DNA of 64,000 nt from Paracoccus saliphilus (GTDB taxonomy: Bacteria; Pseudomonadota; Alphaproteobacteria; Rhodobacterales; Rhodobacteraceae). A program made the translations under genes and the position numbers. The notes below the pieces were generated by a model, which did no database searches, was not told the DNA's origin, and worked only from the letters and a program-made list of their open reading frames with translations. This document shows, in pieces, positions 1 through 64,000 of the stretch (within the stretch, counting starts at the first letter, position 1; every line of letters begins with the position of its first letter). Location of the stretch: the NCBI RefSeq assembly GCF_028553805.1, contig NZ_CP067140.1:434001-498000 (forward strand), in the 5' to 3' direction.

Positions 1-434
1 CGCAGCAATTCCTCGAAATTCGAGCCCAGGTTTACCGCGACCGAGCGTCCCTTGAGGCTTTCGGGGCCGGTGATCTCGTCCTCGTTGCCTGCCTTCACCA
101 CGACCTGTGCGCCGTCATAGACATAGGGCTGGGTAAAGACGAATTTAGCCTCGCGATCCGGGGTGATGGTGATCTGGTTCGCGACCGTGTCGATCCGGCC
201 TGAATCCAGCGCGCCGATCAGGCCCGAGAAGGACATGGTGACGAACTCGACCTCGTCGCCGGTTTCCTCGGCGATGGCGCGCATGAGATCGACCTCGAAA
301 CCTTGCAACTCGTCGGCGCGGGTGAAGGTGAAGGGGAAATAGCCGCCGGACATGCCGACGCGGATCGTCTCGGACAGGGCGGGGGCGGTGAATGCCCCAA
401 GGGCAAGGATCGCCGAAAGAATGGTCTTGCGCAT
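1..434 (-). CDS. Amino-acid ABC transporter substrate-binding protein (partial, 3' end outside window)
   Basis: Periplasmic solute-binding protein of the SBP family 3 (polar amino acid) type. It would deliver substrate to an ABC permease that is not in the window. The N-terminus carries a signal peptide (MRKTILSAILALGAFTAPALS), followed by IRVGMSGGYFPFTF and GFEVDLMRAIAEETG, which are typical of the first lobe of this family. About 144 residues are present and the C-terminal half lies beyond base 1. I chose the ATG at 434 over the one at 449 because an AAGGAG ribosome binding site lies between them, 6 nt before 434. The substrate cannot be told from this fragment. Confidence 0.88.
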   Translation of the reverse strand, partial: MRKTILSAILALGAFTAPALSETIRVGMSGGYFPFTFTRADELQGFEVDLMRAIAEETGDEVEFVTMSFSGLIGALDSGRIDTVANQITITPDREAKFVFTQPYVYDGAQVVVKAGNEDEITGPESLKGRSVAVNLGSNFEELL

Positions 435-724
435 GATGGACTCCTTCATGGTTCGGCTGACTAGATCGGGCCTTTCGGTGACGACCACAATATCAACGGG
501 ACCGGTCGCCGGAAATAAGGATCGCATTGACGGCAGGCGGGGGGAAGCAGAAAAATTTCCGTATACTGGCTGGGTGAGGGTGATATCGTTCTGTCGTGTG
601 GCGGCAAAGCTGTTGCAGGAAGAACGCGGTCCCGGTCGCGGCCCGATCCGATCTTTCCTCAACAGGTGATTGCGCTCGCGCGTCAGGTCGCGCAAACTCC
701 GCGCCAAAGAGGGAGGACCATCAC

Positions 725-1690
725 ATGAAACAACTCTATTCTGCCGCATTCCTGGCCGCCATCGCCGCACCCGTCGCCGCCGAAGAAATCAAGATCGGCT
801 ATGCGCTCGCTGAAGACAGTCATTATGGCGTCGCGGCCAAGGCATTCGAGGAATCGCTGACCGCTGCCCTGGGCGATCAGTTCAGCTTCCGGCATTTCCC
901 GTCCTCGGGCCTCGGCGGCGAGCGCGAGGTGGTCGAGGGGGTGCAGCTCGGTACGGTCGAGATGACCATCGTGTCGACCGGCACCCTGTCGAATTTCGTG
1001 CCGGAATCCGGCGTGTTCGACGTGCCTTTCCTGTTCAGCAGCCTCGATCATGCCCGAGGTGTCCTGGATGGAGAGATCGGGCAGGAAATGCTGGCCAAGT
1101 TCGACGATGCCGGGCTGCATGCGCTGGCATGGGGCGAACAGGGCTTCCGGCATATCACCAATAATCGCGGCCCGATCGCGGCTCCTGCAGATACCGATGG
1201 GCTGAAGATCCGCACCATGGAGAACCCGGTACATATCGAGGCCTTCGAAGCGCTCGGCGCCGCGCCCACTCCGATGGCCTGGCCCGAGGTGATCGGTGCC
1301 CTACAGCAAGGCGCGATCGACGGGCAGGAGAATCCGCTTTCGGTGATCGTCTCGGCCAAGCTGAGCGAGGTGCAGACCTATCTGACGCTGGACGGGCATG
1401 TCTATTCGCCCGCCGTCATCCTGATCTCGCCGCAGTTGTGGGGTGAATTGGACGACGATCAGAAAGCCGCTTTCGAGGCAGCCGCTACCGATGCGGTCAC
1501 CGCGATGCGCGGCTATGTGGACGAGGTCGAGGAATCGGGCGTTGCCACGCTGAAAGAGCAGGGCATGGAGGTGAACGAGCTCTCCGCGGAACAGAAAGCC
1601 GCCTTCCGCGACGCGCTGGCCGAACCCTACAAGACCTATGAGGAGCAGTTCGGCAAGGACCTGATGGACCGCATCCAGGCGGCCGAATGA
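725..1690 (+). CDS. dctP: TRAP transporter substrate-binding protein (DctP family)
   Basis: Periplasmic binding protein of a tripartite ATP-independent transporter, 321 aa, the usual length. It has a signal peptide ending near APVAA, then EIKIGYALAEDSHYGVAAKAF. Typical DctP motifs follow: LKIRTMENPVHIEAFEALGA, the region around the conserved arginine, and PMAWPEVIGALQQGAIDGQE, the segment contacting substrate. The start at 725 is preceded by a GGGAGGA site. It is followed by the small and large TRAP permeases, with a G/C-rich repeat in the gap. The 290 bp upstream, shared with the divergent amino-acid binding protein, shows no clear promoter match. The substrate is not determined; DctP proteins usually bind carboxylates. 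Confidence 0.92.
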   Translation: MKQLYSAAFLAAIAAPVAAEEIKIGYALAEDSHYGVAAKAFEESLTAALGDQFSFRHFPSSGLGGEREVVEGVQLGTVEMTIVSTGTLSNFVPESGVFDVPFLFSSLDHARGVLDGEIGQEMLAKFDDAGLHALAWGEQGFRHITNNRGPIAAPADTDGLKIRTMENPVHIEAFEALGAAPTPMAWPEVIGALQQGAIDGQENPLSVIVSAKLSEVQTYLTLDGHVYSPAVILISPQLWGELDDDQKAAFEAAATDAVTAMRGYVDEVEESGVATLKEQGMEVNELSAEQKAAFRDALAEPYKTYEEQFGKDLMDRIQAAE

Positions 1691-1702
1691 GCAGCGATAT
1701 GC

Positions 1703-1765
1703 GCTTCTTCTTCATGGAAATATCCCGGGGGTCCGGGGGCGGCGCCCCCGGCCGTCGCGGGACGC
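1703..1765 (-). repeat. G/C-rich intergenic repeat, copy A
   Basis: On the minus strand it reads GCGTCCCGCGACGGCCGGGG, then a G/C hairpin, then CCCCGGGATATTTCCATGAAGAAGAA. The same pattern recurs at 8531-8597 and 13839-13907 and, in a variant form, inside phnK. It lies between the TRAP binding protein and the small permease genes. A hairpin here could reduce readthrough or stabilise the upstream mRNA; that role is inferred. Confidence 0.75.
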
Positions 1766-1782
1766 GATCCGTCGCCTGACCG

Positions 1783-2277
1783 ATGCGCCGGATCGAACGC
1801 GCCTTCATCCTGCTGAACGGCACCGCCGTCATCGCCGGTCTGGCGCTAATGGCGGTGGTCGTCGGCTGGAATGTCTCGGCCCGCTATCTCTGGGCGAATT
1901 CCCTGCCCTGGGCCGACGAGGTGGCGCGCTACACGATGATCTGGCTGACCTTTCTCGGCAGCGGACTGGCGCTGCGCGAGGGTGCGCATGTCGCCATCAG
2001 CAATGCGCAAGAGGCGCTTCCCGGCCCCGCCCAGTATTGGCTGCGATGGATGATCCTGCTGCTCCTGTTCGGCTTCTTCGCCTTCATGGTCTGGGTGGGG
2101 ATCGACTACATGAACCGCATGGCGATCCAGAAATCTGCGGCGCTTCGGTTGCCGATGAAATGGGTTTATGCGGCCATGCCAGCCGGTTTCGCCCTGATGA
2201 TCGTCCATCTCGCGCTGATTGCCCCGCGTTACCTGCGGGCCGGGTTTTCATACACCGACGAGGCCGCCCGTGGTTGA
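1783..2277 (+). CDS. dctQ: TRAP transporter small permease (DctQ family)
   Basis: Small membrane subunit of the TRAP transporter, 164 aa, with four predicted transmembrane helices. The family signature is visible: NVSARYLWANSLPWADEVARYTMIWLTFLGSG and then LREGAHVAI. It pairs with the large permease encoded directly downstream, whose GTG start overlaps this gene's end by 8 nt, so the two are probably translationally coupled. It lies about 90 nt after dctP, with the repeat in between. Confidence 0.92.
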   Translation: MRRIERAFILLNGTAVIAGLALMAVVVGWNVSARYLWANSLPWADEVARYTMIWLTFLGSGLALREGAHVAISNAQEALPGPAQYWLRWMILLLLFGFFAFMVWVGIDYMNRMAIQKSAALRLPMKWVYAAMPAGFALMIVHLALIAPRYLRAGFSYTDEAARG

Positions 2278-3562
2278 GATCCTGGTTGCCGCCTTCCTGA
2301 TCCTGATGCTGGCGGGGGTGCCGGTCGCCTTCGCGCTGGCATTGGCTGCATTCGCTGCCGTCATCATCACCGGGCAATATCCATTGGTAGTCGTGGTCAA
2401 GGAGATGTTCACCGGTCTGGACAGTTTCCCGCTGCTGGCCGTGCCCTTCTTTATCCTCGCTGCCGAGATCATGTCGGCGGGGGCAATCTCCGTGATGCTG
2501 CTGCGCTTTGCCTCGCAATTTGTCGGGCATCTGCGCGGCGGACTGGGCTATACCAATGTCCTGACCTCGACGCTCTTCGCGGGGATCTCGGGTTCGGCGC
2601 TGGCCGATGCGGCGGGGCCGGGAGCGATGATGGTCCGGATGATGGAGAAGGGCGGCTATTCCCGCGCCTATGCCGGGGCGCTGACCATCGCCACCTCGGT
2701 CGTCGGGCCGATCATTCCACCCTCGATCACCATGATCATCTATGCGCTGCAGGATCGGAACGTGTCGGTCGGTTCGCTTTTCATGGCCGGGATCCTGCCG
2801 GGGCTGCTGATCTCGGGCGCGATGGCCGGGGTCAACTGGTGGATCAGCCGCAAGCGCGGCTATCGCAGCGCCGAGCCCCGTCCGCCGGTTGCACAGATGA
2901 TCCGCAACACGCTGACGGCCTTTCCGGCGCTTTTCCTGGTGGTGCTGATCGTGGGCGGCATAAGGGGAGGGGTCTTCACGCCCACCGAGGCCTCGGTCAT
3001 TGCCGTCGCCTATGCCATCGTCGTCAGCGCGGTGGTCTATCGCGGCTTTACCCTGCGCGACCTGTGGGGAGCGTTCTGGCGCGCGGGCATCATGTCGGTC
3101 GCGGTGCTGATGATTCTGGCTGCCGCGCGGGCCTTTGCCTGGGTGCTGATCATCGAGGGCGTGCCGCAGGCCATGGCCGATGCGGTGATCGCCATGGAAC
3201 TGTCGCCCATGGCCTTCCTGTTGATGGTCAACCTGCTTCTGCTGGCTTTCGGCATGTTCATGGACCCCTTGCCCGGCGTGATGATCCTTGTTCCAATCCT
3301 CGCGCCCATAGCCCACAGCCTCGGAATCGCCGCCGATCATTTCGCGATCATTGTCATCGTCAACCTGACCTTCGGCCTGATCACGCCCCCGGTCGGCGGG
3401 CTGATCTTTGTTGTCGCCTCGGCCACCAAGCAGCGCCCGTCCGATCTGATCCGTGAATTGCCGCCCTTCTTCATGGCGGCCATCGCGGTGTTGCTGATCC
3501 TGACCTTCGTGCCGGCCCTGTCTACCTGGCTGCCCGCGCTTGGCGGGTTCTCGCGGGGCTGA
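2270..3562 (+). CDS. dctM: TRAP transporter large permease (DctM family)
   Basis: Large channel-forming subunit of the TRAP transporter, 430 aa with about 12 hydrophobic helices. The N-terminus (VEILVAAFLILMLAGVPVAF) and the segments FAGISGSALADAAGPGAMM, ATSVVGPIIPPSITMIIYAL and LTFGLITPPVGGLIFVVAS are characteristic of DctM. I place the start at the GTG at 2270, because this matches the family N-terminus and gives an 8-nt overlap with dctQ; a longer reading from 2219 would add residues with no counterpart in the family. It completes a dctPQM operon. Confidence 0.92.
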   Translation: MVEILVAAFLILMLAGVPVAFALALAAFAAVIITGQYPLVVVVKEMFTGLDSFPLLAVPFFILAAEIMSAGAISVMLLRFASQFVGHLRGGLGYTNVLTSTLFAGISGSALADAAGPGAMMVRMMEKGGYSRAYAGALTIATSVVGPIIPPSITMIIYALQDRNVSVGSLFMAGILPGLLISGAMAGVNWWISRKRGYRSAEPRPPVAQMIRNTLTAFPALFLVVLIVGGIRGGVFTPTEASVIAVAYAIVVSAVVYRGFTLRDLWGAFWRAGIMSVAVLMILAAARAFAWVLIIEGVPQAMADAVIAMELSPMAFLLMVNLLLLAFGMFMDPLPGVMILVPILAPIAHSLGIAADHFAIIVIVNLTFGLITPPVGGLIFVVASATKQRPSDLIRELPPFFMAAIAVLLILTFVPALSTWLPALGGFSRG

Positions 3563-3649
3563 ATCGCGCCGGTTTCGTAGGCGGTTGCCAAATGCCGCGC
3601 AGCGCCGCATCCTCCATGTGTCCAATATCAACCAAACGGGGGAGTGAAA

Positions 3650-3991
3650 ATGAGTAGACGTGACGATCTGATCGCCAAATATGCACAAGACATCAAGGAC
3701 AAGCTGGGCGAAACGCCGGATATGGACCTGCTGACCAAGGTCACCATCGGCTGCGGCCCGTCGATCTACAATGCCGATGCCGAGACCATTGCCTCGAGCG
3801 ATGACGCGGAGCTGGACCGGGTTCGCAAGAATTACCTGATGAAGAAGCTGGGATTGGCAGACGGCCCGCAATTGATGGAAGCGATCAATTCGATCATCGA
3901 CAAATACGGGCGGTCGAACCGCAACAAGTACCGCCCGGTCATCTATTACATGCTGTGCAAGCATTTCGGCAAGCAATCGGCCTATGGCTGA
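3650..3991 (+). CDS. DUF2853 family protein
   Basis: Small conserved protein of 113 aa, recognised as the DUF2853 family from the pattern DLIAKYAQDIKDK, PDMDLLTKVTIGCGPSIYNADA, KKLGL and RNKYRPVIYYMLCKHFGK at the C-terminus. It is charged, mostly helical and has no signal peptide, so it is probably cytoplasmic. Its function is unknown. A GGGGGAG site precedes the ATG at 3650. It stands alone, and its last 10 nt overlap the convergent enoyl-CoA hydratase gene. Confidence 0.85.
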   Translation: MSRRDDLIAKYAQDIKDKLGETPDMDLLTKVTIGCGPSIYNADAETIASSDDAELDRVRKNYLMKKLGLADGPQLMEAINSIIDKYGRSNRNKYRPVIYYMLCKHFGKQSAYG

Positions 3992-4602
3992 TCGATCATT
4001 GCCTTGATCGCCGCCACGTGATCCGGCGAAGCGGCCCTGCTGTCCTCTGCCAGTTCCCGTGCCGCGGCGATCAGCTCTTCTGCCGGAACGATCCGGTCGA
4101 TCAGGCCCCAGGCAAGAGCCTCGGGCGCTTCGATCTTTGCGCCTCCCATCAGGATCATCTTTGCCCGTGACGGGCCCACAAGTGCCGCCATGCGGGGCGG
4201 ATCGCTCGGCTGCGGCAGGAAACCCAGCTTCATCACCGGATAGAAGAATTTCGCCTCCGGCACCGCCAGGCGCAGATCGCAGGCCAGAGCCATCCCGAAG
4301 GCTCCGCCCGCCAGCGTGCCGTTCAGTGCCGCGATGGTGAGGCAGGGCATCGAGGCCATGCGCGCCGAGAGCCGCTCCCATTCCGGGGATTTGGCCAGCC
4401 CGGCCCTGGCCTCTGCCAGATCCGCCCCGGCGGAAAAGACCTTTCCCGTTCCGGTCAGGATCAGTGCCCGGCAGCCCGATTCCGCCAGGTCGTCCAGACG
4501 TTTCGTCAGATCGCGTAGCATTTGCCCGGTCAGCGAGTTGGCCTTGTCCGGACGATCGATGGTCAACAGGGCAATATCTTCTTCAGACTCCGATTGTATC
4601 AC
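3982..4602 (-). CDS. Enoyl-CoA hydratase/isomerase family protein
   Basis: Crotonase-fold protein of 206 aa, shorter than the usual 255-270 because it ends soon after the hydratase core. The CoA-binding and oxyanion-hole segments are present: KVFSAGADLAEA (around residue 55) and NGTLAGGAFGMALACDLRLA. After these comes AKFFYPVMKLGFLPQPSD, which lacks the usual catalytic Glu pattern of true enoyl-CoA hydratases, so the exact reaction is unclear. Translation appears to begin at a GTG at 4602, with AAGGG upstream. It runs towards the DUF2853 gene. Confidence 0.85.
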   Translation of the reverse strand: MIQSESEEDIALLTIDRPDKANSLTGQMLRDLTKRLDDLAESGCRALILTGTGKVFSAGADLAEARAGLAKSPEWERLSARMASMPCLTIAALNGTLAGGAFGMALACDLRLAVPEAKFFYPVMKLGFLPQPSDPPRMAALVGPSRAKMILMGGAKIEAPEALAWGLIDRIVPAEELIAAARELAEDSRAASPDHVAAIKAMIDQP

Positions 4603-4675
4603 GAATGTTCCCTTCCCCTTGCCTTCGGGCTATGTCAGAAACTGCCCTGAGTTATTCTTGACGAAAGGTATTAGC

Positions 4676-6286
4676 ATGCGTCGCACCCTTGCAAGCTCCG
4701 CTATCGCACTGATCGTGGGCGCGGGCCCCGTTCTGGCAGATCTCACCCCGGCCCAGGTCTGGGAGAACCTGGAAAGTTATTATACCGACATGGGATATCA
4801 GGTAACTATCGGCTCGACGGACGATGCCGGTAGCACGCTGACCCTTTCGGATGTTGTCGCCACGTCCGAGACCGAGCAGGTCGATACGACAATCACGATT
4901 CCGACACTGACGTTGGAGCAGACGGGCGATGCCAAGGTGCGCTCGGTGATGGATGGAGAGCTCACCATCGAGTCGCTGACCCAAGTTCCTGACGAAGAAC
5001 CGATGGAGTTCAACGTGGTTCTCGTCGCGCCCGACAACGAGATGCTGTCCTCGGGCACGGTCGAAGACATGTTGCACGAGTTCAACTATCCCAGCCTTGA
5101 GACCGTGGTTCGCCTCGGCGATGAGAATGCGAATGGGGGCGAAGTTCCGTTTACCGCGACATTGACCGATCTCACCGGACAATATCGCACTGTGCAGGGC
5201 GACGATCAGAATATCACCTATGACATGACAGCCGCAGGGATGGACCTGGAGCTGAACGTGAACGAGCCGCCCTCGGAAGGCGAAAGCCAGGGCCAAGGCA
5301 AATTCGCGGGGCAGATGCATATCGATGGCATCACCACCTCCGGTCAGACAGTCCTGCCCGCAGGCGTGGAGAACATGGCGGAACGGATCGATCTCGCGCT
5401 GAATGCCGGGTTCCTGGCCGATGGCACGCTCGAGATGGGCGAGATGACGGGCAACGCGACCTTCGAGGGAACCGATGCTGACGGGGGCTCGCAATCCGGA
5501 AGCGGCAAGTTCACCTCCGGGGGCGGCGATCTTACATTCGCCATGTCCAAGGACGGCATGTCCTATGAGGGGACATCGCAGGGGACCGAGGTCGAGGTGA
5601 CGGTCGATCAACTGCCTTTCCCGATCGCTTATGCCGTCGAAAGCGCCGCGGGTGCACTGACCTTCCCGATCAGCAAGTCGGAGGATGCTCAGCCATTCTC
5701 GCTCAATTACGAGCTCGTGGGCCTGACGCTGGCTGACGGGATCTGGAACCTGTTCGATCCGGGTCAGGAATTGCCGCGCGATCCGGCTAACCTGAAGATC
5801 GACGTGGCGGGCGAGGCCCTGATGAAGGGCGATCTGTTCGACCCGGCCTTCGGTGAAGAAATGGCCGGTATGGCCGAGGAGAGCTCCGATCAGGATCCGA
5901 CTGCTGACGGCGCGGATCAGGGCGCGACCGCTGATGGTGCCGATATGCCCGCCTCGCCCGAGATGCCGTTCGAGCCGCAATCGGTCAAGATCAACGCCGT
6001 CACGCTTCAGGCTGTCGGAGTGGATGCCAACGTGACCGGCGACCTGACGATCCCGCAGGGCGCGCAGCAGCCGGTCGGCATTGTCGAGGGCGAATTCACC
6101 GGCGTCAACGCGCTGCTCGAAAAGCTGGTATCGATCGGACTAGTCCCGCAAGAGCAGCTGATGGGCGCGCGCATGATGATCGCGATGTTCGCCAAGCCGG
6201 TCGAGGGCAATCCCGACCAGATGCAGACCAAGCTCGAGTTCAAGGAAGACGGCTCGATCTTTGCCAATGGTCAGCAAGTGCAATAA
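4676..6286 (+). CDS. DUF2125 domain-containing exported protein
   Basis: Protein of 536 aa with a signal peptide (MRRTLASSAIALIVGAGPVLA). A long beta-rich region follows, with alternating hydrophobic strands (for example TLTLSDVVATSE and ITIPTLTLEQTGD). An acidic low-complexity linker with DPTADGAD/GATADGAD repeats lies near residues 400-425, and the C-terminal lobe begins KINAVTLQAVGVDANVTGDL. This organisation matches the DUF2125 proteins of Rhodobacterales, whose function is unknown. It is monocistronic, with an intrinsic terminator just downstream. Confidence 0.8.
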   Translation: MRRTLASSAIALIVGAGPVLADLTPAQVWENLESYYTDMGYQVTIGSTDDAGSTLTLSDVVATSETEQVDTTITIPTLTLEQTGDAKVRSVMDGELTIESLTQVPDEEPMEFNVVLVAPDNEMLSSGTVEDMLHEFNYPSLETVVRLGDENANGGEVPFTATLTDLTGQYRTVQGDDQNITYDMTAAGMDLELNVNEPPSEGESQGQGKFAGQMHIDGITTSGQTVLPAGVENMAERIDLALNAGFLADGTLEMGEMTGNATFEGTDADGGSQSGSGKFTSGGGDLTFAMSKDGMSYEGTSQGTEVEVTVDQLPFPIAYAVESAAGALTFPISKSEDAQPFSLNYELVGLTLADGIWNLFDPGQELPRDPANLKIDVAGEALMKGDLFDPAFGEEMAGMAEESSDQDPTADGADQGATADGADMPASPEMPFEPQSVKINAVTLQAVGVDANVTGDLTIPQGAQQPVGIVEGEFTGVNALLEKLVSIGLVPQEQLMGARMMIAMFAKPVEGNPDQMQTKLEFKEDGSIFANGQQVQ

Positions 6287-6307
6287 CAATGCAGCCGTAA
6301 GGCACAG

Positions 6308-6333
6308 GGCCGGGCGACCCGCCCGGCCTTTTT
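6308..6333 (+). terminator. Intrinsic terminator after the DUF2125 gene
   Basis: A perfect 9-bp stem, GGCCGGGCG and CGCCCGGCC, with loop ACC, is followed by TTTTT. It lies 22 nt after the stop codon of the DUF2125 gene. Confidence 0.88.
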
Positions 6334-6388
6334 CGTTCACTCCACTTCCGGCGCTGCGGGACGGTGGGGCCATAGTCGGAGGACAGGC

Positions 6389-7750
6389 ATGAGCGGCGAT
6401 GCTGCGAAAACCGATCTGAAAAAGCTGGCCGAGGGACTGGTCGAAGCAGCCCGGCGTGCCGGCGCCGATCAGGCCGATGCCCTGGCCATGCAGGGCCGCT
6501 CGGTCAGCATAGATGTCCGCGGCGGCGCATTGGAACAGGCCGAGCGCGCGGAAGGGATCGAGATCGGGCTGCGTGTCCTGATCGGCGGGCGCCAGGCCTG
6601 TGTCTCGGCTTCGGATCATGGCGAGGCGACCATCGCCGAACTGGCCGAGCGCGGTGTGGCCATGGCGCGCGAGGCCCCGGTCGATGATACGCTTGGACTG
6701 GCCGAGCCGGATCAACTGGCGGAGAAACGTGATGCGGGGGGATTGCAGGTGCTGGACGACCAGCCCGATCCGGCCCCCGAAGCCCTGCAGGAGACGGCCC
6801 TGCGTGCCGAGGCGGCGGCAATGGCCGCCAAGGGCATCAGCCAGGTCGAAGCCGCCAGCGCGGCATTCAGCAACCGCCATATGTGGCTGGCGGCCTCGAA
6901 CGGGTTCTCGGGCGGTTACGGCCGCAGCACCCATGTCATCTCGACCGTCGCCATCACCGGCGAGGGGCTGGGGATGGAGCGCGACTATGCCGCCGAATCC
7001 CGAAGCTGGGCAGAGGATCTTCCCGATCCCGAAGAGATCGGCGCGCTTGCCGCCGAACGCACATTAGCCCGCGCCGGTTCTAGGAAGCCGCCGACCGGGG
7101 CGTTCCCGATCCTTTATGATCGCCGGATTGCCTCTTCGCTGATCGCTCATTTGTTGGCGGCAGTGAACGGAGGCGCAATCGCGCGCGGCGCAAGTTGGCT
7201 GCGCAAGGAGATGGGCGAGGCGGTCCTGCCCCTCGGCATGGACCTGATCGAAGACCCGCTGCGCATCCGCTATCCATCCTCGCGCCCCTTCGACGCCGAG
7301 GGGCTGGCCACCCGCAGGCGCGAGATCGTCTCGGGGGGGATATTGCAGGGCTGGACGCTGGATCTGGCCACTGGGCGCAAGCTGGATATGGAAAGCACCG
7401 CCTCTGCCGCGCGCGGGCTGACATCGCCGCCCTCTCCGGTGAACAGCAATGTCATCCTGACACCCGGCACGCAGACGCAGGAACAGATGATCGCCGATAT
7501 GGGGCGCGGGCTGATCGTGACATCCATGCTGGGTGCCTCGATCAATGGCACGACCGGGGATTATTCACGCGGGGCGGCGGGTTTCTGGGTCGAGAACGGG
7601 CGCATCGCCTATCCGGTGAATGAATGCACCATCGCGGGCAACCTGCGCGACATGCTGATGACGCTGATCGCGGGGAATGACGCGCTGCCATGGCGCGGCA
7701 TCGAGGTTCCCAGCCTGCTGGTGGAGGGCATGACCGTTGCCGGCGCCTGA
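6389..7750 (+). CDS. pmbA: TldD/PmbA family protein, PmbA (TldE) type
   Basis: Subunit of the TldD/TldE metalloprotease pair, which cleaves small modified peptides and unfolded protein segments in the cytoplasm. It is 453 aa, the usual size. The C-terminal half contains the conserved PmbA blocks TGAFPILYDRRIASSLIAHLL, SSRPFDAEGLATRRREIVSGGIL, TPSPVNSN-like SPPSPVNSN and the C-terminal NECTIAGNLRDMLMTLIAGND. No HExxxH zinc motif is present, which marks it as the TldE/PmbA partner and not TldD. TldD is not in the window. The next gene overlaps its end by 14 nt. Confidence 0.93.
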   Translation: MSGDAAKTDLKKLAEGLVEAARRAGADQADALAMQGRSVSIDVRGGALEQAERAEGIEIGLRVLIGGRQACVSASDHGEATIAELAERGVAMAREAPVDDTLGLAEPDQLAEKRDAGGLQVLDDQPDPAPEALQETALRAEAAAMAAKGISQVEAASAAFSNRHMWLAASNGFSGGYGRSTHVISTVAITGEGLGMERDYAAESRSWAEDLPDPEEIGALAAERTLARAGSRKPPTGAFPILYDRRIASSLIAHLLAAVNGGAIARGASWLRKEMGEAVLPLGMDLIEDPLRIRYPSSRPFDAEGLATRRREIVSGGILQGWTLDLATGRKLDMESTASAARGLTSPPSPVNSNVILTPGTQTQEQMIADMGRGLIVTSMLGASINGTTGDYSRGAAGFWVENGRIAYPVNECTIAGNLRDMLMTLIAGNDALPWRGIEVPSLLVEGMTVAGA

Positions 7751-8519
7751 GGCCGATCTGGAGCTTTTGGTCGATGCCGCGCGGCGGGTGGGGCGGATCG
7801 CGCTCGGTTTCTGGCGGCGTGATCCGCGCTCATGGGACAAGGGTGGAGATGCCGGTCCCGTCACCGAGGCCGACCTGGCCGTGAACGACGAGTTGCAGGC
7901 GAGCCTGATGGCCGCCCGGCCGGGCTATGGGTGGCTGTCCGAGGAAAGCGAGGCGGACCCGTCGCGGCTGGACGCGCAGCATTGCTTCATCATCGACCCG
8001 ATCGACGGCACGCGCGCCTTCATCGCCGGGCAGGAAGGTTTCTCTCATTCCCTCGCCGTGACGGATGGCGACCGGATCGTGGCCGCGGTCGTCCATCTGC
8101 CGGTCCGTGACATCACCTATACAGCCTTCGCCGATGGCCCGGCGCAGCGAAACGGTCAGCCGATAACGCCCGCGCAGGCCGATATCGACGGCGCCTCCGT
8201 GCTGACCTATCGCGCCGTTTCCGAGCCTGGGCATTGGCGCGACGAACAGGTCCCGCCATTCCGCCGCGAATTCCGCCCCTCGCTGGCCTGGCGGCTATGC
8301 CTCGCCGCCGAGGGCAGGTTCGACGCCGCACTTTCGCTGCGGGCGGCATGGGAATGGGATATCGCGGCAGGCAGCCTGATTGCGGAACGGGCCGGTGCTG
8401 CCGTCACCGACCGGCGCGGCGAGCGGATGCGCTTCAACAGCCAGCGCGCCATGGTCGATGGCCTGATCGTCGCCGGAGACCGGCTGCACGGGCAGATATT
8501 GGAGCGGCTGAAGCCGTGA
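7737..8519 (+). CDS. Inositol monophosphatase family protein, CysQ-like
   Basis: Mg-dependent sugar- or nucleotide-phosphatase fold, 260 aa. The motifs are PVTEADLAVN (residues 41-50), SEES (about 68-71), DPIDGTRAFIAGQEGF (about 88-103, the metal-binding DPxDGT) and AWEWDIAAGSLIAERAGA (second metal site WDxAAG). The DGTRAF spelling and length resemble 3'(2'),5'-bisphosphate nucleotidase (CysQ) more than classical inositol monophosphatase. Translation starts at a TTG at 7737: a GGAGGG site lies 8 nt upstream, and there is no nearer in-frame ATG. It overlaps pmbA by 14 nt and is probably co-translated with it. Confidence 0.85.
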   Translation: MPAPEADLELLVDAARRVGRIALGFWRRDPRSWDKGGDAGPVTEADLAVNDELQASLMAARPGYGWLSEESEADPSRLDAQHCFIIDPIDGTRAFIAGQEGFSHSLAVTDGDRIVAAVVHLPVRDITYTAFADGPAQRNGQPITPAQADIDGASVLTYRAVSEPGHWRDEQVPPFRREFRPSLAWRLCLAAEGRFDAALSLRAAWEWDIAAGSLIAERAGAAVTDRRGERMRFNSQRAMVDGLIVAGDRLHGQILERLKP

Positions 8520-8530
8520 GCAGGTGATTT

Positions 8531-8597
8531 GCGTCCCGCGATGGCCGGGGGTTTCACACCCCCGGACCCCCGTGGGATATTTCGATGAAGAAGAAGG
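8531..8597 (+). repeat. G/C-rich intergenic repeat, copy B
   Basis: It begins GCGTCCCGCGATGGCCGGGG, contains an inverted repeat (CCGGGGGT and ACCCCCGG around a short TTTCAC loop) and ends GATATTTCGATGAAGAAGAAGG. It lies between the phosphatase gene and the convergent EamA exporter. The 5' 20 bases are identical to those of copy C. Confidence 0.8.
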
Positions 8598-8625
8598 GAA
8601 GCGTGCCGGGGCCGTGCCCGCCCAT

Positions 8626-9528
8626 CTATGCAGGCGGTGGCCGCCTCACCGGGGGTATCGTCGCGGGGGCCTTGGACAGCTGCACCGCAAGGATGCCTGC
8701 CATGATGATGCCGACACCGATCACGTCGCTGAACCCCAGCTTTTCGCCAAGGACCAGCGCCCCGATGGCGACGCCGAAGAAGGGCGACAGGAAATGGAAG
8801 GTGGCGGCGCGAACCGCGCCGATGCGCTGGACGAGCAGGAACCAGATCCATGTTGCCGCCAGTCCCGGCACAAGGACGGTATAGATGAAGGCCCAGGCGA
8901 GCCGTCCGCTAACCGCCACATTCCAAGTCTCGAAAAACGGTGCGACGAGTGCGAGTGTGGCGGCACCGACCAGCATCTGCAGCCCGACGATCATCATCAC
9001 GTTGCCGCCGGAACTGGCCCCTCGGACCGAGAGGGTGGCGATGGCCAGTGCCAGCGCCGCGACAAAGCCCATGGCGATGCCGATCGGATCGCTGCCGCCC
9101 TGCAGGCGCGCTCCCATGATGATCGCCACGCCGACCAGGCCAAGGCACAGCCCGCCGTAACCGAGCGGGCGCAGCCTTTCGCCCATGAAGATCCAGCCCA
9201 TCGCCGCGACCATCAACGGCATGGTTGCCGCGATGATCGAGGCAAGCCCCGCCTCGATCCATTGCATGGCCACCCAGTTGAGCCCCAGGTAGAGCGCGTT
9301 CTGGCACAGCCCCAGCACGATCACCGCGCGCCACTGAAATCGGCTGAGCTTGCGCCAGGTTTGCCCCATTGCAAGGCCGATCGCGATCCCGATGACGCCG
9401 GACAGGGCGAAGCGCAGGGAAAGCGCCAGAAGCGGAGGAGCCTCGGTGACGATCATCCGTGTGGTCGTGAAAGCCGAAGCCCACATGACTGCGAAGCTCA
9501 CCCCCATCAGGATCGCGCGAATATCCAT
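8626..9528 (-). CDS. DMT superfamily EamA-type transporter
   Basis: Inner-membrane exporter of about 300 aa with ten hydrophobic helices, built from two EamA repeats. The first contains VMWASAFTTTRMIV and LRFALSGVIG; the second contains LSVRGASSGG and ends with FHFLSPFFGVAIGALVLGEKLG, a typical EamA pattern. I start at 9528 (MDIRAILMG) and not 9 codons upstream, because GAAAGGCGG precedes this ATG and the upstream residues do not fit the family. The substrate is unknown; such proteins usually export amino acids or metabolites. Confidence 0.87.
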   Translation of the reverse strand: MDIRAILMGVSFAVMWASAFTTTRMIVTEAPPLLALSLRFALSGVIGIAIGLAMGQTWRKLSRFQWRAVIVLGLCQNALYLGLNWVAMQWIEAGLASIIAATMPLMVAAMGWIFMGERLRPLGYGGLCLGLVGVAIIMGARLQGGSDPIGIAMGFVAALALAIATLSVRGASSGGNVMMIVGLQMLVGAATLALVAPFFETWNVAVSGRLAWAFIYTVLVPGLAATWIWFLLVQRIGAVRAATFHFLSPFFGVAIGALVLGEKLGFSDVIGVGIIMAGILAVQLSKAPATIPPVRRPPPA

Positions 9529-9598
9529 GGACCGCCTTTCATGCAGATGATGCAAGACCGCTAGCAGAAGGCGGCGGTGACCGGAAGGGCGGAAAGGA

Positions 9599-9630
9599 AA
9601 AGGGCCGCGCCCTGTCGGGCACGACCCTTT
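9599..9630 (-). terminator. Intrinsic terminator of the HU gene
   Basis: The arms AAAGGGCCGCGCCC and GGGCACGACCCTTT pair with two mismatches around a 4-nt loop. On the minus strand the hairpin is followed by TTTTCCTTTCC. It lies about 23 nt past the HU stop codon. Confidence 0.75.
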
Positions 9631-9652
9631 GCATTCGCATTCCTGAGCAGGA

Positions 9653-9952
9653 TCAGCTGTTGACGCTGTCCTTCAGAGCCTTGGCGACGGTCACCTTGAC
9701 CTGCTTGTCAGCCGGCTTGGTCATCATTTCCTGGGTCTGCGGGTTGCGGACCTGACGCTCGGGACGAGCGCGGCAGGCGATCTTGCCGATCCCCGGCAGT
9801 GTGACTGCGCCGCCATTGGCGACTTCACGGGTCACGACCGCAGAGATCGCATCCAGAGCCGCGGCAGCAGATTTCTTGTCCGAACCCAATTCTTCGGCCA
9901 GAACCGCCACGAGCTGCGTTTTCGTCATCGGTTTTGCGGAAGGCGTTGCCAT
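9653..9952 (-). CDS. hup: HU family DNA-binding protein
   Basis: Small nucleoid protein of 99 aa. The HU/IHF signature is clear: MTKTQLVAVLAEELGSDKK, the core AALDAISAVVTREVANGGAVTLPGIGKI, and the DNA-contacting arm RPERQVRNPQTQEMM, ending KVTVAKALKDSVNS. The arm carries RNPQT where many HU proteins have RNPxTG. The N-terminal extension of about 8 residues (MATPSAKP) precedes the usual M-K-T start. A GAGAGGAG site lies upstream of 9952. It has its own terminator, so it is probably monocistronic. Confidence 0.93.
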   Translation of the reverse strand: MATPSAKPMTKTQLVAVLAEELGSDKKSAAAALDAISAVVTREVANGGAVTLPGIGKIACRARPERQVRNPQTQEMMTKPADKQVKVTVAKALKDSVNS

Positions 9953-10084
9953 ATATCTGTCTCCTCTCGCCCTGTTTCGCGCACTAACAATTTTGCGCCT
10001 TTTTCGGCATAAAGCTTGCTACACACGGTTTTGACCGGCAGATCAAGCCTTTTTCGCAAAACATGGGTAAACCAGCGCAAAATA

Positions 10085-10105
10085 GTCAAGTTGACGTTAG
10101 GTCAA
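10085..10105. repeat. Alternating inverted pentamers at the amn stop / hup upstream region
   Basis: The sequence reads GTCAA-G-TTGAC-GTTAG-GTCAA, three alternating copies of the same pentamer. The last copy overlaps the amn stop codon, and the group lies about 135 nt upstream of the HU start on the same strand. It could be an operator for hup or part of a weak terminator for amn; neither is established. Confidence 0.4.
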
Positions 10106-11586
10106 AGGAATGCTGTTTCGCTGAATGACCGCAATTTACGCGAATGTATGCGTTCCAGAGGCATCTCGCGAAGCTTCTCCATCGCCCGGATTCCGATCAG
10201 CAGGTGGTTGGCGACCTGTGTGCGATAGAAATCCGTGGCCATGCCGGGCAGCTTCAGCTCGCCATGCAGCGGCTTGTCGCTGACGCAGAGCAACGTGCCG
10301 TAAGGCACCCGGAAGCGAAAGCCATTGGCGGCGATGGTGGCACTCTCCATGTCCAGCGCGACTGCGCGCGACAGCGACAGGCGATGGACCGGGCCGGAAT
10401 GATCGCGCAGCTCCCAGTTGCGGTTGTCGATCGTGGCGACGGTGCCGGTGCGCATGATCCGCTTGAGCTCGTAACCGTCCAGCCTGGTGACCTCGGCCAC
10501 AGCCTCTTGCAGGGCCACCTGCACCTCGGCCAGCGGCGGGATCGGCACCCAGACCGGCAGATCGTCGTCCAGCACGTGATCCTCGCGCAGATAGGCATGG
10601 GCGAGGACGAAATCGCCGAGGCTCTGCGAATTGCGCAGCCCCGCGCAATGCCCGACCATCAGCCAGGCATGCGGGCGCAGCACGGCGATATGATCCGTCG
10701 CGGTTTTCGCGTTGGACGGGCCGACCCCGATATTGACCAGCGTGATCCCCTGCGAATTGGCCCGCTTGAGGTGATAGGTCGGCATCTGCGGCATCTTCGC
10801 CAGCGGGGTCAGGGGGGCATCCGGCTCGCTGATCTCCTGGTTGCCGGGGGCGACGAAGGAGTCGTATCCAAGCAGGGGATCGGCTAGCGCCCGGCGGGCG
10901 AAGGCCTCGAACTCGTCCACGTAGAACTGGTAATTGGTGAACAGGACGAAATTCTGGAAATGCTCGGCCGCGGTGGCGGTGTAATGCTGCAGCCGCGCCA
11001 GCGAATAATCGATGCGCTGCGCGGTGAAGGCCGCCAGGTGCTGGCTGCCATCGGGCATCGGCGCGGCGACCCCGTTCACGATATCGTCGTTCATCGTGTT
11101 CAGCTCGGGCACGTCGAACACATCGCGCAGCGAGAATGTCAGCACGCCTTCCTGCGGCACGTTCAGGTCGTTCTGCGTGGCGACGGCGAAATGCACCGGC
11201 ATCGGCGTCTCGCTGACCCCGACGCTGACGGGAACGCCGTGATTGCGCATCAGCAGGCCGATCTGCTCGGTCAGGTAGGTCCGGAACAGGTCGGGCCGGG
11301 TGATCGTGGCGGCATAGATGCCGGGCTCGGCGACATGCCCGAATGACAGCCGTGAATCGATCTTGCTGTGGCTGGTGACGGTCAGGCGCAGCTCGGGATA
11401 GAAGGCACGATACCGCGCCTGCGGTTGCTCGCCTGCCAGAAGCCGGGTGAAATGATCCAGCAGGAATCCCGTTGCCTCGTCATACAACTCGCACAGGCGG
11501 GCTGCTGCTGCGGCAGGGTCGGTGAACTGCTCGCGGGGGCCCATGGGCGGTGTCTCGACCGGCAGAAAACGCGAATCCGTATCCAT
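10102..11586 (-). CDS. amn: AMP nucleosidase
   Basis: Cytoplasmic enzyme that hydrolyses AMP to adenine and ribose 5-phosphate, 494 aa, the usual size. An N-terminal regulatory domain (ARYRAFYPELRLTVTS through NQEISEPD) is followed by the nucleoside-phosphorylase-like catalytic domain: GITLVNIGVGPSNAKTATDHI, WLMVGHCAGLRNSQ, LGDFVLAHAYLRED and the ribose-binding ALDMESATIAANGFRFRVPYGTLLCVSDKPLHGE, with DMES as the active-site stretch. It is transcribed away from the SDR gene and is probably a single-gene unit. Confidence 0.95.
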   Translation of the reverse strand: MDTDSRFLPVETPPMGPREQFTDPAAAAARLCELYDEATGFLLDHFTRLLAGEQPQARYRAFYPELRLTVTSHSKIDSRLSFGHVAEPGIYAATITRPDLFRTYLTEQIGLLMRNHGVPVSVGVSETPMPVHFAVATQNDLNVPQEGVLTFSLRDVFDVPELNTMNDDIVNGVAAPMPDGSQHLAAFTAQRIDYSLARLQHYTATAAEHFQNFVLFTNYQFYVDEFEAFARRALADPLLGYDSFVAPGNQEISEPDAPLTPLAKMPQMPTYHLKRANSQGITLVNIGVGPSNAKTATDHIAVLRPHAWLMVGHCAGLRNSQSLGDFVLAHAYLREDHVLDDDLPVWVPIPPLAEVQVALQEAVAEVTRLDGYELKRIMRTGTVATIDNRNWELRDHSGPVHRLSLSRAVALDMESATIAANGFRFRVPYGTLLCVSDKPLHGELKLPGMATDFYRTQVANHLLIGIRAMEKLREMPLERIHSRKLRSFSETAFL

Positions 11587-11678
11587 CTGTTCTTTCCTTC
11601 TTTACCGTTACCCTGCCTGCACCATGCGCGACACGCAAGCATCTGGCGCAGGCGCGCCCGGATGGTTACCTTGCCGTC

Positions 11679-12536
11679 ATGGAAATGCTGATATTCGGTC
11701 ATGGCTACACCGCCGGTTACCTGACGCGCCTTGCTATTGCACGAGGCTGGCGCGTCACCGGCACCACCCGCAACCACCCCGAGCGCGTGGCCAGAGCAGG
11801 GGCCGACGCCCTGCTCTGGCCGGGGCAAGAGGACGATATTCGCCGCGCCATCGCGCGCGCCGATGCGATCCTGGTCTCTGCCGCCCCGACGGAAGTAGGC
11901 GACCCGGTCCTGGCGGCTTTCGCCGAAGAACTGGGCCGGGCGCGCCCGCACTGGCTGGGCTATCTGTCCACCACCGGGGTCTACGGGGACCGCAATGGCG
12001 GATGGGTGGACGAGACAAGCGATCTGGACCCCTCCACTGCGCGGGGGCGCAGCCGGGTGCGGGCCGAACAGGCATGGCAGGCATTGGCCGCCGCGCATGA
12101 CCTGCCCCTGCATATCTTCCGGCTGGCCGGGATATACGGTCCCGGCCGCGGCCCCTTCGCCAAGCTGCGAGGTGGCACGGCACGGCGGATTGTCAAGCCG
12201 GGGCAGGTCTTTTCCCGCATCCATGTCGAGGATATCGCGCGAATCCTGATGGCCTCCATCGATGCGCCCGCGCCGGGGGCGGTCTATAACCTTTGCGACG
12301 ACGATCCGGCGCCGCCGCAGGATATCATTGCCTGCGCCGCGCGGATGCTGGACATGCCGGCCCCCCCGGCTGTCGATTTCGAAGAGGCCGATCTGGGGCC
12401 CATGGCCCGCTCTTTCTATTCCGACAGCAAGCGCGTCTCGAACGCGCGGATCAAGCGCGACCTGGGGATCACGCTGAAATACCCGGATTACCGCAGCGCC
12501 CTTGCGGCGATCCTGAAGGCCGAGGCGGAGGAGTGA
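11679..12536 (+). CDS. SDR family NAD(P)-dependent oxidoreductase (YeeZ-like)
   Basis: Rossmann-fold protein of 285 aa related to the extended SDR/NAD-dependent epimerase group. The N-terminal nucleotide site is LIFGHGYTAGYLTRLAIARGW (GxGxxG form). A strand-4 motif YLSTTGVYGDRNGGWVDET and then IFRLAGIYGPGRGPF follow. The usual YxxxK is replaced by a region with SRVRAEQAW, as in YeeZ-type proteins, so classical dehydrogenase chemistry is doubtful. I start at the ATG at 11679; the ribosome site is weak. It is divergent from amn and is followed by the hydroxylase gene 44 nt downstream. Confidence 0.82.
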   Translation: MEMLIFGHGYTAGYLTRLAIARGWRVTGTTRNHPERVARAGADALLWPGQEDDIRRAIARADAILVSAAPTEVGDPVLAAFAEELGRARPHWLGYLSTTGVYGDRNGGWVDETSDLDPSTARGRSRVRAEQAWQALAAAHDLPLHIFRLAGIYGPGRGPFAKLRGGTARRIVKPGQVFSRIHVEDIARILMASIDAPAPGAVYNLCDDDPAPPQDIIACAARMLDMPAPPAVDFEEADLGPMARSFYSDSKRVSNARIKRDLGITLKYPDYRSALAAILKAEAEE

Positions 12537-12580
12537 TTGCCGCATTGCCATTGCCGCCGCCACATGCATGATTGCGCGTC

Positions 12581-13804
12581 ATGACCACGGATTTCGACAT
12601 TCTCATCGCGGGCGGCGGGCTGAACGGCCCGACATTGGCGCTGGCCCTTGCCGGGGCCGGGATGCGCGTGGCCGTGGTCGATCCCCGCCCCGCCGATGCA
12701 AGATCGGCAGAGGCCTTCGATGGCCGCGCCTACGCCCTCGCCGTGGCGTCGCAGCGGCTGCTGAAGGCGCTCGGCATGTGGGGAGACCTGGCCGACAAGT
12801 GCCAGCCGATCCACCAGGTCAAGGCCTCCCAGGGACAACCCGGCGAAGGTGCCGCCCGCTTCTTCCTGCATTTCGACAGTGCCGAGATCGAGGAAGGTCC
12901 GGTCGGCTTCATGCTAGAGGACCGCTTCCTGTATCGCGCCTTGCTATCCGCGATGGACGGGCAGGTGACGCATATGCCGGGGGTCTCGGTGATCGGCCAA
13001 CAGGTCGGGGCGGCGCATGTTACGGCAGAACTGTCGGATGGGCGGCTGGTCACGGCGCGCCTGCTGATCGGCGCGGATGGGCGCGGCTCGGGCGTGGCAG
13101 AGCGTGCCGGGATCACGCGGCGCGGATGGGATTACGGCCAGACGGCGCTGGTGGCGGCGATCGACCACGACTTGCCGCATGAGGGCATCGCGCATCAGTA
13201 TTTCATGGCGACCGGACCGCTGGCGATCCTGCCGCTGCCCGGCAATCGCAGCAGCGTGGTCTGGTCGGAGACCGAAGCCAATGCCGCTGCCATCAAGGCC
13301 CTGCCGGATGCAGAGTTCCTGCAGGTGCTGCGGCCCCGCTTTGGCGATTTCCTCGGCAAAATTTCCCTCGCCGGTCAGCGCTTTTCCTATCCGCTCAGCC
13401 TGTCGCTGGCCGAAGCCTATGCCGCACCGCGTGTCGCCCTTGTCGGCGATGCGGCGCATGGCGTGCATCCGGTTGCCGGGCAGGGGCTCAATCTCGGACT
13501 GCGCGATGTCGCGGCGCTGGCCCAGACATTGGTCGAGGCGGCCCGGCGTGGCGAGGATATCGGCGCCGAAGATGTGCTGGAGCGGTACCAGCAATGGCGG
13601 CGTTTCGACGCGACCAGCCTTGCCCTTGAGATGGATGCCGTGAACCACCTGTTCGCCAGCGGCAACCCGCTGCTGAGCGGCTTGCGGGGCGCGGGCATGG
13701 GGGCCGTCACCGCCCTGCCGGGACTTCGCCGGCGCTTCATGCGGCAGGCCGCCGGGCTGTCCGTGGACCCGATGCCGAGATTGCTGGCGGGGCAGTCGTT
13801 ATAG
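12581..13804 (+). CDS. ubiH: UbiH/UbiF/COQ6-family FAD-dependent hydroxylase
   Basis: Flavoprotein monooxygenase of 407 aa, of the type that hydroxylates the ubiquinone ring. Motifs: FDILIAGGGLNGPTLALALAGAG (FAD-binding GxGxxG, residues 5-27), GADGRGSGVAE (DG motif) and RVALVGDAAHGVHPVAGQGLNLGLRDVAAL (GD motif, FAD ribityl contact), all in the usual order. I begin at the ATG at 12581, three codons inside the longest frame, because it gives the standard N-terminus. Which ring position it hydroxylates (UbiH, UbiF or VisC-like) cannot be told from the sequence alone. Confidence 0.87.
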   Translation: MTTDFDILIAGGGLNGPTLALALAGAGMRVAVVDPRPADARSAEAFDGRAYALAVASQRLLKALGMWGDLADKCQPIHQVKASQGQPGEGAARFFLHFDSAEIEEGPVGFMLEDRFLYRALLSAMDGQVTHMPGVSVIGQQVGAAHVTAELSDGRLVTARLLIGADGRGSGVAERAGITRRGWDYGQTALVAAIDHDLPHEGIAHQYFMATGPLAILPLPGNRSSVVWSETEANAAAIKALPDAEFLQVLRPRFGDFLGKISLAGQRFSYPLSLSLAEAYAAPRVALVGDAAHGVHPVAGQGLNLGLRDVAALAQTLVEAARRGEDIGAEDVLERYQQWRRFDATSLALEMDAVNHLFASGNPLLSGLRGAGMGAVTALPGLRRRFMRQAAGLSVDPMPRLLAGQSL

Positions 13805-13838
13805 GATCTGTCAGGGTGCCCTCGGGCCGGATGGGCTT

Positions 13839-13907
13839 GCGTCCCGCGATGGCCGGGGGCGCTTCGCCCCCCGGACCCCCAGAGGATATTTGCATGAAGA
13901 AGAAAGG
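13839..13907 (+). repeat. G/C-rich intergenic repeat, copy C
   Basis: It starts GCGTCCCGCGATGGCCGGGG, identical to copy B for 20 bases. A GGGGGCGCTTCGCCCCCC hairpin follows, and it ends GGATATTTGCATGAAGAAGAAAGG. It sits about 35 nt after the hydroxylase stop codon and may double as its transcription stop. Confidence 0.8.
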
Positions 13908-14022
13908 GCGGGCTGGCATGTGCAATTTGGTTAGTATGTTTTTCGTACTGACTTGGGCGGTTTCGTTTCCAGACGCTGCCTGGCGTGTCATGTGACCCTC
14001 GCAAATCGCCGCAATTTACAGT

Positions 14023-14164
14023 GCAACGCGCGCTACCTGTGTACAGGCTGTGTACGCGCTGTGTACATGTTGTGCACAGCTTGTGCAGCCGAAAACCCAG
14101 CATTTACTGGGAAAACTGAGCGGCTGTTGCGTCACTGTGCCTTTGCAGCGCGCGCTGCTGTTGC
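14023..14164 (+). repeat. 11-bp-array element, copy 1
   Basis: The element is bounded by GCAAC (14023) and GTTGC (to 14164). Its left end GCAACGCGCGC is an imperfect inverted match of the right end GCAGCGCGCGCTGCTGTTGC. Five consecutive 11-bp units occupy 14037-14091: CTGTGTACAGG, CTGTGTACGCG, CTGTGTACATG, TTGTGCACAGC and TTGTGCAGCCG. A CCCAG...CTGGG hairpin follows at 14096-14111. The same layout is found at 50712-50854. No protein-coding reading is convincing. Its role is unknown; a miniature mobile element, a helically phased protein-binding array and a structured RNA are all possible. Confidence 0.75.
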
Positions 14165-14188
14165 GTCTTCTGTCCAGAGGCGTCGCGT

Positions 14189-15547
14189 CTAGCCCCGGAC
14201 CAGCATCGGTAACCATAGCGTCAGCGCCGGGAATAACAGGATCAGCACGACCCGGACGAGTTCGGCGAGGAAGAAGGGCATCACGCCCTTGAATGTGTCG
14301 GACATCGGCACATCCTTGGCCAGCGCCGAGATGACGAAGACATTCATGCCGACCGGCGGCGTGATGAGGCCCAGCTCGACCACGATCAAAGCTATGATTC
14401 CGAACCATATTTTCAGGTCTTCGGTGGACATGCCAAAGGCTGCGCCATCGGCGGCCTGGTAGATGCCGCCATTCAGTTCGGACAGGACCGGCCAGAAGAA
14501 CGGGATGACCAGCAGGATCATCGACAGGCTGTCCATCAGGCAGCCCAGGGCGATCAGGCCGACCAGCAGCAGGATCATCACCGTCATCGGCGCATGGCCC
14601 GAATTGATGATCCATTCTGCCGTGGCCTGTGGCAGTCCGGCGCGGCTCATGAAGATTTTCATCATCTCGGCGCCTAGCAGGATCAGGTAGATCATGCCGG
14701 TCGTGCTTGCCGTTTCCTTAAGGGATTCAATCAGTTCGCCGATGCGGATCTGGCGTGTTACCGCACCGTAGAGCCAGACCATGACAACTCCGATCGCGGC
14801 GGCGGGCGTCGGCGTGTACAGCCCCGCATAGATCCCGCCCAGCACGATCCCGAAGATCAGCAGCACCGGGATCACCCCGATGGTTGCCTCGCGGAACTCG
14901 CCCGGCTCGACACCGCCATGCGCCGGGCCGGCCTTGGGATTGATCGCGACATAGATCGCGATGGTCAGCAAAAACAGGATTACTGCAAGAATGCCGGGCA
15001 GCAGGGCGGCGGCGAACATGTCAACGATGCTGGCCTCGACGATGACGGCATAGACGATCAGCACGACCGAAGGCGGTATGAGGATTCCAAGCACCCCTCC
15101 GGCCGCCAGCGATCCGGTGGCAAGCGCGCCGGAATATTTGTAGCGCGACAGTTCCGGCAGGGCGACGCGCCCCATGGTCACCGCCGTCGCCAGTGAGGAT
15201 CCGCAGACCGCGCCGAACCCGGCGCAGCTTGCAATCGAGGCCATCGCGGTTCCACCCGGCATCCGGCCGAGCCATGCATTGGCAGCGCGGAACAGTGCCC
15301 GCGACAGCCCCGCACGTGAGGCCAATGCGCCCATCAGGACGAACATCGGCACGACCGAAAGATCGTAGATCGAGAACTGCCCATAGGCGAGCGTCTTGAG
15401 CTGGCTCAGCATCAGCGCCGGACCATCCATCATGGTCACGCCGATCCCGCCCACCAGGATCATCGCGTAGGCGATTGGAATGCGGATCGCGATCAGGGCG
15501 ACAAGGACGATCAGCGCGATGACGCCAAGGGTGATCGGATCGGTCAT
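14189..15547 (-). CDS. dctM: TRAP transporter large permease (DctM family)
   Basis: Large subunit of a second TRAP transporter, 452 aa, with about 12 transmembrane segments. Family motifs: VPMFVLMGALASRAGLSRALF, GFGAVCGSSLATAVTMGRVALPEL, GSLAAGGVLGILIPPSVVLIVYA and ELGLITPPVGMNVFVI. It is the third gene of a minus-strand operon dctP-dctQ-dctM, 3 nt after dctQ. The operon lies beside the LysR/P450 locus, so it probably imports the compound that locus degrades (inference from neighbourhood). Confidence 0.92.
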   Translation of the reverse strand: MTDPITLGVIALIVLVALIAIRIPIAYAMILVGGIGVTMMDGPALMLSQLKTLAYGQFSIYDLSVVPMFVLMGALASRAGLSRALFRAANAWLGRMPGGTAMASIASCAGFGAVCGSSLATAVTMGRVALPELSRYKYSGALATGSLAAGGVLGILIPPSVVLIVYAVIVEASIVDMFAAALLPGILAVILFLLTIAIYVAINPKAGPAHGGVEPGEFREATIGVIPVLLIFGIVLGGIYAGLYTPTPAAAIGVVMVWLYGAVTRQIRIGELIESLKETASTTGMIYLILLGAEMMKIFMSRAGLPQATAEWIINSGHAPMTVMILLLVGLIALGCLMDSLSMILLVIPFFWPVLSELNGGIYQAADGAAFGMSTEDLKIWFGIIALIVVELGLITPPVGMNVFVISALAKDVPMSDTFKGVMPFFLAELVRVVLILLFPALTLWLPMLVRG

Positions 15548-15550
15548 GCG

Positions 15551-16060
15551 TCAGGTCCCGGCGAATATGCGCGTGTTTTCAAGGAAGGTGACGATGGCGG
15601 CCAAGGCCAGCAACACAAGGGAAATCAGGATCGGTACGAAGCCCCACCAGAGCGGAATCTGCAGGATGGCGCTGGTGTAGTTATAGGCCTTCTGATCGAG
15701 CAGGCCGAAATACATCCGCCATGTCAGAAAGCCGGCAAACAGCACCGCGATCAGTGCGGCCAGACAGGTGAAGGCCGCGATGGTGCGCGGACTGGCCCTG
15801 GCGGTGAAGATATCCGCCGTGACATTGGCGCCGGTGATCTGGGTGTAGGGCAGAAAGCTGAAGGCGGCGACGGCGACCCCGATCTCGGTCAATTCGAAAT
15901 CGCCGGGGAAGGGCTTCCAGACGACGCCGCCGATGACCGAGAAGAAATTGATCAGCACGACCGCAAGCAGGACCATGCCGCCTGCAAGCGCCCACAAGGT
16001 CGCAGCGGCGGCGACCGCACCGGGAAACCCGCTGCGGCCCAGTTTCAGATCCAGCGCCAT
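15551..16060 (-). CDS. dctQ: TRAP transporter small permease (DctQ family)
   Basis: Small membrane subunit, 169 aa, with four hydrophobic helices. It includes LINFFSVIGGVVWKPFPGDFELTEIGVAVAAFSFLPYTQITGANVTADIF, a DctQ-type loop with the conserved E preceding helix 2. The ATG at 16060 overlaps the dctP stop in a TGATG arrangement, which favours this start over the GTG one codon upstream. It acts with the dctM product encoded 3 nt downstream. Confidence 0.9.
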   Translation of the reverse strand: MALDLKLGRSGFPGAVAAAATLWALAGGMVLLAVVLINFFSVIGGVVWKPFPGDFELTEIGVAVAAFSFLPYTQITGANVTADIFTARASPRTIAAFTCLAALIAVLFAGFLTWRMYFGLLDQKAYNYTSAILQIPLWWGFVPILISLVLLALAAIVTFLENTRIFAGT

Positions 16061-17103
16061 CACTGGGCTCCGGCGTTCTCGGCGATCAATCCGCGGGCTT
16101 TCTCGACAAGGCCCGCACCGTCGATACCGCTGTCAGAGACCTCTTCGATCCAGCGATCGACGACCGGGGCCATTGCCTGCCGGAAGGTCTCGGTCTCTTC
16201 CTCGGACAGGGCGATATAGGTATTGCCCGAATCCACCGCGATCTTGAGACCATCATCATCGGCCTTGCGCCAGATCTCGCCGACCTTCGCCCACCAGTCG
16301 CGATTCGACGCATCCCGGAATGCCTGCTTGATATCGTCGGGCAGACTGTCCCAACGAGCCTGGTTCATCGCTACCTGGAAGGTGGTATTGCCGAAGCGTT
16401 CCTGGTTGTTAAGCTCGATCTGGTATTCCGTCTGATCCTGGATTTTCAGCGGTGGGATGATCTCCCACGGGATCAGCGCTCCGTCCACCACGCCTTTTTG
16501 CAGGGCGGTCGGCAGTTCGGGAACCGGCATCGCGGTCGGTGCGGCGCCAAGGGATTCGATGACCCACGCACCGGTGCGCGTGGGAATCCGCAGCTTGGTT
16601 CCTGCGGTGTCGCCGGGGCTGCGCACTTCCTTGTCGCGCATTTGCAGCGCCTGTCCCGCATGAACATGCAGGAACATCACCTCGACGCCCTTGTAGTCCT
16701 CTTTCAGGTCGCTTTCGAACATGTCATGCATGGCGAGATTCGTTGCAACCGGATCGTTCTTGTAGACGGTCGGCAACTCGAAGGCCTCGCTGCGCGGGAA
16801 CAGGCCCGGCGTGTAGCCGTTCACGGTCCAGATCAGATCGACCACGCCATCGCGCACCTGCTGGATCAATTCGGGCGGGCGTCCGCCAAGCGTCATGGAA
16901 GGAAAGATCTCGATCTTGACGCGACCGCCGGAGTTTTCCTCCACGGCCTTCGCCCAGGGTTCGAGCATGTTGACCTGTGCCGAGGCATTCGCGCTCAGCG
17001 GCTGGTGCAGCTTGAAGGTGAATTCCTGTGCCAGCGCCCGTCCGGCCCCGGTCATCACGGCGGCACCGGCAGCCAGCCCGCCAAGTACGGTTCTGCGTTT
17101 CAT
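16060..17103 (-). CDS. dctP: TRAP transporter substrate-binding protein (DctP family), Tat-type signal
   Basis: Periplasmic binding protein, 347 aa. The leader MKRRTVLGGLAAGAAVMTGAGRALA carries a twin-arginine motif, so export through the Tat system is likely. The mature part starts QEFTFKLHQPLSANASAQVNML and contains LEPWAKAVEENSGGRVKIEIFP, GTKLRIPTRTGAWVIESLGA and the DctP core PVPELPTALQKGVVDGALIPWE. A GGGAGGAAAG site precedes the ATG at 17103; the longer reading to 17169 has no matching ribosome site. It is first in the operon and lies 116 nt from the LysR gene. Confidence 0.92.
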   Translation of the reverse strand: MKRRTVLGGLAAGAAVMTGAGRALAQEFTFKLHQPLSANASAQVNMLEPWAKAVEENSGGRVKIEIFPSMTLGGRPPELIQQVRDGVVDLIWTVNGYTPGLFPRSEAFELPTVYKNDPVATNLAMHDMFESDLKEDYKGVEVMFLHVHAGQALQMRDKEVRSPGDTAGTKLRIPTRTGAWVIESLGAAPTAMPVPELPTALQKGVVDGALIPWEIIPPLKIQDQTEYQIELNNQERFGNTTFQVAMNQARWDSLPDDIKQAFRDASNRDWWAKVGEIWRKADDDGLKIAVDSGNTYIALSEEETETFRQAMAPVVDRWIEEVSDSGIDGAGLVEKARGLIAENAGAQ

Positions 17104-17219
17104 CTTTCCTCCCTTTCGTTGCGATCCAGACCCGTCGAGGGAGAATGGATCACCTTGGACTATAGCCATCCCTCGCCGATAAAGACAATTTGGCGCTGTG
17201 CATGACCTGCATCAAAAAT

Positions 17220-18152
17220 TTAGATGAAGCAGTCCGGCTCGGGTTCCCGCCTCACGGTTCGGCGTATGGTATCAACGACCAGATCGCGGAACCAGCCATA
17301 CATCGGGGAATGATGGGTTCGCGCGGTCCAGACCATGTGGATCTCGAACTCCCCGGGATAGGGGCAGGGCCGCAACGCCAACCGGTCGGCCATGGGTTCC
17401 GCCAGCCGTACCGGAAGAGTCGAGATCAGGTCGGTTCCCGGCAGCAACTCATCGAGCCCTGCGGGGCTGGGGATCTGGATCACTTCATTCAGTTTCCGGC
17501 CGTCATTCTCGAGATCGACGAGGAAGCGCGACCGCCAGTCGCCGCCATAGTTGACGGTCAGGTGATTGGCCGCGGTATAGGCGTCTTTCGTCAACTTGTC
17601 CGAAGCCAGCGGGTTCGACGGGTCCATGATGCAGCAATACCGCTCGGCCAGAACCGTGCGGCAATAGAAGCCGTCCTCATCCGGCCTGATCGGCCCGATC
17701 AGCACATCCGCAATCCCGCGTTTGAGCAGATCCGGCCCCTGATTGGTCGAATTGACCTGCCCGAGGCGCAGCCCCGGCGCCTGTTTGCGCAGCGCGCGGA
17801 TCACCTGCGGAAGGATGACCAGCCGTTCATAGTGATTGCAGGCGATGGACAGGGTCTGGTCCGCTTCGGCAGGCTCGAAAGTGGCGGACGAGATCATCGC
17901 CTCGAACATGTCCAGCATATCCGATGCTTGCTGAACGAGCTGTTCGCATCGCTCGGTCGGGACGACCTTGCCGCCGAGGCGAAAGAACAACGGGTCGTTG
18001 AATATCCGGCGCAGCTTGTCGACCGTGTAGCTGACCGCCGACTGGTTGACGCCCAAGGCCGTGGCCGCCGCCGTGAAGGACCGCAGCTCAAAGACCAGCC
18101 GCAGCGTTCGCAGCGCAGCGAAATCAACGCCCAAGGGCAGCGAGTTCTTCAT
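17220..18152 (-). CDS. LysR family transcriptional regulator
   Basis: DNA-binding regulator of 310 aa with an N-terminal winged helix-turn-helix (LRTLRLVFELRSFTAAATALGVNQSAVSYTVDKLRRIFND, residues 10-50) and a C-terminal LysR substrate domain. It resembles NodD-type LysR proteins in having VSYTVDKLRRIFNDPLFFR. The start at 18152 is set by an AAAAGGAGG site 8 nt upstream. It is divergent from the P450 operon and transcribed towards the TRAP operon, so it probably controls both. A perfect inverted repeat lies between it and the P450 gene. Confidence 0.9.
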   Translation of the reverse strand: MKNSLPLGVDFAALRTLRLVFELRSFTAAATALGVNQSAVSYTVDKLRRIFNDPLFFRLGGKVVPTERCEQLVQQASDMLDMFEAMISSATFEPAEADQTLSIACNHYERLVILPQVIRALRKQAPGLRLGQVNSTNQGPDLLKRGIADVLIGPIRPDEDGFYCRTVLAERYCCIMDPSNPLASDKLTKDAYTAANHLTVNYGGDWRSRFLVDLENDGRKLNEVIQIPSPAGLDELLPGTDLISTLPVRLAEPMADRLALRPCPYPGEFEIHMVWTARTHHSPMYGWFRDLVVDTIRRTVRREPEPDCFI

Positions 18153-18191
18153 GCAGGCGATCCTCCTTTTCATCACCCATGATACATATTT

Positions 18192-18208
18192 TTGATTGTG
18201 CCAATCAA
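18192..18208. promoter_or_regulatory. Inverted repeat, candidate LysR operator
   Basis: A perfect 7-bp inverted repeat TTGATTG-TGC-CAATCAA lies in the 149-bp gap between the divergent LysR and P450 genes. Its placement, 40 nt from the LysR start and 94 nt from the P450 start, is where LysR-type regulators usually bind. The assignment is by position and symmetry only. Confidence 0.55.
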
Positions 18209-18301
18209 TTCCATCCAATTGTCTGATGGTCGTTCGCCCTCGTATAGTCGGCCAAACTCGGGCAGGGCTCGTGACGGAGGAGAAGGTGGAGGATACCGGC
18301 A

Positions 18302-19477
18302 ATGGCTACGGCGCCAGTAAATGACAGCGTGACGGTTCATCGGCTGATCGATGATCCATACCCGGTCTATGCGGAAATGCGGGCGAATACGCCGGTAGTT
18401 CAGGTGCCTTCCGTCAAGCGCACGATGCTGACCAAGGCCGAGGATTGCCGGATGGTCAAGGACAACCCGGCGCTGTTCAGTTCCAACGATCCCACGACCC
18501 CGATGGAAAAGGCGTTTGAGGCGCATACGCTGATGCGCAAGGATGGTGAGGAGCATCTGCGCGAACGCAACGCGATGATGCCGACATTCTCGCCCCGGAA
18601 TCTCAAGACGATCTGGGGCCCGATGTATGAACGCTACGCCGCGGAATATCTCGATCGCCTGCCTAAGGGCGAGGTTGTCGATCTTTTCCCGACGCTTGCC
18701 GGCCCATTGGCCGCCCGGATACTCGCCGAATGCATGGGCATCCCCGATGCGAGCGACGAACAGATGCAGTTCTGGAGTCAGGCGCTGATCGACGGGGCGG
18801 GCAATTTCGGCTGGTTCGACGAGCCTTTCGAACGGGTTGCCCGCGCCAACAGGGAGATGAACCTGATCATCGAGGGAAACGCGGAGCGGGTGAAGGCCAC
18901 TCCGGACCAGTCCGCCCTGTCGGTGATGCTGAACGCCGAGGATCCGATCCCGTGGAGCCAGATCGTTGCCAATATCAAGATTGCCATAGGCGGAGGCATC
19001 AACGAACCGCGCGACGCCTTGCTGACGATAGTCTATGGGCTTCTGAGCAATCCCGACCAGTTGGAGGCCATCACGGCTTCGGGCAACTGGTCGGGGGCAT
19101 TCGAGGAAGGCGTGCGTTGGGTTGCGCCGATCCAGGCCAGCTCGCGGCTGGTGCTTGAGGACACAGAAATCCGCGGTTGCGATATCCCCAAGGGAACGGT
19201 GGTGATGACCATCCAGGCATCGGCCAATCACGACGAGGATCTGTACGAGAATGGCCATCTTTATGACGCCCTGCGCAAATCGCAGCCGCATCAAAGCTTT
19301 GGCAGCGGGCCGCATCATTGCATGGGAACGCATATGGCGCGCATGACGGTCGGCAGGCTGCTGCTGCCGATCCTGTTCGAGCGCTTCCCGAACATGCGGC
19401 TTGAAAATCCCGGGGACGTGGTCTGGAGGGGTTTCGGCTTTCGCGGTCCGATCAACATGCCCGTCCGCCTGAACTAG
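18302..19477 (+). CDS. Cytochrome P450
   Basis: Soluble class I bacterial P450, 391 aa. The K-helix E269-x-x-R272 and the heme-binding loop FGSGPHHCMGTHMAR, with the thiolate C340, are present. The I-helix reads GGGINEPRD at 230-238, so the Thr that usually follows the acidic residue is Pro. It is the first gene of a five-gene operon. The ferredoxin and reductase genes immediately downstream would supply electrons from NAD(P)H. The substrate is unknown; the aldehyde dehydrogenase and ThDP enzyme in the operon suggest an aromatic or aryl-2-oxo acid route. Confidence 0.92.
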   Translation: MATAPVNDSVTVHRLIDDPYPVYAEMRANTPVVQVPSVKRTMLTKAEDCRMVKDNPALFSSNDPTTPMEKAFEAHTLMRKDGEEHLRERNAMMPTFSPRNLKTIWGPMYERYAAEYLDRLPKGEVVDLFPTLAGPLAARILAECMGIPDASDEQMQFWSQALIDGAGNFGWFDEPFERVARANREMNLIIEGNAERVKATPDQSALSVMLNAEDPIPWSQIVANIKIAIGGGINEPRDALLTIVYGLLSNPDQLEAITASGNWSGAFEEGVRWVAPIQASSRLVLEDTEIRGCDIPKGTVVMTIQASANHDEDLYENGHLYDALRKSQPHQSFGSGPHHCMGTHMARMTVGRLLLPILFERFPNMRLENPGDVVWRGFGFRGPINMPVRLN

Positions 19478-19488
19478 GGAGCGGAACG

Positions 19489-19812
19489 ATGCCTCGTATC
19501 ACCTTTATCGCGGCAGACGGCGCTGAAACGGTAGTGGATGCCGGGACGGGCGACAGCCTGATGCAGGTTGCGCGTGCCCATAACGTCGATGGAATCCTTG
19601 CGGAATGCGGCGGCGAGATGATGTGCTCGACCTGTCATGTCTATGTCGAGGGCGATTGGCTGGACAGGACCGGCGCAGCCGATGAGGACGAGCGCGACAT
19701 GCTGGATTTCTCTCCTTGCGAGATCACCGATGCAAGCCGCCTCTCCTGCCAGGTGAAGATCACCGAGGACATGGACGGGCTGGTGGTCCGCTTGCCCGAG
19801 CGGCAGGTCTAG
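19489..19812 (+). CDS. [2Fe-2S] ferredoxin, putidaredoxin/adrenodoxin type
   Basis: Electron carrier of 107 aa. The four cluster ligands are C40, C46, C49 and C87, giving C-x5-C-x2-C-x37-C, the spacing of adrenodoxin-type ferredoxins (ECGGEMMCSTCHVYV). It sits 11 nt after the P450 stop and 3 nt before the reductase start, so it should shuttle electrons between the two. A GGGAGCGG site precedes the ATG. Confidence 0.94.
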   Translation: MPRITFIAADGAETVVDAGTGDSLMQVARAHNVDGILAECGGEMMCSTCHVYVEGDWLDRTGAADEDERDMLDFSPCEITDASRLSCQVKITEDMDGLVVRLPERQV

Positions 19813-19815
19813 GCC

Positions 19816-21027
19816 ATGGAGCGCGTCGTCGTCATCGGCACGGGGCAGGGCGGTTTTCAACTCGCCGCCAGCTTGCGGCAAGAGGGATTTTCCGGGCGGA
19901 TCACACTGATCGGGGAAGAGCCGGGGCTGCCCTATCAACGCCCGCCGCTTTCCAAGGACTATCTCAAGGACGGCAACGATGCGCGCCTGCTTCTGAGGGC
20001 GCCGGATTTCTACGAGCAGCAGCGCATCGAGATCATCGGCTCGACCCGCGTGGCCGGCATCGACCGGGCGGCGATGGAGGTAGAGACCGGGGAAGGCGCG
20101 CGCATCGCCTATGACCATCTGGTACTGGCGACGGGTAGCAGGAATCGCATCCCACCCATTCTTGGGCTGGATCGGCCCGACGTGTTGGCGCTACGGACGC
20201 TTTCCGACGCAAGGGCCTTGCGGGATCGTGTGGAGCAGATGCGCCGGGTGGTCGTCATCGGTGGCGGGTTCATCGGGCTGGAATTCGCCGCTGTGGCACG
20301 GGCGTGCGGTATAGAGGTGGTTGTCGTCGAGGGTGCGGATCGGTTGATGGGCCGGGCGGTCGCGCCCATGATTTCGCGGCATTTTCTGGACGCGCATAGC
20401 GATTGGGGTTCGTCGGTGCATCTTGGACAGTTCGCGGAGGCGGTCACCGATGCGAAAGGCTCGCTTGCGGTGCGGCTTGGGGACGGTTCGGAAGTCTCCG
20501 GCGATACCGTGGTTCTTGCTGCCGGAGTGATCGCAAATGACTCGATTGCCGAGGACGCCGGTCTGACCACCGATGACGGTATTGTCGTGGACGATCTCTT
20601 GCACAGTTCCGATCCGGATATTTCGGCGCTCGGCGATTGCTGCCGCTTTGTCGAGCCGGTCAGCGGTGTGGCGGCTCGTCTGGAATCGGTGCAGGCGGCA
20701 ACCGATCACGCACGGACCATCGCGGCGAGACTGGTTGGCCGACCCAAACCCTATGGCGCGGTCCCCTGGTTCTGGAGCAACCAGGGTGATCGCAAGCTGC
20801 AGATCGCGGGCTATGCTCCGGATGCCGATGACTGGCATGTTGCCGAGGCCGATGGCAAGCTGGCGGTTTTCTGTTTCGCGGGTGACAGGCTCGCAGCAGT
20901 TGAAACGGTTGGCAATGCCGGGGCACATATGGCTGCGCGCAGGCTTCTGGCGAGTGAGGGGCGAGTTCCGCGAAAAGTGCTGGAGGCTGTGGGTTACGAT
21001 CTCAAGGCGGTCATGGCGGCGGCCTGA
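19816..21027 (+). CDS. FAD-dependent ferredoxin reductase
   Basis: NAD(P)H:ferredoxin reductase of 403 aa, of the putidaredoxin/rhodocoxin reductase family. Two Rossmann motifs are visible: the FAD site VVVIGTGQGGFQLAASLRQEG near the N-terminus and the NAD site VVVIGGGFIGLEFAAVARACG near residue 145. The family signature PYQRPPLSKDYL lies at about 37-48, and the second FAD contact ISALGDCC is near 270. It completes the P450 electron chain with the preceding ferredoxin. Confidence 0.93.
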   Translation: MERVVVIGTGQGGFQLAASLRQEGFSGRITLIGEEPGLPYQRPPLSKDYLKDGNDARLLLRAPDFYEQQRIEIIGSTRVAGIDRAAMEVETGEGARIAYDHLVLATGSRNRIPPILGLDRPDVLALRTLSDARALRDRVEQMRRVVVIGGGFIGLEFAAVARACGIEVVVVEGADRLMGRAVAPMISRHFLDAHSDWGSSVHLGQFAEAVTDAKGSLAVRLGDGSEVSGDTVVLAAGVIANDSIAEDAGLTTDDGIVVDDLLHSSDPDISALGDCCRFVEPVSGVAARLESVQAATDHARTIAARLVGRPKPYGAVPWFWSNQGDRKLQIAGYAPDADDWHVAEADGKLAVFCFAGDRLAAVETVGNAGAHMAARRLLASEGRVPRKVLEAVGYDLKAVMAAA

Positions 21028-21059
21028 GCGAACGGGAATGCAAGGGGAGGGATGACGCG

Positions 21060-22508
21060 ATGGAATATGGTTTGCTGATTGATAACAAGGACGTGTCCGC
21101 GAGTGGCGGGACGTTCGAGCGAGTGAATCCGGTCGATGGCAAGGTTGCCACCACGGCGGGCGCGGCACGGGCAGAGGATGTCGACAGGGCCGTTCAATCG
21201 GCCGCTGCCGCGTTCCAGACATGGTCGAAGACCGGCCCTTCCGAGCGCCGCAAGATCCTGAACAAGGCCGCCGATATCCTGGATGAATGGACCCCGCGCT
21301 TCATCGAACACGGCATTGCCGAAACGGGTGGTAGCGGGCCTTGGCACAGCTTCAACATGATGTTCGCCGCAAAGATCCTGCGTGAAGCTGCCGCTATCAC
21401 GACGCAGATCAAGGGCGAGGTCATCCCCTCGGACAAGCCCGGGTCGCTGGCGATGGGTTATCGTCAGCCTATAGGGGTGCTGGTAGGTATGGCACCATGG
21501 AATGCCGCGCAGATCCTTGGCGTGCGCTGTTTCGCCATGCCCATCGCCTGCGGCAATACCGTCGTCATGAAAGCGTCGGAGAAATGCCCCGGCACCCATC
21601 GCATGCTGGGCGATGCGATGCGCGAGGCGGGCTTGCCCGACGGGGTGCTGAACATCGTCACCCATGACGCCAAGGACGGGCCCGAGGTTGTGAATGCGCT
21701 GATCGATCATCCCTTGACCCGGCGCATCAATTTTACCGGCTCGTCGCGCGTCGGCAGGATCATCGCCGAGCGGGCGGCGAAGCATCTCAAGCCCTGCCTG
21801 CTGGAGCTTGGCGGAAAATCACCGCTTGTCGTGCTGGATGATGCCGATATCGACGGGGCGGTGAACGCGGCAAAATTCGGTGCTTTCATGAATCAGGGTC
21901 AGATCTGTATGTCGACGGAAAAGCTGATCGTGGACCAAAAGGTGGCGGATGAATTCGTTGCGGCTCTCGTGGCGAAAACGGCTGAATTGAAAACCGGCAA
22001 TCCCGCAGAGCAGGTCCACATCGCCGCCTGCGTGGATCGCGATACGGTGGACCATGTTGCGGAACTGATCGAAGATGCGCGGGCGAAGGGCGCGACGATC
22101 GCCGTTGGTGGCGATGTTCCGGCAGAGGGCGCGATCATGGTGCCGACCATCGTGGATCATGTGACGCCCAAGATGCGGATCTATGGCGAGGAAAGCTTTG
22201 GTCCGGTCACTGCCGTCATTCGGGCACGGGATACCGATCATGCGGTCGAGATCGCCAACGACACCGAATACGGCCTGACCGCCGGCGTGTTCGGGCAGGA
22301 TCTGCGCCGGGCGATGGAGGTTGCGCAGCGTATCGAAAGCGGCATCTGCCATATCAACGGCCCCACGGTGTTCGACGAACCGCAAATGCCCTTCGGCGGC
22401 GTCAAGCACTCGGGCTATGGCCGTTTCGGTGGTGATGCGGGGATCGCCGAGTTCACCGAGTTGCGGTGGATCAGCATCGAGGACCCCGCCCAGCATTACC
22501 CGATCTGA
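21060..22508 (+). CDS. Aldehyde dehydrogenase, salicylaldehyde/vanillin dehydrogenase-like
   Basis: NAD(P)-dependent ALDH of 482 aa. The catalytic residues are E249 in LELGGKSP and C283 in NQGQICMSTEKL. The segment MGYRQPIGVLVGMAPWNAAQILGVRCFAMPIACGNTVVMKASE is close to that of salicylaldehyde and vanillin dehydrogenases, so an aromatic aldehyde is the likeliest substrate (inference from family). It is the fourth gene of the P450 operon, 32 nt after the reductase, with GGGAGGG upstream. Confidence 0.9.
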   Translation: MEYGLLIDNKDVSASGGTFERVNPVDGKVATTAGAARAEDVDRAVQSAAAAFQTWSKTGPSERRKILNKAADILDEWTPRFIEHGIAETGGSGPWHSFNMMFAAKILREAAAITTQIKGEVIPSDKPGSLAMGYRQPIGVLVGMAPWNAAQILGVRCFAMPIACGNTVVMKASEKCPGTHRMLGDAMREAGLPDGVLNIVTHDAKDGPEVVNALIDHPLTRRINFTGSSRVGRIIAERAAKHLKPCLLELGGKSPLVVLDDADIDGAVNAAKFGAFMNQGQICMSTEKLIVDQKVADEFVAALVAKTAELKTGNPAEQVHIAACVDRDTVDHVAELIEDARAKGATIAVGGDVPAEGAIMVPTIVDHVTPKMRIYGEESFGPVTAVIRARDTDHAVEIANDTEYGLTAGVFGQDLRRAMEVAQRIESGICHINGPTVFDEPQMPFGGVKHSGYGRFGGDAGIAEFTELRWISIEDPAQHYPI

Positions 22509-22545
22509 GCGTCAGCGGGGCCGATCAACGACAAGGAGGCCGCAG

Positions 22546-24234
22546 ATGGTCGAAACAAGCGCCGGTGCGGCTTTGGCGGCGAGGTTGGGAAGCCTCGGTG
22601 TCGACTATATCTTTGCCAATTCGGGCACGGATTTTCCGCCGATCATCGAGGGATTGGCCGAGGCGGCGGCCAAGGACATGCCCCTGCCCAAGGCGGTAAC
22701 GGTCCCGCATGAAGGCGCCGCCATGGCGATGGCCCATGGCTATACGCTGGCAACCGGCAAGCCGCAGGCGGTGATGGTGCATACCAATGTCGGACTCGCC
22801 AATGCCGCCATCGGGGCGATCAATGCGCGTGCGGATAATGTGCCGATGCTGTTGTTCTCGGGGCGGACGCCAACCACCGAGAAGGGCCGTTTCGGCGCGC
22901 GCACGGTGCCGATTGGCTGGGGGCAGGAAATGCTGGATCAGCATGCGCTGGTCCGCGAGGCCTGCAAATGGGATTACGAGTTGCGCTTTCCCGAGCAGGT
23001 GGCGGAACTGACCGACCGTGCCCATGGCATCGCTTGTTCGGTGCCGCGCGGTCCGGTCTATATCTCGCTCCCGCGCGAGGTATTGTGCGAGCCGGTTTCC
23101 CTTCCGCAAGAGCCCGCTGCAATGCGGCCTGCCCGCTCCATGGCGCATCCCGAAGACATCGCGATGGCGGCGAAAGCACTGGCTGCTGCGAAATCTCCGG
23201 TGATCTTTGCGCAGCGGGGGGCGGGTTCCGCCCAGGCATTTGCGGCGCTGACGAAACTTGCCGAGGACTGGGCGATCCCGGTTTGTCAGTATTGGGCATT
23301 GCAGGTGGCGATCCCCACGGATCACCCCATGGCGACCGGACATGATCCCGGCCCCTGGCTGGCCGAGGCGGATGTCGTCCTGGTTCTGGACAGCCTCGCC
23401 CCCTGGCAGCCCGAGCGGCACGCACCAAGGCCCGACGCCACGGTCATCCAGTTGGGGCAGGATCCGCTATTCGCGCAGACGCCGATACGGAATTTCCGTT
23501 CGGACCTGTCCTTGCCCGGTGATCTGGGTGACAATGTCCTGGCATTGGCCGATGCTATGGCAGGTCTCGATCCCGGATCGCGCAGCGAACGTTTCGCGGC
23601 AATCGCCGAAAGAAACGCGGCAAGCTGGGCCGAGCGTGACGAGGCGCGGCAAAAGGACGCCAAGGGTCCGCATCTGACCAAACGCTGGATCAGTGGCGAA
23701 GTCGCGGCGCTGGCGGAACGGGAGGACGGCACGATATTCGGTGAACTCGGCGCGCGGTTCCCGGATATGCGGCTGAAAACGCCTCATGCCTGGTATGAAA
23801 GCCCGCATTCCGGCGGTCTTGGTTTCGGTCTGCCCGCGAGCATGGGCTACAAGCTGGCGATGCCCGAACGGCTGGTCATTTCGACGACGGGCGATGGCTC
23901 GTACATGTTCGCCAATCCGGTGGCCTGCCATCAGGTCGCCACGGCACTGGGAATTTCGGTGCTCGTCATCGTGCTCAACAATTCCGAATGGGGCGCGGTG
24001 CGGGCCTCGGTCGAACAGCTTTACCCACAGGGTTTCGCCGCCAGAACCAACCAGATGCCGCTGACCGACCTTTCGCCATCGGCCGATTATGCAGCGGTCG
24101 CCGAGGCTTGCGGGGCATGGGCGCGAAAGGTGTCCGATCATGATGGCTTTCGCGCGGCACTGATCGAGGCAGTCGAGCATGTCCGTGCTGACCGGGGCCT
24201 CGCACTGATCGAGGCAAGCATTTTGCGCGATTGA
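22546..24234 (+). CDS. Thiamine diphosphate-dependent enzyme (acetolactate synthase/benzoylformate decarboxylase-like)
   Basis: ThDP enzyme of 562 aa. The catalytic Glu lies in VPHEGAAMAMAHGYTLATG near residue 57, and the ThDP/Mg motif runs GDGSYMFANPVACHQ through VLIVLNNSEWG-like VLVIVLNNSEWG. The start at 22546 has a strong AAGGAGG site. It is the last gene of the P450 operon. Next to an aromatic-aldehyde dehydrogenase, a 2-oxo-acid decarboxylase giving an aryl aldehyde is a reasonable guess, but a carboligase is equally possible from sequence. Confidence 0.87.
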   Translation: MVETSAGAALAARLGSLGVDYIFANSGTDFPPIIEGLAEAAAKDMPLPKAVTVPHEGAAMAMAHGYTLATGKPQAVMVHTNVGLANAAIGAINARADNVPMLLFSGRTPTTEKGRFGARTVPIGWGQEMLDQHALVREACKWDYELRFPEQVAELTDRAHGIACSVPRGPVYISLPREVLCEPVSLPQEPAAMRPARSMAHPEDIAMAAKALAAAKSPVIFAQRGAGSAQAFAALTKLAEDWAIPVCQYWALQVAIPTDHPMATGHDPGPWLAEADVVLVLDSLAPWQPERHAPRPDATVIQLGQDPLFAQTPIRNFRSDLSLPGDLGDNVLALADAMAGLDPGSRSERFAAIAERNAASWAERDEARQKDAKGPHLTKRWISGEVAALAEREDGTIFGELGARFPDMRLKTPHAWYESPHSGGLGFGLPASMGYKLAMPERLVISTTGDGSYMFANPVACHQVATALGISVLVIVLNNSEWGAVRASVEQLYPQGFAARTNQMPLTDLSPSADYAAVAEACGAWARKVSDHDGFRAALIEAVEHVRADRGLALIEASILRD

Positions 24235-24297
24235 AAAGGTCTCCGCGATGCGGATAGCAGGGGCGACCGACCGAAGCTTCATCAAACCGTGATCTTT

Positions 24298-24314
24298 CTG
24301 TCAGCGACCTGTCA
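24298..24314 (+). promoter_or_regulatory. Pho box upstream of phnC
   Basis: Two direct CTGTCA hexamers with an 11-bp period (CTGTCA-GCGAC-CTGTCA) match the PhoB-binding consensus, and a weaker third half-site (CCGTGA) lies 11 bp further upstream. The site is 45 nt before the phnC start. It predicts induction of phosphonate uptake on phosphate starvation. Confidence 0.8.
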
Positions 24315-24358
24315 CGCATTCCCGCCATTGCTGCGCCGACCACTTGGCAGGAGCGGGA

Positions 24359-25183
24359 ATGCGGATCGAGGCGCAACAGATCACCCGGATATTCGGCACC
24401 ACGCGGGCCGTGGATTCCGTCAGCTTCACCATAGATCGACCAATGATGATCGGTGTCATCGGCAGTTCCGGGGCGGGGAAATCCACCCTGCTGCGAATGA
24501 TCAACCGGCTGACCGATGCCAGCGAAGGCAGCCTCGTGATCGATGGACGCGATATTCTGACCTTGCGCGGACGTGAGAAGCGGTCCTGGCAGGCCGATTG
24601 CGCGATGATTTTCCAGCAGTTCAACCTGGTGCCACGGCTCGATGTCGTCAGCAACGTGTTGCATGGACTGCTGAACAAGCGCGGGCTGGCCTCGACCTTG
24701 CTGAATATCTGGTCGCCTGTTGATATCGACCGCGCCGTGTCGATCCTTGACCGGTTGGGCATCGCCGAACAGGCCACCAAGCGCGCCGTGGCCCTGTCAG
24801 GCGGGCAGCAACAGCGCGTGGCGATTGCCCGGGCGCTGATGCAGGACCCCAAGATCATCCTGGCCGATGAGCCGATCGCCAGTCTCGATCCGATGAATGC
24901 GCAGATCGTCATGGACAGTTTGCGCCGCATTCACGACGAGGATGGCCGGACCGTCATCGCCAACCTGCACACGCTGGATACTGCGCGGCGCTATTGCGAC
25001 CGGGTGATCGGGATGCGCAAGGGCCGGATCGTCTTTGACGGCACCCCCGCTCAGCTGACTACCGGCGCCGCCCGCGACATCTATGGCGCCGGGGCCGAGT
25101 TCAGCGAAGGCACCACCTCGACCGCCATCGATGTGCCTGCCCCCGCCGACAAGGAATATGCCGAGCGGCTGCTGGCGGACTGA
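24359..25183 (+). CDS. phnC: Phosphonate ABC transporter ATP-binding protein
   Basis: ATPase subunit of the phosphonate importer, 274 aa. It has Walker [10 protein letters not shown] (about 36-44), a Q-loop at [20 protein letters not shown], the signature [17 protein letters not shown], and Walker [14 protein letters not shown]. The [17 protein letters not shown] stretch is diagnostic for PhnC. The start at 24359 follows an AGGAG site; the five codons upstream in frame do not fit. It is first in the phnCDE operon, behind the Pho box. Confidence 0.95.
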
Positions 25184-25205
25184 CTTTCAACACATGGAGA
25201 GACAC

Positions 25206-26120
25206 ATGACACGCTGCCTGACCCTTCTGGCCCTGACCACGGCGCTGGCCACGCCGCATCTGGCCGCCGCGCAGGAAATTTCCGAGTTCAATATCGGTGT
25301 TCTCGGCGGAGAAAATGCGCAGGAGCGCATGACCAATAACGAATGCCTGCGTGTCGCAACCGAGGAAGCACTGGGCGTGCCGGTCAAGCTGTTCACCCCG
25401 GCCGATTATGACGGTGTGATCCAGGGACTTCTGGGCGGTTCGCTGGACGCGGCGATCCTTGGCGCTTCGGGCTATGCCAAGGTCTATCTGACCGATCCCG
25501 AAGCGGTCGAGCCGATACTGGTCAAGACCAATCTGGACGGTGCCTCGACCTATCATTCCATCGGTTTTGCCCGCAAGGACAGCGGCATTGCATCAATGGA
25601 CGACATGAAGGACAAGGTTCTCGGTTTCGGTGACCCGAATTCGACCTCGGGCTATCTGATTCCGTCGGTAGAGATGCCGGATGCCGGCTATTCGGTCGAA
25701 CCGGGCGAGTATTTCGCCGAAATCAAGTTCACCGGCGGACATGAACAGACCATTGTTGCGGTCAGCAATGGCGATATCGATGCCGGCGTGACCTGGGCCG
25801 ACGGACTCGGCGATTGGGAAGACGGCTATAACTCGGGTGCGCTGCGCAAGGCTGTCGACTCGGGTATCGTGGACATGAACGAATTGGTCGAGATCTGGAA
25901 ATCCGACCCGATCCCAGAAGGTCCGATGGTTGTGCGCAAGGCGCTGCCGCAAGAGGTCAAGGACGAGTTCACCGCATTGCTGGCCGGTATGATCGACACC
26001 GATCCGGAATGCGCCTATGGCGTCGCAAGCGGCGAAACCGCCGGATTCGATCCGGTCACGCATGACGCCTACAAGACCATCATCAAGATCCGCGAGCGCG
26101 AGCAGGGCAAGGATAGCTGA
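25206..26120 (+). CDS. phnD: Phosphonate ABC transporter substrate-binding protein
   Basis: Periplasmic phosphonate-binding protein, 304 aa, with a signal peptide (LTLLALTTALATPHLAAA). Family motifs: FNIGVLGGENAQERM, LFTPADYDGVIQGLLGGSLDAAILGASGYAKV, DPNSTSGYLIPS (the TS pair that holds the phosphonate group in PhnD proteins) and GHEQTIVAVSNGDIDAGVTWADG. The ATG at 25206 follows GGAGAG, so I prefer it to the ATG 12 nt upstream. A hairpin terminator lies just after it, before phnE. Confidence 0.95.
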   Translation: MTRCLTLLALTTALATPHLAAAQEISEFNIGVLGGENAQERMTNNECLRVATEEALGVPVKLFTPADYDGVIQGLLGGSLDAAILGASGYAKVYLTDPEAVEPILVKTNLDGASTYHSIGFARKDSGIASMDDMKDKVLGFGDPNSTSGYLIPSVEMPDAGYSVEPGEYFAEIKFTGGHEQTIVAVSNGDIDAGVTWADGLGDWEDGYNSGALRKAVDSGIVDMNELVEIWKSDPIPEGPMVVRKALPQEVKDEFTALLAGMIDTDPECAYGVASGETAGFDPVTHDAYKTIIKIREREQGKDS

Positions 26121-26134
26121 TCGCTTCACCGGTT

Positions 26135-26164
26135 GGCGCGGAGCGAGACGCTTCGCGCCTTTTT
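26135..26164 (+). terminator. Intrinsic terminator/attenuator between phnD and phnE
   Basis: An 11-bp stem GGCGCGGAGCG and CGCTTCGCGCC (one G-T wobble) with loop AGA is followed by TTTTT. It lies 14 nt after the phnD stop and 22 nt before phnE. It probably lowers expression of the permeases relative to the binding protein. Confidence 0.82.
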
Positions 26165-26185
26165 CCATTCGATGAAGGCTCCCGG

Positions 26186-27064
26186 ATGACATCCACTGAC
26201 AGTACTGCCGCCATCGCCGCTGCCTATCGCGGGCAATTATCGCGCCGCCGCAGCTATGGTGCCCTGCTCTGGGCGATTTTCGCCCTGCTGATGATTTCGG
26301 GTTTCCGTCTTGCCGACAGTCGCAACGCCGGAGGGTTCTGGGAAGGACTGTCGCAGGTCTTCGATTTTCCCTCGGAACTGATCGCCGAGGCGGCAAGCAA
26401 GGCGGGCAATCTGCCCAGTCTGATCTGGTCGGCCCTGCCCGCATTGGTCGAGACTTTGAACATCGCTGCCGTCGCAACCCTGATGGGGGCTATCGGGGGC
26501 GGGATCATGGCGCTTCTGTCCACGCGGGGATTGGCACCATGGCCGCGGCTTGTGCCGTTGTTCAGGCGGCTGCTGGATATCGCCCGCGCGGTACCAGAGC
26601 TGGTGATCGCGCTGGTGCTGATTTTCATTCTTGGCGGCGGCCCGGTTCCCGCCGCCTTGGCCATCGGGTTCCATACCGTGGGCGCCTTGGGCAAGCTGTT
26701 CTCGGAAGTGGCGGAAAACGCCAGCCTTCAGCCGGTCGAAGGATTGGAATCCGTCGGTGCAAGCTGGCTGCAACGGGTCTGGTTCGGCATCATCCCGCAG
26801 GTCGCCCCGAACTGGGCCAGTTATGCCATGCTGCGCTTCGAGATCAACATCCGTGCCAGCGCCATCCTCGGTTTCGTCGGGGCAGGCGGCATCGGCTATG
26901 AGTTGCGCAACGCCATAAGCTGGGGGCAGGGCCGTTATGACGCGGCGGCGGCCATCTTCATCCTGCTCTTCGCGACCATCGTGTTCTTCGATCAGCTGAC
27001 ATCGATGGCGCGCGAGCATCTGGTGCGCGGGCAAGAGCGTGGCGAAGCCGGAGGACGGATATGA
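26186..27064 (+). CDS. phnE: Phosphonate ABC transporter permease
   Basis: Inner-membrane permease of 292 aa with about six helices. It contains the BPD-transport domain and the cytoplasmic coupling loop (EAA region) FSEVAENASLQPVEGLESVGASWLQRV. Other PhnE features are LLDIARAVPELVIALVLIFILGGGPVPAALAIG and ILGFVGAGGIGYELRNAI. It overlaps phnE2 by 4 nt (ATGA). Confidence 0.93.
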   Translation: MTSTDSTAAIAAAYRGQLSRRRSYGALLWAIFALLMISGFRLADSRNAGGFWEGLSQVFDFPSELIAEAASKAGNLPSLIWSALPALVETLNIAAVATLMGAIGGGIMALLSTRGLAPWPRLVPLFRRLLDIARAVPELVIALVLIFILGGGPVPAALAIGFHTVGALGKLFSEVAENASLQPVEGLESVGASWLQRVWFGIIPQVAPNWASYAMLRFEINIRASAILGFVGAGGIGYELRNAISWGQGRYDAAAAIFILLFATIVFFDQLTSMAREHLVRGQERGEAGGRI

Positions 27065-28377
27065 TGGCGGTTCTGGAGGCCCATCCCGCGCATCGGCTGA
27101 TCGGGCGCAAGAGATTGTTCTCGCTGGCGGTGCCTGCTGTGGTGCTGGCATATCTGCTTTATGTGGCGGTCGCCTTTGACATTGCCGGGCTGGCCGGGCG
27201 CGCGCGGTGGGACAATGGCGCGGCGCTGTTGCAGGATTTCTGGTCCTACAAGATCCATGTCACCCGGAACAATCGCACCGATGGCGGTATAGAGGCCTCA
27301 GTCGAGGGGATGCGAAACGCGACCTTTTCCGCTGATGACGAGCCCGACTGGATAACCGTTCGCCCCGATGGCGGACGCGAGATTGCATTGCCGCGGGACA
27401 ACTCCGTCACCTTCGCCGGGGATGGTCTGGTCACCTTGACCACCTCCGAAGCAAGCTATGACATTCGGCCTGTCTCCGACGGGATTGAGACCGATATTCC
27501 CAACCCACCCGAAGGCTTCAGCATCTCGGACAAGCGTTTCAGTGCAGATCTGCCGGGGGGAGCGCGGCTGACCGTCACCCGTTCCCGCAGCGAGGTGTTT
27601 CGCCGTCAGCCCGGATGGGAACTGTTCTTCTTCGATCTCTCCAGCCCATTCCACGGCAGATCCCTTACCGAACTGGTGGGCCTGGCGGTCAGTGGTGAAA
27701 GGCTGGACCCGGAGCGCTCGAACATAGCGGGGATGGCGCGGGATTTCTGGCGCAACAGCATCTGGCATCATGGCGATGTCGCATGGGCGATCTTTGAAAC
27801 GATCCTGATGGCCTTTCTGGGCACATTCGGGGCGGGCCTGATTTCCCTGCCGCTGGCCTTCATGGCCGCGTCGAATTTCGCACCCATGCGGATCGTGCGG
27901 CAGGCTTTCCGGCGGTTTTTCGACTTTCTGCGCGGAGTCGATGCACTGATCTGGACGATTATTCTGTCGCGCGCCTTCGGACCCGGACCGCTGACCGGCA
28001 GCCTTGCCATGCTGCTAACCGAGACCGGCACATTCGGCAAGCTGTTTTCCGAGGCGCTTGAGAATATTGATGAAAAGCCTGTCGAAGGGCTGCGTTCGAC
28101 CGGGGCTGGTCCCCTGCCGCGCATCCGATGGGCGGTCATCCCACAGATCGCTCCGGTGATCCTGTCGCAACTACTCTATTACCTGGAGTCCAATACCCGC
28201 AGCGCCACGATCATCGGCGCCATCACCGGAGGCGGGATCGGGTTGCTCCTGATGCAGGCGATGCAGACCCAGAAGGATTGGGAGCACGTGACCTATTACA
28301 TCGTGCTGATCGTACTGATGGTGATCCTTATGGATTGGCTGTCCGGTCGTATCCGGGCGCGGTTGATCCGGGGCTGA
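27061..28377 (+). CDS. phnE: Phosphonate ABC transporter permease, long form with inserted domain
   Basis: Second PhnE subunit, 438 aa against about 260-290 for ordinary PhnE. The first helix ([18 protein letters not shown]) is followed by a soluble, mostly beta-strand insertion of about 150 residues (around 60-200). The permease domain follows, with [22 protein letters not shown] as the coupling loop and [23 protein letters not shown] near the end. The insertion should face the periplasm. Long PhnE proteins of this kind are known in Rhodobacterales phn loci. The role of the insertion is not known. Confidence 0.92.
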
Positions 28378-28379
28378 AC

Positions 28380-29000
28380 ATGCCGAAACTTTCACCGGAT
28401 GCACCGCTTCTCCATGAGGACACCGAAATCGTCAACTCGCAATTCGGCCGCTATTGCGAGGTCGGTGCGGGGGCGCGGGTGCTGCATTCGGAATTCGGGG
28501 ATTACAGCTATTGCGACCGGCTGTCGGACATCGCGAATACCAGCATCGGGAAATTCGCCAATATCGCGGCGATGACGCGTATCGGGCCGACCGATCACCC
28601 GATGACCACGGCCAGCCTGCATCATTTCCTCTACCGGTCGGAATATTACTGGGACGATGCTGAAGCCGATCCCGATTTCTTTGCCGCCCGTGCCTCTCGA
28701 CGCACGGTGATCGGCCATGACACATGGATCGGCCACGGAGCCATCATCAAGCCCGAAGTCACCATCGGCAACGGCGCCATCGTCGCGGCAGGGGCGGTGG
28801 TGACCAGGGATGTCCCGGACTGGATGATCGTCGTCGGCTGCCCGGCGCGCGAATTGCGGCCCCGTTTTGCCCCCGGGATCGGCGCAAGGTTGGCACGCCT
28901 TGGCTGGTGGGATTGGGATCACGACCGCCTGCGCCGGGCATTGCCCGATTTCCGTCAATTGCCGGTCGAGGTGTTTCTCGACCGCTATGAAATGTCGTGA
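28380..29000 (+). CDS. Hexapeptide-repeat acyltransferase, phosphonate-locus type
   Basis: Left-handed beta-helix protein of 206 aa with imperfect hexapeptide repeats ([34 protein letters not shown], [36 protein letters not shown]), which resemble xenobiotic/chloramphenicol acetyltransferases. Members of this family occur in C-P lyase gene clusters and are annotated as phosphonate-metabolism transferases. The reaction is not established; acetylation of an aminophosphonate, as by PhnO, is a possible parallel. It starts 3 nt after phnE and its end overlaps convergent phnF by 16 nt. Confidence 0.88.
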
Positions 29001-29689
29001 GGCAGGGTCAGCGTCACCCGCTCGGCTGCCCACCATGTCAGACCATGCTCGACCGGTCGCCCCTGCGATTCGCTGATTGCTTCAGTTCGCAGCAAGGGCT
29101 CACCCGGATCGATCTGCAGTTTCACGGCCTGCGTCGCATCTGCGATCCTGGCGGTCACACGGGTCGAGATGCGCCGATAATCGTCGATTCCGCATGCCGA
29201 CAGTGCCGCCGTGACCGATTTCCTCTCGCGCAGCGCGGCGGGCAGGTCCGGCAACCAGTCGGCGGGGAACACCGTGCGGAACAGTGCAACCGGCCTGAAG
29301 TCCACCATCGAGACCCCTTCGGCCACATGCACCTTGTCGCCGGTCGACAGCCCGAGGGCAGAGGCCTCGGCCGCATCCGAAGGACGTGTCATAACCGCGT
29401 CCAGAACCCGGCCGGGCACTTTTCCCGCCAACTCGATATTGCGATGAAAACGCACCCGGTCTCCCAGTGGGTAATCGACCGGGCTTGCCGCCACGAAAAC
29501 CCCCGCGCCGCGCCGCGAATAGAGCAGACCCTCATCCGCCAGCACCTTCGTCGCGTGACGCAAGGTATGGCGGTTCACGCCGAACCGCGCCGCAAGCTCT
29601 GCCTCTGCGGGCAGTTTTGTTCCCGGTGGCCATAATCCGCGGGCGATTTCGGCCCGCAGATTGTCGGCGATGCTTTGCCACAGGCTCAT
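28985..29689 (-). CDS. phnF: GntR family regulator of phosphonate metabolism
   Basis: Transcription factor of 234 aa of the HutC subgroup. The winged helix-turn-helix is [53 protein letters not shown] (residues 3-56), followed by a UTRA effector domain ending [11 protein letters not shown]. The HTLRHA...[17 protein letters not shown] pattern is typical of PhnF. It is divergent from phnG, and the shared 89-bp gap holds palindromes suited to GntR binding. It probably represses phnG-M. Confidence 0.92.
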
Positions 29690-29743
29690 TCCGTCACCAA
29701 AAATTCATGTTTTCCGGATTGTCGCGCGGTCCGCGATCAGCTA

Positions 29744-29768
29744 CTAGATGTCTAGTTGTATAGGACAT
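29744..29768. promoter_or_regulatory. PhnF-type operator between phnF and phnG
   Basis: Two overlapping inverted repeats lie here: CTAGA-TG-TCTAG (29744-29755) and ATGTCTA-GTTGTA-TAGGACAT (29748-29768, arms matching except for one extra base). The right-hand edge overlaps the first possible phnG ATG. The TNTAGNNNTATAGNA-like layout is what HutC-type GntR regulators bind. Confidence 0.65.
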
Positions 29769-29778
29769 GAGGCAAGAC

Positions 29779-30228
29779 ATGTCACGCCCTGAAACCACCC
29801 CCGATCCGGTCCGCAAGGAGGTGCTTGGCCTGCTGGCCCGCGCCCCGTCCGAGCGGTTGGCGCAGTTGCTCCCCGAATTGCCCGAGCATGATCTGCTTCG
29901 CGCGCCCGAAATCGGCGCCGTCATGGTCCGCGGGCGCGCGGGGGGAACCGGTGCGCCGTTCAATCTCGGCGAAAAGACCGTCACCCGCGCCAGTATCCGA
30001 CTGCCCTCGGGCGAGGTCGGGCATGGCTATGTGCAGGGCCGCGACAAAGGCCACGCGCTGCGGGCGGCACTGATTGACGCAATGACACAACAGGACACCG
30101 CAGGGATCGAGGCACGAATACTCGCTCCGTTACGTGATGAGGAGGCTGCCCGGCGCAAGGCCATTGCCACGGAAGCCGCCGCGACCCGCGTCGAATTCTT
30201 CACTCTGGTTCGGGGAGAGGACGAATGA
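29779..30228 (+). CDS. phnG: Phosphonate C-P lyase system protein
   Basis: Subunit of the PhnGHI(J) core complex, which transfers a phosphonate to ATP to form ribose 1-phosphonate 5-triphosphate, 149 aa. Family segments are EIGAVMVRGRAGGTGAPFNLGEKTVTRASIRL and VGHGYVQGRDKGHALRAALIDAM. I prefer the ATG at 29779 to that at 29767, because a GAGG site sits 6 nt before it. It overlaps phnH by 4 nt and heads the phnGHIJKLNM operon. Confidence 0.93.
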   Translation: MSRPETTPDPVRKEVLGLLARAPSERLAQLLPELPEHDLLRAPEIGAVMVRGRAGGTGAPFNLGEKTVTRASIRLPSGEVGHGYVQGRDKGHALRAALIDAMTQQDTAGIEARILAPLRDEEAARRKAIATEAAATRVEFFTLVRGEDE

Positions 30229-30788
30229 CCGCGCAGAATCTATCAGGCGGGTTCAGAGACGCGGCGCGCGATGGCGCCCATGCTTTCCGCGCCATCCTGA
30301 GCGTCATGGCTCGTCCAGGCACGATCTCTACTCTAGGGGCTGTCTCTGGTCCGGCGCCGATATCGCCTGCTGCCGCGACGGTTCTGTTGACGCTTTGCGA
30401 CCGGACGACGCCGCTGCATCTGGCCGGGGCACATGACAGCCCGGTGCTTCGGGACTGGATCGCGTTTCATTGCGCCTCGCCCCTGGTTGCGGCCGAGGAT
30501 GCCGCCTTCGCGCTTGGCGAATGGGCGGCGCTGCGGCCGATCGACCGCTTCGGCATCGGTACGCCGGAATATCCCGACCGTGCTGCGACGCTGATCGTGG
30601 ACGGTCATGATTTTGATGCGGCGCCGTCCCGTTTGACTGGTCCCGGCATCCGCGACACCGCCACGCTGGCATTGCCGGAGCCGCAGGCCTTCGCCGCCAA
30701 TCACGCGCTGTTTCCACTGGGGTGGGACGCGATTCTGACCTCTGACCAGCGCATTGCCGCCCTGCCAAGATCCACGGAGATTCGCTGA
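30225..30788 (+). CDS. phnH: Phosphonate C-P lyase system protein
   Basis: Core-complex subunit of 187 aa. It has the N-terminal SGGFRDAARDGAHAFRAILSVMARPGTI typical of PhnH, then AAATVLLTLCDRTTPLHLAG and GTPEYPDRAATLIVD. PhnH is a structural member of the core and needed for phosphonate cleavage. It overlaps phnG (ATGA) and phnI (TGATG), so the three are translationally coupled. Confidence 0.94.
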   Translation: MTAQNLSGGFRDAARDGAHAFRAILSVMARPGTISTLGAVSGPAPISPAAATVLLTLCDRTTPLHLAGAHDSPVLRDWIAFHCASPLVAAEDAAFALGEWAALRPIDRFGIGTPEYPDRAATLIVDGHDFDAAPSRLTGPGIRDTATLALPEPQAFAANHALFPLGWDAILTSDQRIAALPRSTEIR

Positions 30789-31879
30789 TGTATGTCGCCG
30801 TCAAAGGAGGCGAGCGCGCCATCGACGCCGCCCATGCCTGGCTGGACCGCAGCCGTCGCGGCCCCGCCGACCAGCCTGTCCTGGACACCGCGCAGATCCG
30901 TGACCAGATGAGCCTTGCCGTCACGCGAGTGATGGCCGAAGGATCGCTCTACGATCCCGATCTTGCCGCGCTGGCGATCAAGCAGGCCTGCGGCGATCTC
31001 ATCGAGGCGGTTTTCCTGATCCGCGCCTATCGCACCACCCTGCCGCGTTTCGGTGCGTCAAACCCGATAGACACAGCGGAAATGAGGGTCAAACGCCGCG
31101 TTTCGGCCACTTTCAAGGACGCTCCGGGTGGGCAGATCCTCGGCCCGACCTTCGACTATACACACCGGCTGCTGGATTTCCGGTTGATGGCGGATGGGGA
31201 GTTGCCGACGGAACCGCCGGCGGCAAGCGGGGAAGCCGAACCCGCCGCAACCCCGCATGTGCTGTCCTTTTTGAATCGCGATGGTTTGATCGAGGATGCG
31301 GCACCTGACGAAACCTTGCCCGCCGACCTCACCCGCGAGCCGATGGAACTGCCCGCTGACCGTGCCCTCCGCCTGCAGGCACTCGCCCGCGGCGACGAGG
31401 GGTTTCTGCTCGGCCTCGCCTATTCGACGCAGCGGGGCTATGCCCGCAACCATGCCTTCGTGGGAGAGTTGCGCATCGGCATGGTCGCGGTCGAGATGGA
31501 TATCCCCGAACTGGGCCTTTCCATCGAGATCGGCGAGATAGAGGTGACCGAATGCGAGACGGTGAACCAGTTCAAGGGCTCGCGCACGGAGCCAGCGCAG
31601 TTCACCCGCGGCTATGGCCTCACCTTCGGTCAGACCGAACGCAAGGCGCTGGCCATGGCGCTGGTGGACCGGGCGCTGAGATGGGAGGAACTGGGCGAAG
31701 AGGATCAGGGCGCTCCGGCGCAGGACCAGGAATTCGTGCTGTCGCATTGCGACAATATCCAGGCGACGGGTTTCCTCGAACATATCAAGCTGCCGCATTA
31801 CGTCGATTTTCAGGCTGAACTGGAACTGGTGCGCCGTCTTCGCGCGGGTCTGACCGATCAGGAAGAGGACGCCGCATGA
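30788..31879 (+). CDS. phnI: Phosphonate C-P lyase core subunit, nucleosidase component
   Basis: PhnI, 363 aa, the standard length. It removes adenine from ATP and, with PhnG, PhnH and PhnL, attaches the phosphonate to ribose. Typical blocks are MYVAVKGGERAIDAAHAWL at the N-terminus, QMSLAVTRVMAEGSLYDPDLAALAIKQACGD, RRVSATFKDAPGGQILGPTFDYTHRLLDF and LSHCDNIQATGFLEHIKLPHYVDFQAEL near the C-terminus. Confidence 0.95.
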   Translation: MYVAVKGGERAIDAAHAWLDRSRRGPADQPVLDTAQIRDQMSLAVTRVMAEGSLYDPDLAALAIKQACGDLIEAVFLIRAYRTTLPRFGASNPIDTAEMRVKRRVSATFKDAPGGQILGPTFDYTHRLLDFRLMADGELPTEPPAASGEAEPAATPHVLSFLNRDGLIEDAAPDETLPADLTREPMELPADRALRLQALARGDEGFLLGLAYSTQRGYARNHAFVGELRIGMVAVEMDIPELGLSIEIGEIEVTECETVNQFKGSRTEPAQFTRGYGLTFGQTERKALAMALVDRALRWEELGEEDQGAPAQDQEFVLSHCDNIQATGFLEHIKLPHYVDFQAELELVRRLRAGLTDQEEDAA

Positions 31880-32715
31880 CCGACCGAGCCTACAACTTCG
31901 CCTATCTCGACGAGGATACCAAGCGGATGATCCGCCGCGCCATCCTCAAGGGCATCGCCGTGCCGGGCTATCAGGTGCCATTCGCCAGTCGCGAAATGCC
32001 GATGCCCTATGGTTGGGGCACCGGCGGTGTGCAGGTCACGGCGGCGGTGCTGACGCCCGAGGATGTGCTGAAGGTCATCGACCAAGGCGCCGATGACACG
32101 ACCAATGCCGTCAGCATCCGCAAGTTCTTTCAGCGAACCGCCGGGGTGGCGACCACCGAGCGCACACCTGACGCCACGATGATCCAGACGCGCCACCGCA
32201 TCCCGGAAACGCCGCTGGCCGAGGATCAAATCCTTGTCTATCAGGTGCCGATCCCCGAACCCATGCGCTTTCTTGAGCCAAGGGAGACAGAGACCCGGCG
32301 GATTCATGCCCTGGCCGATTACGGGCTGATGCAAGTGAGGCTTTACGAGGATATCGCCCGGCACGGGGAAATCGCCACCTCCTATGCCTATCCGGTCGAG
32401 GTTGCGGGCCGTTATGTCATGGATCCGTCTCCGATCCCGAAATTCGACAATCCCAAGCTGGATGACTGCCCCGCGATCCAGCTTTTCGGCGCGGGCCGGG
32501 AACAGCGCATCTATGCGCTGCCGCCCTACACAAGCGTCCGGAGTTTGGATTTCGAGGATTATCCTTTCACAGCCTCGAAAGCCGATCATGACTGCGCGAT
32601 CTGCGGATCGACCTCCAGCTATCTGGACGAGGTGATCACCGACGATGCGGGCGGGCGGATGTTCGTTTGCTCGGATACCGATTATTGCGCTCAGAATGCG
32701 AAAGGAGGTGCGTGA
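31876..32715 (+). CDS. phnJ: Alpha-D-ribose 1-methylphosphonate 5-phosphate C-P lyase
   Basis: Radical SAM enzyme that breaks the carbon-phosphorus bond, 279 aa. The four cluster/catalytic cysteines are C240, C243, C265 and C271, exactly the C-x2-C-x21-C-x5-C arrangement of PhnJ. The rest of the chain also fits: YNFAYLDEDTKRMIRRAILKGIAVPGYQVPFASREMPMPYGWGTGG. The end of the gene carries AAAGGAGG, which serves as the phnK ribosome site. Its stop overlaps the phnK start (TGATG). Confidence 0.97.
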   Translation: MTDRAYNFAYLDEDTKRMIRRAILKGIAVPGYQVPFASREMPMPYGWGTGGVQVTAAVLTPEDVLKVIDQGADDTTNAVSIRKFFQRTAGVATTERTPDATMIQTRHRIPETPLAEDQILVYQVPIPEPMRFLEPRETETRRIHALADYGLMQVRLYEDIARHGEIATSYAYPVEVAGRYVMDPSPIPKFDNPKLDDCPAIQLFGAGREQRIYALPPYTSVRSLDFEDYPFTASKADHDCAICGSTSSYLDEVITDDAGGRMFVCSDTDYCAQNAKGGA

Positions 32716-33569
32716 TGGCACTGCTGGATGCCTCCGGCGGGGATATTTTTCGTGAAGAAGAAGTTCATGCTTCTTCTTTGCCCAAATACCTAGATCCCGA
32801 CAGCTCCCTGTTGAGCGTGCGCTCGGTGACAAAGCGATACGGCGCGCGGATCGGCTGCGACGATATCAGTTTCGACCTGTGGCCGGGCGAAGTGCTGGGC
32901 GTTGTCGGCGAGAGCGGGTCGGGGAAATCGACGCTGCTGGGTTGTCTTTCGGGGCAGCTTCTTCCGGATGCGGGCGAGGTTCTGTTCGACACGCGGGATC
33001 ATGGTTTGGTTGACACCTTGCGGATGAGCGAGTCTCAGCGCCGCCACCTGGCACGGACTGATTGGGCCTTCGTTCACCAGAACCCAAGGGACGGGTTGCG
33101 CATGGGGGTCAGTGCCGGCGGGAATGTCGGCGAGCGGATGATGGCGACGGGGGCGCGGCATTACGGGCGCATTCGCGAGGCTGCCTCTGACTGGTTGAGG
33201 CGGGTGGAGATTGACGTCACCCGCATCGACGACCGCCCGCGGCAATTCTCGGGCGGGATGCAGCAGCGGCTGCAGATCGCGCGCAACCTGGTCAGCGGGC
33301 CGCGGCTGGCCTTCATGGACGAACCGACCGGAGGGCTGGATGTCAGCGTTCAGGCGCGCCTGCTGGACCTGCTGCGCGGGCTGGTCCGTGATATGGGATT
33401 GTCAGCGGTGCTGGTTACGCATGATCTGGCGGTGGTACGCCTGCTGGCGGATAGGCTGATCGTGATGAAGGACGGCCGGGTGGTGGAGACCGGCCTGACC
33501 GACCAGGTTCTGGACGATCCGCAGCACGGCTATACTCAGCTGCTGGTCTCATCCGTATTGCAGGTGTGA
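32715..33569 (+). CDS. phnK: Phosphonate C-P lyase ATP-binding protein, with repeat-encoded N-terminal extension
   Basis: ABC-type ATPase that binds the C-P lyase core, 284 aa. Walker A is GESGSGKST, the signature is FSGGMQQRLQIARNLV, and Walker B is LAFMDEPTGG. FDLWPGEVLGVVGESGSG and HQNPRDGLRMGVSAGGNVGERMMATGARHYG are PhnK-specific. The recognisable family N-terminus (LLSVRSVTKRYG) begins only at about residue 32; the first 30 or so residues come from an inserted palindromic repeat (32734-32788). The start at 32715 is nevertheless well supported, because AAAGGAGGTG lies just upstream and the TGATG overlap matches its neighbours. Confidence 0.94.
   Translation: MALLDASGGDIFREEEVHASSLPKYLDPDSSLLSVRSVTKRYGARIGCDDISFDLWPGEVLGVVGESGSGKSTLLGCLSGQLLPDAGEVLFDTRDHGLVDTLRMSESQRRHLARTDWAFVHQNPRDGLRMGVSAGGNVGERMMATGARHYGRIREAASDWLRRVEIDVTRIDDRPRQFSGGMQQRLQIARNLVSGPRLAFMDEPTGGLDVSVQARLLDLLRGLVRDMGLSAVLVTHDLAVVRLLADRLIVMKDGRVVETGLTDQVLDDPQHGYTQLLVSSVLQV
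32734..32788 (+). repeat. Palindromic repeat inside the 5' end of phnK, copy D (variant)
   Basis: CCTCCGGCGGGGATATTTTT and then AAGAAGAAG (32755-32763) face an inverted CTTCTTCTT (32770-32778) and TTTGCCCAAATACC. The inner arms are perfect 9-bp complements around TTCATG, and the outer parts pair imperfectly (GGATATTT against AAATACC). The ATATTT...GAAGAAGAA part matches copies A-C. The frame stays open across it. Confidence 0.7.
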
Positions 33570-33571
33570 CA

Positions 33572-34255
33572 ATGATCGAAGTGCAGAATGTAGCCAAGGA
33601 GTTCACCCTCCATAATCAAGGCAGCACCGTGTTGCGGGTGATGGAGGGGGCCTCGCTGACCGTGGCAAAGGGCGAATGCGTGGCACTGACCGGGGCCTCG
33701 GGCGCGGGAAAATCCACCCTGATGCGGATGATCTGGGGCAATTACCGTACCGATCACGGCATGATCAGGGTGGGCGATGCCGAGATATCGGGGGCGGAGC
33801 CGCGCCGGATCATCGCGCTGCGCCGTTCGACGCTTGGCTATGTCAGCCAGTTCCTGCGGGTCGTCCCCCGTGTCCCGACCCTGCGTGTCGTGGCCGAACC
33901 CTTGCTGGCGCTCGGGGTCGCAGAGGATGAGGCTGAGGCGCGGGCAGCGGAACTACTGTCGCGCCTGAATATCGGCGAGAACCTGTGGGGGCTGTCGCCG
34001 ACGACCTTCTCGGGTGGTGAGCAGCAGAGGGTGAATATCGCCCGTGGTTTCATTCATCCTTACCCGGCGCTTTTGCTGGACGAGCCGACAGCCAGCCTTG
34101 ATACCGCCAACCGCGAAACCGTCATGAGGCTGATCGAGGAGGCGAAGATGCGCGGTGCCGCGATCCTTGGCATCTTCCACGACGAGGCTGCGCGCGAGCG
34201 TCTGTGCGACCGGCAGGTCGATGTCGGGGGCTTCATTCCGGGGCGGGTGGCATGA
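33572..34255 (+). CDS. phnL: Phosphonate C-P lyase system ATP-binding protein
   Basis: ABC-type ATPase of 227 aa. Walker A is GASGAGKST, the signature is FSGGEQQRVNIARGFI, and Walker B is ALLLDEPTASLD. The preceding segment YVSQFLRVVPRVPTLRVVAEPLL is typical of PhnL. PhnL works with the PhnGHI core in ribosylation of the phosphonate. The ATG at 33572 is 2 nt past the phnK stop; it overlaps phnN by 4 nt. Confidence 0.95.
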   Translation: MIEVQNVAKEFTLHNQGSTVLRVMEGASLTVAKGECVALTGASGAGKSTLMRMIWGNYRTDHGMIRVGDAEISGAEPRRIIALRRSTLGYVSQFLRVVPRVPTLRVVAEPLLALGVAEDEAEARAAELLSRLNIGENLWGLSPTTFSGGEQQRVNIARGFIHPYPALLLDEPTASLDTANRETVMRLIEEAKMRGAAILGIFHDEAARERLCDRQVDVGGFIPGRVA

Positions 34256-34782
34256 CCGCCCGGGTTGTGGCGGTGGTTGGGCCGTCGGGGGCGGGCAAGG
34301 ACACGCTGATGATCCGCGCGGCCGAACGGCGACCGGATCTGCGGCTTGTACGCCGTGTCATCACCCGCCCGGCTGAATCGGGGGGTGAGGATTTTGACGG
34401 AGTTTCATCAGCAGAGTTCGAGCGGATGCAGGGCGAGGGCCGTTTCGCACTGGACTGGCAGGCTCATGGATTGAGTTATGGTGTTCCGCATATCGCGGAA
34501 GACGGGCTTTGGCTCGTGAACCTGTCGCGGGGGGTTCTGGCCCGCGCGGCCAAAGTCTTTCCCGGTCTATCGGTCATCCATATCGGTGCCGCACCCGAGG
34601 TGCTCGCCACGCGTCTTGCCGGTCGCGGTCGCGAAGGGGCCGAACAGATCCGGTCGCGCATCAAGCGTGAAGCGGGGTTCCATCCGGGCGATCTGCCTGT
34701 CACATATATCGATAACTCCGGTGATCTCGAGGACGCGACCGCAGCCTTTATCGCCGCGCTGGACGAGGTGCTGATTCCATGA
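34252..34782 (+). CDS. phnN: Ribose 1,5-bisphosphate phosphokinase
   Basis: Guanylate-kinase-like enzyme of 176 aa that phosphorylates ribose 1,5-bisphosphate to PRPP, returning the ribose of the C-P lyase pathway to metabolism. The P-loop is VVGPSGAGKDTLM (residues 6-18), followed by RRVITRPAESGGEDFDGVSSAEF and WQAHGLSYGVP, as in PhnN. It starts in an ATGA overlap with phnL, and its stop overlaps the phnM start. Confidence 0.93.
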   Translation: MTARVVAVVGPSGAGKDTLMIRAAERRPDLRLVRRVITRPAESGGEDFDGVSSAEFERMQGEGRFALDWQAHGLSYGVPHIAEDGLWLVNLSRGVLARAAKVFPGLSVIHIGAAPEVLATRLAGRGREGAEQIRSRIKREAGFHPGDLPVTYIDNSGDLEDATAAFIAALDEVLIP

Positions 34783-35909
34783 TCCTGGCCAATGCTGAAC
34801 TGATCCTGCCCGACCGCGTCATGCGCGGGGCAATCCATGTCGAGAACGGGATCATCGCCGGTATAACCGAGGGTGGCGCGGTCTCCGTGGGTGCGGCGGA
34901 TTGCGAGGGCGCGCATATCGCGCCGGGGCTGGTCGAGTTGCATACCGATAATCTCGAGCGCCATATCCAGCCGCGCCCCGGTGTTTTCTGGCCGCATTCC
35001 GCGGCGATCTTCGCGCATGACGGCGAGTTGGCCTCTGCCGGGATCACCACGGTGCTGGATGCCGTCCGCGTGGGGTCGATCCCACAGGACGGTGCGGGCT
35101 ACACGAAATATGCCCGCCCCCTGGTCAGCGAGATCAACGCGCTCAGCGCTGCAGGCCGCACGCGGATCAGCCATTGGATTCATCTGCGGTCCGAGGTTTG
35201 CAGCGAAACCCTGCTGGATGAACTGGCCGAGTTCGGCCCCGATGACCGGGTGCGGCTGGTCAGCCTGATGGATCATACGCCCGGCCAGCGGCAATTCCGT
35301 GATCTGACGAAACTGGCACAATATGTGCAGGGCAAGAAGGGGCTCAGCGATGCGGAATTTGCCGAGCATGTCGCGCGGCTGCGGGCCCTTCGTGACAGAT
35401 ATGGCGAGGCGCATGAGGCCGGTGCCGTTGCGGCGGCGGCAAGGATAGGCGCTACGCTCGCCAGCCATGACGATACGACGGCTGAACAGGTCGCGGCCAG
35501 CGCTGGCTATGGCATCCAGCTGGCCGAATTCCCGACGACCGAAGAGGCCGCCCGTGCCTGCCGTGATCATGGGATTGCCGTGATGATGGGCGGGCCGAAC
35601 CTGATCCGTGGCGGCTCGCATTCCGGCAATGTCGCGGCAGAGGATTTGGCGGGCATTGGCCTGCTGGATATCCTGTCCTCGGATTATATCCCCTCCAGCC
35701 TGCTGCTGGGTGCCTGCCATCTGGCGCGTTTCTGGCAGGATTTGCCGCGCGCCTTCGCGACCGTCACCGATGCTCCGGCGCGGGCGACCGGGCTGACCGA
35801 CCGGGGCAGGATCGAGCCGGGCCTGCGCGCCGACCTGATCCGGCTGACCGACCTGGACCGGACCGCACGGTTGACCGGCGTTTGGGTCAAGGGGGTGCAG
35901 CTCGGCTGA
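34779..35909 (+). CDS. phnM: Alpha-D-ribose 1-methylphosphonate 5-triphosphate diphosphatase
   Basis: Amidohydrolase-fold enzyme of 376 aa that removes diphosphate from the ribose-phosphonate triphosphate before C-P cleavage. The metal-binding start is APGLVELHTDNLERHIQPRPGV (about 47-68). LASHDDTTAEQV and GGPNLIRGGSHSGNVAA follow, then ILSSDYIPSSLL, all PhnM motifs. It is the last gene of the phnG-M operon and ends 12 nt from the convergent LysR gene. The pathway's cyclic-phosphate esterase PhnP is not in the window. Confidence 0.95.
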   Translation: MILANAELILPDRVMRGAIHVENGIIAGITEGGAVSVGAADCEGAHIAPGLVELHTDNLERHIQPRPGVFWPHSAAIFAHDGELASAGITTVLDAVRVGSIPQDGAGYTKYARPLVSEINALSAAGRTRISHWIHLRSEVCSETLLDELAEFGPDDRVRLVSLMDHTPGQRQFRDLTKLAQYVQGKKGLSDAEFAEHVARLRALRDRYGEAHEAGAVAAAARIGATLASHDDTTAEQVAASAGYGIQLAEFPTTEEAARACRDHGIAVMMGGPNLIRGGSHSGNVAAEDLAGIGLLDILSSDYIPSSLLLGACHLARFWQDLPRAFATVTDAPARATGLTDRGRIEPGLRADLIRLTDLDRTARLTGVWVKGVQLG

Positions 35910-35921
35910 TCGCGCTGCGGA

Positions 35922-36833
35922 TCACCGCGCCTGTGGAAAATCGTTCCAGTTTTCGGATGTGATCCAGTCACAGAAGCTTGCGACGATGCCGATCCTGCGA
36001 TGGGCGCGAGGCAGGATCAGGTAAAAACCCGGGATATCCGTCGCGTCCATATCGATCAGCGCGTTCGTGCCAAGCGGAGCGACCAGCGTTCCGGCCTTCA
36101 GATCCTCTTCCGCATCGATGCGGGAAATCAATCCGACCCCGATTCCCGAGATCGTGCCGCGACGCATTGTGGCTGCGTCCTGAAACTGGATTTCGCTTGC
36201 GGCATCATGCGGCTCCAACCCCAGATGCCTTAGCACCCGTGCCCATAGATCCTGTGCAAGGATCGGATGCAGCAGCCTGTGACGGGTCAGATCCTCCGGT
36301 GTCCTGATATGCTTGGCCAGTTCGGGTGCACAGCAAATGATCTTGGGATCTGAAATCAGCAATGCGGTTTCGAAATCCGTCCACTGACCGAAGCCCCATT
36401 GGATTGCCACATCCACCTCGTCGCTCGTGAAATCGGGTAGCTCGATCATGGTTGTCAGCCGAAGATCGGCGCCCGAATGCCTGTCGCGGAAACGCTCCAG
36501 CCGTTCGACCAGATAGCGGGTCGCGAAATAGGGACTGACATTGATATTGATGCGATGGCGATGGGCAGAGTTGGTGACCCGCTGGATGCCTTCGGTGAAT
36601 TCGTCGAACCCGGCCTGCACGAAATGCGACAGCAGGATCGCGCGTTCTGTGGGTTCGACCTTGCGGCCCCTGCGCTCGAACAGGGTAACGTCCAACGTAT
36701 CCTCCAGAAGCCGGATCTGCTGGCTGACCGCTTGCGGGCTCACCAGAAGCTCTGCCGCTGCCGCCCGGAAATTGCCCTTGCGCATCACTGCCCAAAAGGC
36801 GCGCAGCGCGTTTAGCGGTGGCAGGCGAGTCAT
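35922..36833 (-). CDS. LysR family transcriptional regulator
   Basis: Regulator of 303 aa. It opens MTRLPPLNALRAFWAVMRKGNFRAAAAELLVSPQAVSQQIRLLEDTLDVTLFERRGRKVEPTE, a GcvA-type LysR helix-turn-helix, and a substrate domain with FYLILPRAHRR follows. The ATG at 36833 gives this standard N-terminus; the longer frame to 36950 runs back into the oxidoreductase gene. It is the last gene of the minus-strand hyuA-hyuB-SDR-FAD run, 28 nt after the FAD gene, and probably regulates it. Confidence 0.88.
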   Translation of the reverse strand: MTRLPPLNALRAFWAVMRKGNFRAAAAELLVSPQAVSQQIRLLEDTLDVTLFERRGRKVEPTERAILLSHFVQAGFDEFTEGIQRVTNSAHRHRININVSPYFATRYLVERLERFRDRHSGADLRLTTMIELPDFTSDEVDVAIQWGFGQWTDFETALLISDPKIICCAPELAKHIRTPEDLTRHRLLHPILAQDLWARVLRHLGLEPHDAASEIQFQDAATMRRGTISGIGVGLISRIDAEEDLKAGTLVAPLGTNALIDMDATDIPGFYLILPRAHRRIGIVASFCDWITSENWNDFPQAR

Positions 36834-36861
36834 ATCGCGGTCTCGGTCATGGCGGATTCGA

Positions 36862-38067
36862 TCAGATGACGGCCTTTTCAAGGAAGGGACGGTTTTCGAC
36901 GATACGTTCGAAGCCCAACTCGGACAGGTCGAGCGCGCGGAATTCACCATAGGTGATCAGTTCCGACACGCCACGCCCAGTGGCCGGGGCCTGCTGCAGC
37001 CCGTGGCCCGAGAACCCGTTGGCAAAGATGAAATTGGACATTTCGGGATGCGGCCCTACCACCATGTTATGGTCGAGGGTATTGAAGGCGTAATGACCTG
37101 CCCATTGGTTGACGACCTTGATCGCCTCGAAGGATTCGGAGCGTGCGGCGAGTGCGGGCCAGATCATCTCTTCGAACAGGTCGTATTGCGGCTCGAAATC
37201 GTCCCAATCGACCGCCACATCATCGCGCGGAGGGCAACCGGTCAGAAAGAACCTGCCCTCGGGACGACAATAGGTGCCCGAGATATCGATCATCAGTGGC
37301 AGACGCCCGTCGTTGACCCGGGCACTGCCCTCGGGTGAGCGGGCGCAGTCGAAAACGAAGGAGGTGCGCTTGCGTGGTTCGACCGGTATGTCCAGCCCGG
37401 CCATTCGCGCCGTCAGTGCCGCCCGCGGGCCCGAGGCGTTGACGATCCAGCCCGCATCGATCTTGCGCCCCGACTTCAGCGTGACCGAATTGGCCCTGCC
37501 AGCGTCCGAGGCGATGGCCACCACCTCATCAGTCGCGTATTCCGTACCTTGCACGCGCGCCTTGGCCTTGAAGCCCTGCATCAGCCCGGTGTTGTTGAAC
37601 CAACCCTCACCCGACCGCCCGTAAGAGGCCAGCAGGATATCGTCCACGCGCAGATGCGGGAAGGCATGGGCCAGTTCATCTGGTGTCCACAAAACGACAT
37701 CCGCACCGCAGGTCCGCTGAACCTCGTGGTTCTCGCGCAGGGTCCGGGCACCTTCGGGGGTGCTGGCCAGAAACAGATATCCGCCGGGATGGAAATTCAG
37801 ATCGGGCCGATCGTCCCCGACCGCCATCATCTCGGCGAAACTGCGGATCACTTCCGAGCCGTACTGGCTGATCCTGACATTGATCGGGTTCGAGAATTGC
37901 GTGCGGATCGAGGAAGAGGACAAGGATGTCGAGGCGGTCGCATAGGTGGGGTCGCGCTCGACGACCAACACCGAACCGGTGAAATCCGGATTTGCAGTCA
38001 GGTAGTAAGCGACGGCCGAGCCGATAACGGCCCCGCCGACAATGACCACGTCATAGCTGTCCTGCAT
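36862..38067 (-). CDS. FAD-dependent oxidoreductase, DAO (D-amino acid oxidase/sarcosine oxidase) family
   Basis: Flavoprotein of 401 aa. The Rossmann motif VVIVGGAVIGSAVAYYLTANP lies at about 7-27, followed by ASTSLSSSSIRTQFSNPINVRISQYG. The C-terminal FAD contact NFIFANGFSGHGLQQAPATGRGVSELITYG is close to that of DAO/FOXRED1-type enzymes, which oxidise secondary or N-methyl amines. The ATG overlaps the preceding SDR stop by 1 nt. The substrate is unknown; the hydantoinase genes upstream suggest an N-substituted amino acid (inference). Confidence 0.88.
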   Translation of the reverse strand: MQDSYDVVIVGGAVIGSAVAYYLTANPDFTGSVLVVERDPTYATASTSLSSSSIRTQFSNPINVRISQYGSEVIRSFAEMMAVGDDRPDLNFHPGGYLFLASTPEGARTLRENHEVQRTCGADVVLWTPDELAHAFPHLRVDDILLASYGRSGEGWFNNTGLMQGFKAKARVQGTEYATDEVVAIASDAGRANSVTLKSGRKIDAGWIVNASGPRAALTARMAGLDIPVEPRKRTSFVFDCARSPEGSARVNDGRLPLMIDISGTYCRPEGRFFLTGCPPRDDVAVDWDDFEPQYDLFEEMIWPALAARSESFEAIKVVNQWAGHYAFNTLDHNMVVGPHPEMSNFIFANGFSGHGLQQAPATGRGVSELITYGEFRALDLSELGFERIVENRPFLEKAVI

Positions 38068-38882
38068 CAGGACCCCTCGTCATCGGGATGACCCAGCTCC
38101 ACGAACCAACCGCCCAAGTGCCGGGTCGTTGCCGCCTTGGGGTCGAGCGGTTCGGTCTTTTCTTCGACCTGCGCGCGGTAGGGGTCGGCGCTGTCCTGCG
38201 GGACATAGCCCAGATGCCCGGCCTTTGAATTGTCGACCGGCTTTTCGCGGTTGTCGGACAGGCCGAAGCTGATGCTGTGACCGACATGTGAGGCGGTCAG
38301 GCTGGCACTGACAAGCCGCACGCAATCGTCGTAGCTGAGCCACGACCACAGCATCCGGCGGTCGGCAGGCTCGGGGAAGGATGAGAAGATGCGCAGGCAA
38401 GCGGTTTCGATGCCGTATTTGTCCCAGTAAAGGCTGCTCAGCGCCTCGACGAAGCATTTCGACACGCCGTACAGGCTGTCAGGGCGCACCGGCGCTTCGG
38501 TATCGATATGCGATTCCAGCTTGTGATAGCCGATGGCGTGGACCGACGACGCATAGACCACGCGCTTGACGCCATGTTTCCGCGCGCCCTCATAAATGTG
38601 ATAGCTGCCGCGGATGGTGGAATCGAGCACGTCGTTCCAAACCCGCTCGCGCGAGGCGCCGCCGAAATGGACGATGGCATCGACATCGCGTGTGGCCTCG
38701 ATGGTGGCGGCTTCATCGGACAGGTCGAAGACCAGTCCTTCCTCGTGATCCTGCAGATCGTTGATCGGGGTCCGGTCGGCCAGCCGGATGTGATTGGCCA
38801 GCGGTGCCAGTCCCTTGCGCAGCTTACTGCCAAGATCGCCAGCCGCGCCGGTGATCAGGATGCGGTTAAAGGGTTTCGCCAT
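38067..38882 (-). CDS. NAD-dependent epimerase/dehydratase-type SDR, uronate dehydrogenase-like
   Basis: Extended SDR of 271 aa. It has the NAD motif ILITGAAGDLGSKLRKGLAP (GxxGxxG), VVYASSVHAIGYH (the catalytic Ser region), DSLYGVSKCFVEAL (YxxxK) and the C-terminal WFVELGHPDDEGS. DSLYGVSKxFxE and SSxHAIGYH are typical of uronate dehydrogenases, but the substrate here may differ. It lies 63 nt after hyuB and overlaps the FAD gene by 1 nt. Confidence 0.85.
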   Translation of the reverse strand: MAKPFNRILITGAAGDLGSKLRKGLAPLANHIRLADRTPINDLQDHEEGLVFDLSDEAATIEATRDVDAIVHFGGASRERVWNDVLDSTIRGSYHIYEGARKHGVKRVVYASSVHAIGYHKLESHIDTEAPVRPDSLYGVSKCFVEALSSLYWDKYGIETACLRIFSSFPEPADRRMLWSWLSYDDCVRLVSASLTASHVGHSISFGLSDNREKPVDNSKAGHLGYVPQDSADPYRAQVEEKTEPLDPKAATTRHLGGWFVELGHPDDEGS

Positions 38883-38945
38883 ATCTGTTGCCTCTTCTGT
38901 TCGAGTTCGATGATCGCCAGCGTAGCAGGACGGGCGATCCGGGTC

Positions 38946-40565
38946 TCATTTCGGTGCTTTGGTCACATAGCCCTTGCGGATATCCTCTGCCACGGCATCC
39001 GGGCTACGCTCGGCAGGATCGCCGAAGCCGCCGCCGCCGGGAAGATCCAACACAAGTCGCTGACCTGCGGGGACGTGCTGCCAGCCCTTGGGGCGAAGCT
39101 TGGCGCCATCGTCCAGCGCCACCTCTCCGGACGCGCCGGGTTCTCCGCCATCACGCCCTCGGGGCGGGGCACTGACACGGTCGAACATCGCCGAGAAATC
39201 GAATTCGTGACCTTCCTCGGGCGCTATCTCGATCACCTGGCCCAGGCCGCCGCGATATTTGCCCGCGCCGCCGGAATCAGGCCGTAATTCCTTGCGCCAG
39301 ATGACGATGGGGCCGGTATGCTCGGTCGCCTCTATCGGCATGGTCATGACGCCGGAAGGAAAAGCGGTCGCGGACAGCCCGTCCAGCGTTGGGCGCGCGC
39401 CCATTCCGCCCGAGTTGAACAGCAGCACCTCGGCCCGCCGCCCCTCGGTTCCTTCTACGGGACGCGCCGATATATGGATGTTCCACAATGCACCCGCCCC
39501 TTCGGCTTGTATCTTGCCTGGCAAAGCCTTGGCCAGCGCGCCCAGAACCACGTCGGGGACCATATGGCCGATGACGTGACGCAACGAGACCGGCGCGGGG
39601 CGCTGCGCATTCAGGATGTTGACCGGCGACGAGATCGAGAACGCCGCCAGCGAGGCCGAGTTGTTCGGGATATCGGGCGCCACGACGCATTTGATCGCAT
39701 AGCAAGCATAGGCCTTGGTATAGATCAGCGGCACATTGATGCCCCACCGGCTGATCCCGGAACTGCCGCTGAAATCGACATGCACGTTGTCGTCGCCGAT
39801 CGTGACCTGGGCTGCCAGGTTGATCGGGTCGTCATAGCCGTCGGTCAGCATCTCGTTTGACCAGCTTCCCTTGGGCAGCGCCGCGATCCGCTCCATCATG
39901 GCGCTATGGGTGCGCGAAAAGATGAACTCTCCCAAGTCGCCAAGATTGGCCAGTCCCACCTCGTCCAGCATCCGGGTTAGGCGCTGATGGCCGACATCGT
40001 TGCAGGCCGCGAGCGAATAGAAATCGCCGATAACCTGGTTGGGTTCGCGCACATTGCTCCGCAGGATGCGCAGCAGATCGGCATTCACCTCGCCACGTTC
40101 AGCGAATTTCATGATCGGAAGCTGGATACCTTCCTCGTAAACCGATTTGCCATCGGCCCCGAAACCGCGCCCGCCAACATCGACGACATGGGCGGTGCAG
40201 GCGAAGAAGCCGATCAGCACACCGTCCCGGAACGACGGAGACACCATGGTGACGTCGTGCAAATGGCCTGTGCCCAACCATGGATCGTTGGTGACATAGG
40301 TATCGCCCGGATACATCTGATCGCGCGGGATTTCATGTATAAAGTTCAGCACCGCCTCGGCCATGGTATTCACGTGGCCGGGAGTCCCCGTCACTGCCTG
40401 CGCCAGCATCCGGCCCCGCGCGTCGAACACCCCCGCCGACAGGTCCCCTGCCTCGCGCACCGAGGTCGAAAAGGCGGTGCGGATCAGTGTCAGCGCCTGC
40501 TCTTCGACAACCGAGATCAGCCGGTTCCACATCACCTGCATGCGAATTTCATCGATCTGGTTCAT
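38946..40565 (-). CDS. hyuB: Hydantoinase B/oxoprolinase family protein
   Basis: Beta subunit of an ATP-dependent hydantoinase/oxoprolinase/acetone-carboxylase-type enzyme, 539 aa. Signature segments: AGDLSAGVFDARGRMLAQA, HVNTMAEAVLNFIHE, DTYVTNDPWLGTGHLHDVTMVSP, and the C-terminal LVLDLPGGGGFGDPAERSPDAVAEDI. It overlaps hyuA by 4 nt (ATGA), as alpha and beta subunits often do. The physiological substrate is not determined. Confidence 0.93.
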   Translation of the reverse strand: MNQIDEIRMQVMWNRLISVVEEQALTLIRTAFSTSVREAGDLSAGVFDARGRMLAQAVTGTPGHVNTMAEAVLNFIHEIPRDQMYPGDTYVTNDPWLGTGHLHDVTMVSPSFRDGVLIGFFACTAHVVDVGGRGFGADGKSVYEEGIQLPIMKFAERGEVNADLLRILRSNVREPNQVIGDFYSLAACNDVGHQRLTRMLDEVGLANLGDLGEFIFSRTHSAMMERIAALPKGSWSNEMLTDGYDDPINLAAQVTIGDDNVHVDFSGSSGISRWGINVPLIYTKAYACYAIKCVVAPDIPNNSASLAAFSISSPVNILNAQRPAPVSLRHVIGHMVPDVVLGALAKALPGKIQAEGAGALWNIHISARPVEGTEGRRAEVLLFNSGGMGARPTLDGLSATAFPSGVMTMPIEATEHTGPIVIWRKELRPDSGGAGKYRGGLGQVIEIAPEEGHEFDFSAMFDRVSAPPRGRDGGEPGASGEVALDDGAKLRPKGWQHVPAGQRLVLDLPGGGGFGDPAERSPDAVAEDIRKGYVTKAPK

Positions 40566-42646
40566 GCCGCGCCTCCTTTCCGAACAAGAAGAATGGTGCC
40601 ATCGGCCTGAATGACGGCATCGAACAGCGACGTGACAACGGTCGAGGTTTCGCTTTCGACAATGACTGCGGGACCCGCGATCCGGTCACCTGCTGTCAGG
40701 CTGTCACGTTCGAAGATGGCACTTTCCGTCGATGCGCCGATATCGGGGTCGAAAATCTCGCGGCTGGCGGACGCTGCAACGGGTCTGCCATCCTCGGTCA
40801 AACTCTCTTTTGTGCTTTCGGGTCGGCTGTCCTGCGCCTTGACCGAAAAAGTCACGAACTCGATCTCGGGGCCATCGACGGCGCGGCCGAAGAATTGGGC
40901 GTAGCGTTCGCGGAAGGCCGCCTCGATCATGTCACTGTCATCTGTCTTGAATTGCCGGTCGGGCAGGGGCACCGGGATTTCCCATCCCTGCCCGGCATAG
41001 CGCATGAAGGCCACGATCTCGCGATTGATCTGCCCGGAGCCACCCGCGCGGACAAAACTCTCGGCGCTGTCCTTCAATCCGTCGAGCATCGCGTTCAGCG
41101 CGCTCGCATCGAAGCGCGACAGTGCCATGACCTGCGATCCGACCGCCTCGTATCCAAAGGGTGCCTTGAGGAATCCGATAGCAGAGCCAACGCCGGCACC
41201 ATTCGGGATCAGGCAGCGGTCGATGCTCAGCTTTTCGCACAGCCTTGCGGCGTGCAATGGCGCGGCACCGCCAAAGGCGATCATCGTGTTATCCGAGATG
41301 TTCCTGCCGTTCTCGACCGCATGAACGCGGGCGGCGTTGGCCATGTTCTCGTCCACAACCTCGCAGATGCCGAAAGCAGCTGCCATGGGCTCCAGTCCCA
41401 ACCTGTCTCCGACATTGGCAGAGATGGCCTTGCGGGCACTGTCGCCCGACAGCTTGATTTTGCCGCCGGCGAAGTTGTCGGCGTCGATCTTGCCCAGCAC
41501 CAGGTCGGCATCGGTGATTGCGGGCTTTGTTCCGCCGCGCTGGTAACAGGCGGGCCCGGGTTCCGAACCTGCCGATTCCGGGCCGGTCTGGATGCGTCCC
41601 ATGTCATCGACCCAGGCAATGGAGCCGCCGCCCGCCCCGATCTCGATCATCTCGATGACCGGGATCGAGATCGGCATTCCCGAGCCCTTGCAGAAGCGGT
41701 AGGTCCGCGCGACCTCGAAGGTCCGGGCGGTTTGCGGCTGGTAATCCTGGATAAGGCAGATCTTCGCGGTCGTGCCGCCCATGTCATAGCTGACGACGCG
41801 ATCCAGCGAAAAGCGCCGGGCGATATCGGCGGCAAAGATCGCCCCGCCCGCCGGTCCGGATTCGACAAGTCTTACCGGGAATTCCACCGCCGTCTCGACC
41901 GTGATCAGCCCGCCACCCGAATGGATCATGAAAACCGGGCAGACCGCGCCCATCTCTTTCAGCCGGTCCTGCAAGCGCGACAGGTAGCTGGCCATCTGTG
42001 GACGGACATAGGCATTGGCGCAGACGGTGTTGAAACGCTCGAACTCGCGCATCTGCGGTGAGACCTCAGAGGAAATCGAGATCGGCAGGTCCAGCTTGCG
42101 CTGCAGGATCTTTCGCGCCCGCTGCTCATGAGCGCCATTCGCGTAGGAATGGATGAAGCCGATGGCGACGGCACCGAAATCCTGCTCGGCGATCCGCTCG
42201 GCCAGTTCTGCCAGCGCGGCTTCGTCGAGCGGCTGCAACTCCTTGCCCTGGGCATTGATCCGGCCCTTGACCGGAAAACGATCCTCGCGCGGGATCAGCG
42301 GCTTTGGCAGGACAAGGTTCAGGTCATATTGCTCGAAACGGTTCTCGGTGCGCATCTCGATCACGTCGCGGAACCCTTCGGTCGTAATCAGCGCGGTGCG
42401 GGCGCCCTGCCGTTGGATCAGCGCATTGGTGGCCAGAGTCGTGCCGTGGATGACAAGATCAATCTGCGACGGCGAGATGCCCGCGTCCTGCGTGACAATC
42501 GCGATGCCGTCCAGAATCGCCTGCTCGGGGGCAGTGTAATTGGTCAGCACCTTGGCCGAATAGACCGTGCCGTGCAGATCCAGCACGATGTCGGTGAAAG
42601 TGCCGCCGATATCGGCGCCGAGTCGGATGTCTTGACCGGACCTCAT
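40562..42646 (-). CDS. hyuA: Hydantoinase A/oxoprolinase family protein
   Basis: Alpha subunit of the ATP-dependent amidohydrolase/carboxylase, 694 aa, the usual size. Actin-like ATPase motifs: IRLGADIGGTFTDIVLDL near the N-terminus, HGTTLATNALIQRQGARTALITTEGFRDVIEM (about 65-96), SYDMGGTTAKICLI, and NTMIAFGGAAPLHAARLCEKL. The start at 42646 follows AAAGGAGA; the frame extends further upstream, but without family similarity. It begins the minus-strand operon that continues to the LysR gene. Confidence 0.94.
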   Translation of the reverse strand: MRSGQDIRLGADIGGTFTDIVLDLHGTVYSAKVLTNYTAPEQAILDGIAIVTQDAGISPSQIDLVIHGTTLATNALIQRQGARTALITTEGFRDVIEMRTENRFEQYDLNLVLPKPLIPREDRFPVKGRINAQGKELQPLDEAALAELAERIAEQDFGAVAIGFIHSYANGAHEQRARKILQRKLDLPISISSEVSPQMREFERFNTVCANAYVRPQMASYLSRLQDRLKEMGAVCPVFMIHSGGGLITVETAVEFPVRLVESGPAGGAIFAADIARRFSLDRVVSYDMGGTTAKICLIQDYQPQTARTFEVARTYRFCKGSGMPISIPVIEMIEIGAGGGSIAWVDDMGRIQTGPESAGSEPGPACYQRGGTKPAITDADLVLGKIDADNFAGGKIKLSGDSARKAISANVGDRLGLEPMAAAFGICEVVDENMANAARVHAVENGRNISDNTMIAFGGAAPLHAARLCEKLSIDRCLIPNGAGVGSAIGFLKAPFGYEAVGSQVMALSRFDASALNAMLDGLKDSAESFVRAGGSGQINREIVAFMRYAGQGWEIPVPLPDRQFKTDDSDMIEAAFRERYAQFFGRAVDGPEIEFVTFSVKAQDSRPESTKESLTEDGRPVAASASREIFDPDIGASTESAIFERDSLTAGDRIAGPAVIVESETSTVVTSLFDAVIQADGTILLVRKGGAA

Positions 42647-42810
42647 ATGCTCTCCTTTACAGCAGATGCCGCGTATCTGACGAATGCCGCTTGCATTCGG
42701 GCAATCCCGCGTTCCGCAAAGATGTAGCCCGGAACCTGCATGCAAAGGAAACAATAAGTCCAACCGGAAAGACAAGATATTCTTGTCAAAGTTTTCAGCC
42801 GAAATAATGG

Positions 42811-42833
42811 AAAGGCCGGGCTGATGCCCGGCC
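42811..42833 (-). terminator. Hairpin terminator of the alkylsulfatase gene
   Basis: A perfect 8-bp stem GGCCGGGC/GCCCGGCC with loop TGAT lies 26 nt past the sulfatase stop; on the minus strand it is followed by TTTCC. The T tract is short, so termination may be partial. It lies about 165 nt upstream of the hyuA start, in the 213-bp gap. Confidence 0.65.
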
Positions 42834-42859
42834 TGATGTTGTTTCGTTCTGTTCAGCCC

Positions 42860-44836
42860 CTACTGGACCGGGTTCGGAGTCGCGATGTTGAACCAGAATT
42901 CGAAATTGTCGAGCAGCGCCATCAGTTCCTGCAACTTGGCGGGATCGCCTTCGAATGTCACATCTCCGGCCTGCGCTGCCTCCTGCATTGTCGTTTGCTG
43001 TAGCGTGATCGCATCAAGTGTGGCGCGATCCAGCGTGATCGTCGTGTCCGCCTGGTCCGATTGAGCGCCTTCCGTGTGGTGCAGCACGCCGTTTTCCAGC
43101 TCCAGAAGATATTTCTCGTCCACATCGGGAAATACGAAATTCAGCGTGATCTGCTTGCCGTCAGCCTCGGGATGGTTCAGCCGCACCGCCATGTAATCGA
43201 AATACAGATCGAGGCTCATGGCGCGCAACGTATCCGGCGTGACCGAATTCGGCGTCGGCAATTCGGCGACGCCTTGGCGCAGTTCCTTCGCGGCGCTCAG
43301 GTAAAAGTTCCGCCAGACCCCGGATTCCGCCTGGTAGCCAAGCTGCTCCAGCGCATCCGCTTGCAGGTCCTTCGCTGCCTGGTTGTCGGGATCGGCAAAG
43401 ACGACATTGTTCACGAGTTGCGCGACCCAACGATATTCTCCGGCCTCGTAGGATGCGCGGGCCTTTTCCAGCACGGCTTCGGCTCCGCCCATAACCTCGA
43501 CGTAACGCTTGGCTGTCTCGACCGGTGGCAGCGGATGCAGGTTGGCCGGGTTGCCGTCGAACCAGCCCAGATACAGCACATAGGTGGCCTTCACGTTATG
43601 GCTGAACGACCCGTAATAGCCGCGGTTCGAGAAGCTCTGCTCGATCGCGTCGGGCAGGTCGATCATCTCGGCGATCTCGTTCATCGTGTAGCCGTGATTG
43701 GCCAGCCGCAACGTTTCGTCATGGATGAAGCGATACATGTCGCGCTGCAATTTCAGATGCTCGACCGCCTCGTCATTGCTCCAGACCGGCCATTGGTGCT
43801 GGTTATAAAGGATCTCGACCTCGTCGCCCCAACGGTTGATCGACTCGTTCAGGTATTTCGACCATGCCAGTGGATCGCGAATCTTGGCGCCGCGCAACGT
43901 ATAGGTGTTGTGCAGCATATGCGTCGCGGTCTCGGCCATGTTCAGGACCTTCAGCTCCGGCATGTAGAACACGAATTCCGACGGGGCCTCCGAGCCATGT
44001 GCCATCATGAATTCATAGACATGACCGTCAATCGTTTCGCGATGCCCGTCCTCGCTGATGTAATCCGTGGGTGGGATCAGCGTGATCGCGCCTGCGGAGG
44101 TCGTCGCGCCAAGGCCCGCACTGATCTGACCCTGTGGGCTGGGAGGCAGCAGGTTTCCGAACTGATAGCTTGCCCGGCGCGCCATCGCATTGCCCGCCAG
44201 CACGTTCTCGGCGATTGCGTGTTCCATGAAGCCCTCGGGCGCATAGATCCTGACTTTGCCGGCTTCGACATCCGCCTCGTCCACGACGCCACGCACCCCG
44301 CCGAAGTGATCGGCATGGCTGTGGGTGTAGATCACCGCCTTGACAGGCTTTTCACCGCGGTTGGCGTAATACAGATCAAGCGCGGCCTCTGCCGTTTCGG
44401 CCGACAGGAGCGGGTCGATCACGGTGATGCCCTCGTCGCCCTCGATGACCGTCATGTTCGACAGATCGTAATTGCGGATCTGATAGATCCCTTCGGCGAC
44501 TTCGAACAGACCGCCGATATTCAAAAGCTGAGACTGCCGCCAGAGGCTCGGGTTCACCGTATCGGGCGCGGCTTCATTCTCTGCGATGAAGGCATATTTC
44601 CCCGCATCCCAAACCGGATTGCCGTTCGCGCCATTGATCGCCCCCTCCGGCAGTGGCGCGACAAAGCCGCGATGCGCGTTGTCGAAGGAACGGCGGTCTT
44701 CGAAAGGCAAGTTCTCCAAGACCGCCGCGTTGCTGGCCCTTGTCGTTTCGCTTGCGCCTTTGCTGTCCTGCCCATGGGCCATCCCGGCCAGGGCGAGGCT
44801 TAGCGTCACCGCTATAGCCGATACTGAATACTTCAT
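42860..44836 (-). CDS. Alkyl sulfatase, metallo-beta-lactamase fold (SdsA1-like)
   Basis: Secreted alkyl-sulfate hydrolase of 658 aa, with a signal peptide (MKYSVSAIAVTLSLALAGMAHG). The binuclear zinc motif is HSHADH at 172-177. The downstream ATHMLHNTYTLRGAKIRDPLAWSKYLNESINRWG is typical of SdsA1/BDS1-type alkylsulfatases, as is the C-terminal SCP2-like sterol-carrier domain (from about residue 540: RAMSLDLYFDYMAVRLN). It would release a primary alcohol and sulfate from compounds such as dodecyl sulfate. It lies 83 nt after the TetR gene on the same strand. Confidence 0.92.
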   Translation of the reverse strand: MKYSVSAIAVTLSLALAGMAHGQDSKGASETTRASNAAVLENLPFEDRRSFDNAHRGFVAPLPEGAINGANGNPVWDAGKYAFIAENEAAPDTVNPSLWRQSQLLNIGGLFEVAEGIYQIRNYDLSNMTVIEGDEGITVIDPLLSAETAEAALDLYYANRGEKPVKAVIYTHSHADHFGGVRGVVDEADVEAGKVRIYAPEGFMEHAIAENVLAGNAMARRASYQFGNLLPPSPQGQISAGLGATTSAGAITLIPPTDYISEDGHRETIDGHVYEFMMAHGSEAPSEFVFYMPELKVLNMAETATHMLHNTYTLRGAKIRDPLAWSKYLNESINRWGDEVEILYNQHQWPVWSNDEAVEHLKLQRDMYRFIHDETLRLANHGYTMNEIAEMIDLPDAIEQSFSNRGYYGSFSHNVKATYVLYLGWFDGNPANLHPLPPVETAKRYVEVMGGAEAVLEKARASYEAGEYRWVAQLVNNVVFADPDNQAAKDLQADALEQLGYQAESGVWRNFYLSAAKELRQGVAELPTPNSVTPDTLRAMSLDLYFDYMAVRLNHPEADGKQITLNFVFPDVDEKYLLELENGVLHHTEGAQSDQADTTITLDRATLDAITLQQTTMQEAAQAGDVTFEGDPAKLQELMALLDNFEFWFNIATPNPVQ

Positions 44837-44919
44837 TTCCCCGTTTGTCCTCCCATTATGATGCTCCGGAGCAGAGGCGTTCCGCGGCATCTACCCTTCC
44901 CGTTATCGGTTTGATTATG

Positions 44920-45540
44920 TTAGAAAATTCTGCGCAAAATTGCAGTGAATATCGCCATGAGCTCATCATTGTCCCGTGCGTGCCTGTCACGGCTCTGCAG
45001 CAGGAAGCGGAACACGCCATCGATCATGGCATAGCCCAGGGGGACGGCGCTGGTATCCTGTTGTCCGGCCGCTTGTACCACGCGGGTCAAGGTTTCGAGC
45101 AGCTTGCCCTCGATTTCCTCCACCACCGGACGGAATGCCGGGTCGAACATTGCCTGGCTTCGGATGTCGTACCACAGCCGATGCGTCGGCAGATCCTCGG
45201 TCATGGAGCGGGTGAGCTCGTCGGCAAAGGCATCGATGACCGCGTCGCGTCCCTCTGCGCTCGTGACCGATTTCTCGATCCGGTCGATGAACTCTGCCTT
45301 GTAGAGCCGTACGCAATAGGTGATCAGTTCGACCTTGTCGGTGAAGTAGTAGGTCAGGCTTCCTAGGGACATGCCGGATTGCGCGGCGATATCGCGCAGG
45401 GTGGTGTTGGCATAGCCGAGCTGCTTGAGCGCATCCAGCGTGCTGGCGGCGATCTCGGTCTTCTTGACTTCGCGCTTGGCGGCCTTGCGCTTGGCGCGCT
45501 CTTCCAGTTTTGCGGCCGGGTCCGGCACATGTTCGTTCAT
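44920..45540 (-). CDS. TetR family transcriptional regulator
   Basis: Regulator of 206 aa. An N-terminal basic stretch (KLEERAKRKAAKREVKKTEI) precedes the TetR helix-turn-helix (AASTLDALKQLGYANTTLRDIAAQSGMSLGSLTYYFTDKVEL, about 31-72). It lies between the aldehyde dehydrogenase and alkylsulfatase genes on their strand, 29 nt after the former. A long inverted repeat with 9-bp arms upstream of the alcohol dehydrogenase (50652-50678) is a candidate target, which would make it the pathway repressor. Its effector may be an acyl-CoA or alkyl compound, but this is a guess. Confidence 0.87.
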   Translation of the reverse strand: MNEHVPDPAAKLEERAKRKAAKREVKKTEIAASTLDALKQLGYANTTLRDIAAQSGMSLGSLTYYFTDKVELITYCVRLYKAEFIDRIEKSVTSAEGRDAVIDAFADELTRSMTEDLPTHRLWYDIRSQAMFDPAFRPVVEEIEGKLLETLTRVVQAAGQQDTSAVPLGYAMIDGVFRFLLQSRDRHARDNDELMAIFTAILRRIF

Positions 45541-45569
45541 CTGACTGCTCTGCTTGTTTCGATTTCGCC

Positions 45570-47303
45570 CTAACCCCGTAACGCGTTAAGAAAGATACGC
45601 GGCAATTTCCGCCAGCCGGGGCTGTGTTGGAAATCGACCAGAAGCTCGCCCAGCCTATCCTGACGGCGATTGGTGATAAACCATGGCGGGCGCGGCAGAA
45701 GTGTCGGCTTGCCGCCCAGAAGGCTGCGCGGAAAGGGGCGGAACGGTGCCTCGACGACCACGCGCTCGGTCTTTTCCAGCATGAAGCTGTTATGCACGGT
45801 TCCGATCCCGCTTTGCACATCCGTCAGCGTATGGCCGGGAAAGGCTCCCCAGGGGCAGGGAGCCAGAAGAAAGCCCAAGCCGGTCCATGCGTTGATCGCG
45901 ATGGTGCCATAGCGCAGTTCCGCGATGATCTCGGTCAGGCGCTGCCGCCCGATGGCCTTGATCGTTTTAGGGTGGATGATGATATTCGCGCCCAGGGTGC
46001 CATGCAGCCGTTCATTGGCAAAGATGATGGCCCGGCGCAGGAAGTCTTCTGCATCCTTGGCGTGTAGCTCCGTGCGCGACATGGCAGGGGCGAAAACCTC
46101 GGTCTGGCGGAAATAATCCGTGTCCTCGGTATCGGTAACGATCAGTGGCGGTGCGTCGCCGCGCTCGATCCTCGTCGGGTTTTCTGATTGCGCCGCGAAA
46201 TCCGCAAGCCGGTCATCGGCGCCAGGATAATAGGCTGGGCGGGTCGAGCGCGCCATTATTTTCTCGGTGGCTTCGATCAGCGCAGGTCCGTGCTCCCAGC
46301 CCCGCTGCGTGATCAGCACCTGGCAGGCGATGCAGTTGAAACCGGAATTATGCAGCTTCTGCGTGGCCAGATGTTCGGCCTGAAAGCGGATATCGGCCTT
46401 GCTCCACGGTCCCGGCACGACGATGGTCGGGCAGACCGCCCCCAGCTCCGAGGTGATGCGCTTGCTGTTGCGGGGCGTTCCCGCGGCGCGGTTTCGCACG
46501 CCTTCTTCGCCCGTGCCCCAGACAATGGCGTCATGCGTGGCCTGCGAGCCGGTGATATGCATTTCCTCAACCAGCGGATGATCGGTCAGATAGGCTCCGG
46601 CCGCTCCGTCGCCCTTGACGATCCGCAGGGCGTTCCGTTCGATCAGCGGCGCAAGCGCGGCCTCGAGGAACGGCGTCAGGTAGTCGTTCACCGGGTTCAT
46701 CTTGAGAATGCAAACCTGATTCTCGAGGAACAGTTTCTGGAAGACGTCCAGCGGTGCGATCGAAGCAATGTTTCCCGCGCCGAGGATCAGTGCCACCTTG
46801 CCACGCCGTTCCCTGGGGGGGGTATCGTAGAGAGAGGCGGCATGTTCGGCCAGATTGGCATTGGAGACTCCCGGCTGCATCCAGACATCGGCATGGACAC
46901 CCGACAGAAGCAACCTGTCCCAGATCGAATGCGGCATGACTCGCAGCGCAAGCTGGCCATTCGGCAGTTTGCGGCTTGGCAGATGAGACAGGAACGCCTT
47001 GTCTTCCAGTTGCGACAGGGTCTCCATCAGCCCGTTGCAACCGGCCATCAGGGCATAGGGCCCTGACAGCCACTCTTCCCCGACCAGAGGACTATCTGCG
47101 GGGATCTGCTTGGCCCGCGCCGCCGTTGCGGCCCATTCCTCGGTCACCGGCAGCAGCGCGTCCTTGACTTGGTCCAGGATCAACAGCCTGTCGGCGGCAG
47201 GCACACGGGCCCAATCATGCTTGGCCTTGTCCAGCGCCTCCAGTGCCTCGTCCAGTTCGGTTCGGGGGGCATCCGCCGTCGACTTCTGGCGAAGCGCGGT
47301 CAT
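45570..47303 (-). CDS. Aldehyde dehydrogenase family protein, long form
   Basis: ALDH superfamily member of 577 aa, against about 480-500 for typical ALDHs. Catalytic features: SELGAVCPTIVVPG (the general-base Glu) and HNSGFNCIACQVLI (nucleophile Cys). Helical N-terminal residues (LDEALEALDKAKHDWARVPAADRLL) and a C-terminal extension (FRPFPRSLLGGKPTLLPRPPWF) account for the extra length. In this operon it should turn the fatty aldehyde into the acid. The start at 47303 overlaps the ligase stop by 4 nt (ATGA) and has GGAGAG upstream. Confidence 0.86.
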   Translation of the reverse strand: MTALRQKSTADAPRTELDEALEALDKAKHDWARVPAADRLLILDQVKDALLPVTEEWAATAARAKQIPADSPLVGEEWLSGPYALMAGCNGLMETLSQLEDKAFLSHLPSRKLPNGQLALRVMPHSIWDRLLLSGVHADVWMQPGVSNANLAEHAASLYDTPPRERRGKVALILGAGNIASIAPLDVFQKLFLENQVCILKMNPVNDYLTPFLEAALAPLIERNALRIVKGDGAAGAYLTDHPLVEEMHITGSQATHDAIVWGTGEEGVRNRAAGTPRNSKRITSELGAVCPTIVVPGPWSKADIRFQAEHLATQKLHNSGFNCIACQVLITQRGWEHGPALIEATEKIMARSTRPAYYPGADDRLADFAAQSENPTRIERGDAPPLIVTDTEDTDYFRQTEVFAPAMSRTELHAKDAEDFLRRAIIFANERLHGTLGANIIIHPKTIKAIGRQRLTEIIAELRYGTIAINAWTGLGFLLAPCPWGAFPGHTLTDVQSGIGTVHNSFMLEKTERVVVEAPFRPFPRSLLGGKPTLLPRPPWFITNRRQDRLGELLVDFQHSPGWRKLPRIFLNALRG

Positions 47304-48928
47304 TGCCCGCTCTCCACCAAGGTCTGCCCGTATTCTTCGCGCAGCTTGTTCTTCTGCACCTTGCCGGTTGCGCCGATCGGCAATGTTTCGACGAAGATCG
47401 CGCGGTCCGGCACCTGCCATTTCGCCACTTTACCCTCGTAGCTGGCCAACAGTTCCGCCTCCTCGACATTCGCCCCTTCGGCCCGCACGCAGATCAGCAC
47501 TGGGCGCTCGTCCCATTTCGGGTGATAGGCAGCGATGGCGGCGGCATTGGCGATGCCGGGATGGGCGATGGCGATATTTTCCAAGTCGACCGTGGAAATC
47601 CACTCGCCGCCCGACTTGATGATGTCCTTGGCCCGGTCGCGGATAACCATGAAGCCGTCCGGATCGATTGTCGCGACATCGCCGGTATCGAACCAGCCAT
47701 CCGGCGACAGCGCGCTTTCGCCCTTGCCGAAATAGCTCTCTACGATCCAGTGCCCGCGGATCTGCAGGCTACCCTGGCTTTCGCCGTCATCCGGCAGCCG
47801 TGTTCCCGCTTCGTCCACGACCCGCAGCTCGACCCCGAACAGGGGTCTGCCCTGCGCATGGCGCAATTCGCGCTGTGTCTCGAGCGGCAACTCACCATGC
47901 TTGTAGAGCAGCTTGTTCAGCGTCGCGACCGGAGCCGTTTCGGTCATCCCCCATGCATGGATCAGCTCGACGTCGAATTCCTCGCGGAAAGCGTCGATCA
48001 TCGAGGGCGGCAGCGCCGTTCCGCCGACGAATGACCGCGTCAGATGCGGCAGTTTCTCGCCTGAGGAGCGCAGCGCCGCCAAGAGCCCCATCCAGATCGT
48101 AGGCACCCCGAAGGCCACCGTGACCTTTTCGTCATTCAGCAGTTGCACCAGGCTTTCGCCGTCCAGCTTCGGTCCCGGCATGACCAGCCGCGCACCGGCC
48201 ATTGCGGCGATATAGGGAATCCCCCAGGCGTTTACATGGAACATCGGCACAACCGGCAACAGCGCATCCATGGCCGAGATGCAGGTCCCGTCCGGCTGAT
48301 TGGCGCCAAGCGTATGCAGCACAAGCGAGCGATGCGAATACTGGACGCCCTTGGGATTGCCGGTCGTCCCCGACGTATAGCACAGTGCCGCCGGAGCCTT
48401 CTCGTCCAGTTCCGGCCATTGGTAGTCCGAATCGCCGGTCTCGACCAGTTCGTCATAGAACAGCAGGCCCTCGATCATTCCGGCCGCTTCCTCGTCGCGT
48501 GGCCCCATCAGGACGCAATGCTTGACCGTCTTGAAGTGCTGGCAAAGTTGGGCTGCGGCGGGCAGGAAGGTCCGGTCGAAGAACATCACCTCGTCTTCCG
48601 CGTGATTGACGATATAGATCAGTTGTTCCGGCGCCAGCCGCGGGTTGATCGTATGCGTCACGCGCCCGCCCGCACCGACGCCGAAATAGATCTCCAGGTG
48701 GCGGCGGTTGTTCCAGGCGATCGTGCCGCAACGTGCACCCTGTGAGACGCCCAGCTTATCCAGCGCCGAGGCCAGCTTGCGCGCATTGGCATCCACCTTG
48801 GCCCAGTTCGTGCGTTCGATCCCGCCCGTCGTCTCGACCGAGACGATTTCGGTTCCGCCGTGATAGCGGGCGGCGTGATCGATCAGCGAGCCGGTCGTCA
48901 GCGACTGATGCATCATGGTTCCGTTCAT
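47300..48928 (-). CDS. Long- or medium-chain fatty acyl-CoA ligase (AMP-binding)
   Basis: Acyl-CoA synthetase of 542 aa. The adenylate-forming motif [12 protein letters not shown] lies at 184-195, then AWGMTETAP (A5 motif), [36 protein letters not shown] (A7/A8) and [13 protein letters not shown] (A10 Lys). The [15 protein letters not shown] sequence matches medium- to long-chain fatty acyl ligases of the FadD/AlkK type. It would activate the fatty acid for beta-oxidation. A GGGAGGAG site precedes the ATG at 48928. Confidence 0.91.
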
Positions 48929-48955
48929 GGGTTCTCCTCCCGTGTTCTGTCGTCG

Positions 48956-50596
48956 TTAAGCGGCGCGGACGGCCTTGCCGCCGGCCGCATCCTCAAGGAT
49001 CATCTCCGAGGCTTTTTCCGCAATCATTATCGTCGGCGCATTGGTGTTTCCGCCAACCAGTGTCGGCATGATCGATGCATCGACCACGCGCAGCCCTTCC
49101 ATCCCGTGGACGCGCAACCGGCTGTCCACGACCGCCATGTCGTCATGACCCATCTTGCAGGTGCCTACCGGGTGATAGACCGTATCGGCGCGGTTGCGGA
49201 TGACCTGCTCCCATTCCTGGTCGGTCATGTTGTCATGGATGCCGAACAATTCCTTGTGCCGGTATTTCTCCAGCGCCGGCGATTCGAGTATCTGCCGCGT
49301 CATCTTCGCGCCCTTCATCAGCGTCTGAAGATCGCGATCATCCGACAGGAATTTCGGATCGATGCCGAGAGGTGCCAGTGGATCGCCGCTTTGCAGGAAC
49401 ACCTCGCCTACGGAATGGGGACGCAGAACGCAGACATGGCACGAGAAGCCATAGCCCCAATGCAGGTTCCTGGCGTGGTTATCGACAATCGCCGCGACGA
49501 AATGGATCTGGCAATCCGGCCTGTCTAGGTCGGGCGAGGTCTTGAAGAACGCCGCCCCCTCGCCGATGGGCGATGCGATCATGGAATTGCCGTCCTTGCG
49601 CCATTTCAGCGCCTCTTTCACCATCTTTGCGCCCGCCGCGAAGCCGAGGCCGAAATTGTCCTTGTCCTTCGATTTGTAGCCCATGATGAAATCGATATGG
49701 TCCTGCAGATTCTGGCCGACACCCTGCAACTCGTGCACAGTCTCGATGCCCTGCTGGCGCAGATCGTCGGGACGTCCGACCCCCGACAGCATCAGCAATT
49801 GCGGTGATCCGAAAGCGCCGCTGGCCAGCACCACCTCGCGTCGCGCCTTGACCTCGTGGTCCTTCTTGCCTTGGCGATAGCGCAGTCCCACGGCCCGCTT
49901 GCCCTCGAACAGGACACGGGTCGCTTGCGCGCCGGTGATCACGGTCAGGTTCTTGCGCAGCCCCATGATCGGATGCAGATAGCCCGCCGCCGCCGAACAG
50001 CGCTCGCCGCGCTTTTCGCCGTCATGGAACTGGGTGACCTGGAAATACCCGGCGCCCTCATGCTCGCCATCATTGAAATCTTCGCGGAAACCAAGCTGGT
50101 TTTCCTGCGCCGCCTCGATGAAGGCGGCGGTGATCGGGCGGGGGCAGCGCTGGTTGGAGACTTGCAGCGGCCCGCCCGTGCCATGCGTCTCGTTTTCGCC
50201 TCGCTCGTTGTTCTCGGCCTTGCGGAAATAGGGCAACACGTCATTCCACGCCCAGCCTTCGTTCCCCAACTCGGCCCATTCGTCGTAGTCACTGGCATGG
50301 CCGCGAATATACAGCATCGCATTGATGGCAGATGACCCGCCCAAGGCCTTGCCGCGCGGCTGATAACCGATGCGGCCATTGAGACCCGGCTGCGGCACGG
50401 TATCGAAGGCCCAGTTGTTGATCTTGCCGTAACCGGGCATCATGGCCACGACGCCCACTGGCGCGCGCACGATCAGGCTGCGCCCCTCTCCGCCAGCTTC
50501 CAGCAGGCAAACCTTGTTGTTCGGATCCGCGCTCAGCCGATTGGCCAATGTCGATCCGGCCGAGCCTCCGCCGACGATGACATAGTCATATTCCAT
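48956..50596 (-). CDS. GMC family FAD-dependent alcohol dehydrogenase (AlkJ/BetA-like)
   Basis: Glucose-methanol-choline oxidoreductase of 546 aa. It has the FAD motif VIVGGGSAGSTLANRL near the N-terminus, GKALGGSSAINAMLYIRGHASDYDEWAELGN, GAFGSPQLLMLSGVG (GMC signature 2) and the active-site His region VYHPVGTCKMG, followed by NTNAPTIMIAEKASEMIL. The closest types are choline dehydrogenase and the alkanol dehydrogenase AlkJ; the operon with an alkylsulfatase, ALDH and acyl-CoA ligase favours a long-chain alcohol. The start at 50596 follows AGGGG. It is first in the five-gene minus-strand run. Confidence 0.9.
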   Translation of the reverse strand: MEYDYVIVGGGSAGSTLANRLSADPNNKVCLLEAGGEGRSLIVRAPVGVVAMMPGYGKINNWAFDTVPQPGLNGRIGYQPRGKALGGSSAINAMLYIRGHASDYDEWAELGNEGWAWNDVLPYFRKAENNERGENETHGTGGPLQVSNQRCPRPITAAFIEAAQENQLGFREDFNDGEHEGAGYFQVTQFHDGEKRGERCSAAAGYLHPIMGLRKNLTVITGAQATRVLFEGKRAVGLRYRQGKKDHEVKARREVVLASGAFGSPQLLMLSGVGRPDDLRQQGIETVHELQGVGQNLQDHIDFIMGYKSKDKDNFGLGFAAGAKMVKEALKWRKDGNSMIASPIGEGAAFFKTSPDLDRPDCQIHFVAAIVDNHARNLHWGYGFSCHVCVLRPHSVGEVFLQSGDPLAPLGIDPKFLSDDRDLQTLMKGAKMTRQILESPALEKYRHKELFGIHDNMTDQEWEQVIRNRADTVYHPVGTCKMGHDDMAVVDSRLRVHGMEGLRVVDASIMPTLVGGNTNAPTIMIAEKASEMILEDAAGGKAVRAA

Positions 50597-50651
50597 GACC
50601 ACCCCTGTTTTTGATTGTTGCTCCTCGCTGATTCAATGATTAACATAATTT

Positions 50652-50678
50652 CGTACATTTGAACAATAAAAATGTACG
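50652..50678. promoter_or_regulatory. Inverted repeat, candidate TetR operator
   Basis: CGTACATTT and AAATGTACG are perfect 9-bp complements separated by 9 nt (GAACAATAA). The site lies 56 nt upstream of the alcohol dehydrogenase start, where a repressor of that operon would act. The size and symmetry suit a TetR dimer. Assignment is by position only. Confidence 0.6.
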
Positions 50679-50711
50679 AGGAAATATGGCCGCCTACCGC
50701 AGATCCGATGC

Positions 50712-50854
50712 GCAACACTCGCAGCTTGTGTACGATCTGTGTACGTCCTGTGCACGCGCGGTGTACGGGTTGTGTGGCCCAAAAACCCAGCATTTGCTGG
50801 GTAAAGCTCACTCGGTGTTGCGAGGGGGTTCCATGCAGCGCGCGCAGCCGTTGC
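50712..50854 (+). repeat. 11-bp-array element, copy 2
   Basis: The layout is the same as copy 1. GCAAC lies at 50712, followed by five 11-bp units at 50726-50780: TTGTGTACGAT, CTGTGTACGTC, CTGTGCACGCG, CGGTGTACGGG and TTGTGTGGCCC. The hairpin ACCCAGCA-TT-TGCTGGGT lies at 50785-50802, and a GCAGCGCGCGCAGCCGTTGC end closes at 50854. It is 143 bp long against 142 in copy 1. The distance from GCAAC to the first unit is 14 nt in both. The hairpin here is longer and perfect, so the structure seems to be kept while the sequence drifts. Confidence 0.75.
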
Positions 50855-50954
50855 ATCGCGAGAGAAGGCGTGCCGGATCAAATCACGTCACGTCACTTTG
50901 CCCGCCGCTGGACCGCAAAGGCGGTACGACCCTATTCTATCCAAAGGAGGAGCC

Positions 50955-52574
50955 ATGACCCATTCCGCAGCACGAAGCCAGTTCGAAACCCACGAAGTCC
51001 AGAATCAGCCGCCCGCTCGGGGCGATAGCGATCTGTGGCAAGGCGACATCGCTCTGCGCGAAGCTGTCCCCCGCGAGGGTGGGCAGGCAGAACCCCTTGC
51101 AGATTATGGAAAAACCATGGGGCGCGCGGATATGCGCGAGGCCGGTCAGATCGCAAACCGGCACAGTCCCGAGCTGGTGGTTTTCGATCAGGGCGGGCGC
51201 AGGTTGGACGAAGTCCGCTTTCATCCGGCTTGGCATCAGTTGATGCGGACCAGCCTGAGCGCAGGTTATGCCGGAATTGCCTGGGACGGAACTCCGGGCG
51301 GTCATGTCACCCATGCCGCCATGGTCTACCTGGCCAGCCAGATCGAGCCGGGCCATTGCTGCCCCATGACGATGACCTATGCCGCCGTCCCCGCAATGGC
51401 CGAAAATCCCGAGCTGGCGGCCATCTGGCAGCCACGGTTGACGGCGCGTGCCTATGATCCAAGTCCTTGTCCGATAAATGAAAAATCTTCTGCAACGCTC
51501 GGCATGGCGATGACCGAAAAGCAGGGCGGCTCCGATTTGCGCAGCAATACCACGAGGGCCGAACCGGAAGGAGATTCCTATCGCTTGACCGGCCACAAAT
51601 GGTTCTGCTCGGCTCCGATGTCGGATGGTTTCCTGACGCTGGCACAGGCCCCCGGCGGTTTGACCTGCTTCCTCGTGCCGCGCTGGCTGGAGGGTGAGCG
51701 GAACGCCATCCATATCCAGCGCCTGAAGGACAAGCTCGGTAACCGCTCCAACGCGTCATCCGAGATCGAATATCATAACGCCATCGCCTATCGATTGGGC
51801 GATGAGGGTGCGGGCGTTCGGACCATCATCGAGATGGTCCACCACACGCGCCTGGACACCGCCCTGGCCCCGGCCGGGCTGATGCGAGGGGCGATAAGTG
51901 CGGCTAATCATTGGGCAAAGAACCGCAGCGCGTTTCAGAAGCGGCTGATCGACCAGCCGCTGATGCAGGCGGTCATGGCCGATCTCGCGCTGGATTGCGA
52001 AGGGGCTCTGGCGCTCGGTCTGCGGGTGGCGCGGGCCTTTGACGGCACCGCCCCGGAAGACCGCGCCTTTGCCCGGATCGGCGTCGCCCTCGCCAAGTTC
52101 CTGGGCAACAAGCGCTGCCCCATCGTGACTTACGAGGCGATGGAGGTGCTGGGCGGCATGGGCTATATCGAGGAAACCGGTCAGCCGCTTTATTACCGCG
52201 AGGCCCCCTTGAACGGCATATGGGAGGGGTCGGGCAATGTCATCTGCCTCGACATCCTGCGCACGTTGGCCCGCGAACCGCTGGCGGCCGATGCGCTGCG
52301 TGCGGAGCTGGAGGCCGCCACCGGCAGCGATCGCCGCTACGACACTGCGCTCAAGGCACATGCCGAACGTTGGCCCAGCCTGCCGCCGGAAGGCGAGGCA
52401 AGGTGGTTTGCCGAACGCACGGCCTTGCTGCTGACGGCGTCCGTGCTGATCCGCGCCGGTGTGTCTGCCGTGGCCGACGGTTTTGTCACCACCCGCATCG
52501 CGGGCGAACGCGGGCATGTCACGGGATCGCTACCCGGTCCGGTGCCGCGCGAATTGCTTGACCGGATCGGATGA
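50955..52574 (+). CDS. aidB: AidB-type acyl-CoA dehydrogenase family protein
   Basis: Flavoprotein of 539 aa related to isovaleryl-CoA dehydrogenase and belonging to the AidB group, which is induced by alkylating agents in E. coli. Diagnostic segments are ETHEVQNQPPARGDSDLW at the N-terminus, PELVVFDQGGRRLDEVRFHPAWHQLM, GMAMTEKQGGSDLRSNTTRAE, LKDKLGNRSNASSEIEY and MEVLGGMGYIEETGQPLYYREAPLNGIWEGSGN. AAAGGAGG lies immediately upstream of the ATG at 50955. A role in fatty-acid oxidation with the neighbouring alkyl-sulfate genes is possible but less likely than the AidB role. Confidence 0.92.
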   Translation: MTHSAARSQFETHEVQNQPPARGDSDLWQGDIALREAVPREGGQAEPLADYGKTMGRADMREAGQIANRHSPELVVFDQGGRRLDEVRFHPAWHQLMRTSLSAGYAGIAWDGTPGGHVTHAAMVYLASQIEPGHCCPMTMTYAAVPAMAENPELAAIWQPRLTARAYDPSPCPINEKSSATLGMAMTEKQGGSDLRSNTTRAEPEGDSYRLTGHKWFCSAPMSDGFLTLAQAPGGLTCFLVPRWLEGERNAIHIQRLKDKLGNRSNASSEIEYHNAIAYRLGDEGAGVRTIIEMVHHTRLDTALAPAGLMRGAISAANHWAKNRSAFQKRLIDQPLMQAVMADLALDCEGALALGLRVARAFDGTAPEDRAFARIGVALAKFLGNKRCPIVTYEAMEVLGGMGYIEETGQPLYYREAPLNGIWEGSGNVICLDILRTLAREPLAADALRAELEAATGSDRRYDTALKAHAERWPSLPPEGEARWFAERTALLLTASVLIRAGVSAVADGFVTTRIAGERGHVTGSLPGPVPRELLDRIG

Positions 52575-52648
52575 TGATAAACCCGTTGCGGTGAAGGCCA
52601 CTCAAATGGCCGAGTCGTCTCTTAGATCCGGTTCGGGAGTTCGTTGTT

Positions 52649-53656
52649 ATGTCGTCCGCTGCTCCGCTTGCCGATCCCGAGGGGCAGGCATTGATCCGCA
52701 AGCTGGCGGAGAAGGCCGATATCCTGGTCGAGAATTTCAAGAGCGGGGACATGGCCCGTTACGGGCTGGATTACGCCAGCCTGTCGAATGTGAACCCGCG
52801 CCTGATCTATTGCTCGATCACCGGTTTCGGGCAGACCGGTCCGAATGCGCATCGGGCGGGCTATGATTTTCTGATCCAGGGCGAGGCGGGAATCATGAGC
52901 CTGACGGGTGAGGCCGATGGCCGTCCTCTCAAGGTCGGGGTCGGGATCGCCGATGTCATGTGCGGCATGTATGCGCTGACGGGCATTCTCGCGGCGCTGC
53001 AGGCGCGTCACAATAGTGGGCAAGGGCAGCATATCGATGTCTGCCTTTACGATACGCAAGTGGCATGGCTGATCAATCAGGGCGTCGGCTATCTGACTGA
53101 CGGGCAGGTTCCGCCCCGGCGTGGGAACGACCATCCGACGATCGTGCCCTATGGTGCATTCCCCGCCTCGGATGGCGAGTTCATCATCGCCATCGGCAAC
53201 GATGCCCAGTTTCACCGTTTCGTCAGCGATGCCGGGCGCGCTGACCTGGCCGATGATCCGCGTTTTGCCACGAATGGCGACCGGGTCCGCAATCGCGCCG
53301 AACTGATCCCGATCATCGAAGAGATCACCCGCGCGCGCCCGGCCTCTGACTGGCTGGAGCGGCTGGAGGTGCTCTCGGTGCCGGGCGGGCCGATCAACGA
53401 TCTGCGGCAGGTGTTCGGTAGCCCACAGGTGGCAGCGCGGGACATGCGCATCAGCCTGCCGCATCCTCTTGCGGGTGGCGGGAATGTCGATCTGATCGGC
53501 AATCCGCTGAAATTCAGCGATACGCCGGTGCATTATGGCAATGCGCCGCCGCTGTTGGGTCAGCATACTGCCGAGGTGCTGCGGGATCATCTGGGGCTGG
53601 CCCGGCAGGAGCTTGACCGGCTGAAAGCCTCGGGCGTGATCGGAGAAATGGAATGA
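52649..53656 (+). CDS. Family III CoA transferase (CaiB/BaiF), N-terminally truncated
   Basis: The recognisable sequence begins LADPEGQALIRKLAEKADILVENFKSGDMARYGLDY, which normally lies around residues 70-105 of an approximately 400-aa family III CoA transferase. Here it starts at residue 7, so the CoA-binding N-terminal lobe is absent. The downstream part is intact (YCSITGFGQTGPNAHRAGYDFLIQGEAGIMSLTGE, and GVGIADVMCGMYALTGIL with the probable catalytic Asp). No reading frame of the 74-nt gap to aidB restores the missing part. It is probably a non-functional remnant, although the frame is still open. It overlaps the next gene by 4 nt. Confidence 0.82.
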   Translation: MSSAAPLADPEGQALIRKLAEKADILVENFKSGDMARYGLDYASLSNVNPRLIYCSITGFGQTGPNAHRAGYDFLIQGEAGIMSLTGEADGRPLKVGVGIADVMCGMYALTGILAALQARHNSGQGQHIDVCLYDTQVAWLINQGVGYLTDGQVPPRRGNDHPTIVPYGAFPASDGEFIIAIGNDAQFHRFVSDAGRADLADDPRFATNGDRVRNRAELIPIIEEITRARPASDWLERLEVLSVPGGPINDLRQVFGSPQVAARDMRISLPHPLAGGGNVDLIGNPLKFSDTPVHYGNAPPLLGQHTAEVLRDHLGLARQELDRLKASGVIGEME

Positions 53657-55260
53657 CAAATCGGACAGGCGCCGACATCATCGGCCGGATGCTGGCGGAT
53701 GCCGGGGCGACACGGGCTTTCGGCGTGCCGGGCGGCGAAGTGCTGGCGCTGATCGAGGGGCTGGACCGGGCCGGTGTGAACTTTACGCTGGTTCGGCACG
53801 AGAATGCCGGGGGTTTCTTTGCCGAGGGGCATTGGCATGTGACAGGCGATCTGCCGGTGCTGGTCGCGACTCTCGGGCCGGGCGTTGCCAATGCCGTCAA
53901 CGTGGTGGCCAACGCGATGCAGGACCGGGTGCCGTTGATCTTCCTGACCGGCTGCGTCGATGCGGCCGAGGCCGAGCGATATACCCACCAGGTCTTCGAT
54001 CACCAGGCCCTGTTGCGTCCGGTAGTAAAGGCCAGCTTCCGGGCGGTCGGAGGGGCCGTCGGGGCGGTGATGGAAAAGGCGATCACGATTGCCAGATCGG
54101 GCCAGCCGGGGCCGGTGCATATCGACATTCCGATCTCGGTGGCCGAGGGAGAGAGCGAAGAGCCGCCGTCGCGGGCCTTGTCCTTCACGCCGCCCTCGGT
54201 GCCTCATCACCCGGATCTGGAGCGTATCCGCAAGGCGCTGGCGGGTTCGGTCAGGCCGCTGATGATCGCCGGGGTGGATGCCGTCAACGATGGCGCGGGT
54301 CTGGCTGTCGCCGGTTTTTGCCGTCGGCATCGGATACCGCTGATCACCAGCTACAAGGGCAAGGGGCTGATGGACGAGGCCGATCCGCTATGCCTTGGCG
54401 GGGCAGGGCTGTCTCCGCGCGCAGACAAGATCCTGATGCCGCTGATCGCCGAGGCGGATATGATCCTTTTGGCGGGCTACGATCCCATCGAGATGCGGGC
54501 CGGTTGGCGCGATCCATGGGGCGATGACACCCGCGTGATCGAGATCGCCCCCGTTCCGCGCACACATGGGATGCACCGCGCCGATGAGATGCTGATCGGC
54601 GATGTTGGCATGACATTGGAGGCTTTGCATCACGATGCCCCCTCCCGCTGGCCATCGGAGCAGCCTGCCAGAGCGCGCGAGGCTTTGACGCAAGCCTTTG
54701 CCGAGCCGGAGGGCTGGGGACCGCATCAGGTGTTCCGGACCTTGCGTGAGTCGATGCCGCCAGAAACGGTTGTCACGGCGGATTCAGGCGCGCATCGCAT
54801 CCTTGCCAGCCAGATCTGGACCTGCCCAGAGCCGCGACTGATGCTGCAATCCAGCGCTTTATGCACCATGGCCTGCGCTTTGCCCCTGGCGGCAGGCGCC
54901 AGCCTGGGACGCCCTGGGGCGCCTTCCTTGGCCATTCTGGGCGATGGCGGGCTCGAGATGGGGGCTGGCGATCTGGCCACGCTGCGCGATCTCGGCTTGC
55001 CGGTGATCCTGGCGGTGTTGGTCGACGGCTCGCTGTCGCTGATCGAGATGAAGCAAAGGGCGGGGCAACGTCCCAACCTGGGAGTCGATTTCAAGGGCAA
55101 GACCGACTACCCCGCCTTGGCGCAGGCATTTGGCGGGCATGGGGTCTGGATCGACGATGCCGCGAGCCTTGCGATCGAGGCAGGCAAGGCGCTTGAACGC
55201 GACTGCTTTACGCTGTTGGCAATCCGGATCGGATCGTGCGCCTATGACGGAGCGTTCTGA
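53653..55260 (+). CDS. Thiamine diphosphate-dependent enzyme, acetolactate synthase-like
   Basis: ThDP enzyme of 535 aa. The N-terminal domain has TGADIIGRMLADAGATRAFGVPGGE and LVRHENAGGFFAEGHWHVTGDLPV (catalytic Glu in RHEN). The central domain follows, and the C-terminal ThDP site is LAILGDGGLEMGAGDLATLRDLGLPVILAVLVDGSLSLIEMKQ. The usual NN at the end of the ThDP motif is replaced by DG. The reaction is not known. It starts in an ATGA overlap with the truncated CoA transferase. Confidence 0.85.
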   Translation: MTNRTGADIIGRMLADAGATRAFGVPGGEVLALIEGLDRAGVNFTLVRHENAGGFFAEGHWHVTGDLPVLVATLGPGVANAVNVVANAMQDRVPLIFLTGCVDAAEAERYTHQVFDHQALLRPVVKASFRAVGGAVGAVMEKAITIARSGQPGPVHIDIPISVAEGESEEPPSRALSFTPPSVPHHPDLERIRKALAGSVRPLMIAGVDAVNDGAGLAVAGFCRRHRIPLITSYKGKGLMDEADPLCLGGAGLSPRADKILMPLIAEADMILLAGYDPIEMRAGWRDPWGDDTRVIEIAPVPRTHGMHRADEMLIGDVGMTLEALHHDAPSRWPSEQPARAREALTQAFAEPEGWGPHQVFRTLRESMPPETVVTADSGAHRILASQIWTCPEPRLMLQSSALCTMACALPLAAGASLGRPGAPSLAILGDGGLEMGAGDLATLRDLGLPVILAVLVDGSLSLIEMKQRAGQRPNLGVDFKGKTDYPALAQAFGGHGVWIDDAASLAIEAGKALERDCFTLLAIRIGSCAYDGAF

Positions 55261-55510
55261 CGCTCCGATATTGGTTCCGCATTCCATCCTGTCATGAAGC
55301 TGGCGGGATTCAGCTTGCAGTGGAAAGCCGTAGAAACCATTGACCCCGTGGGGCGTTTATCTCTCCGCGACTCCGGGAGGCTTCTGCAAGCGATAAATAA
55401 AATGCTGATTTTCTGTAACGAAAGATGCTCTCTGTCGAATTGTTCAACAAGTAATCCGGGTCCGTTCTGCGATGCCAGACATGTCCGGACCGGCAATCAG
55501 GAGAGTAACG

Positions 55511-56896
55511 ATGACATATGCGGCGGACCTGTCAGGCATTGGCGTGTCGTTGGACAGGCAGCATATCCCCACATGGAACCGTGTCGTGACCGGGATCTTG
55601 TCGCACGCGGAATCAACGGCGGCGGATCTGAACGAGGTGATCGTGAAAGCCCCGGATTTCGCGCTGGCGCAAGCGGTTCGCGGATTGGCCTGCCTGCTGC
55701 TGGGCCGGACCGAAATGGTCGCCGTCGCGCAAGAGGCTTATCGCGAGGCGCTCGCTGCGGCGAAACGCCTGCCCCCCAACCCCGCCGAGACGGGGTTTAT
55801 CGACGCCCTCGGGTTCTGGCTGCAGGGCCGTCCGAGCGCCGCGGCGGATCGCTTGCAGCAGGTGCTGGACCAGAACCCGCGCGATGCGCTGGCCATGAAG
55901 ATGGTGCAGGCCATCCAGTTCGTGATGGGCCGGCCCGATGTCATGCGCCGCTCTGCCGAGGGGGTGCTGCCGCATTGGGAGGGGCATGCAGCGAAGGGCT
56001 ATCTTCTGGGCTGCCATGCATTCACGCTTGAGGAAACCGGCGAATATGCGCGGGCCGAGCGTGCCGGGATGCGGGCCGTCGAACTGGCGCCGAGCGATGC
56101 CTGGGGGCTGCATGCGGTGGCCCATGTCTATGATTCGACCGGGCGTGCGCAGGAGGGGTTGGATTGGTTGCATGGGCGCGAGGCGTCCTGGGCGCATTGC
56201 AATAATTTCCGCTTTCACGTCTGGTGGCACCAGGCGCTGATGTATCTTGATCTTGGCAATTTCGACGCTGCGCTTGACCTGTATGACACCGAGATCCGGC
56301 GCGAAAAGACCGATGATTATCGCGATATCGCCAATGCGACCTCGCTACTGGCCCGGCTGGAGCTGGAGGGAGTCCCGGTCGGCGACCGATGGGAAGAGGT
56401 TGCCGATCTTTCGGACAAGCGGGCAGGGGATGGCTGCTTGGCCTTCGCGGATCTGCATTATCTGCTGGCCCTGATTGGCGGCAAGCGTGAACAGGCGGCC
56501 GCCCGGCTGATCGGCAATATGGCCAAGGCGCGTTCTTCTGACGGCGAGGCGAAGGCGATCATCGGGAGAAACGGCCATAATACCGCGCTTAGCCTGCAGG
56601 CTTATGCCGCGGGGAATTACGGTGTCTCCTGGCTGCATATGCGCAAGGCGCTGTCGGATTTGCAGGCAGTCGGAGGGAGTCATGCGCAGCGCGACGTGTT
56701 CACCCGCATCGCCGTCGAGGCGGGATTGCGCGGCGGCTATCTGGACGAGACCGAGAATTTGCTGAATGAACGGGTCAAGGCGCGTGGCGGGCATCAGGAC
56801 GGGTATACGAGGCGCAGATTGGACTTTCTCGCCTCTGTCAGGGCATCTACGTGCGAAACGCAAAGCCGTTCGTCCGGGATAGAGGAGTCCATATGA
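55511..56896 (+). CDS. Tetratricopeptide repeat protein, TTC38-like
   Basis: Helical-repeat protein of 461 aa without a signal peptide. Several TPR-like helix pairs are visible (for example AADRLQQVLDQNPRDALAMKMVQAIQFVMGRPD, GEYARAERAGMRAVELAPSDAWGLHAVAHVYDSTGRAQEGLDWL). The segment FRFHVWWHQALMYLDLGNFDAALDLYD matches the conserved core of TTC38-type proteins. Their function is not defined. The start at 55511 follows AGGAGAG; an in-frame start 13 codons upstream lacks one. It overlaps opgC by 4 nt. Confidence 0.83.
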   Translation: MTYAADLSGIGVSLDRQHIPTWNRVVTGILSHAESTAADLNEVIVKAPDFALAQAVRGLACLLLGRTEMVAVAQEAYREALAAAKRLPPNPAETGFIDALGFWLQGRPSAAADRLQQVLDQNPRDALAMKMVQAIQFVMGRPDVMRRSAEGVLPHWEGHAAKGYLLGCHAFTLEETGEYARAERAGMRAVELAPSDAWGLHAVAHVYDSTGRAQEGLDWLHGREASWAHCNNFRFHVWWHQALMYLDLGNFDAALDLYDTEIRREKTDDYRDIANATSLLARLELEGVPVGDRWEEVADLSDKRAGDGCLAFADLHYLLALIGGKREQAAARLIGNMAKARSSDGEAKAIIGRNGHNTALSLQAYAAGNYGVSWLHMRKALSDLQAVGGSHAQRDVFTRIAVEAGLRGGYLDETENLLNERVKARGGHQDGYTRRRLDFLASVRASTCETQSRSSGIEESI

Positions 56897-58110
56897 GCGC
56901 TGTATTATCCACCTCCAGCCCTCCGGGAAAACCGGCGCGAGACCCTCGGCTGGATTTTTTCAGGGGGCTGGGAATGTATATCATCCTGATCGCCCATATC
57001 AGCGGGAATCCTTGGACCTTGTGGATACCTGCCCGTTTCGGTTTTTCCGACGCGACCGAGATCTTCGTGTTCTGCTCGGGGATGGCCTCGGCGATCGCCT
57101 TTGGCAGTATCTTCCGCAAGGCGGGCTGGTTCATGGGAACGCTGCGCATCGTGCATCGGGTGTGGCAGGTCTATTGGGCTCATATCGGTGTCTTCGTGAC
57201 CGGTCTTCTGGCCATGGTCGTCCTGAACATGACCGGCTGGTTCGAGAAGGATTACGTGGGCTCGCTCAACCTCTACCCATTCCTGAACAATCCGGGGCCG
57301 AACACGGTCGGGCTGATGACGCTGACCTATGTGCCGAATTACTTCGACATCCTGCCGATGTATCTGGTGATCCTCGCCCTGTTGCCGCTGGTCATGGCGT
57401 TGGCCCGTATCCACCCCAATTTCGCAATGGGGTTCTGTGTCGCGCTTTGGCTGGTGACGAGTGTGACCGGTTTCGGATTCCCCGCCGAATACTGGTTCAA
57501 CAATTCCAGCACGCGGCAATGGTTCTTCAATCCTCTCACATGGCAGCTGGTCTTCTTCACGGGCTTTGCCTTCATGGCGGGCTGGTTGCCCGCGCCGCCG
57601 GTGAACCGCCTGCTGATCGTCATGGCCCTGATTGTCGTTCTCGCGACCATCCCGGTTGCCTGGTTCAGGATCTACAGGGAATTCGACTTCATCCGCGAGT
57701 GGCGTGGGGAGTGGAAATTCCTCTTCACCAAGACGGATTTCGGCATCCTCCGCTATATCCATTTCCTCAGCCTCGCCTATCTTGCCTGGATTGCGGCGGG
57801 GCCTGGCGGTTCCCGGCTGTTCGGCGGGCGGTGGTGGACCGCTATCGTCGCCATCATCCGCAAGGTCGGGCAACAGTCACTGGCGGTGTTCATGACATCG
57901 ATGATCCTCGCGCGCCTTTTGGGAGTGCTTTTCGACATCTTCGGACGCAGCCCTCTCAACGCGGCGATCGTCAATCTCCTTGGTGCGGCGGTCATTACCG
58001 GCGTGGCTTATTTCGTGGCCTATCTCAAGCGGCAGCCTTGGCGTCAGGCGGCAAATCCGGCGGCGCCGTCCCGGCAACCCGCCGCGACACCCGGCATGTC
58101 GGGCATATGA
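56893..58110 (+). CDS. opgC: OpgC-type membrane acyl/succinyltransferase
   Basis: Polytopic inner-membrane protein of 405 aa with about ten helices. The N-terminal RDPRLDFFRGLGMYIILIAHISG and the segment FSDATEIFVFCSGMASAIAFG are typical of OpgC proteins, which transfer succinyl groups to osmoregulated periplasmic glucans. It sits directly before opgG, and its ATG overlaps the TTC38-like gene (ATGA) with GAGGAG upstream. The C-terminal tail is rich in Pro and Ala and probably disordered. Confidence 0.87.
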   Translation: MSAVLSTSSPPGKPARDPRLDFFRGLGMYIILIAHISGNPWTLWIPARFGFSDATEIFVFCSGMASAIAFGSIFRKAGWFMGTLRIVHRVWQVYWAHIGVFVTGLLAMVVLNMTGWFEKDYVGSLNLYPFLNNPGPNTVGLMTLTYVPNYFDILPMYLVILALLPLVMALARIHPNFAMGFCVALWLVTSVTGFGFPAEYWFNNSSTRQWFFNPLTWQLVFFTGFAFMAGWLPAPPVNRLLIVMALIVVLATIPVAWFRIYREFDFIREWRGEWKFLFTKTDFGILRYIHFLSLAYLAWIAAGPGGSRLFGGRWWTAIVAIIRKVGQQSLAVFMTSMILARLLGVLFDIFGRSPLNAAIVNLLGAAVITGVAYFVAYLKRQPWRQAANPAAPSRQPAATPGMSGI

Positions 58111-58126
58111 AAAGCAAAGGATCGTG

Positions 58127-59656
58127 ATGCACAGACGACAAGTGATTTCCTCGGCGGCGCTTGCCTCTTTAGGTTGGGCGTTGGGTTCGCCAGCATGGGC
58201 AGAGACGCATGACCCGGTGAAACTCGGCGAGCCGGAACCGTTCAGCGCCGACATGTTGCGCGACAAGGCGGAAGAGCTGGCATCCAGCCTTTATGCTCCG
58301 CCGCAGCAGGTGCCGTTGTCCTGGCGCGAGTTGAATTACGATGAATTTCGCAACATCTGGTTCGACGAACGGCATGCCCTGTGGCGTGACACGGGCCGGC
58401 CGGCGGTGGTCGACTTCTTCCCTGCAGGCTATCTGTTCGACCGGCCCGTGAAAATCAATGCGGTTGCCGATGGGCAGGCCCGCCCGGTTCTGTTCGATCT
58501 GGATACATTCGACAGAACCGACCAGTTTCCCGACCTGCCCACCGATGGAATGGGCTTTTCCGGTTTCCGTCTGCGCGGCGAGCTGGAAAAACCCGGCGTG
58601 TTCCAGGAATATGCCGTTTTCCAGGGGGCCAGCTATTTCCGTGCACTCGGACGAGGGCAGGTTTACGGTTTGTCGGCGCGCGGGCTCGCCCTCGGCACCG
58701 GCAGTTCCGAGGGCGAGGAGTTCCCCTCCTTCCGCGAATTCTGGATCGAGACGCCCGAGCCGAACGCGCCGGACATCACGATCCATGCGCTTTTGGACAG
58801 TCCCAGTGTCGCCGGGGCCTACAGTTTCAAGATCAAAAAGGGCGCACAGACGCGGATGGAGGTGAAATGCACCCTGTTTCCCCGCGTCGACTTGGCTGCG
58901 GCGGGGATTGCGCCGGGTACGTCGATGTTCCTCTTCGACCAGACCAACCGCTCACGATTCGATGATTTCCGGGATGCCGTGCATGACAGCGACGGTTTGC
59001 TGATGGTGAACGGCGCGGGAGAGCAGATCTGGCGGCCTCTCTCCAATCCTCACCAGCTTGGCATCAGCTATTTCATGGATAGCGGCACCCGAGGCTTCGG
59101 ATTGATGCAGCGCGCACGTGAGGAGGGCGATTTCGGCGATCTCCAGGCGCATTACGAACGCCGTCCCTCGCTTTGGGTCGAGCCGATGGGTTCTTGGGGG
59201 CCGGGTTTTGTCGGGCTGGTGGAGATCCCGGCGGACAAGGAGATCTACGATAATATCGTGGCTTTCTGGCGGCCATCCGAACCGCTGCGCGCAGGACGTG
59301 GACATCACTTTGCCTATAAGCTGCATTGGTGCGATTCCGCCCCGGTGGATGGCGCTGTCGCAGAGGTTCTGAATAGCAGGTCGGGCCGCCGGGTGTTCGA
59401 GGAGGGGCGGATCTTCACCATCGATTTTGCCAAGCATGCGGCGCTTGGCCTTGATCCCGCAAAACTCGAGGCGCGGGTGCATTCGCGTATCGGGAATATC
59501 AGCAACCCGACCGTTCAGTATAATCCGGGAACCGGCGGAATGCGCCTCGCCTTCACGCTGAACGCTGCGAAAGGTGCCCGGCCCGAAATACGTGCGGAAC
59601 TGCACCGCGACGGTGTCCGGGTCAGTGAGGTGTGGCTGTATCGCTGGAGCGATTGA
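58127..59656 (+). CDS. opgG: Periplasmic glucan biosynthesis protein (OpgG/MdoG)
   Basis: Exported protein of 509 aa with a signal peptide (MHRRQVISSAALASLGWALGSPAWA). It has the MdoG/OpgG pattern: LSWRELNYDEFRNIWFD, YAVFQGASYFRALGRGQVYGLSARGLALGTGSSEGEEFPSFREFWIE (family signature), TNRSRFDDFRDAVHDSDGL and WVEPMGSWGPGFVGLVEIPADKEIYDNIVAFW. It works in the periplasm on the glucan backbone. The start at 58127 is preceded by AAAGG. The glucosyltransferase OpgH is not in the window. Confidence 0.93.
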   Translation: MHRRQVISSAALASLGWALGSPAWAETHDPVKLGEPEPFSADMLRDKAEELASSLYAPPQQVPLSWRELNYDEFRNIWFDERHALWRDTGRPAVVDFFPAGYLFDRPVKINAVADGQARPVLFDLDTFDRTDQFPDLPTDGMGFSGFRLRGELEKPGVFQEYAVFQGASYFRALGRGQVYGLSARGLALGTGSSEGEEFPSFREFWIETPEPNAPDITIHALLDSPSVAGAYSFKIKKGAQTRMEVKCTLFPRVDLAAAGIAPGTSMFLFDQTNRSRFDDFRDAVHDSDGLLMVNGAGEQIWRPLSNPHQLGISYFMDSGTRGFGLMQRAREEGDFGDLQAHYERRPSLWVEPMGSWGPGFVGLVEIPADKEIYDNIVAFWRPSEPLRAGRGHHFAYKLHWCDSAPVDGAVAEVLNSRSGRRVFEEGRIFTIDFAKHAALGLDPAKLEARVHSRIGNISNPTVQYNPGTGGMRLAFTLNAAKGARPEIRAELHRDGVRVSEVWLYRWSD

Positions 59657-59677
59657 CATGATGTCCGGGGATGTCCG

Positions 59678-60532
59678 ATGAAGCCGAGCCTTGCCTGCCT
59701 TCTCGCGACGGTTCTGTCCGCGGCTCTGCCGGGGGTTTCGCTAGCGGATTGTGCGGGGGTTGCCGGAGCCTGCAGGCTTGATGCCCTCCCGAATGGCGGA
59801 AGCTATCACCTGGCCTTGCCGGAAGGGGAGGCGCCACGGGGCGGCTGGCCCGCGATCATGTTCCTGCATGGTTGGGGCAGCGAGGGCGCTGCCGTGATGC
59901 ATAACCAAGGCAGGATCGAGGCTGCGACAGCGCGCGGCTATGCGGTGATCGCACCCGATGGGACCCCACGAGAGGGGCGTGACGGGCGCGGCTGGCTTTT
60001 CCATCCCGGTAATCGTGACGGCCGGGACGAAGGGGCGTTTCTACGTGAAGTTGCCGATGAGGTCGCGGAAAGTTTCGGATTGAACCGGGACAGGATGGTG
60101 CTTTCCGGTTTTTCGATCGGCGGTTCGATGACCAGCTATGTCGCTTGCGAGGCGCCGGAAAGTTTCGATGCCTATGCGCCAGTCGCTGGCAGTTTCTGGC
60201 GTCCGCATCCAAAGGAATGCACCGGTCCGGTCAGGTTGCACCATACCCATGGCTGGTCGGACGGGACGGTGCCGCTGGAAGGACGCTCGGTCGGGGATGG
60301 TACGCTTACCCAAGGCGATGTCTTCGCCGCGATGGGAATCTGGCGAAGGGCGAACCGTTGTTCGCAGGCAAATCCCGACGATGTCGCGCATCAGGGTGAT
60401 TTCCTGATCCGTAGCTGGAGCAGTTGTGCCGCCGGGACATCCCTTGTCTTTGCGCTACATCCGGGTGGGCATACCGTTCCTTCCGGCTGGACCGACATGG
60501 TTCTGGATTGGTACGAGGCGGGCAACCGGTGA
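59678..60532 (+). CDS. Secreted alpha/beta-hydrolase esterase (LpqC/PHB depolymerase-like)
   Basis: Hydrolase of 284 aa with a signal peptide (LACLLATVLSAALPGVSLA). The oxyanion region FLHGWGSEG (about 63-71), nucleophile elbow GFSIGGSM, and a C-terminal HPGGHTVPSGW with the probable catalytic His are visible. Cysteines at the N-terminus suggest disulfides. It is the last gene of the opgC-opgG group, 21 nt after opgG, so it could edit glucan substituents, but no evidence shows this. Confidence 0.84.
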   Translation: MKPSLACLLATVLSAALPGVSLADCAGVAGACRLDALPNGGSYHLALPEGEAPRGGWPAIMFLHGWGSEGAAVMHNQGRIEAATARGYAVIAPDGTPREGRDGRGWLFHPGNRDGRDEGAFLREVADEVAESFGLNRDRMVLSGFSIGGSMTSYVACEAPESFDAYAPVAGSFWRPHPKECTGPVRLHHTHGWSDGTVPLEGRSVGDGTLTQGDVFAAMGIWRRANRCSQANPDDVAHQGDFLIRSWSSCAAGTSLVFALHPGGHTVPSGWTDMVLDWYEAGNR

Positions 60533-60575
60533 TCGGTCCGGCGCAAGGATGGACCCGGACAGATGGATGTCGCTG

Positions 60576-61238
60576 CTATTCGGGCTGCCGCAATGCGCTA
60601 ACCTGCGTCACCAATGCCGAAGCGTCATTCGCAAAGACCAATGCGACGCCGTTCGGTCCCGACCTGACGCCTTCGATCCTGGCATAGACGCCGACGTCGG
60701 ACTCGGCGATCACATCACCGGCCTGCATGCTCTCGATCCGGAAGGAATACCGGCCATCGGGCAGTTTCTGCCCCGATGCGTCACGCCCAAACCAATCCAC
60801 CGGACCGGTGCCCGTTCCGATCATCTCGCGCGTCATCTCGCGCCCCTCTGCATCCAGCACGATCAGCGCGACATCGTCGGCGCGGGGATCGGGGGCGATG
60901 TCCAGCGTCAAGGCTTCGTCTCCGAACCAGACGGGTGCCGTGCTGAGTGCCTCCTTGCCGATCCAGCCGGCGGTTTGTCCCAATCCGCCTGCGCCCGTCT
61001 GCGTGATCATTTCGCCTAACAGCTTGTTCGTATGAGCCTGCTGTTCCACGCCCGAAAACGTCGCAAGCTGCACGGCGAATTCGCTGCCTTCCATGGGGTT
61101 GAGCGGATCCTGATTCTGGATCTGCGTCGTCAACAATCTCAGGAAGGTGGAGAAATCGGCGTTCGTACTGATTCCCGGTGGAGTCGGGGATGATGTCGTG
61201 AAGCCGTTCGCTGTCCTGTTTTCCGTCGCGGTAATCAT
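60576..61238 (-). CDS. flgD: Flagellar hook-capping protein
   Basis: Hook assembly scaffold of 220 aa. The diagnostic N-terminal block is FSTFLRLLTTQIQNQDPLNPMEGSEFAVQLATFSGVEQQAHTNKLL, followed by the FlgD Ig-like segment WFGRDASGQKLPDGRYSFRIESM. It caps the growing hook and is needed for FlgE polymerisation. It lies 11 nt after fliK on the same strand. Confidence 0.93.
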   Translation of the reverse strand: MITATENRTANGFTTSSPTPPGISTNADFSTFLRLLTTQIQNQDPLNPMEGSEFAVQLATFSGVEQQAHTNKLLGEMITQTGAGGLGQTAGWIGKEALSTAPVWFGDEALTLDIAPDPRADDVALIVLDAEGREMTREMIGTGTGPVDWFGRDASGQKLPDGRYSFRIESMQAGDVIAESDVGVYARIEGVRSGPNGVALVFANDASALVTQVSALRQPE

Positions 61239-61249
61239 GCGCGCGTCCT

Positions 61250-62587
61250 TTACACTCTGATGTCAATTCGTTGGCTTCCCGTCCGCATCGGCAGAACGGG
61301 CGCCGCATGATCCAGGTCGGTCTGAACATATTTCCCGTGCTGATCGGAATCGCCTCTTTCTAACGGCCATTCCGGAGCTGCCTTGCCCTCGGGGTCTTCG
61401 CGGCGTCCTCCCTGGAAATTCAAGGTCGTGTCGGCCAGGCCTTCGTCGTTGAACTGCTGCAACAGCGTATCCGAATTGCGGCGCATCTGGTCGAGAATGT
61501 CTGGCCGCTCGGCCCAGATTGTCAGATGCGGCGCGCGGTCATGACCTGTCAGGACCATCCGGACCCGGCCCAGCTCTTCCGGAGAAAGCATGATTTCGAC
61601 CATCTCATCGCGCATTGTGACGACTGCATCCGTGATTTGGCGCAGTACCGATCCGGTGTAGGCTATTGGCGAGCGTGTGCTGATTTGCAGCCCTGCCTCC
61701 GATGTCGATGCCTGATCGCTGATCGCAGGCGGGGGCGCGGACAGGTCGGGTGATCCGATGGCCGAGGGAATGGCCCTCTGTACTGCGATGCCTGTGGTCG
61801 AATCGACGGAATTGAGGCCGATATTTGTTGTCGGAATATCGGATGAGGGAGCATATGAGCCGGAATCATCTGCTCCGGCGGCTGGTGGAGTGGGCATCGT
61901 GGAAGCTTCTCGCGTTGCGATCGGGCCGGAATTTAGTCTTGTGATCCGGGCTGAATCACCTTCGGAATAGTCGGAGGGGGCAGGGTTTGCCGCATCCGAT
62001 ACGACTGCAGGCGCCCGCAAGGCCAGCTCGCGCCCGGCAACGGGCTGCAGCGCTGTTCCATGGGCAGAAACGGGGGGCTCAGCGCTATCCTTTTCTATCT
62101 CCAGCGTTTCGCCGACTGAATCTGCGACCGTGGCCCTCTTTTCAAATTCTGCAGTGGATTCCACAGACCTGAAGCCTGTAGCGACATCAGGTACGGTATC
62201 TACGGCCTGATGCGTGTCCGGCGAAACCGGTGCATGCTCTCTCCCGACGAAATTAGTTTCCCATCGATCAGGTCGGATGACTTCGTCAGTATAGTCCCCC
62301 GCCGGATCGGCGCGTAGCGACGCCGTCATGCCCGACCAGCCTTCCAGAATTTCAGCGACAGGTTCTGTGTCGGCTACACGATTGCCTTCGCCCTCGGGAA
62401 CTGTCAGTTGAATCGTTTCCGTTTCAGATGGAAGCAGGGGATGCGCACTCGTTTCCAGGGCCTGAAAAAACTCGATCGAGGGGAGGGTATCGGTTCGAGG
62501 ATCGATTTCCACCGTGGGACCGATTTGCAAAGCCGGCATGTCTTTACCGGTGTCGGCGGAGATAATCTGAGGGATAATCAAATCCAT
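61250..62587 (-). CDS. fliK: Flagellar hook-length control protein
   Basis: Protein of 445 aa. The long N-terminal part is Ser/Thr/Pro/Asp-rich and poorly ordered. The C-terminal Flg_hook domain is recognisable: MRDEMVEIMLSPEELGRVRMVLTGHDRAPHLTIWAERPDILDQMRRNSDTLLQQF. FliK sets hook length and switches export specificity. I start at the ATG at 62587 (MDLIIPQI); a 19-codon extension is possible, since the ribosome site for either start is weak. Confidence 0.85.
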   Translation of the reverse strand: MDLIIPQIISADTGKDMPALQIGPTVEIDPRTDTLPSIEFFQALETSAHPLLPSETETIQLTVPEGEGNRVADTEPVAEILEGWSGMTASLRADPAGDYTDEVIRPDRWETNFVGREHAPVSPDTHQAVDTVPDVATGFRSVESTAEFEKRATVADSVGETLEIEKDSAEPPVSAHGTALQPVAGRELALRAPAVVSDAANPAPSDYSEGDSARITRLNSGPIATREASTMPTPPAAGADDSGSYAPSSDIPTTNIGLNSVDSTTGIAVQRAIPSAIGSPDLSAPPPAISDQASTSEAGLQISTRSPIAYTGSVLRQITDAVVTMRDEMVEIMLSPEELGRVRMVLTGHDRAPHLTIWAERPDILDQMRRNSDTLLQQFNDEGLADTTLNFQGGRREDPEGKAAPEWPLERGDSDQHGKYVQTDLDHAAPVLPMRTGSQRIDIRV

Positions 62588-62697
62588 TGGCTGGCGGTCC
62601 CACGCTTGAAATCCTGATTTCTTGTAAGCCGCACTCCTTACCAATTATTTACCTGGCGAAGCTAAAACTGCCACGGTCCAATATGCAGGAGAACAGG

Positions 62698-62931
62698 ATG
62701 CAGATTGCTTCACTAACAACGACTCCGCCCGCAGGGGGAGATGCAGCGCCTCTCCAGGATCGTCTCGAGCAAGCGTTTCTTGAAGAGATGCTGAAATATT
62801 GTAACCCGCAAGCCTCCAAGGGAAGCTTTGCCGGTGGGCATGGGGAGGAACATTTTTCCAGTTTCCTGAATCAGGAATATGCGAGGCTTCTTTCCGCGCG
62901 TCTTGATCTGAGGCTCGGAGAATTGCGATGA
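62698..62931 (+). CDS. flgJ: FlgJ-like rod-binding protein
   Basis: Small protein of 77 aa matching the N-terminal rod-binding domain of FlgJ, without the C-terminal muramidase: LEQAFLEEMLKYCNPQASKGSFAGGHGEEHFSSFLNQEYARLL. Such single-domain forms are common in alphaproteobacteria. The ATG at 62698 is chosen because GGAGA lies just upstream; an in-frame ATG 15 nt earlier has no site. It overlaps the next gene by 4 nt. Confidence 0.8.
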   Translation: MQIASLTTTPPAGGDAAPLQDRLEQAFLEEMLKYCNPQASKGSFAGGHGEEHFSSFLNQEYARLLSARLDLRLGELR

Positions 62932-63245
62932 GTGTTTCACTGGTCAAGCATCTGTCGGCCGCGCGTGCGGCAATCGTCGCCGGGAATATGGAACTGGCGC
63001 TCGACAAGATAGAACGGTTTTCAGCGGCTGCGGACCAATCCCCGCCGGACGAGGCTTTGAAACAGGAGCTGCGGGCGGCGATCGACGAATTGCATGAATT
63101 GGCTGAAGCCTCCCTGCGTGGCACCAAGGCGGCAATCGAGCAGGTTCACGAGATCATCCAGGCGGCGCGAACACTGCAGACATATGATGACATGGGGCAG
63201 CGGCAGATTGCCTCTACAGTTGCAGCCCTGCCGCGCAGATTCTGA
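62928..63245 (+). CDS. Small helical flagellar-locus protein, FlgN-like
   Basis: Helical protein of 105 aa with coiled-coil character (MELALDKIERFSAAADQ, LKQELRAAIDELHELAEASLRGTKAAIEQVHEIIQAARTL). Size, helical content and overlap with the rod-protein gene (ATGA) fit a FlgN-type export chaperone, but sequence evidence for the family is weak. It is probably co-translated with the flgJ-like gene. Confidence 0.6.
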   Translation: MSVSLVKHLSAARAAIVAGNMELALDKIERFSAAADQSPPDEALKQELRAAIDELHELAEASLRGTKAAIEQVHEIIQAARTLQTYDDMGQRQIASTVAALPRRF

Positions 63246-63371
63246 CGGCGCTGCTTTTGGCAGGTTCCGCTTAAAGCGTTTTAGACCAATGCTTTCTGGT
63301 CGTCCGGCGAGAAGACGGCTCACGCCGGGTTCACAGGATTGCGGTTGAATAAAATTGTCGCGAACCCGCAG

Positions 63372-63394
63372 AAGGCAACGAGGCGGGTTGCCTT
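63372..63394. repeat. Hairpin in the 217-bp gap before the last gene
   Basis: AAGGCAAC and GTTGCCTT form a perfect 8-bp stem around a 7-nt loop. No T tract follows directly, although TTTGTCTTTT lies 10 nt further on. It could be a weak terminator for the FlgJ/FlgN-like pair. The rest of the gap shows nothing recognisable. Confidence 0.45.
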
Positions 63395-63462
63395 GGCGTA
63401 TTTGTCTTTTCATAATCCAGCCGCAGTCGGAATATTCTGCCGATATTAGCTAATGGATTGAT

Positions 63463-64000
63463 ATGAGCCCTTCTGATCAGGACGATACAACAGAAAGGCC
63501 GCGACGGACACTTCGTGAAGAAGACCCGCGAGCGCTGTTCGTACAGCTTCAAAGTCTGGCCGATCTGGTCAAGTTGAGTCCGCGCGAGGACGAGGACGGG
63601 CTGCGGTTTCTTGCCCGGTTGCGGGCCTCGACGACTCCGGAAGAGGCGGTGACCTATACGGCTTTCGCGGCCTTGCCCACCAATGCGGCTGGCTGGGGCT
63701 ATGAATGCCTGCGCCTGATGGCGGATCATCTGCACCCGCAAGAGCGTCCGATGATGCAGAAGATCGCGGCGTGGCTGGCCAATCCGACCACCCGGCTGCG
63801 CCACGACATCATGAAAGAGGCGCTCTGGGCACCGGCGCGCGGGCCGTCCGTCCTGCTGGGGCTTGCGGTCGGCTGGTCGACGGGAAAGCCTGCGCCGAAT
63901 GATCCAGAGCCTGCCCCGGCGCACAAGGCTCCGGTTGCGATCAACAGTGCCGTGTTGTCCTGTCTTGCGCGCGTACCGCTGTCGCAGCGCTCGGTTTATC
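63463..64000 (+). CDS. Unrecognised protein, partial (runs off the window)
   Basis: An open frame from the ATG at 63463 to the end of the window encodes 179 residues and continues. It begins MSPSDQDDTTERPRRTLREED and contains LRASTTPEEAVTYTAFAALPTNAAGWGYECLRLMADHL and IAAWLANPTTRLRHDIMKEALW. It is helical and without a signal peptide; a hydrophobic stretch (PSVLLGLAVGWSTG) near residue 128 is too short to call membrane. A conserved family limited to this bacterial group is likely, but I do not recognise it. The position next to flagellar genes suggests, without proving, a link. Confidence 0.8.
   Translation, partial: MSPSDQDDTTERPRRTLREEDPRALFVQLQSLADLVKLSPREDEDGLRFLARLRASTTPEEAVTYTAFAALPTNAAGWGYECLRLMADHLHPQERPMMQKIAAWLANPTTRLRHDIMKEALWAPARGPSVLLGLAVGWSTGKPAPNDPEPAPAHKAPVAINSAVLSCLARVPLSQRSVY

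Follow-up and report, generated by a model that had tools for sequence, protein, structure and literature searches.

Dispersed repeats of bacteria are usually viewed as degenerate or hairpin remnants, and dispersed intergenic repeats at gene ends are already known. The REP/BIME elements, which occur with RAYT (TnpA-REP), are short, dispersed, intergenic, hairpin-forming and frequent at gene 3' ends. Bacterial MITEs are non-coding, reach tens of copies, and display presence/absence polymorphism and lineage bursts. CRISPR repeats are ~23-47 bp, with unique spacers of similar length. The Pho box of the PhoB/OmpR type is composed of head-to-tail half-sites of 11 bp each, so that every helical turn carries about one. 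The nearest described idea is that of the STAR elements of Staphylococcus, which are interspersed intergenic direct repeats of unknown function found at differing loci in each species, the repeats being 14 bp and at least 40 bp apart (PMC3532100). Rho-dependent rut sites, by the criterion given in PMC6407284, have more C than G and a C every 11-13 nt over 78 nt.

The element described here has two copies in the window, which is the whole 64,000-nucleotide stretch of Paracoccus saliphilus DNA that was analysed (positions 434001-498000 of chromosome C1). It shares the general properties of REP/BIME elements and MITEs but differs from the former in that it spans 148 bp with an 11-bp phased array, and 14 of 18 element-rich genomes (those with at least 20 element matches, at most 25 being scored) have no Y1_Tnp match. 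It differs from the latter in that long terminal inverted repeats or a target duplication are not recognised, the internal geometry is fixed, and the array is found alone elsewhere. With PhoB/OmpR sites it has only the 11-bp period in common; the core of the element is GTGYAC, and its copies lie at gene ends and are depleted in divergent promoters. The STAR repeats are likewise interspersed intergenic direct repeats, whereas the element has an 11-bp period, fixed distances to its palindrome (P) and right motif (R) and a polar placement at stop codons. Like rut sites, it lies behind stop codons and has a C every 11 nt, yet it is no more rut-like than control regions. A CRISPR, which the first-pass annotation had already dismissed, is rejected, as the repeat size is wrong (a period of 11 bp, of which 3-5 bases vary). 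Among other candidates, DnaA boxes, Xer sites and a role of PepA as the binder are tentatively set aside. In the published literature, judged by title and the start of the abstract and with subscription papers and preprints mostly outside the coverage, no description of the element is found, and its phased, polar architecture is, as far as seen, not previously described.

Architecture of the Element

From left to right, the element comprises a left motif (L), an array of GTGYAC units (usually five) with an 11-bp period, P, a spacer of low conservation and R (Table 1). The first-pass annotation had described five 11-bp units, a hairpin and GCAAC/GTTGC ends at 14023-14164; all are present upon rechecking of the positions, with array cores beginning at 14039, 14050, 14061, 14072 and 14083, GCAAC at 14023-14027, and GTTGC both at 14126-14130 and at 14160. 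R (14145-14164) is a direct repeat of the left motif and could form a short stem of its own. The middle motif M is found in many copies of the same genome and is missing from some copies of other species. The spacing of copy 2 (50709-50856), noted earlier to follow that of copy 1 within 1 bp despite many base differences, is confirmed. A two-unit pattern with up to three mismatches matches the window six times compared to 0.11 expected, always inside copies 1 and 2, and none of 100 shuffles of the window reaches six matches. The genus model recovers the same two copies and one weak overlapping match on the opposite strand. Copy 1 lies between what we take, from the translations, to be a UbiH-like FAD monooxygenase (12572-13804, +) and a TRAP-transporter DctM-like gene (14189-15547, -); the minus-strand neighbour of copy 2 is presumably, judging from its sequence, GMC-oxidoreductase-like.

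Table 1. Coordinates of the two element copies and their parts in the window.
Feature	Position	Strand	Remark
Copy 1 of element, ~148-bp unit	14020..14166	+	right end 22 bp from facing stop codon
Left motif L, copy 1, GCAACGCRCGCTGC type, here GCAACGCGCGCTAC	14023..14036	+	direct repeat of R
Five-unit array, copy 1, exact 11-bp period	14039..14088	+	cores GTGTAC/GTGTAC/GTGTAC/GTGCAC/GTGCAG
Palindrome P, copy 1, CCCAGCATTTACTGGG	14096..14111	.	
Middle motif M, copy 1, GTTGC	14126..14130	+	
Right motif R, copy 1, GCAACGCNCGCNGCYGTTGC type, here GCAGCGCGCGCTGCTGTTGC	14145..14164	+	end tending toward stop codons
Copy 2 of element	50709..50856	+	divergent region, GMC-oxidoreductase-like gene (-) / + gene
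Array, copy 2, 11-bp period	50728..50777	+	cores GTGTAC/GTGTAC/GTGCAC/GTGTAC/GTGTGG
Palindrome P, copy 2, CCCAGCATTTGCTGGG	50786..50801	.	
Right motif R, copy 2	50835..50854	+	

The geometry is held near constant as the bases drift, in line with the earlier view that the architecture is constrained. Across 152 copies, for which those of other species are the best-scoring subset, the array cores carry 1.60 bits per position versus 0.67 for the 3-nt spacers between them. Among the 139 of these copies with a clear P and R (13 are excluded), the distance from the first unit to P is 58 bp in 129, the others being at 47 bp (five), 69 bp (two), 59 bp (two) and 37 bp (one). The distance from the end of P to the start of R is 33-36 bp in 112 of the 139, 41-43 bp in 18 copies that all belong to the burst species G077, 44-46 bp in eight (one in G077 and seven elsewhere, approximately one turn more) and 56 bp in one. 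The G077 spacer of ~42 bp, an addition of 7 that falls short of a full turn, counts against a fixed-phase model, and the gain or loss of 11-bp units is equally expected from tandem slippage, which counts against the phased-array reading. In P. saliphilus, mean identity is 36% in the variable spacer columns, 76% in the array and 82% in R. The spacer is partly non-random, since 17 P. saliphilus spacers of 34 nt (the M motif included) are 49% identical compared to 26% expected from composition.

Copies in the P. saliphilus Genome

At least 63 places of the element are found on chromosome C1, a lower bound built from 100 of 121 three-unit pattern matches, with a palindromic array match at 3099493 excluded; 51 of these places are examined with their neighbours, five are matched in other searches, and the last seven, the least certain, are confirmed. 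The three-unit pattern itself matches 121 times (70 forward, 51 reverse) versus none for the reversed pattern. By blastn, at least 40 copies are scored of 78 first-look candidates, and these, copy 1 itself aside, are 71-84% identical to copy 1. One place is on the minus strand at approximately 4331867-4332013. All 33 exact R-motif matches of the genome fall inside element copies (32 in the examined set and one in L379), and solo palindromes of the REP type are rejected on this basis. No element match at E <= 0.01 is found on the second contig, which is 242,883 bases long.

The first-pass annotation had named two places only, or random spacing among copies, as outcomes that would reduce the element to chance similarity or plain repeat decay; the search of the genome and its relatives instead finds many copies of constant spacing, and chance or plain decay is rejected from the copy number, the reversed-pattern controls and that spacing. 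Along the chromosome, the 63 places are distributed consistently with random points (CV 1.21; random 95% range 0.78-1.25) and without obvious strand bias, the skew being coarsely estimated from the loci. A role in chromosome architecture is rejected on these two grounds.

Distribution in Paracoccus and Other Genera

The exact P and R pattern, sought in one genome per species for 84,980 GTDB species, is found in seven stretches, all of Paracoccus. A sequence-only model built from 41 copies has matches in 60 of 125 Paracoccus genomes at E <= 1e-3; the other 65 have no match at this threshold under strict filters, so that a generally essential role of the element is excluded. Exact three-unit matches are present in 40 of the 125 (the reversed-pattern control is 0 in all 125), and the R pattern occurs in 51, with one control match each in eight genomes.

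The GTGYAC 11-bp array also occurs alone in other genera of the family. Of 295 Rhodobacteraceae genomes, 32 have model matches; in genera other than Paracoccus the count is 30 of 293, with the matches mostly across the array part. A clear in-phase array is present at 29 of 34 of these loci (e.g., GTGTACGGGTT repeated 5.3 times), the five without a clear array, some of them near a contig end, being left out. TTAAC motifs flank the element or array at L340-L349 in G065, where they resemble inverted outer ends, and at L246, L248 and L249 in other genera. An origin from plasmids or phages is rejected, as blastn finds no match to the element in PLSDB plasmids and phages and there is none on the second contig.

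Position Relative to Genes

The element is intergenic, and its right end often lies next to a facing stop codon. By the gene calls of a simple hexamer caller trained on the window, none of 51 P. saliphilus copies and one of 152 copies overall overlap a called gene. Copies whose right end faces a stop codon number 39/51 in P. saliphilus, 17/22 in G077, 9/15 in G023, 9/14 in G019, 7/10 in G065, 4/8 in G140 and 17/32 among the remainder. Under a null of random insertion into the intergenic DNA of 560 kb of Paracoccus sequence, a facing stop lies within 25 bp in 5.7% of cases. The right end is this close in 22/50 P. saliphilus copies (p 7e-15), 17/22 of G077 (p 1e-17), where it frequently touches the stop codon, and 14/42 pooled from four other Paracoccus genomes (p 4e-8); copies that lack a neighbour call (1/51 and 5/47, respectively, for P. 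saliphilus and the pooled set) are excluded. Bare arrays of other genera have the same placement (11/27, p 1e-7, with one inside a called gene and one lacking a left gene excluded). The left end is within 25 bp of a stop in 1/50, 6/22, 6/42 and 3/27 of these four sets, in the same order. Divergent regions are depleted in all four (5/50, 2/22, 5/42 and 1/27 versus a null of 0.28).

Several observations weaken the polarity. Stops within 25 bp of the left end, too, are more frequent than under the null, both in G077 (6/22) and in the four genomes pooled (6/42). In an earlier, partly overlapping set of 57 copies from other species, from which duplicates and loci scoring under 45 were removed, the right end faces a stop in 27/57 and the left end in 41/55, and the polarity is therefore weaker in that set. 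A gene start is at the right end of 12 of the 51 P. saliphilus copies, including copy 2, which is an exception to stop-codon placement and sits in a divergent region. A copy between two genes, which we take from their translations to be pepA and holC, is oriented with the genes and has its left end behind the pepA stop, against R-end polarity.

Gain, Loss and Bursts

Over evolutionary time the copies either move or are duplicated, as seen from their spread in bursts and their loss in relatives. In the closest genome compared (G067), which is 89-90% identical at the copy-1 locus, the element is absent from the copy-1 site and a single fused L/R motif is found instead, which fits either a deletion between the direct repeats or a site that predates insertion. 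G067 has no exact arrays and three model matches. The element is likewise missing from its copy-2 site (L030) and, within a longer difference whose left flank aligns only to ~700 bp from the element, from L029; L011, L014 and L022 are aligned on one flank only and are, thus, little informative. In G018, the orthologue of L004 is 22 bp (two units) shorter, that of L092 is a remnant, and L013 is aligned on one flank only. Behind the ubiH-like gene, the element is present in 5 of the 42 genomes compared (44 loci) and absent from 37; the five are G014, G019, G029, G138 and G077, the last with the element in the opposite orientation, and four of them were chosen since a match there was already known.

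Copies are more alike within G065 (identity 0.825) and within G077 (0.783) than between P. saliphilus, G077 and G065 (0.595-0.637), and recent bursts are therefore indicated. A pair of near-identical copies in G140 (L338 and L339), with right flanks near-identical and left flanks partly so over the 45 bp shown, is part of a larger recent duplication. Other copies persist: the same orthologous copy lies between the pepA-like and holC-like genes in at least nine genomes, G001, G014, G016, G023, G081, G094, G107, G108 and G119 (loci L036/L133, L037, L039/L131, L123, L125, L135, L136, L139 and L144). Eight of these nine copies are 148 bp by model extent, with 39% identity in the spacer columns and 89% in R. 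PepA is a DNA-binding aminopeptidase, and its gene's place beside the element may be a coincidence.

Explanations of the Element

The explanation that is tentatively preferred, at close to even chances, is that the phased array binds a putative protein and forms a polar boundary at gene ends, most likely a roadblock, on a cassette that spreads in bursts. A candidate sequence-specific DNA-binding protein would occupy four to six GTGYAC sites on the same helical face, in a complex that would also span P and R at fixed phase. Sites on one face are suggested because GTGYAC is near-invariant at 11 bp, the bases between are degenerate and the distances to P and R are near-constant. Sitting at the gene 3' end, the nucleoprotein complex would form a boundary with polarity, most likely a roadblock contributing to the termination of transcription that enters from the R-side gene; this role is proposed because the stop-codon placement is polar and is common to the bare arrays of other genera. 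Copies would spread in lineage-specific bursts and decay where no longer kept, the latter step being supported by two shortened copies in G018 and none at the copy-1 and copy-2 sites of G067. Of the three options raised by the first-pass annotation (a phased protein-binding array, a miniature mobile element and a structured RNA), the array is the best fit. That annotation stands in part: it did not note that the element sits in polar fashion behind stop codons, nor the L/R direct repeat or the wider distribution. A mobile element holds as history, through bursts and presence/absence at orthologous sites, with no transposase found, and a structured RNA draws little support, as the folding of copy 2 is at the level of shuffles and there is little covariation.

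The main rival, which explains much of the same evidence and is a real possibility toward which we nonetheless do not lean, is a selfish, non-autonomous MITE-like repeat in which L, the array, P and R would be sites of a transposase or recombinase and the stop-codon bias would be a target preference for gene ends. The species-specific subfamilies and bursts of G065 and G077 are consistent with such a repeat, as are occupied and empty orthologous sites, the L/R direct repeats with the fused motif at the G067 copy-1 site, and the presence of the element behind the ubiH-like gene in five of 42 genomes in both orientations. Profile matches to a Y1 transposase (REP/IS200 type), found in 12 of 125 Paracoccus genomes, are somewhat commoner among the element-rich (4/18 vs 8/107, Fisher p 0.07), but the matches of P. 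saliphilus (G000), G015 and G085 are partial or split, and with no Y1_Tnp in the other 14 of 18, a REP/RAYT system is rejected. The split or partial matches in P. saliphilus are at C2:79617-79930 and C1:1581466-1581642. The ends have only ~6 bp inverted in common (CGCAAC/GTTGCG), with no clear target duplication, which may speak against a mobile repeat. Such a repeat is further disfavoured by the lack of blastn matches in PLSDB plasmids and phages and on the second contig; by the same polar position of the bare array in other genera; and by the persistence of the orthologous pepA-holC copies in nine species.

Two readings place the function in RNA. A structured 3' UTR RNA transcribed from the gene facing R (a ribosome-termination structure, a stabiliser or a 3'-derived small RNA) is improbable. 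It agrees with a right end that is 0-25 nt behind stop codons and with a short hairpin in R, the outermost pair of which is C-G in 46 copies, T-G in 39 and T-A in 15 (non-pairs 26/126) and in which pairs 128-141 and 130-139 vary to G-U in 11/149 and 58/150 copies, all read on the plus strand, the facing gene being on the other. Folding of the minus strand is better than that of shuffles for copy 1 (z -4.39) but not for copy 2 (z 0.01), and RNAalifold of 29 copies finds a compensatory change in one of 28 pairs. The P pair 78-87 is neither standard nor G-U in 34/152 copies, with six alternative Watson-Crick pairs, and the R pairs 125-144 to 130-139 have no alternative Watson-Crick pair among the types listed. 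With neither an Rfam nor a tRNA match in the window, an Rfam RNA or tRNA is rejected. A Rho-dependent terminator, in which the array read from the R-end gene would be a rut site with cytosines every 11 nt, is very improbable and is rejected. The ribosome-free position behind stop codons and a C/G ratio of 1.18 in the sense array are compatible with Rho, but 86 element 3' regions are no more rut-like than 109 controls (median best C/G 1.23 vs 1.27, one-sided p 0.95), the score is higher on the opposite strand (1.61), and the conserved core GTRCAC has no YC dinucleotide, YC being frequent at spacer positions only, where its share of copies reaches 0.62 at most. As to an intrinsic terminator, in which a T run follows a GC hairpin, the T run behind P on the strand of the R-end gene is at least four in 59 of 139 copies and at most three in 80.

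The protein-bound boundary may extend beyond Paracoccus. A broader proposal, which we consider doubtful, is that the stop-codon GTGYAC arrays across Rhodobacteraceae would be sites of an undescribed protein that ends or insulates transcription, and that the 148-bp cassette of Paracoccus would be a form amplified to tens of copies, with two added fixed-phase sites. If true, a third, DNA-bound mode of gene punctuation would exist beside hairpin and Rho termination. The element keeps a near-exact geometry as its bases drift, at a defined place and orientation with respect to stop codons; this geometry and polarity in one genus, and as a bare array in others, predict a phased DNA-binding protein and a possible gene-end device that depends on it. 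P. saliphilus versus G067 and G018 provides natural comparisons for the effects of element loss.

Neighbouring Repeats

Another dispersed repeat, terminator-like and made up of a GC-rich hairpin with CCCCCAGAGGATATTTGCATGAAGAAGAA after it, is at 13838-13910 of the window. It lies to the left of a number of element copies, and in some species that lack the element, variants of it follow the ubiH-like gene. An inverted repeat with a T-rich centre, AGTATGTTTTTCGTACT (13933-13949), lies between this hairpin repeat and copy 1 and is conserved with small changes at L004, L092 and the G067 and G018 orthologues.
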